A program made the translations under genes and the position numbers. Below the pieces are notes generated by a model. It made no database searches, had not been told where the DNA came from, and saw only the letters and a list, made by a program, of their open reading frames with translations. Positions 1-21,416 of a DNA stretch of 21,416 nucleotides are shown here, piece by piece. Each line of letters begins with the position of its first letter. Position 1 is the stretch's first letter. Source of the DNA: a virus; the IMG/VR virus record IMGVR_UViG_3300042539_000390, positions 1 through 21,416 of that record. One strand, given 5' to 3'.

Positions 1-192
1 TTAATGTTCATGCTCTGTTCCATTTTCTTCTCCTTTGTCGGTTAATACTCCTGCCAAGTGTAGTGCGAGGGACATGAACGTGAATATCAATGCCCATGTT
101 TGCAGGCTTCCAGACAGGGTCATGATAGTGATCGCGGACGCGCCGAGGGTAAACCCTAAGGCGAATATCTCTTTGCGTAATTTGGCGAACAT
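1..192 (-). CDS. small two-TM membrane protein, possible holin
   Basis: A 63-residue protein, complete: ATG at 192 and TAA at 1-3. Two hydrophobic stretches are visible, roughly residues 10-29 (FALGFTLGASAITIMTLSGS) and 33-50 (WALIFTFMSLALHLAGVL), followed by a charged, His/Glu-rich tail (KGEENGTEHEH). The N-terminus is basic (KLRKE). It starts 1 nt after the stop of the secreted Thr-rich protein, so the two are probably co-translated. Its size, two-TM topology, charged tail and place at the end of the tail-fibre genes fit a holin or another lysis-region membrane protein, but no endolysin is visible in the window to support that. It could equally be a membrane partner of the secreted protein. 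The coding and membrane calls are firm; the function is a guess. Confidence 0.7.
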   Translation of the reverse strand: MFAKLRKEIFALGFTLGASAITIMTLSGSLQTWALIFTFMSLALHLAGVLTDKGEENGTEHEH

Positions 193-193
193 T

Positions 194-1687
194 CTAATTT
201 TCTCTTCTGCGCAGGCTTGCTCCTACGGCAACAAGTGTATTGGATACAGCGACCAGCGTTCTACGCTCACCAACAGGTATGGTCTGCCCGACCATTTGAA
301 ACGAATCGAAGACGCCTGCGAACACATTGATTGTGTCTTGGAATGCTTGCTTGACTTTTGTTGGTGCTTCGTTTAGGACTGCGACTAGTTCGTCGGCTTG
401 CTCGACTGTGATTTCTTCTACGACTAGTTCTTCAAATATCTGTTCGGCTTGGTCCTGGGTTATCGCCGCCAACACCTCAGGAGTTGACGCGATGCTGACC
501 GCCTGGTCGGAAGATAGTGCGGTTGTCAAGATCTGCTCGATGGCTGCAACCACTTGTGCCGGTGACGCATCCTTCAACTCGTTCAGCACTTCGGCGACCT
601 TCTCGTCGGTGATCGGTTGTTCAGACTCAATGTCAAGTAGCGTGGTGGTTGATGAGATCTCTGTTGTTGGTGTTGTCGTTTGTGGGATATCTGTTTCTTG
701 CGTCGGCTCTGATGTTGGCACACTTGTTTCGTCGGGCAGAGTTAGAGGCGGAACAGAAGAAGTCAGATCAGTTGTATTGGGAGCAGGTAAGGAAGGATCG
801 GTTGTAGATGTTTCAAGAATCATGGTGGATGTTGTGGATTCGGGTTCAGGCAAAGAAGTTGTGGTCGTTGTATCAGGAACTGTTACGACTACTGGTGCGC
901 TAGTCGTCGTGGTTTGAGGAGGAGTGTATGGTGCTTGCGTTGTTGACGGAGCTGGTGCAGTTGTTGTGGTCGGCGGTGTCGTGGTACTTGTCGTTGATGT
1001 GGTTGTGTCTATCTGAGTTGTGGTCGTGGTGCTGGGAAGGATTGTTGTAGATGTCGAAGTTGTCGAGGAAGAAGTTGAGGTCGTGGTCGTGGTTTCTTCA
1101 ACTGTCGTTGATGTGGCTGGTGTACTTGATGTGGTTGATGGCATTGTTGTCGAGGTGACAGCAGCCTGAGTTGTGAACGCGGAGTCTGGGACTATCGCCC
1201 AGCCTTCATCATCAATCTTCCAGGCGAGCATCAGGCAGGATGCACCGCCGTTCTCATACATAAACAACTGAAGCGGCAAACTCCCAGCGTCAAGTTCTAG
1301 TTCGTCTGACATACTCCACGAACAACCTTGGTCATTCCAAACACCGAACGTGTTGCCGTCAATCGTTATCTCGCCACCATCATCCGAGGCGATCATGAAC
1401 TCGATGGTTTGATGTTCAGGAATAGTGATGTAGCCGATCATGTGAACCATGAACAGGTCGTAGGTGCAGTCCTCGAATAGTTCGTAGTCGTAGTTGCGGT
1501 TGATGTTGTTCTCTATCTCGGATCCGCAGACAGGATATTCAGATGTTGACTGGACTGGCGGGATCTCGTCAATCGTGTAGTAGGTCGTGTTCAACCCTGG
1601 CTGTGCTTCGGCTTGAACCGTAGTCGGCCAGAACGCAAACAGTATTGCTGGTAGCGGTATCAGCCACCTTGTTAGACGGCGACCCAC
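194..1687 (-). CDS. secreted PA14-like / Thr-Ser-rich (mucin-like) protein
   Basis: 497 residues, GTG start at 1687, overlapping the upstream gene by 16 nt. Residues 1-26 form a signal peptide: basic RRLTRW, a hydrophobic core, and likely cleavage after VQA. Residues about 30-172 resemble a PA14/GLEYA-type beta domain: ASDDGGEITIDG near 100-111, AG at 134-135, YENGGAS near 144-150, LAW near 154. It has four cysteines (54, 74, 122, 151), which suits an exported, disulfide-bonded fold. Residues about 173-350 are a low-complexity Thr/Ser/Pro linker with many TTTT and TST runs. Residues about 355-497 are a mostly helical domain with PEVLAAITQDQAEQIF and VPVGERRTLVAVSNTLVAVG. Comparable Thr linkers and this C-terminal pattern are typical of Acidimicrobiia secreted proteins, which suggests host origin. 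A role as surface-displayed adhesin, glycosylated decoration or host-cell modifier is inference. Confidence 0.75.
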   Translation of the reverse strand: MGRRLTRWLIPLPAILFAFWPTTVQAEAQPGLNTTYYTIDEIPPVQSTSEYPVCGSEIENNINRNYDYELFEDCTYDLFMVHMIGYITIPEHQTIEFMIASDDGGEITIDGNTFGVWNDQGCSWSMSDELELDAGSLPLQLFMYENGGASCLMLAWKIDDEGWAIVPDSAFTTQAAVTSTTMPSTTSSTPATSTTVEETTTTTSTSSSTTSTSTTILPSTTTTTQIDTTTSTTSTTTPPTTTTAPAPSTTQAPYTPPQTTTTSAPVVVTVPDTTTTTSLPEPESTTSTMILETSTTDPSLPAPNTTDLTSSVPPLTLPDETSVPTSEPTQETDIPQTTTPTTEISSTTTLLDIESEQPITDEKVAEVLNELKDASPAQVVAAIEQILTTALSSDQAVSIASTPEVLAAITQDQAEQIFEELVVEEITVEQADELVAVLNEAPTKVKQAFQDTINVFAGVFDSFQMVGQTIPVGERRTLVAVSNTLVAVGASLRRREN

Positions 1688-1995
1688 TCAAGTTCTTCTT
1701 CACTCCACCTATACGGTCCACCACTCGAAGGCATCGGTGTTGGCGGTTGCCAATCGTTATTTTCGTTTAGTGTCCACGACGCATACGGTTGTGGTGCAAC
1801 AAATTGGTCGCGCACATAATCGTAAGTAAAACCTGCGCTTGGAAATTGTTTGCGTATTCGATTTGTGTAACTGCATTGCAACCATTCGCCGCCAAGTAGG
1901 TCGTGGCAGAATTGTGCGCCGTTTGCTTCATCGTTGTCATGCACAACAATTACTTGTTGCACTACACCGTCAACAATTTGGGCAAAATGTGCCAT
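1672..1995 (-). CDS. small tail-fibre-associated protein
   Basis: 107 residues starting MAHFAQIVDGVVQQVIVV. The pattern is an N-terminal MAHFA..V.(D/N)GVV..VIVV strand pair, a middle FCHDLLGGEWLQ and a region with NRIRKQFPSAGFTYD, then PQPYASWTLNENNDWQPP and a C-terminal PYRWSEEELEWV. It is a recurring small protein of aquatic phages near tail-fibre genes, often regarded as a fibre assembly or accessory protein; I recall the pattern but cannot name a family. It begins exactly where the glycine-rich adhesin ends (overlap at 1995) and its end overlaps the secreted-protein gene, so it belongs to the same translational unit. It may be a chaperone or cap for the glycine-rich adhesin upstream. Confidence 0.75.
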   Translation of the reverse strand: MAHFAQIVDGVVQQVIVVHDNDEANGAQFCHDLLGGEWLQCSYTNRIRKQFPSAGFTYDYVRDQFVAPQPYASWTLNENNDWQPPTPMPSSGGPYRWSEEELEWVAV

Positions 1996-2819
1996 CAGAA
2001 TGTAATGCTTCCGCTTGCGTTAAACACATAAATGTTGTTGCCGCCGCTAACTGTGTAAGTTGGTGAACCTGTTGTTGATGTTGCTGGCGCAAATGCGTCT
2101 GAGTATCGAATTATCACTACTCCGCTACCACCGTTGCCACCGTTGCCGCCGCCTGTTCCGGCGTCACGAGAACCGCCGCCGCCGCCGCCCGTGTTTACTG
2201 TTCCGTTTGTCGCGTTTGCGTTACCTGTTGAACCTGCACCGCCGCCACCTGCGCCACCTGCTGGCGAAACTGACGAATGACCGCCGCCGCCACCACCACC
2301 GCGTGTCACGCTTGAACCGCTAAAATCGCTTGATGATCCTGCACCGCCTTGCGATACTGGACTACCTGTATCCGCTTTGCCTGCTTCCGACGCACCACCA
2401 CCACCGCCACAATTAAACCCTGAGCCGCCACCAGCACCACCTGCAAAGCCTTGCCCTGCTGTGCCTGCACCCGGACTTGTGTTAGTTTGACCTGCGCCGC
2501 CACCACCTGAACCGCCTGTGCTTGGCGCGCCTGCATCATTACTAGCACCACCACCACCACCCGTTGATGTGATTGTGCTAAAAACACTATTGTTGCCGTT
2601 TGCGCCGTTTGACAGTCGATTGGTTGATCCTGCACCACCTGCACCAACGGTAACTGTTAGTGGACTACCTGCACTGACTGCAAATGCTGTGTCTGTTCGG
2701 TAACCGCCTGCACCGCCGCCACCACCAAACCTGCCACCGCCTGCACCGCCTGCCACACAAACATAATCAACTGCTGTTGGCGGACTTGGTGCCGCTCCTA
2801 CGCCTGCAAGTATTTGCAT
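1995..2819 (-). CDS. glycine-rich tail-tip adhesin
   Basis: 274 residues. Residues about 20-230 are dominated by Gly-rich motifs (GGAGGGRFGGGGGAGGY, repeated GGGGGA and GGAGGGG blocks) separated by short Ser/Thr/Asn segments, ending GGNGGSGVVIIRY. The last 40 residues are a non-Gly beta segment (SPTYTVSGGNNIYVFNASGSITF). Poly-glycine sandwiches of this sort are known from distal tail-fibre adhesins such as gp38 of T-even-like phage S16, where Gly-rich strands pack as polyglycine-II helices and the loops between them bind the receptor. The equivalence is by composition only. It follows the fibre protein with 3 nt between stop and start. The probable role is host-receptor recognition, with the loops as the fast-evolving part. 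Confidence 0.7.
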   Translation of the reverse strand: MQILAGVGAAPSPPTAVDYVCVAGGAGGGRFGGGGGAGGYRTDTAFAVSAGSPLTVTVGAGGAGSTNRLSNGANGNNSVFSTITSTGGGGGASNDAGAPSTGGSGGGGAGQTNTSPGAGTAGQGFAGGAGGGSGFNCGGGGGASEAGKADTGSPVSQGGAGSSSDFSGSSVTRGGGGGGGHSSVSPAGGAGGGGAGSTGNANATNGTVNTGGGGGGSRDAGTGGGNGGNGGSGVVIIRYSDAFAPATSTTGSPTYTVSGGNNIYVFNASGSITF

Positions 2820-2822
2820 TGT

Positions 2823-3206
2823 TTATGCCGACAAATTGCCGAGTGCGATCCATTCGTTTGTGTCGATCTTGACACAGGTCGCAACGGAGAATTGATCTTT
2901 CGTTTTCAACTTTGCACCACTCGAACGAACCGTCACTGTCGCAGCAGGTGTGATTGTTGCTTGTGCTGAGCCAGCCTGATAGATGTTGATCTGGTCGCCG
3001 ACCGCGAACGCAACAGATGATTCCGCTGGGATCGTGAAGACGATCGCACTGTTCGATGTGAAGTTAATAAGTTTGCCGACATCGGTGAGTGCTGCGGTGT
3101 ATGCGGTACCGGCTTGGGTGTTTAGTGCGACTATTGATGTTGCCAGAATGTTGGCGTTTGCGGCTGTAAATACATCACCGCTAGTGAAACTCGGTCTTGT
3201 TGCCAT
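2823..3206 (-). CDS. tail fibre / minor tail protein
   Basis: 127 residues. The N-terminus (PSFTSGDVFTAANANIL) matches the short helical start seen on many phage fibre proteins. Residues about 30-127 form a beta-rich domain with the recurring fibre pattern QAGTAYTAALTDVGKLI, IVFTIPAESSVAFAVGDQINIYQAG, ATITPAATVTVRS and a closing TCVKIDTNEWIALGNL. This domain is common at the tips of phage fibre proteins, probably as a trimeric beta structure. A GGAG ribosome site lies 5 nt ahead of the ATG, in the 7-nt gap after the tail hub gene. Together with the glycine-rich protein it likely makes the receptor-binding tail tip. Confidence 0.75.
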   Translation of the reverse strand: MATRPSFTSGDVFTAANANILATSIVALNTQAGTAYTAALTDVGKLINFTSNSAIVFTIPAESSVAFAVGDQINIYQAGSAQATITPAATVTVRSSGAKLKTKDQFSVATCVKIDTNEWIALGNLSA

Positions 3207-3213
3207 ATTGCTC

Positions 3214-4458
3214 CTATCCTAGTCCAACATCAACATCGTTAAGTTGGCTTGTGTCAAGTATAAATGCGGTCAAGAGTTGTGCTTGACCTAACCCGAATCT
3301 TATCCGATGGTCGGAAGTTGTGATGTCGTGGTTGACGGATTCGATAAACACCGAATCGGTGCGGGTTAGCGGTAAGCCTGTTGTGTAGGTTTTGGTGACG
3401 TTGATGACGTCGCCGACATCGAGTGCGAGTACCGTCGGCCAGAGTGCTGAACCGCAAGCGTTCAGACTGGTTGATATCTCGTTGAATCGGATGACTGGTT
3501 CTTTGTATTTGTCTAATAGGTTTTGTGCCAACGCTGATCCAGCCGCCAAAGTGTTCAGAGGTACATTCGAGAACGATAAAGTTTGCACACCATATTTGCC
3601 TTGACTTGTTGAGTCGACTGCGACTTGTGCTGCGGTGCCACCTTCGATATCTACCTGTACACGGTTGAACAATGTTTCTTGACCGTATGCGACACCGATA
3701 GACAGGATAGGTATCTCGTTGGTGGCTGTGCCACCGAACGATGCGATAGCGGTTGAGAACGTGAAATCTATTCTCGGATCGAACACAATCTGGTTCTTGC
3801 GGTTCGCAAAAAGCCTGCCGTCCTCGGCGACTGCGACCGCCTGCAAGGCAGTCAATGTATTTGTGTTGTCCGGATAGGCGACTGTGCCGCATGTTGCGAC
3901 ACCTGTGGCGATGTCACGCAACGCCGTTGAGTAGGCAACCTCGGCTCGATCCAAGATTGCTGTGACTCGCGCCGAGGTCAACTGTGATGATGGTGTGAAT
4001 GCGGTGAGACTGGTTCGGCTCAACTCGTATAGACCGTCGGCTGCGATGATTGAAGCGAACGACAGGTTCGGCATCTCATAGGTGATGTCGAGGTCGGTGA
4101 TTGCACCGACGAACAGTTCGGCTGTGCCGGCAAGAACCTTGATCGCACGTCTCGGAGCCAAATCAAAGTCACCTGCATACCAAGTTGATGCGGTGTTCGC
4201 TGGGTCAAAGAGTCGGCCTGATGCACGGTCGTCAGCCAAGATACGGCAGGTGCCTGGCTGAAATTGTTCGGTTTGTGAACCGCGGCCACGCTGAACCGAC
4301 ACGGCGAGAATGTATTCGGTTGCGTCAACGAAATCAGTTGAACCATTTAATGTGTCTGTGCCGTCAAGCGTTGACGAGTCGAGTGTGAATGCGTCAGCGA
4401 CCGCACCGACATCCAACAGAACCGAATACGCTTGACCCCACTTCAGTGTCTTAGGCAT
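3214..4458 (-). CDS. minor tail protein, tail hub / baseplate
   Basis: 414 residues, starting 2 nt after the tape-measure stop. Around residues 51-92 it carries AVSVQRGRGSQTEQFQPGTC and ADDRASGRLFDPANT, the pattern of actinophage minor tail proteins that form the tail hub (strand of RGR, aromatic-Gln, then the 'D.R...FDP.N' segment). Later parts are beta-rich with NRVQVDIEGG, and near residues 345-385 WPTVLALDVGDVINVT and FIESVNHDITTSDHRIRFGL, all typical hub features. A short module LDSSTLDG occurs at about residues 25-32, and the C-terminus ends with a second copy-like segment FILDTSQLND. The position straight after the tape measure is the standard place for distal tail / hub genes. Role: closes the tail tube tip and anchors fibres. 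Confidence 0.8.
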   Translation of the reverse strand: MPKTLKWGQAYSVLLDVGAVADAFTLDSSTLDGTDTLNGSTDFVDATEYILAVSVQRGRGSQTEQFQPGTCRILADDRASGRLFDPANTASTWYAGDFDLAPRRAIKVLAGTAELFVGAITDLDITYEMPNLSFASIIAADGLYELSRTSLTAFTPSSQLTSARVTAILDRAEVAYSTALRDIATGVATCGTVAYPDNTNTLTALQAVAVAEDGRLFANRKNQIVFDPRIDFTFSTAIASFGGTATNEIPILSIGVAYGQETLFNRVQVDIEGGTAAQVAVDSTSQGKYGVQTLSFSNVPLNTLAAGSALAQNLLDKYKEPVIRFNEISTSLNACGSALWPTVLALDVGDVINVTKTYTTGLPLTRTDSVFIESVNHDITTSDHRIRFGLGQAQLLTAFILDTSQLNDVDVGLG

Positions 4459-4460
4459 AA

Positions 4461-6608
4461 CTACGCAACCGCGAACTCTAGAAAGTTTCCACCAGCGATC
4501 CGACTATATTGCTGCAACACCTCAACAATTTGACGCCCAGCCTCAACACCATTCGTGCCGATACCTGTCGTGATATTGATGTTCGTACCTGCGCCACCTG
4601 TGGCAGATGTTCCGCCACCAGTAACAGTCGGTGTTGGGACCGCAGGCAACGAAGGAATGGTCAGATTGCGGTTCGGCATCGTTGCGGCAGCCTCAGCCAC
4701 CTTTGCGATCGCCTCAGCCAGATTCTCATACGCTTCAATCTCACGATCAAGCGCATCAGTCAAACGATCAGACGCTTCCTGCTGACGCTCCTTTGCATCA
4801 TTCAACTTCTCCAAGAAATCTTTGTAAGTTGTTGAGCCTTCAATCGCACCGCTCACCGCTTCGTTCAGAACAAGTTGTGCATCTTTGAGTTTGTTGGTTG
4901 CTTCAAACTCGGCATCGCTTGCATCGGCGACAGCCAACTTCGCTTGAGCCAAATCAATCTCTGCAAGACGAATCTCTTGAGGACTTGCTTCTGGGTCTTT
5001 GCGCAGGTCAGCAAGTTTCTTTTCAGCGTCACGAACTGCGAACACCGATTCCTCTACACGGAACCCAGCCTGTGCAACATTGCGTTGAGCCGCCGACAGT
5101 TCTCGCTGAGCCTTCTTCGCTTCATCCGAATCCGCACCATAACCACTGACCGCACGGTTGAACTTTTCTTGAGCGGTCGCAAGATCAGTGTTCGCCTCAT
5201 CCAAACCCTTTTGCGCTTGGATAGATGCCTTCTGTGCGGATGTAAATGACTTCTGTGCGGTTGTTGACGATTTCAAAGCAGAGGTGTACTTCTCCAACTT
5301 CTCTTTTGCTGTCTCAACAGTTTTCGCTACACCGCCACCAACTTTCTTTTGTTCTTCGTCTTCATCTGTTTTCTTTTTAGTAGCTCCTGCAACGCGTTCC
5401 AAAGCATCAGCAGTTCCGATAATTTTAGGTAACGCAGCAGCCTGAACCACAGCAGCCTTAGCGGCAGCCTCACGGAGTTTGTCAAACAACCCAGGTGTGC
5501 GCTCCAACGCTCCATTGATACCTTGTTGCGCCGCTTTGAACGCCAACGATGCTGCGGTTGCTTTCAAAGTCAATGCCACATTGCCGGTCAACGCACCAAC
5601 CAAAGACACCGTCAAGGCAATAGTCCGACCAATATCGACAAATTGTTTCAAGAACTCCAACACGCCGATGGTCATCTGTTCCAATGTGTCAACGAACGAC
5701 ACACCCATGTCACCCATTGAATCAATAGCAAAGCCGATTGCCATAACAACGCCGTGTTCGCCGATGTTGTCCGCGAACGCTTTGACCGCAGGCACGATAT
5801 TGTCGTTGATAAATGTCACAAACTTTGTAAACAACGGCAACAACAACTCACCCAAAGTTGTGACAATGTCATCGATCGATGCTCGAAGGATTCGTTGCTG
5901 GTTAGCCAACCCGCCAGAGGTTCTCTCGAAGTCACCTTGTGCATCCGTTGTTTGACGGAACAACAGTTCGGATGATGCAAGCACCTTTTGTTGTGCGGTC
6001 AATGCACCGTTGCCGTCATAGATGCCCATCTCAAGTGCGACTTGTTTTAATGCTGCATCGTTCATCAGAACACCGAATCGGCGGATCGGTTCGGCCTCTC
6101 CTCTTAGCGCAGCACCGAGGGCAAGAACCGCTTCTTCTGGTGAAGTGTTATTGAATGACGCCAAGTCGGTTGCGAGTGTCACGAACTTGGTTGAGAAGCC
6201 AGCGAGTTCTGTTCCAACCAAACCTGCTGACTTGCCGAAGGTACCGAAGGTGGCGGCAGCATCAAGTGCTTGTTGTCGAGTTTGACCTAATGCTCTGGCA
6301 GCGTTGTCGGCGAATGCTTGGACTGTTCGTGCTGCATCTCCGAAGATGACATTTGTTTTGGATATTGTTTCGTTGAGATCGGATGCCTTTTGTACTGCGA
6401 CGAATGATGCAGCTCCGACTGCGCCGATTGCCGCACCGGCGATGAATGCTGTTTTCTTTAGGACATCAAATGCACCGCCAATGGCATTGCCAACGGTCTG
6501 AAGTTGGCCGAGTGTTCGTTGTCCTTCACGACCAAGTTTCTTGAACGCCGTGACAGCACCGTCGGCGTTGCCGAGAATCTTTACAACGAATGTGCGTTCA
6601 CCTGCCAT
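4461..6608 (-). CDS. tape measure protein
   Basis: 715 residues. The N-terminus MAGERTFVVKILGNADGAVTAFKKLG is typical for tape measures. A Gly/Ala-rich hydrophobic segment lies at about residues 52-72 (KTAFIAGAAIGAVGAASFVAV). Residues about 90-260 contain the conserved tape-measure block (LGQTRQQALDAAATFGTFGKSAGL ... GALRGEAEPIRRFGV). Further hydrophobic helices lie near 290-370. From about 405 to 640 there is a long Lys/Glu/Ala-rich coiled coil (TAQKSFTSAQKASIQAQKG, EKLNDAKERQQEASDRL). The last 70 residues are Thr/Gly-rich. At about 0.15 nm per residue this predicts a tail of roughly 100 nm. The ribosome site is weak (GAGTAG-like). It follows the primase-like gene by 16 nt. Confidence 0.93.
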   Translation of the reverse strand: MAGERTFVVKILGNADGAVTAFKKLGREGQRTLGQLQTVGNAIGGAFDVLKKTAFIAGAAIGAVGAASFVAVQKASDLNETISKTNVIFGDAARTVQAFADNAARALGQTRQQALDAAATFGTFGKSAGLVGTELAGFSTKFVTLATDLASFNNTSPEEAVLALGAALRGEAEPIRRFGVLMNDAALKQVALEMGIYDGNGALTAQQKVLASSELLFRQTTDAQGDFERTSGGLANQQRILRASIDDIVTTLGELLLPLFTKFVTFINDNIVPAVKAFADNIGEHGVVMAIGFAIDSMGDMGVSFVDTLEQMTIGVLEFLKQFVDIGRTIALTVSLVGALTGNVALTLKATAASLAFKAAQQGINGALERTPGLFDKLREAAAKAAVVQAAALPKIIGTADALERVAGATKKKTDEDEEQKKVGGGVAKTVETAKEKLEKYTSALKSSTTAQKSFTSAQKASIQAQKGLDEANTDLATAQEKFNRAVSGYGADSDEAKKAQRELSAAQRNVAQAGFRVEESVFAVRDAEKKLADLRKDPEASPQEIRLAEIDLAQAKLAVADASDAEFEATNKLKDAQLVLNEAVSGAIEGSTTYKDFLEKLNDAKERQQEASDRLTDALDREIEAYENLAEAIAKVAEAAATMPNRNLTIPSLPAVPTPTVTGGGTSATGGAGTNINITTGIGTNGVEAGRQIVEVLQQYSRIAGGNFLEFAVA

Positions 6609-6624
6609 GGTGAAGCAATTCTAC

Positions 6625-7338
6625 TCAGTTAGCAGCCATCCGTTTACGCAGCTCAGCCCACTCACGTTGCATGTCTTTATGTATCTCCGCTTGCGTCATG
6701 CCTTTGTACTCTGACAAATCGATTGGTGCATCCCACCACTTCGGGTCAAGAACACATCGCATCGGATTACCACGACGCGGCTGACGAGTCGAGCGAATGC
6801 TCGGTGTAGAGAACGTGCGTGTCGGTGTTGCAATGTCGGTGATCGTCGGGTCAAGGAATCGCCAACCTGAATGATGCGTATGAAACGGTTGACCAGCCTC
6901 ATGCTGTGGTAGGTAGAAGATGCGGGCTGGGTCTTTGGTGGCTGGGTCGCCTTTGAGACGAAGACGCTCATGTGTCTCATACCAGACTTCTTCCCAATTC
7001 TGTACCGGCACAGCCTGCTCGAATGGAACGACAACGTGCCAGTGTGGATCGTTGTCACGATGCGACCAGGTTGTGTATGCAAAGTGTATATACGATCCGA
7101 GATCAGCCTGCTCGAATGCTTCGCCGTCAAGGTCGGCGACTAATGCCCAAACATGTGACACGTTGCGATTGCCACGGGTTGTGTATTCACGATATGTGAC
7201 TGGCGAGTACAACTTGCCATGAGACTTCTGTTTGCGTTCTTGATGGTCGCCGAGTATTGCGGCGAAGTCCATCCAAGATGTTGCGATGGTCTTTGGATAG
7301 ACAGATTTGACGGACGGGAACCCGACGACTTCAAACAT
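6625..7338 (-). CDS. AEP primase-like protein inside the tail module
   Basis: 237 residues. Residues about 60-145 match the palm pattern of archaeo-eukaryotic-type primases found at the start of phage and plasmid primase-helicase proteins: VWALVADLDG (D69 and D71 as the metal-binding DxD), FAYTTWSHR (S92-H93), PHWHVVVPF, and KDPARIFYLPQ (D136, R139). There is no helicase or ATPase domain, and the remaining 90 residues are basic with a C-terminal helix (DMQREWAELRKRM). The start is supported by AGGAGG 9 nt upstream of the ATG. A hairpin lies just before that site. Replication genes are not expected between a tail protein and the tape measure, so it may be an inserted gene with its own role. 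Family assignment is from motif reading, not from a search. It could be a catalytically drifted nucleotidyltransferase. Confidence 0.6.
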   Translation of the reverse strand: MFEVVGFPSVKSVYPKTIATSWMDFAAILGDHQERKQKSHGKLYSPVTYREYTTRGNRNVSHVWALVADLDGEAFEQADLGSYIHFAYTTWSHRDNDPHWHVVVPFEQAVPVQNWEEVWYETHERLRLKGDPATKDPARIFYLPQHEAGQPFHTHHSGWRFLDPTITDIATPTRTFSTPSIRSTRQPRRGNPMRCVLDPKWWDAPIDLSEYKGMTQAEIHKDMQREWAELRKRMAAN

Positions 7339-7347
7339 TGTGCAGAA

Positions 7348-7353
7348 CCTCCT
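7348..7353 (-). promoter_or_regulatory. strong ribosome binding site (AGGAGG)
   Basis: Perfect AGGAGG on the minus strand, 9 nt before the ATG of the primase-like gene, stronger than the sites of its immediate neighbours. It fixes the start at 7338. Confidence 0.7.
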
Positions 7354-7354
7354 A

Positions 7355-7379
7355 GGTTCAGGATAGCGAATCCTGAGCC
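7355..7379 (-). terminator. hairpin between gp10-like and primase-like genes
   Basis: Inverted repeat with a perfect 7-bp core, TCAGGAT and ATCCTGA, around a 5-nt loop, plus two flanking G-C pairs beyond one mismatch on the minus strand. It lies in the 52-nt gap between the stop at 7391 and the start at 7338, one base from the AGGAGG. There is no U-run, so it could be a weak terminator, a processing site or a translation control element. Confidence 0.4.
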
Positions 7380-7390
7380 GAATGCAAGTA

Positions 7391-7939
7391 TCAGCCGATG
7401 CCTAGTTCCTTGACCACTCGGTCCATGCCATCTAGGTATTCTTTGGCTATGGCGTTCTTGCGCTTGCGGACGGTTGGCCAGAAGAAATAACCAGACTGCC
7501 CTCGATGTCTCAAGAACTGTTTCGTGGTCGGTCTAGCACCACCACCGAACTCCGCACCGAAGAACACATCGGCACGAGTCACCTTAGTTTTGCGTTTACT
7601 ATTCGGACGAGACTTCGACACAAACGATTCTTTGCCACGCAACTTGATAGTTGGAATACGGTCATTGCTTGCCCGTAACCCTTTGGCAACTTGTATTGCC
7701 TGACTCGCTCGACTGACCGTGGTCGCTTCTAGTTTGACTTTCGATTCAAGATCTCTGGCGATTGTGTAAGCGACTTTGCGCATCTCTTTGTTGAACTGCG
7801 GACTTGCCTTCTGGAACTTGCGCAAAGTTTCAAACAAGTCTTTGACGATGACAGTGTTACCTGCGACGGCTGCGGTACCGGCACGACCAAGAGTTCCACC
7901 TGTGTCACCTGGCAGACTTGGGAATGCTGAGAAGGCCAT
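7391..7939 (-). CDS. HK97-gp10-like tail/head completion protein
   Basis: 182 residues from the ATG at 7939; AAGGA lies 8 nt upstream. A GTG at 7942 would add one residue and is less well spaced. Features: a helical N-terminal half (LFETLRKFQKASPQFNKEMRKVAYTIARDLESKVK), then a basic middle (KSRPNSKRKTKVTRADVFFG) and the C-terminal RPTTKQFLRHRGQSGYFFWPTVRK, a pattern common in HK97-gp10-like and minor tail proteins of actinophages. Such proteins usually sit between the head-tail adaptor and the major tail protein. Here it follows the tail assembly chaperone, and its GTG/ATG region overlaps the stop of the chaperone frameshift extension (7942-7944). Assignment is by pattern and moderate. Confidence 0.65.
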   Translation of the reverse strand: MAFSAFPSLPGDTGGTLGRAGTAAVAGNTVIVKDLFETLRKFQKASPQFNKEMRKVAYTIARDLESKVKLEATTVSRASQAIQVAKGLRASNDRIPTIKLRGKESFVSKSRPNSKRKTKVTRADVFFGAEFGGGARPTTKQFLRHRGQSGYFFWPTVRKRKNAIAKEYLDGMDRVVKELGIG

Positions 7940-7941
7940 CA

Positions 7942-8357
7942 CTAGATCCTTTGTGGTGGGTTGGATTTGACGCTCTTCCAGCGCAGATAGCCGAGCATTG
8001 TGTACAGCATTCTAGGTGATTCTTGTAGAAGTAAAGATGGAGCGATGTGAGTCTCACACGCTAGGTATGCGATCAGCCAGTGGGCTGATTGTTCTCCAAA
8101 GGGACGATCACCGCAGAGTCGGTTCCAACCTCCACACTCTCAACTGTTTCAATCCATTCTTCGAACTTCATCGCGGTCTTCTTCGTGCGCTTCGTTGCAT
8201 GCCAAGCCAACCAGGCAAGATCGGTGAGGCGTAGTTCTGTTTGGAAGTTCGCAACCGAACGATTCTTCTCGCCTTCGAAGGCGATGAAGTCGGCGAACTG
8301 TGCGGTCACTTTTGTGGTGACGTTGTCTAGCGTCGTCACTTCTAGGTTGATTTTCAT
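7942..8357 (-). CDS. tail assembly chaperone, -1 frameshift product (G-T)
   Basis: The long form of the chaperone, made by a -1 slip at CCCTTTG (8097-8103). The first 87 residues are those of the short form. The next 51 residues are read in the -1 frame to a TAG at 7942-7944, giving about 138 residues. The extension reads GEQSAHWLIAYLACETHIAP and then SLLLQESPRMLYTMLGYLRW, which is the helical pattern (HWL.A.L....IAPS.LL.E.PRML.TM) of the T part of actinophage chaperones. In siphophages the G and G-T proteins bind the tape measure and recruit the tail tube protein in a fixed ratio. The frame is open only because of the slip; it has no start codon of its own with a ribosome site. The reconstruction is from the sequence, and the frameshift efficiency is unknown. 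Confidence 0.8.
8072..8089 (-). promoter_or_regulatory. frameshift-stimulating hairpin
   Basis: On the minus strand ATCAGCC and GGCTGAT pair over 7 bp with a CACT loop. The stem begins 7 nt after the heptamer CCCTTTG, the spacing typical for -1 frameshift stimulators, and contains the stop codon of the short chaperone. Confidence 0.75.
8073..8357 (-). CDS. tail assembly chaperone, short form (G)
   Basis: 94 residues, between the major tail protein and the tape-measure region, the standard place for a tail assembly chaperone. AGGAGG lies 5 nt before the ATG. The sequence has an N-terminal beta part (MKINLEVTTLDNVTTKVTAQ), then FADFIAFE, a helical LAWLAWHATKRT and FEEWIETVESVEV, the usual G-protein pattern in actinophages. 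Its stop codon TGA (8073-8075) lies within the stem of the hairpin that follows the slippery heptamer, so most ribosomes end here and a fraction continue into the -1 frame. Confidence 0.85.
   Translation of the reverse strand: MKINLEVTTLDNVTTKVTAQFADFIAFEGEKNRSVANFQTELRLTDLAWLAWHATKRTKKTAMKFEEWIETVESVEVGTDSAVIVPLENNQPTG
8097..8103 (-). promoter_or_regulatory. -1 slippery heptamer CCCTTTG
   Basis: In the chaperone frame the codons are GTC CCT TTG, giving C CCT TTG, which fits the X XXY YYZ rule (CCC, TTT, G). A slip re-pairs both tRNAs on CCC and TTT and continues at GGA into the open -1 frame. Confidence 0.8.
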
Positions 8358-8385
8358 TCTTACCTCCTGATTGTTTTGTTAAGAA

Positions 8386-8799
8386 TTATGCACCTGTTGA
8401 TTTGGTGATTGTTCCGCTGATCGGCCAAGTTACATCGGCTGTGTTCAATTCACCGACAGCACCGTTGACTGGGCTGAACTCTGTGCAAAGCACAGAGAAG
8501 GTGTAATGCGGTGTTGCTGATCCTGCTGCGGCTGTGCCTGCTGGTTTCACAACCATCGTGACAGCGGTCGAACCGATCAATGGCATGATGAGTCCGTCGA
8601 TGGCGTTGTAGTCGTTGTGCAACGAGAGTGTCACCGAGTTGTCAATCAATCCTGAGACGCGAGTTACTGCACCACCTGAACCGAAGTTTGTTGTTGGTAC
8701 TTCGGCAGCCGAAGTTGACAGAGTTACTGCTGCAACGCTTGATGTGATATCGGTGCCGTTCAGAACTACGTTTGAGTTTGTGAGAACTAACTTTGCCAT
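8386..8799 (-). CDS. major tail (tube) protein
   Basis: 137 residues, beta-rich, starting MAKLVLTNSNVVLNGTDIT. The start VVLNGTDITSSVAAVTLSTSAAEV resembles the 'ING.dls..v..v.l....d.ve.T.fg' opening of tail tube proteins. The middle contains SLHNDYNAIDGLIMPLIGSTAVTMVVKP and then TFSVLCTEFSPVNGAVGELNTADVTWPI, matching the tube-protein pattern of substrate strands followed by a final T.....sG segment. It lies between the tail terminator / small Lys-tailed gene and the tail chaperone, as expected. The ribosome site GGAG is 11 nt upstream of the ATG, inside the end of the preceding gene. It should be the most abundant tail protein. Confidence 0.85.
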   Translation of the reverse strand: MAKLVLTNSNVVLNGTDITSSVAAVTLSTSAAEVPTTNFGSGGAVTRVSGLIDNSVTLSLHNDYNAIDGLIMPLIGSTAVTMVVKPAGTAAAGSATPHYTFSVLCTEFSPVNGAVGELNTADVTWPISGTITKSTGA

Positions 8800-8801
8800 G
8801 A

Positions 8802-8969
8802 TTATTTATCTCCTGCCTTGTCGGCCTTGGAAGTTGATTTATCTGCCACCAGAACAATTCGACCCGATGCCAGTAGAGAGTCTAGATGGTCAACTTCGTT
8901 GCCATCAATAGTGGCTGGATATTGTTTATCTAGAACGGTGAAGCCTTCGACTACCTGATATTTTGCCAT
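8802..8969 (-). CDS. small Lys-tailed protein ahead of the major tail protein
   Basis: 55 residues: MAKYQVVEGFTVLDKQYPAT, then DGNEVDHLDSLLASGRIVLVA and a Lys/Asp-rich tail ending DKAGDK. It starts 3 nt after the tail terminator stop and ends 2 nt before the major tail protein ATG, so it fills the gap exactly. The layout (a VVEG strand, a short helix with LDSLLASGRIVLV, a charged disordered tail) is that of small head- or tail-associated proteins of unknown role in phages, and parallels the 74-residue protein after the capsid gene. It may be a virion or assembly accessory factor. There is no clear ribosome site; translation is probably coupled. Confidence 0.7.
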   Translation of the reverse strand: MAKYQVVEGFTVLDKQYPATIDGNEVDHLDSLLASGRIVLVADKSTSKADKAGDK

Positions 8970-8972
8970 GGG

Positions 8973-9383
8973 CTAAGCATACACGACGACACGAAAGTCA
9001 ACCGTGAGGTAGGTCGTGTCGTTCGCGTCAACGGTTGAGATATTGGATGCCTCTTCGACAATCAAGGTTTGTGCATATCCGCCTAGTGATGTGTCGGCTT
9101 CGATCGCTGCACGAATCCCGCTGTCATAAGACAGGTAGGTGTCCATCAAGTTTTGTGCGGTGCGTTCAGCGGCACGACCCACGATCACACTGACCGTAAA
9201 GACGTGTGTGACTAGACCTGCCCGCATCGCACCGTGGTAGGTGATTGATTCGAGTGTCGGCCATGCGATACCGCCGAGCGACGGGTTTACCTGATCGGGT
9301 TGCTGTGCGAATGCGCGAAGATTCGTGATCGTGGCAAGACGTGTCTGGAGTCCTGTTTTGAGTTCGGTGACTGTTGCGGTCAT
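8973..9383 (-). CDS. tail terminator / tail completion protein
   Basis: 136 residues. Its ATG overlaps the stop of the adaptor gene by 4 nt (9380-9383). The N-terminus VTELKTGLQTRLATITNLRAF is the opening helix and strand pattern of phage tail terminators, followed by WPTLESITYHGAMRAGLVTHVFTVSVIVGRAAERTAQNLMDTYLS and a C-terminal strand TYLTVDFRVVVYA. Such proteins stop tail tube growth at the length set by the tape measure and join the tail to the head. The place between head-tail adaptor and major tail protein supports the call. Confidence 0.75.
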   Translation of the reverse strand: MTATVTELKTGLQTRLATITNLRAFAQQPDQVNPSLGGIAWPTLESITYHGAMRAGLVTHVFTVSVIVGRAAERTAQNLMDTYLSYDSGIRAAIEADTSLGGYAQTLIVEEASNISTVDANDTTYLTVDFRVVVYA

Positions 9384-10006
9384 GCGAACATTCGCATTCG
9401 GCGATATGGCTCGACAAGTTGTGCGACGTCTGGGTCGAGTGCGCGTGTCACTCGAATCGCACCCAAGTCTCCGAAGCCGGCAACGCCGAGCGGTGAATCG
9501 TAACGCTTGAAGATTCTTGACGCCTGAATGATCACAGCTTGTGTGATCGGCTCAGGCACCGATGGCCAACCGTAGACCGCGGTGAGTTGCACCAATGCTT
9601 CTGATCCAAAGTTTGCGTTCAAGGTTGGGAACAGATAGTCGCCGACTGCGCGGATGCGTGTGAACGGTACGGTGAGTCCGTCCAAGATTCCGTTGACTGG
9701 TTCTAGTTGCCAATCGCTTGGGGTCCAAGTGACATCAAAGTTGCCGTCCGCATTGGTTTGTGTACTCAGTGTGATCGCAGTTCCAGAGATATCGTCAATC
9801 TCGCACACGAATGAATCGGCTGCGGTGAATACTCTCGTTGTTGCAGATCCGTATTTCCAGAACTGTCGGTTCGCATAACCGTCAATCAACCGTGACGCCG
9901 CTCCAGCACAGTTGTCAATCAGGTCGTCGTCTTGTGTGTCGGCTGTGCCGATTCGAAGAGCAGCCTTGATCTGGTTGCGTGTCGCGTAGCCGTTCGTGAT
10001 TGCCAT
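9380..10006 (-). CDS. head-tail adaptor (gp6-like connector)
   Basis: 208 residues, MAITNGYATRNQIKAALRIG, then DDDLIDNCAGAASRLIDGYANRQFW. This is the opening of HK97-gp6-like adaptors: a helical 'L...l.....d.d.li..a..aAS..Id.y..R.Fw' pattern. The middle holds beta strands and TPSDWQLEPVNGILDGLTVPF, with a C-terminal region VQLTAVYGWPSVPEPITQAVIIQASRIFKRYDSPLGVAGFGDLG, also typical of this family. The protein forms a ring under the portal. AGGAAG lies just before the ATG. The glycosyltransferase island directly upstream separates it from the capsid gene. Confidence 0.85.
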   Translation of the reverse strand: MAITNGYATRNQIKAALRIGTADTQDDDLIDNCAGAASRLIDGYANRQFWKYGSATTRVFTAADSFVCEIDDISGTAITLSTQTNADGNFDVTWTPSDWQLEPVNGILDGLTVPFTRIRAVGDYLFPTLNANFGSEALVQLTAVYGWPSVPEPITQAVIIQASRIFKRYDSPLGVAGFGDLGAIRVTRALDPDVAQLVEPYRRMRMFA

Positions 10007-10013
10007 GGTCTTC

Positions 10014-10658
10014 CTATTCTACTTCACGGTCTGAACGAGTGTACTCGGCGATGAACTTGTACATCTCAATATCGGCTTCAACATTTGTATCCGATGAGAG
10101 ACGGTTCAGTCGAATATCGTTGACCAACACTTGAACACCTGCCGGCTTGAACCATCTTGCACCATGCACATGACACTTCCACCAGAACGCCCAATCCGAC
10201 CAATGAACCGAAGGATAGCCACCAGTCCGAGTCCAGATATCTTTTGTGAACCAAGAGGTACCCATCACATGATTGCGCATCGGTTCAGTGTTAAACAGTT
10301 CAGGCGCAGAAGGATTCACCCCACCATGCGACTTGAACCTGATCGTGTTCGCAACAACATCAAAGTCGTCTTCTGGTAAACAAGCAAACGCATCAGGATA
10401 GAACCTGTCATCTATCCCAAGACCCGCAATCCAACCTTCTTTGATAGTCGCGATCGCCGCATGGTACATCGCATCACAGGTTCGAGTCCGACATTCAACA
10501 AGTCGACACGGTAAGTCAAGCGCACCACAATCATCGTCAGGATGATAAGCGACCACGATGTCATCAGCCGGTGGGTTCAAAGCCTGGACAGAATCCCACC
10601 AACCTTGAACTTCATTCTTGTACGCAGTACCCCACAAGAATCCGACAACAGTGATCAT
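10014..10658 (-). CDS. GT-A-type glycosyltransferase-like protein
   Basis: 214 residues from the ATG at 10658, which overlaps the preceding stop by 4 nt (ATGA); an upstream in-frame start at 10673 would extend into that gene. Opening MITVVGFLWGTAYKNEVQGWW, then a Rossmann-like alternation and a candidate metal/nucleotide-binding segment GLGIDDRFYPDAF (D83, D84), matching the DxD region of GT-A enzymes. Around residues 125-165 there is NHVMGTSWFTKDIWTRTGGYPSVHWSDWAFWW, the 'G....f....(G)Gyp....eD..l' acceptor-site pattern seen in family 2 enzymes. It is the last gene of the island, before the head-tail adaptor. The donor and acceptor cannot be read from sequence. Confidence 0.65.
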   Translation of the reverse strand: MITVVGFLWGTAYKNEVQGWWDSVQALNPPADDIVVAYHPDDDCGALDLPCRLVECRTRTCDAMYHAAIATIKEGWIAGLGIDDRFYPDAFACLPEDDFDVVANTIRFKSHGGVNPSAPELFNTEPMRNHVMGTSWFTKDIWTRTGGYPSVHWSDWAFWWKCHVHGARWFKPAGVQVLVNDIRLNRLSSDTNVEADIEMYKFIAEYTRSDREVE

Positions 10659-11389
10659 CGTCTGAGATACCAAGACTCTGGTGCTAGACCTTCTCGAATG
10701 TAGGCAGGATAGTAATCGTCTATCTCAACTTCCCACAATGTTTCACCGCGTATCGAACGACCGATTCGATAGTTCTCGGCCATGAATCGTTCAGGGTCAT
10801 CGACCATGAGTTCTTGGTGAGAGAACGAGCGCATCTTGTTCGCAGCCCATTCGGGTCCACCCATCCACGACACATGCCAACCTGATCTCAGATTCGGTAG
10901 CCGTTCACGGTTTGAGCGCATGTGTTGCGCACCACCACCGCGTTGACCGTATGGTCCTGCGACCATCGTGTGTTCATCTGTAAGACGCCAATACGCGGAC
11001 ATCACGAGACGCTTCATGATGTAACCATGCCAACCTTGTTTCAATGTGTCGATGTCGGCTGGGTTCCATATCTCGTCACAGTCTGCGACCGTCACAATGT
11101 CTTGCGCTTCTGGTGCGAACTGTTGCAATGCAATAAACAAATGATTGCGTTGTGCGTGTTCAGCCGCCCAGCCAAGTTCATGCGGGTTCGGTTCAAATGT
11201 TTCGTAGTGGATCTTGTCTCGCCACTTGTACAGCCGGTCAAGGTCAATGCCGTGCGGTTTGGGTTGACCCATGAAAGTTGTAGACGACTCAACAATGATG
11301 AACAGATCAACTACTTCGCTCAACTCCCACAATCGACATTCGAGCATGTCATGTTCTTGGTTGAACAAGATGCAGTCGAAGATTCTCAT
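10655..11389 (-). CDS. glycosyltransferase family 17-like protein
   Basis: 244 residues from ATG 11389, which shares one base with the preceding stop (TGATG); the longer reading frame to 11428 would overlap that gene. Sequence MRIFDCILFNQEHDMLECRL and VVDLFIIVESSTTFMGQPKP is the GT17 pattern (f.fn.E.d.Le.Rl.el...VD.Fii.Es..tf.g..K). The acidic motif VADCDEIWNP (residues 101-110) fits the metal-binding site, and GWHVSWMGGPEWAANKMRSFSHQEL matches the conserved end block. The family is known from beta-1,4-N-acetylglucosaminyl transfer in animals, but bacterial and phage members have unproven substrates. It is part of the four-enzyme island. Confidence 0.8.
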   Translation of the reverse strand: MRIFDCILFNQEHDMLECRLWELSEVVDLFIIVESSTTFMGQPKPHGIDLDRLYKWRDKIHYETFEPNPHELGWAAEHAQRNHLFIALQQFAPEAQDIVTVADCDEIWNPADIDTLKQGWHGYIMKRLVMSAYWRLTDEHTMVAGPYGQRGGGAQHMRSNRERLPNLRSGWHVSWMGGPEWAANKMRSFSHQELMVDDPERFMAENYRIGRSIRGETLWEVEIDDYYPAYIREGLAPESWYLRR

Positions 11390-12042
11390 CAATCCCAACT
11401 GAGATCTAGTCGGCGTTGCAGATCCCACTGACCTGCGTCAAGTCTTGCGTTGCGAAGTTTGAACAACTCCAGATTTGATGCGAAGGTTTGCGAGTTCTTA
11501 CCTTGGAATGAGACATCGGACAGAAGTGTTGACGAGTTGTCATGCACGATCATGTCTTGAGATTTGCGAATCGTTTTGCCGAGACGCACAGCGCGACGCT
11601 CATAGTCGTTGTCTTCGAAGTACGCGGGATGGAACGCTTCGCAGAACAGGCCGACATCTTTGACTACATCGCAGCCGATCCATGCGCAAGCCCACTCTGG
11701 TGAACCTGTGAGATGAATCTCGTTTGGATAGCACGACTCCCAGAACTGTTCAAGTTTGTCTGGCATGAACCAGGCGTCTGAGTTCATGAGAATCCAACCA
11801 GATGCGAACGGTGTCATCTTGATGCCAAGATTCCAAGAAGTCGCAACACCCAGATTGCTTGGCATGTCCAAGATGTATGTCTTGCCGTGCCGACTGTGGC
11901 GTGGCATGATCAAACAATCTTCTTCAATCTTGCCTCCGTTGTCGATGACAATGATGTTGTCAACTGGGAAGTCGAGCGAATCTATGCAGCGTTCAAGTAG
12001 GTCGTATCGGTTTAAGACTGGGATGATTACGACCGGCACCAT
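11389..12042 (-). CDS. glycosyltransferase family 2-like protein
   Basis: 217 residues from ATG 12042, supported by AGGAG 8 nt upstream; an earlier in-frame start at 12072 would lie deep in the preceding gene. N-terminus MVPVVIIPVLNRYDLLERCIDSL is the first strand and helix of a GT2 enzyme, followed by NIIVIDNGG (residues 29-37), SNLGVATSWNLGI, and ILMNSDAWF with N-S-D (87-89) at the DxD place. The acceptor region holds SPEWACAWIGCDVVKDVGLFCEAFHPAYFEDNDYERR, with ED.DYE.R the usual catalytic pattern. It overlaps the GT4 gene by 16 nt and so is translated with it. It may transfer a hexose to a protein or to a glycan begun by a neighbour. Confidence 0.8.
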   Translation of the reverse strand: MVPVVIIPVLNRYDLLERCIDSLDFPVDNIIVIDNGGKIEEDCLIMPRHSRHGKTYILDMPSNLGVATSWNLGIKMTPFASGWILMNSDAWFMPDKLEQFWESCYPNEIHLTGSPEWACAWIGCDVVKDVGLFCEAFHPAYFEDNDYERRAVRLGKTIRKSQDMIVHDNSSTLLSDVSFQGKNSQTFASNLELFKLRNARLDAGQWDLQRRLDLSWD

Positions 12043-13322
12043 GTAGACAACTCCTTCATCGCAGGCTTCCAATACTGCTCAAATACAGCGTCGGCTCCGT
12101 ACCCTAGGGCATGGGTGATTGCGTCCTGAGAACGGCTCCTAGGCGCGTTATAGGCCGACTTGAGGGCATTGACGATGTCAGGCACAGACGGTGTGAAGAA
12201 CCATGACTTCTGTGCCGCATCCCACCACGGCTGACCCTCAACCGTCCAGCCGTCACCGACCAGCTCAGGTTGCGCCGTGAAGTTGCTGACGATCACTCGA
12301 CACCCACAACTTTGAGCTTCAATGACGGGTATTCCGAACCCTTCGCCCATACTGCAAGCAAGAAGAACATCGGACGCCGTGTACATCGCAGCCATCACAT
12401 TCTGTGGAATACCATGCCGATACGCATACTGGTCAACGACCTTGTACTTGTCTGCCGATATACCGACCGCATCCATCAATGTCGGCAAACTGATACCAGA
12501 CATCGCACCATCAGGTTCCGTGTACAAATACAAAACCGCATCAGGATGATCTTTGGCAAAGATTGAGAACGCAAGAATGTTTTCAGCCCACGCCTTACGG
12601 GCAGGCTGATTGCCTTTGTTCGTCGCAACCATCGACACAACAAATCTGTCTTCTTCCCAGCCCATGAACTCTCGACCAGTCATTTTCCCGCCATTCTGCA
12701 AAGCAACCGATTCGGTTGGTTGGAACACAGATTCGATTGCGTGAGGAACATACAGATGCTCAACTCCTGCAACATCTAACATTCGTGAACCAAACTTTGA
12801 CATTGCGATCGGTCTTACATTTGGACGCGCACACCATTGCAAAACATCTGGCGGTGTTGGCTGATGATCAATCGGAACCCACGACGCGATATTCTTCCAA
12901 TCTTTCAACGACTCAGATTTCAACACCCACACATCAAACAATGTCATCATCAAAGTCGGCGTCGACAGATCTTGACTTGCCCATTCCGTTGTATGAGCAA
13001 CAAGTACATCGTCACTGTATGCGGCGAGTCCTTGTGGGTAGACCTTGAATCCGTTCCATGTTGATGACGAACCCGCAAGTCCGTACATTGCGTGGATTGC
13101 TATTTGGTGGTTTTCTTTCGCGAGCCTTTGGATGACTTGCGCGGTTTGCTGACCGTATCCTGTTGCTGCCCAAGGTGCGTTGCTATACCAGAGGATTCTG
13201 AGTCGGTCGGGATTGGCTGGTCGGACACTTCCAAGTAGTGCGCCGCGCCCGCTCGGACTAATCGTTCCGCCAACGCTCCTGGCATCTCGACTGGTATGCC
13301 TTTGACGATTACTGTTTGCCAC
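12027..13322 (-). CDS. GT4-like (GT-B) glycosyltransferase
   Basis: 431 residues from a GTG at 13322. The enzyme core begins at about residue 39 with DRLRILWYSNAPWAATGYGQQT, the usual start of GT4-like enzymes that act without a leader. The C-terminal half has GEGFGIPVIEAQSCGCRVIVSN (residues 326-347), the E-x7-E nucleotide-sugar motif (E327, E335). Residues 1-38 look non-functional and are read in the frame overlapping the 74-residue protein. No ATG, GTG or TTG lies in frame between 13322 and residue 39, so either the GTG is used or a rare start codon is. Substrates are unknown. It leads the glycosyltransferase island. Confidence 0.8.
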   Translation of the reverse strand: MANSNRQRHTSRDARSVGGTISPSGRGALLGSVRPANPDRLRILWYSNAPWAATGYGQQTAQVIQRLAKENHQIAIHAMYGLAGSSSTWNGFKVYPQGLAAYSDDVLVAHTTEWASQDLSTPTLMMTLFDVWVLKSESLKDWKNIASWVPIDHQPTPPDVLQWCARPNVRPIAMSKFGSRMLDVAGVEHLYVPHAIESVFQPTESVALQNGGKMTGREFMGWEEDRFVVSMVATNKGNQPARKAWAENILAFSIFAKDHPDAVLYLYTEPDGAMSGISLPTLMDAVGISADKYKVVDQYAYRHGIPQNVMAAMYTASDVLLACSMGEGFGIPVIEAQSCGCRVIVSNFTAQPELVGDGWTVEGQPWWDAAQKSWFFTPSVPDIVNALKSAYNAPRSRSQDAITHALGYGADAVFEQYWKPAMKELSTWCRS

Positions 13323-13324
13323 AT
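13100..13324 (-). CDS. small Lys-tailed protein nested in the GT4 frame
   Basis: 74 residues: MWQTVIVKGIPVEMPGALAE, RLVRAGAAHYLEV and a Lys/Ser/Arg-rich tail ending SSKGSRKKTTK. It has ATG at 13324, two bases before the GTG of the glycosyltransferase, in another frame; the whole gene lies within the first 225 nt of that frame. AGGAGG stands 3 nt before this ATG. The VKG.PVE...ALAERLV.AG... then basic tail layout is common just after phage capsid genes, and parallels the 55-residue protein before the major tail protein, so I take it as real. Function unknown; perhaps a head-associated or assembly factor. Confidence 0.65.
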   Translation of the reverse strand: MWQTVIVKGIPVEMPGALAERLVRAGAAHYLEVSDQPIPTDSESSGIATHLGQQQDTVSKPRKSSKGSRKKTTK

Positions 13325-13355
13325 GATCCTCCTAAGAATAGTGCGGGAATAGGTA

Positions 13356-13392
13356 AAGCCTCGGCAAGTCCTGCACGATCTTACCGAGGCTT
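13356..13392 (-). terminator. stem-loop downstream of the capsid gene
   Basis: AAGCCTCGG and CCGAGGCTT form a 9-bp stem, with a further 3 bp (AAG/CTT) inside after one mismatch and an 11-nt loop. It lies between the capsid stop (13445) and the next genes (13324), on the path of minus-strand transcription. There is only a short U-run (CTTTACC on the minus strand), so it may be a weak terminator or an RNA-stabilising end rather than a full stop. Confidence 0.5.
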
Positions 13393-13402
13393 AATCCTAG
13401 TC

Positions 13403-13420
13403 ACAGCCCTTGCGGACTGT
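13403..13420 (-). terminator. second hairpin (GCAA loop) after the capsid gene
   Basis: On the minus strand ACAGTCC and GGGCTGT pair over 7 bp (one G-U) around a GCAA tetraloop of the GNRA class, 24 nt after the capsid stop codon. With the larger stem-loop that follows it forms a tandem structure that may slow polymerase or protect the 3' end of the capsid mRNA. Confidence 0.45.
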
Positions 13421-13444
13421 CATGTCTGTTATCGGTTGCTGTAA

Positions 13445-14641
13445 TTAAGCAGCGTTGCCGATGAAGTGTTTGACATGTGATGTTTGTGGCAAGTTGCCAT
13501 CGACACGCATTGTTGCACGGAAGGTAATGAGATCAGTGCTGAATGCGAAGTCATCGCTTCGATCCAACTTGATGCCGCCTACCGAGCGAACGAAGTACGA
13601 AGGAAGGTGTCCGAAGATTACCGACTTCGCGCTTGTTGCCGTGTCTGCCATTGCTGGGTTCTCGAATACTGGGTATCCAAGAAGCAAGTCATTTGCGTCT
13701 GCGCTAAGTGCTGGTTGGAACACGAAGTTGCCTGCCGTGTCCTTCAGTTTGCGCATTGCACCGATTGACTTTGCATTCATCTGGAAGCCTGAACCAGCCA
13801 AACGACGACCGGCTGTGTCTACCGAGTAGACCAAGTCAATCAAGTTGTCTGCTGTGAACGCACCCGAAACTGCGGTTCCGCCAGTTACGCCGACAGCTGA
13901 TGCTACGACGATACCTTTTGGTTGGTTTGTTCCTGAGCCAGTTGTCAGTGAAGCGTTAACACGCACACCGAGTTCGTTGCCGGTCTGATCAGCCAAGAAG
14001 CGCAAGATGTCCACGCCTGAATCTTCGACCAACTCTCGTGAGAGTTGAACGAGGAACGAGAACTTGTATGCACCCAAAGTGATGAATGAGTTGAATACTG
14101 GATCCGATTCTGCGATTGCTGTGCCTTCGCCAACGATTGCCGCTGTCGAGTATTGAGCAAGTGATGGAATCTGAAGGTTTTCGCCTGATGCTGTATTCAA
14201 GACTGTTGAAGTCTGGAGCATTGGACCAACCGTACGAGCAAGCATGATCACTTGGTCGTAGAACGATGTTGGTACTGGTGCGCCTGCTGATGTCTTTACA
14301 ACATCACGCTTCTCAAACATGTGTGAACGAATTTCACCTTTTGCCATCGAACGAATTACATCGTTGTCGTTGCGCTCTGCGCGTGGAGCGTCAGCGACAG
14401 GACGAACCTGGTCTGCGATCTCGCGTGTTGCTGCATCCAAACGAAGTTCACGGGCCTCATCGGCGCGGAGCTTCTCGATTGTTGCTGTGCGCTCGTCAAG
14501 TTCTTTGCTGATGCGCTCATATGTCTGTGTTTCTTCTGCTGACAAGTCACGCTTTTCGGCGGTTGCAACATCAAGAATCTTCTTTGCGGCTTCCCACGCT
14601 GTTGCGCGTTGTGCCATTTGTTGTTCAATAAATTGTTTCAT
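13445..14641 (-). CDS. major capsid protein (HK97 fold)
   Basis: 398 residues. Residues 1-105 are a helical, charged region (MKQFIEQQMAQRATAWEAAK, TQTYERISKELDERTATIEKL), the delta domain that acts as internal scaffold and is removed by the prohead protease. The HK97-type core follows: PVPTSFYDQVIMLARTVGPM, GENLQIPSLAQYSTAAIVGEG, FSFLVQLSRELVEDS, LGVRVNASLTTGSGTNQPKGIV, QMNAKSIGAMRKLKDTAGNFVFQP, LLGYPVFENPAM, VIFGHLPSYFVR. This is the standard phage_capsid order. GGAGA lies 6 nt before the ATG. A leader of about 120 nt upstream and tandem hairpins downstream suggest separate control of its high expression. Confidence 0.95.
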   Translation of the reverse strand: MKQFIEQQMAQRATAWEAAKKILDVATAEKRDLSAEETQTYERISKELDERTATIEKLRADEARELRLDAATREIADQVRPVADAPRAERNDNDVIRSMAKGEIRSHMFEKRDVVKTSAGAPVPTSFYDQVIMLARTVGPMLQTSTVLNTASGENLQIPSLAQYSTAAIVGEGTAIAESDPVFNSFITLGAYKFSFLVQLSRELVEDSGVDILRFLADQTGNELGVRVNASLTTGSGTNQPKGIVVASAVGVTGGTAVSGAFTADNLIDLVYSVDTAGRRLAGSGFQMNAKSIGAMRKLKDTAGNFVFQPALSADANDLLLGYPVFENPAMADTATSAKSVIFGHLPSYFVRSVGGIKLDRSDDFAFSTDLITFRATMRVDGNLPQTSHVKHFIGNAA

Positions 14642-14765
14642 GATTTCTCCATGAGTAGTAGTTGATTGGTGGTGCGCAGGAAGTTGTATTCCGATGGCGC
14701 GGGACGCTGACCAATCTCTAGTCGTAGCGGGACGCTTACCGACAGAATGAACTATAGACGAGAAT
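14642..14765 (-). other. capsid gene leader with direct repeat
   Basis: A 124-nt stretch with no gene. It holds the candidate -10 element at 14751-14756 and two exact copies of the 10-mer AGCGTCCCGC (minus strand), at 14727-14736 and 14699-14708, 28 nt apart. The repeats could be an operator or an RNA element. A four-codon ATG reading frame just before the capsid start is most likely just the ribosome site context. Confidence 0.4.
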
Positions 14766-14780
14766 CTAGAACTTTTTCAA
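14751..14780 (-). promoter_or_regulatory. candidate promoter for the capsid gene
   Basis: TTGAAA (14775-14780) and TATAGT (14751-14756) are separated by 18 nt on the minus strand, close to the sigma-70-type consensus. The -35 lies in the last codons of the protease gene. It would give a capsid transcript with a leader of roughly 100 nt. Motif match only; unproven. Confidence 0.35.
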
Positions 14781-16637
14781 CAGTTCAAGATGTTTTGTCA
14801 ACAAGTTCACCGACGAAGGGACTTTGGCTGGTTCGGCACGAAGTTTACTGACCGCACTCGACAGCAGTTCGGCTGACTCATCCGACAAAGTGTTCCCAGA
14901 TTCGAGCATTGTGATCGCCTCAGCGAGCTTGTCTGCGTCAACACCTGTGCGTTCGGCAAGGATGTCAAGAGAACGAACAGTTGCCGAAGTTGCTTTGTAG
15001 GCAGGGAAGCCTGTTACGACCGACACTTCATGCAAACGGACTTGGCGTAGTTCGCGGGTCATGCCATCATCTGACCATTTGTCGCCACCTGAAGGAACCG
15101 AGAAGCCGAACGACATCGAGTCAACATCGCCGCGTTGCATCAGAACACTCAGGTCACGGCCGACAGTTGTGTCTGGCAGATCGGCGTTCACCAACAAACC
15201 TCGTGAATCTTCTTCAAGTCGCAAAGTCCTTGACCGTGTCGAAGCGAGAAGCATCGACGAGTCATGGTTCATGTACATCTTGATTGTGTTGCGACCTTTC
15301 AACGATTTGCGGAATGCACCTGGTGCGATTCGCTCGATGAACGGCAACGGTTCAGAATCAGAATTGAAGACTGCTGCATATCCTGAGAATGACATTCCGT
15401 CACCTGTTGGACCTGCGCGAAGTTCAAACTCGTTGACATGAATGCGGCGTGTCTCAACCTTGTTGTCTTCCATGCCTGGAATGTTAGCAAAGTATTCAGT
15501 CTTGGCGCGATGGAACGAGAACAATCCTCGTTCGTCTTTGATCTGGTTTGCTTTGCGTTCGAACCAGTCTCGTGCCGGTTGCGGGTTGAGCGGGTTGATT
15601 CCCCACAGGTAATGTGCGACCGCACCCGCACCAGGGAACTCGTCGTTGGTCGAATCCGAGTTCTTTGGTGCGTCTAGATCTACGGCATGTCGTTGCGCCC
15701 ACGCGTTCGAGCGGATGACTTTGTCTTCGGTGATGTCGCCTCTTGCCATGTCTCGTGCTTCACGAACGGTTCGATCGACCAGCCCTTCACCCGCAAGACC
15801 CTGACCGTAGTAGTCCAATCCTTTTCTTGCTGCGGTGCGAATATAGACAGGTATCTCAAGAGATACCTGCCGAACTGATTCTTCTTCTTCTTCTTCCATT
15901 TCTTCTTCATGTGGTTGCCATGCGTTGCAATAGAATCCGCCGTCAACATAATCATCCCACTTCGTACAATACGCTTTCAGATTGTCACCTTCGCCTTGCA
16001 CATTGTCTTCGTCGTAGAACGCACAGTTCCCGCAAGCACGACCTTCAGGAACATCAGGTGAGAGTGCTGGACGATAGTTGTCTGGCAACGCACGGTCAGC
16101 CGCCGAATGTTTCGGATGATCAACATGCAACAGATCGTTGTCGGTGATGTACTTCGGATTCTGCGGACGACCAGTGCGACTCAAGTATAAGAACGCATTC
16201 ACACGCGCCATCGACCAAGCCGCTCGACTAACACCAGGACGATGCGATGTCGAGTACGCACCAGATCCGCGACGATACACAGACTTCAATACACCGAGCG
16301 TCACACGAGTCCAGACAGGCCGATCATCTGCATCCATCTTCTCGTTGTGATCGGTGACTTTATTCTTCAACGCAGTTTCAGTTGTCTCATTGATTTCAAT
16401 CCCACCTTGTTTACCTGCAGCCGAACCAGCAGGGTTCTTGTCGCTGCCTGTGATCTGATCCTTCGGTGGTGCAGGTGCGCGTTCACCACCAGGTTCCATG
16501 TCCTCGGCAACAGACACCGCGATCATCTGATCGACTGCATCTTGTTTCGTTGTGTGACAGCCGATGACTTCGCCATCTTCTTTGATGGTTGCCCAACCAG
16601 AACAATCTGGTGACTTGTCGGTAATGAAGTAAGGCAT
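14766..16637 (-). CDS. prohead protease with large multidomain N-terminal extension
   Basis: 623 residues; its ATG shares a base with the preceding stop (TAATG). Residues about 395-555 are the HK97-type prohead protease (U35): GYAAVFNSDSEP, IAPGAFRKSL, MYMNHDSSMLLAS with H458, and GDVDSMSFGFSV with S507/S509 as nucleophile candidates, then HEVSVVTGFPAY. It is followed by a short helical tail. The first 390 residues are extra: 1-50 a YFITD..PDCSGWATIKEDGEV domain; 88-175 a LKNKVTDHNEKMD...WTRVTLGVLKSVYRRGSGAYSTSH domain; 202-237 a four-cysteine cluster (C202-x2-C205-x18-C224-x12-C237); 243-253 an acidic run; 280-370 a helical domain with APKNSDSTNDEFPGAG. Typical U35 proteases are under 250 residues. 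The protease cuts the capsid delta domain and itself; the added domains could be packaged cargo. Confidence 0.9.
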   Translation of the reverse strand: MPYFITDKSPDCSGWATIKEDGEVIGCHTTKQDAVDQMIAVSVAEDMEPGGERAPAPPKDQITGSDKNPAGSAAGKQGGIEINETTETALKNKVTDHNEKMDADDRPVWTRVTLGVLKSVYRRGSGAYSTSHRPGVSRAAWSMARVNAFLYLSRTGRPQNPKYITDNDLLHVDHPKHSAADRALPDNYRPALSPDVPEGRACGNCAFYDEDNVQGEGDNLKAYCTKWDDYVDGGFYCNAWQPHEEEMEEEEEESVRQVSLEIPVYIRTAARKGLDYYGQGLAGEGLVDRTVREARDMARGDITEDKVIRSNAWAQRHAVDLDAPKNSDSTNDEFPGAGAVAHYLWGINPLNPQPARDWFERKANQIKDERGLFSFHRAKTEYFANIPGMEDNKVETRRIHVNEFELRAGPTGDGMSFSGYAAVFNSDSEPLPFIERIAPGAFRKSLKGRNTIKMYMNHDSSMLLASTRSRTLRLEEDSRGLLVNADLPDTTVGRDLSVLMQRGDVDSMSFGFSVPSGGDKWSDDGMTRELRQVRLHEVSVVTGFPAYKATSATVRSLDILAERTGVDADKLAEAITMLESGNTLSDESAELLSSAVSKLRAEPAKVPSSVNLLTKHLELLKKF

Positions 16638-16900
16638 TATGGCGTGATGAGTGTGAACGCTACTGAGTGACCTGTTTTGTTTGATACTGCGTACATGCTT
16701 TGACCTGGATAGATATTGAAGTCTTCGGATCCGTTTTTCGGTAACGTATGACCAGCGTTCACGACAACTGTCGCGCCACCAATAAAGATTGTGTCGGTAT
16801 TGTCAAGATTGCTGATGTGCAAAGTGCCTGGATTTACTCCAGCGTGACTGACAAGTGTGGCAGCCGTTCCGACTGCAATAGATCCATTTGTGATTGGCAT
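16637..16900 (-). CDS. small beta-rich virion-type protein
   Basis: 87 residues from the ATG at 16900, with GAGGT 8 nt upstream; a longer frame to 16939 would overlap the previous gene and lacks a site. Sequence MPITNGSIAVGTAATLVSHA, then NPGTLHISNLDNTDTIFIGGATVVVNAGHTLPKNGSEDFNIYPGQSMYAVSN, a compact beta pattern (s.v.vgt.at.l.......t..i.N.d....i.iGg..v....G..l.....) common in small structural proteins of phages, often near capsid genes. It overlaps the protease start by one base. A capsid-decoration or adaptor role is possible, not shown. Confidence 0.65.
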   Translation of the reverse strand: MPITNGSIAVGTAATLVSHAGVNPGTLHISNLDNTDTIFIGGATVVVNAGHTLPKNGSEDFNIYPGQSMYAVSNKTGHSVAFTLITP

Positions 16901-16910
16901 AATTGTTACC

Positions 16911-17594
16911 TCAGACCAACAACAATACCTCAGCATCATCGTCCAAGATGCTGAATGTGATTGTGCTTGTCGCTTGTGCTTGCATTCCGTTCAACGATGT
17001 TGAGACAACCGCGTAGCGTCGTTTCGGTTGGATGACAGGTATCTCAATAGATACTGGTTCGGGTTCGATCTTCTTGCGTCGTGGTGCAGCGTATTGTCGA
17101 CCGCCAACAGGTGTCGGTTCTGGTTCGGGTTCTGGTGGTGTCGGTATTGAGTTGGCTGTAGCGACAAGTCCGCCGAGGTCGGCTGTGGCGACCGCGTCCT
17201 GTTCAACCGCTGTTATCGCCGAAGCAGTAAGACCGCCAAGCTCAGCCGATGCGGTTGCAGGTAGCACGACAGTTGCAGTTGCCGAACTAGCAAGTCCGCC
17301 GAGTTGTGCTTCGGCTGTCGCTTCGGTTGTGACGATGACTTGTGCAACTTCGGCGACAAGTTCACCGAGTTCGGCTGATGCGGTGACAAAGTGTGCGATG
17401 GTCGATGTCGCGGTTGCCGATAGTCCGCCGAGTGTCGCTGTGCCGGTCGCAGTTGTTAGAAACTCTGCGCCGTCAAGAAGACCGTTGCCATCAAGAACAG
17501 ATGTGTCAAGAATGAACGGTGGACTGAATCCATCCAACCCGTATGTGGCGTCGTTCAGTTCGCTCGTGTCGAGCAGGAATCTTTTCACCGCCAT
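16911..17594 (-). CDS. repeat protein with LGGL repeats
   Basis: 227 residues from ATG 17594; a TTG at 17603 would add three residues. The opening RFLLDTSELNDATYGLDG and PFILDTSVLDGNGLLDG shows two copies of an LDTS-x-L module. Then five imperfect repeats of about 20-25 residues, each built as Ala-rich plus LG(G/E)L (ATLGGLSATATS, ASAELGELVAEVAQ, AEAQLGGLASSATATV, ASAELGGLTASAIT, ATADLGGLVATANS). A Pro/Glu linker (TPPEPEPEPTP) follows, then a basic segment RRKKIEPEP and a final beta part. I do not recognise the family. It sits among head genes and is probably a virion structural or fibre-like protein. Confidence 0.6.
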   Translation of the reverse strand: MAVKRFLLDTSELNDATYGLDGFSPPFILDTSVLDGNGLLDGAEFLTTATGTATLGGLSATATSTIAHFVTASAELGELVAEVAQVIVTTEATAEAQLGGLASSATATVVLPATASAELGGLTASAITAVEQDAVATADLGGLVATANSIPTPPEPEPEPTPVGGRQYAAPRRKKIEPEPVSIEIPVIQPKRRYAVVSTSLNGMQAQATSTITFSILDDDAEVLLLV

Positions 17595-17603
17595 CGCGGG
17601 CAA

Positions 17604-17987
17604 CTAACTTGCGACTGTTAGTGATGCAGACAGGTTGCCAGATGAGATCGTGTAGGTGTCACCAGCTGTGTATGCGTTGCCTGTGATCGTGCCAGAGAAC
17701 AAGAAGTTGCCGGCACTTATATTGTCCCAAGCGGTGAAGTGTGTTGCGTCTTGCGAACCTGCGATATTCGTCCAACTGATATCGGCATCAGATGTGATCG
17801 CACCAGCGGACGCAGCACCGAACGAAACAATTTTGCGTGTCGTTTCGGTCGCAGCGTTGGATGTTCCTGCCGCGCCTGGATCGCCGACATGAAGTTTGAT
17901 GTAAACCTGAGTGACAGCGTAAGAAGTGTTGTTACCGAGCGCGTCAAGGAACGAGTTGCAAAGATAAGTCGATAGTCCTGTTGCCAT
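17604..17987 (-). CDS. fibre-like virion protein (Gp80-like)
   Basis: 127 residues: MATGLSTYLCNSFLDALGNN, then VTQVYIKLHVGDPGAAGTSN, TRKIVSFGAASAGAITSDADISW, ATHFTAWDNISAGNFLFSGTI, and TYTISSGNLSASL. This is a well-known pattern (l...L.n.llda.....y......yv.Lh.gdPg..G......R..v.f.aa..g.......i.w.......it.f.lwda.saGn.l..G.l...) of small fibre-like phage proteins. It begins one base inside the portal stop (TAATG). Such proteins are often placed with tails, so its site between portal and protease is unusual. Function: probably a capsid- or tail-attached virion protein. Confidence 0.65.
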   Translation of the reverse strand: MATGLSTYLCNSFLDALGNNTSYAVTQVYIKLHVGDPGAAGTSNAATETTRKIVSFGAASAGAITSDADISWTNIAGSQDATHFTAWDNISAGNFLFSGTITGNAYTAGDTYTISSGNLSASLTVAS

Positions 17988-19516
17988 TACTCTTCAACCC
18001 TTTCGGTGATTGTCAAGATACGGCCATCAGCGTCACGCTCAACCGTGCGAACAGTCGGCCTGTTCTCTGGCACGTTCACACGCACCACAGTCTCAGGCAC
18101 GTTGATGATCGGTGCAGCGACACTCACTTGTGCCGGTGGAACATTGACAACCATTTCAGGCATCGTCACATTCACGTCACGCTGATTCACATCGTAGGTC
18201 GGTGCTGGTTCAACAACTGGTTGCAACATTGTTGGTGCGACACCTGTGTGTGTGATCGGATCAATTTCGAGTGCTTTCAAAACTGCGGCAGGTTCAAAAC
18301 CTGAGTTGATGAGACGTTGCGCCATAGAAGTTTTGCGGTCAAGTTCGGTGAGTCCTGCCGCACCAAGATCGACGTTCGCTAATGGCACACGGTATGTGTC
18401 GCCGCCGTCAGCCGGTCGCAAGTCTTCGAATCGGCGCACATCGTTGATTGACAACCAGCCTGCTTGTAGACCTGATGAATATCCTGCGACTCGTGAACCG
18501 AAGTCGCCGCGCATCAAACCATCAAGGTTGAACTTCAAGAACGCACCACGGCCATCAATCAGTCTTGAATATCCGTCTTCAATCTTGGTGACGTATGGTC
18601 GGAGTGTGTGCATCACAAAGTGAATGCCGTTCATTTCAACCGAAGCGTATGCTTGCGCACCTGATTGAATCACACCAGCCATCGAAGGTGGTACACGGAA
18701 CGCACGAAGAATCTCTTCGACTGCGAACTGTCGTGATTGCAGGAACTGTGAGTCGTCTGGTGCGACCGAAGTTGTCGTGTATTTCGCACCACCGAACAGA
18801 ATGCCTGGACGATGTGCGCGACGCAAACCTTTGTGACCTTCTTCGAATCCGTCAACAAGCGATTTGGCTTGTTCGCGGGTCAGGTTGCCTGGGAACTCAA
18901 TGATGCCAGAAGTGTGCGAACCTTGACCGAAGAACCTTGCAGCAAACTCCTCCAACGCCTTCGACAAACCAAGGTTCTCTTTGACAAGTTCGATGCGTGA
19001 ACGGCCACGAAGATCACCAGGCAAACGCAACTCGGACAGATGAATCATGTCCTCATGCTGGATGATGTCACGGTTGTCAAAGACGTACACGATTCGGCGT
19101 GACTCGTCGCGTTTCACTTCAACTTTCAACGGATTCAAAACCGACAAACCGACAACACCTTGGTTGTCGCGAAGGATGCGTGTGAATGAGTTACCGTTCA
19201 ACAACATTGAAACAAGTACCTGCTGGAAGTGGTCGGTGCGTGACACACCGACTTCGGGCATGTCGAGCCATTCTGGTCGTGGTCGGAATGGTCGGCGATC
19301 ACCGTCGACACGGATGAACACATCGACTGGCAGAGTTGAGATAGAGTCTGCGATTAGTCGGACACACGCATACACGGTTCCGATCTTCAACGAATCTTCT
19401 TGCGTGACTACCGTGCCAGCGTTAGTTGTGAATTGGAATGCGTCACCTGCGGCGAACAACGACTGATATGAGACTGCTCTCTCTTCTTCTCTTGGGTTGA
19501 ACAGTCTTGACAACAT
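17987..19516 (-). CDS. portal protein (HK97 family)
   Basis: 509 residues. The core (about 1-400) has the order of HK97-type portals: GTVYACVRLIADSISTLPVDVF, LLNGNSFTRILRDNQGVVGL, DIIQHEDMIHLSEL, AARFFGQGSHTSGIIEFPG, SLVDGFEEGHKGLRRAHRPGILFGG, QFAVEEILRAFRVPPSMAGV. The last 100 residues are a low-complexity Val/Pro-rich extension (MPEMVVNVPPAQVSVAAPIINVPETVVRV) not needed for the portal fold. The start is coupled to the preceding small membrane gene by TAATG. The portal forms the dodecameric DNA entry ring at one capsid vertex and docks the terminase and the adaptor. Confidence 0.93.
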   Translation of the reverse strand: MLSRLFNPREEERAVSYQSLFAAGDAFQFTTNAGTVVTQEDSLKIGTVYACVRLIADSISTLPVDVFIRVDGDRRPFRPRPEWLDMPEVGVSRTDHFQQVLVSMLLNGNSFTRILRDNQGVVGLSVLNPLKVEVKRDESRRIVYVFDNRDIIQHEDMIHLSELRLPGDLRGRSRIELVKENLGLSKALEEFAARFFGQGSHTSGIIEFPGNLTREQAKSLVDGFEEGHKGLRRAHRPGILFGGAKYTTTSVAPDDSQFLQSRQFAVEEILRAFRVPPSMAGVIQSGAQAYASVEMNGIHFVMHTLRPYVTKIEDGYSRLIDGRGAFLKFNLDGLMRGDFGSRVAGYSSGLQAGWLSINDVRRFEDLRPADGGDTYRVPLANVDLGAAGLTELDRKTSMAQRLINSGFEPAAVLKALEIDPITHTGVAPTMLQPVVEPAPTYDVNQRDVNVTMPEMVVNVPPAQVSVAAPIINVPETVVRVNVPENRPTVRTVERDADGRILTITERVEE

Positions 19517-19668
19517 TAGTTTCTAGCCGCTTTCTTTGACCGCTCCCAAGCCAAGGTGAAGGCAAGCAGAGATGCGCCTGTAAAGATTAGCCCAAGCGGA
19601 ACCGCAATGTAAAATACGCCGACCGCAATCATCAAGATCGCGACCAGTTCCAATAACAATACAATCAT
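19516..19668 (-). CDS. 50-residue two-TM membrane protein between terL and portal
   Basis: 50 residues: ATG at 19668, TAA at 19516-19518 with the portal ATG overlapping by one base. Two hydrophobic segments, about residues 2-23 (IVLLLELVAILMIAVGVFYIAV) and 24-41 (PLGLIFTGASLLAFTLAW), then a basic end ERSKKAARN. GAGGAGAGAG lies immediately upstream, in the 8 nt after the terminase stop, a strong ribosome site. Small hydrophobic proteins at this exact place recur in actinophages and have no known function. The tight fit (8-nt gap and 1-nt overlap) supports a real gene. Confidence 0.75.
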   Translation of the reverse strand: MIVLLLELVAILMIAVGVFYIAVPLGLIFTGASLLAFTLAWERSKKAARN

Positions 19669-19676
19669 CTCTCTCC

Positions 19677-21146
19677 TCACACTACAAAGAACCCTGGTTG
19701 CTGAACACTCTCGACTCGTCTCGTTGCACGATCCACAGCCATCGCCAATGCTATCGCAGCGTCAATCTTGCGTTTCGATTTACCTTTAGACAAACGCCAA
19801 CCCATATCGGTCGAGCGTTGCGCCGCCGACAACACCTGATCGGTGAACACAGGATCACCGTTGTGTGAGAGACGACCGTTCACGATGAACTCGTACAAAG
19901 TTCCGCAAGCAGGCACCATACGCGCAGTGGACTGGCTGAACTCAACCATCGTGAACCCTTCATCGGACATTGCTTCGGCTGAGCGTTGAAAGAACGCTGG
20001 GTCATAAGCGAACTCTTGCACCGTGTACTCGCGACCAAGATCACGGATGTGTTGCTCGACTGCCGACACATCCATCGCACCGCCATCTGGATGCCAAATC
20101 TTTGCACGAACAACAACACGACCAGACTCCTGCGGTTGCGCAACGACAACCGCGATCGAGTCGTGCTTGAGTGCCATGTCAATGCCGACGAACACAGGAA
20201 TGTTCGGATCAAGTTCATCCTCACTACGACACTGCTCCCACGCACCCTTCGGCAACCACGATTCACCATCGGTACGAACCCACTGATTCAACCGATAGCG
20301 GCGGAACGCAACCTCGGCTGTTTGCATCATCGACACTTCCATGTCTTGCATGTCCAACAAACCTTCAGCCAAGTTCGGATTTGACTCAGCCCAAGCGTCA
20401 CGATCATGAATCTCACAATCGGCTGGTGCTTCCCACCAGAAGAAACCGAATCGCTCGTCCTGTTTCGTGTCGGCAACAATCTCTTTGCCGTAGTTGTACA
20501 GACGGCCACACACCGTGTCCAAGTCAAACCCTGCCGTGGTGATAGCGACAATGTTCGGATCCTTACGCGCACCAGAACCCAACGTGAGCGCATTCCACAA
20601 ATCATCATTCGGTTGGACATGCAGCTCATCGAATACGACCGTTGACGGATTCAAACCTTGTTGAAGTTTCGCATCGCTCGACAGCACACGATAGATCGCA
20701 CCAGTCGAAGGAACCTCAACCACATCGCGATACACCTTGCACACACCCAACAACGCAGGTGACTGAGTGATCTGCCACTTCGCCTCATTGAACACGACAC
20801 GCGCCTGCTGTCTGTCACCCGCCGCCGAATAAACCTCGGCACCAGGCTCACCTTCAATCAACCCGTACAGCGCGATGAGTGAACCGAGCAACGACTTACC
20901 GTTCTTCCGACCCAAACCGATCAGGCTGCGACGATACCGAAGCAACCCATCATCACGACGCTCATACAACCCGTCAAGAAGTGCGACCTGCCAATCGGTA
21001 AGAATCAGAGGCTGACCAGCACGAACACCCTTGCTCACATGCAAGAACGTGCGAGCAAAGTCAACGACCTTGTGACCGTCAGACTTGCTGTATAACTTCG
21101 GCGTCGACCAAGTTGGAGTTCCTTTGTCGATATGCGTCAAGCTCAT
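19677..21146 (-). CDS. terL: terminase large subunit
   Basis: 489 residues. ATPase part: Walker A GRKNGKS (residues 79-85) after RYRRSLIGL, Walker B STVVFDELH with D173 and E174, coupling segment IVAITTAGFD. Nuclease part: FVGIDMALKHDSIAVVV with D323, EFAYDPAFFQ with D382, and KIDAAIALAMA with D462, the acidic triad of the headful/cos nuclease. This is the Terminase_1 type. Role: moves DNA into the prohead and cuts it, working with the small subunit and the portal. AAGGGTGG lies just before the ATG. The first 22 codons overlap the end of the small-subunit gene (68 nt), so part of the N-terminus may be weakly constrained. Confidence 0.95.
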   Translation of the reverse strand: MSLTHIDKGTPTWSTPKLYSKSDGHKVVDFARTFLHVSKGVRAGQPLILTDWQVALLDGLYERRDDGLLRYRRSLIGLGRKNGKSLLGSLIALYGLIEGEPGAEVYSAAGDRQQARVVFNEAKWQITQSPALLGVCKVYRDVVEVPSTGAIYRVLSSDAKLQQGLNPSTVVFDELHVQPNDDLWNALTLGSGARKDPNIVAITTAGFDLDTVCGRLYNYGKEIVADTKQDERFGFFWWEAPADCEIHDRDAWAESNPNLAEGLLDMQDMEVSMMQTAEVAFRRYRLNQWVRTDGESWLPKGAWEQCRSEDELDPNIPVFVGIDMALKHDSIAVVVAQPQESGRVVVRAKIWHPDGGAMDVSAVEQHIRDLGREYTVQEFAYDPAFFQRSAEAMSDEGFTMVEFSQSTARMVPACGTLYEFIVNGRLSHNGDPVFTDQVLSAAQRSTDMGWRLSKGKSKRKIDAAIALAMAVDRATRRVESVQQPGFFVV

Positions 21147-21416
21147 TTGCCACCCTTATCTCCGCCAAACCCAACCTGGCACGATCGCTCGGAGTGAACC
21201 CAAGCAAACTCATCCAAGCCGTACATTGCGCGTCCATCTGTTCTATCTGCTTCACCGCTGGATGAGTCACAATCTGCCCGTTCGGCGACGTGTACCAGCG
21301 CGTCGTCACATCGTCGCCAAGCCAAAGTTCCAGATCGTAAATCTTCTGATAGTTGCGACACAGCCGACCCATCAACGGACCATCGTGCAACTCGGACAGA
21401 TGACGCCGACCACCAG
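21079..21416 (-). CDS. terS: terminase small subunit (P27-like), 5' end outside window
   Basis: Open to the window edge; the visible part is 111 residues starting GGRRHLSELHDG. A TTG at 21390 is in frame but the frame continues past 21416, so the true start is not seen. The pattern (LS-L....L...C..Y....D...W........GQIV.HPAVK...Q....TAWMSLLGFTPSDRARLGL) is that of P27-family small terminases, including the typical 'N G...HP......... ...LG.tP..R.rlg' block. The C-terminus (about 22 residues) overlaps the large-subunit start. Role: recognises the packaging site and controls the large subunit. Confidence 0.85.
   Translation of the reverse strand, partial: GGRRHLSELHDGPLMGRLCRNYQKIYDLELWLGDDVTTRWYTSPNGQIVTHPAVKQIEQMDAQCTAWMSLLGFTPSDRARLGLAEIRVANELDAYRQRNSNLVDAEVIQQV

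Follow-up and report, generated by a model that had tools for sequence, protein, structure and literature searches.

A probable -1 frameshift on C CCU UUG in the putative tail assembly chaperone gene of a freshwater-type siphophage

The DNA analysed here, called the window, is the whole 21,416-nucleotide stretch of the IMG/VR virus record IMGVR_UViG_3300042539_000390, and its structural genes are all located on the minus strand. The major tail protein gene is followed by a short open reading frame, G, with a predicted -1 extension, T (jointly GT), then by two genes and by the tape measure gene. In this order the putative G/GT gene has the position expected of it, while the two genes that separate it from the tape measure gene count against it, the usual arrangement being adjacency. 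The next gene starts directly at the stop codon of T. Between the chaperone and tape measure genes, at 6625-7338 (minus strand), we noticed a phage DNA primase-like gene (part; phrog_9765, E=1.5e-13), an odd location for a replication gene. The features of the locus are as follows.

8386..8799, minus strand: major tail protein gene (phrog_4574, E=2e-17), upstream of G
8357-8073, minus strand: G gene, short form, 94 aa, an open reading frame ending at TGA 8075-8073
8106-8112, minus strand: GGTGATC, complementary to the 3' end region of 16S rRNA, a candidate SD-like stimulator
8103-8097, minus strand: slippery heptamer C CCT TTG (C_CC.U_UU.G), in the zero-frame register of G
8096-8090, minus strand: spacer GAGAACA, 7 nt, inside which the T part begins; coding in both frames
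8089-8072, minus strand: hairpin of 7 bp, candidate stimulator, containing the zero-frame TGA
8089-8083, minus strand: hairpin stem, 5' arm, ATCAGCC
8082-8079, minus strand: hairpin loop, CACT
8078-8072, minus strand: hairpin stem, 3' arm, GGCTGAT, carrying TGA 8075-8073
7942..8097, minus strand: T part, -1 frame, 51 codons, GEQSAHWLIAYLACETHIAPSLLLQESPRMLYTMLGYLRWKSVKSNPPQRI, with the stop TAG at 7944-7942
4461..6608, minus strand: tape measure gene (phrog_7025, tail length tape measure, E=6.8e-19), downstream of G

The 3' end of G reads GTC CCT TTG GAG AAC AAT CAG CCC ACT GGC TGA, and conceptual translation across the heptamer gives a -1 fusion, GT, of 138 aa. The original prediction had placed at 8072-8103 a heptamer, a 7-nt spacer and a 7-bp hairpin holding the zero-frame stop. 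Each of these elements is present as claimed and the coordinates are right, the strand, which had been left unnamed, being the minus one. The length of 51 codons given there for the open -1 frame is exact, up to the TAG at 7944-7942.

When G was resampled synonymously according to the codon usage of the window, 3.0% of trials placed some in-register X_XXY_YYZ heptamer in the usable stretch; the 6762 codons of the window's genes contain only 7 of them. This chance figure alone is modest, and it is conservation that decides. CCCTTTG was found in all 74 distinct close relatives from IMG/VR, in 49/49 distinct loci collected with a T-part query, and in each of 91 distinct homologous contigs recovered with a DNA pattern for SAHWLIAY, which lies wholly downstream of the heptamer, so that this search was not conditioned on it. 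The pattern returned 92 distinct sequences, and the one exception among them (L302, TTTTTCT) was a chance match and not a homologue. Because of overlap between the three sets and relatedness of their sequences, they do not count as independent trials; in the joint set of 101 distinct relatives the heptamer is present in 101. In the comparison of related phages proposed with the original prediction, CCCTTTG and the open -1 frame are kept without exception in this group, which supports the reading as a frameshift.

Proline is encoded by CCT and leucine by TTG in every one of the 101 relatives. The slipped codons CCC and TTT are not themselves decoded, so both CCT and TTG are free to vary synonymously. 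The codon preceding CCT encodes V, N, A or L, and its final base is nevertheless always C. For the stretch of six zero-frame codons that closes with the heptamer, pS equals 0.054, compared with 0.444 upstream. In E. coli C_CC.U_UU.G was one of 18 motifs giving more than 0.10% frameshifting without a stimulator, and it was not among the strongest slippery motifs of that study (PMC4066793); by analogy, the motif may be similarly slippery in the host of this phage. Our literature search returned no paper linking CCCTTT to a tail assembly chaperone frameshift.

Past the zero-frame stop the T frame has pN of 0.092 and pS of 0.518 among the 101 relatives (pN/pS 0.177) and is under purifying selection. 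Over 36 codons it carries a stop in none of the relatives, in comparison to 61 and 100 of them for the other two frames. A sequencing or assembly error, or a decayed gene, would explain the broken frame itself and nothing beyond it. This explanation, to which we assign practically no probability, is refuted by selection on both frames and by recurrence of the arrangement in more than 100 distinct sequences, which come from many metagenomes.

If T were a separate protein produced without frameshifting, at a start codon of its own or through re-initiation following G, this would agree with those annotations that give two chaperone genes (genes 10 and 11 of MooKitty). In the window, however, the ATG/GTG/TTG codons of the T frame occur only deep inside T, at RML and TML, and in 97/101 relatives no such codon is present between the upstream stop of this frame and the conserved SAHW. 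Independent initiation would also leave the strict conservation of the heptamer unexplained, and we rejected it as very unlikely. The shift could also be ascribed to slippage of RNA polymerase and not of the ribosome, which the A7 runs of more distant lineages could allow. CCCTTTG, on the other hand, contains no run longer than three, and we know of no transcriptional slippage on runs that short; at this heptamer the possibility is negligible and was rejected.

It is almost certain, as judged from the sequence, that the site belongs to the G/GT tail assembly chaperone gene of a siphophage and directs a -1 frameshift on C CCU UUG. The freshwater-type phage, which probably infects actinobacteria, would thus very probably make two forms of a tail-assembly helper protein from one gene. 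We infer frameshifting itself and the chaperone role from the site, its register, its conservation, selection on T, the lack of a T start and gene order. Most ribosomes would decode C CCU UUG without shifting and terminate at UGA, releasing G (94 aa). A minority would slip back by one base, with re-pairing of the proline tRNA (CCU to CCC) and of the leucine tRNA (UUG to UUU), and would synthesize GT (138 aa) with the predicted junction peptide ...VIVPL-GEQSAHW... (VIVPLGEQSAHW). If roles are as in lambda, the tape measure protein would be bound by G, with major tail protein being brought in through the T part of GT. A G/GT -1 frameshift is an ordinary and widely conserved phage trick, usually missed by annotators.

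The lambda G/GT frameshift was reportedly described by Levin in 1993 and by Xu in 2004 and 2013. The window resembles it in having a short G reading frame that neighbours the tail tube and tape measure genes and, close to the end of G, an X_XXY_YYZ heptamer for a -1 shift into the T reading frame. The two differ in the heptamer, which is GGGAAAG in lambda and CCCUUUG in the window, and in the two genes that lie between GT and tape measure here. In lambda the longer G-T fusion is the minor product, while GT of the window is a predicted one. The likeness between the two G proteins is one of architecture, without an established sequence relation. The biology of lambda G/GT has been reviewed (PMC5009743).

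G itself belongs to phrog_6889 (function unknown; E=1.5e-6), a family matched by 24 of 48 relatives. For G no meaningful match came from Pfam or NCBIfam, and nothing convincing from PDB by sequence, Foldseek or VIA-align. The AlphaFold model of G (pLDDT 81) has good matches to uncharacterised phage proteins and weak ones, with E of 0.2 to 0.3, to proteins annotated as tail assembly chaperones. The T part reads, as had been proposed, like that of known actinophages: it resembles the -1 frame part at the chaperone loci of Schiebs, MooKitty and SerialPhiller, located beside major tail and tape measure genes. The matches of T and G to actinophage chaperones are weak, and those chaperones are named by annotation only. 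The assignment of G as a chaperone therefore follows from gene order, the G/GT architecture and the similarity of T, and not from a proven homologue.

The compact hairpin has a less certain role. The 74-nt stretch beginning at the heptamer folds with -20.6 kcal/mol (z = -3.0 against dinucleotide shuffles), and the 7-nt spacing falls within the usual range of 5-8 nt (PMC4066793). Among the 101 relatives 7 pairs are kept in 39, 6 in 59 and 5 in 3, so that at least 5 of 7 are retained in every one. It is about an even chance that frameshifting is real and the hairpin arises as a by-product where the two coding frames overlap, without stimulating slippage. Recodings of the region were as stable as the native one in 9% of cases when only T was kept and in 36% when both proteins were kept, and the SAHW of T (TCN GCN CAY TGG) fixes much of both hairpin arms. 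The outermost pair is lost in 61/101 relatives and an inner pair in a few. In a 17-sequence alignment we found one change on both sides in 119 cells, at one pair and coming from a distant relative. In addition, where an AAAAAAA heptamer lies about 12 nt further upstream, a hairpin at SAHW would fall outside the working distance. Against the by-product explanation stand the spacing and the pairs retained, as well as the use of CTG, with its paired C, over TTG in 94/101 relatives at a site free in both frames, although the genes prefer TTG; this choice keeps a G-C pair and is a slight hint for the stem. With 36% of dual-synonymous recodings as stable and a single both-sides change, the data do not reveal a stem beyond coding need with compensatory changes, and the compact hairpin of the original description is not supported as a demonstrated working part, its stability being explicable by overlapping coding. 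Within the frameshifting that we favour, the hairpin may help.

Two nucleotides upstream of the heptamer lies GGTGATC, which is kept in 78/101 relatives and absent in the other lineages. Its duplex with 16S rRNA amounts to -12.5 kcal/mol, a value that 0.3% of the in-frame 20-nt stretches in the window's genes attain, and position -6 holds a G in every one of the 101 relatives although the amino acid changes. The signal was noticed after several looks at the data. Outside those 78 relatives it is weak or absent, and as an upstream SD-like stimulator of the dnaX type GGTGATC is a lead only.

Beyond the CCCTTTG group, Pontimonas phage phiPsal1 and about 50 further contigs share the T part (GDSSAHW...), down to about 50% identity, and its -1 register. 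In place of CCCTTTG these relatives (L232-L282, L082) carry AAAAAAA 15-21 nt or CCCAAAA 18-21 nt before the T start, and in many of the lineages with A7 the heptamer runs straight into the zero-frame stop. Since distant relatives without CCCTTTG possess other in-register X_XXY_YYZ heptamers nearby, they support frameshifting and do not refute it. In L237, of the phiPsal1 group, there is no in-register heptamer, and just after the A run it has one base fewer than its near twin L238, likely through a sequencing error or mutation.

The G and T of phiPsal1 (MG835450, genes 016/017 region) are homologous to those of the window, with GT 46% identical, the same -1 register and the same place after the tail tube gene. 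Unlike the window, phiPsal1 has A AAA AAA directly before a zero-frame TAA, about 12 nt further upstream. The annotated start of its gene 017 (L082:6344-6997) overlaps the unannotated T frame, in another frame. EBPR siphovirus 6 (JF412301, gp13 region) carries CCCTTTG at the identical place, a T part 47% identical and, as in the window, a zero-frame stop at a similar distance beyond the heptamer; in contrast to the window, pairing of the hairpin is limited to its inner part. The expectation that annotation would miss the site is borne out in both phages, where G is called hypothetical, T is unannotated and no joined T has been deposited.

In Gordonia phages Schiebs and Emperor and Arthrobacter phages MooKitty and SerialPhiller, T-like sequence occurs in the -1 frame after an annotated chaperone G. 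Three of these four small actinophages are without an in-register X_XXY_YYZ heptamer and SerialPhiller has AAACCCT; their chaperone was deposited as separate genes or without T. SerialPhiller, Emperor and Schiebs have a common CCCTAC stretch near the junction. The same -1 T part across lineages with differing or no classical heptamer suggests that the fusion is probably older than any particular slippery site. Further searches gave no confirmed relative among genome contigs (T-part query), no relative in viral contigs with GT of EBPR siphovirus 6 as the query, mostly already-known loci with an aligned three-protein query, and no match for the region in named phages at the nucleotide level.

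A broader proposal, which we consider rather improbable, would combine these observations: GGTGATC and the compact hairpin would form a two-sided signal jointly setting the G:GT ratio at a heptamer devoid of a strongly slippery lysine codon, and the lineage would swap CCCTTTG, AAAAAAA and CCCAAAA at shifted positions with the same fusion kept.

The frameshift on C CCU UUG, as predicted here, would assign a likely function, and a second product of full length, to the phrog_6889 gene in more than 100 environmental contigs, and the same assignment would extend to phiPsal1 and EBPR siphovirus 6. For predictors such as PRFect it is useful to see one frameshift persist through changes of its slippery site. 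The finding leaves our understanding of tail assembly as it was.

Elsewhere in the window, between the capsid and head-tail genes (10014-13322, minus strand), we noticed a gene block that looks glycosyltransferase-like by eye, and phiPsal1 has annotated glycosyltransferases at the matching place.
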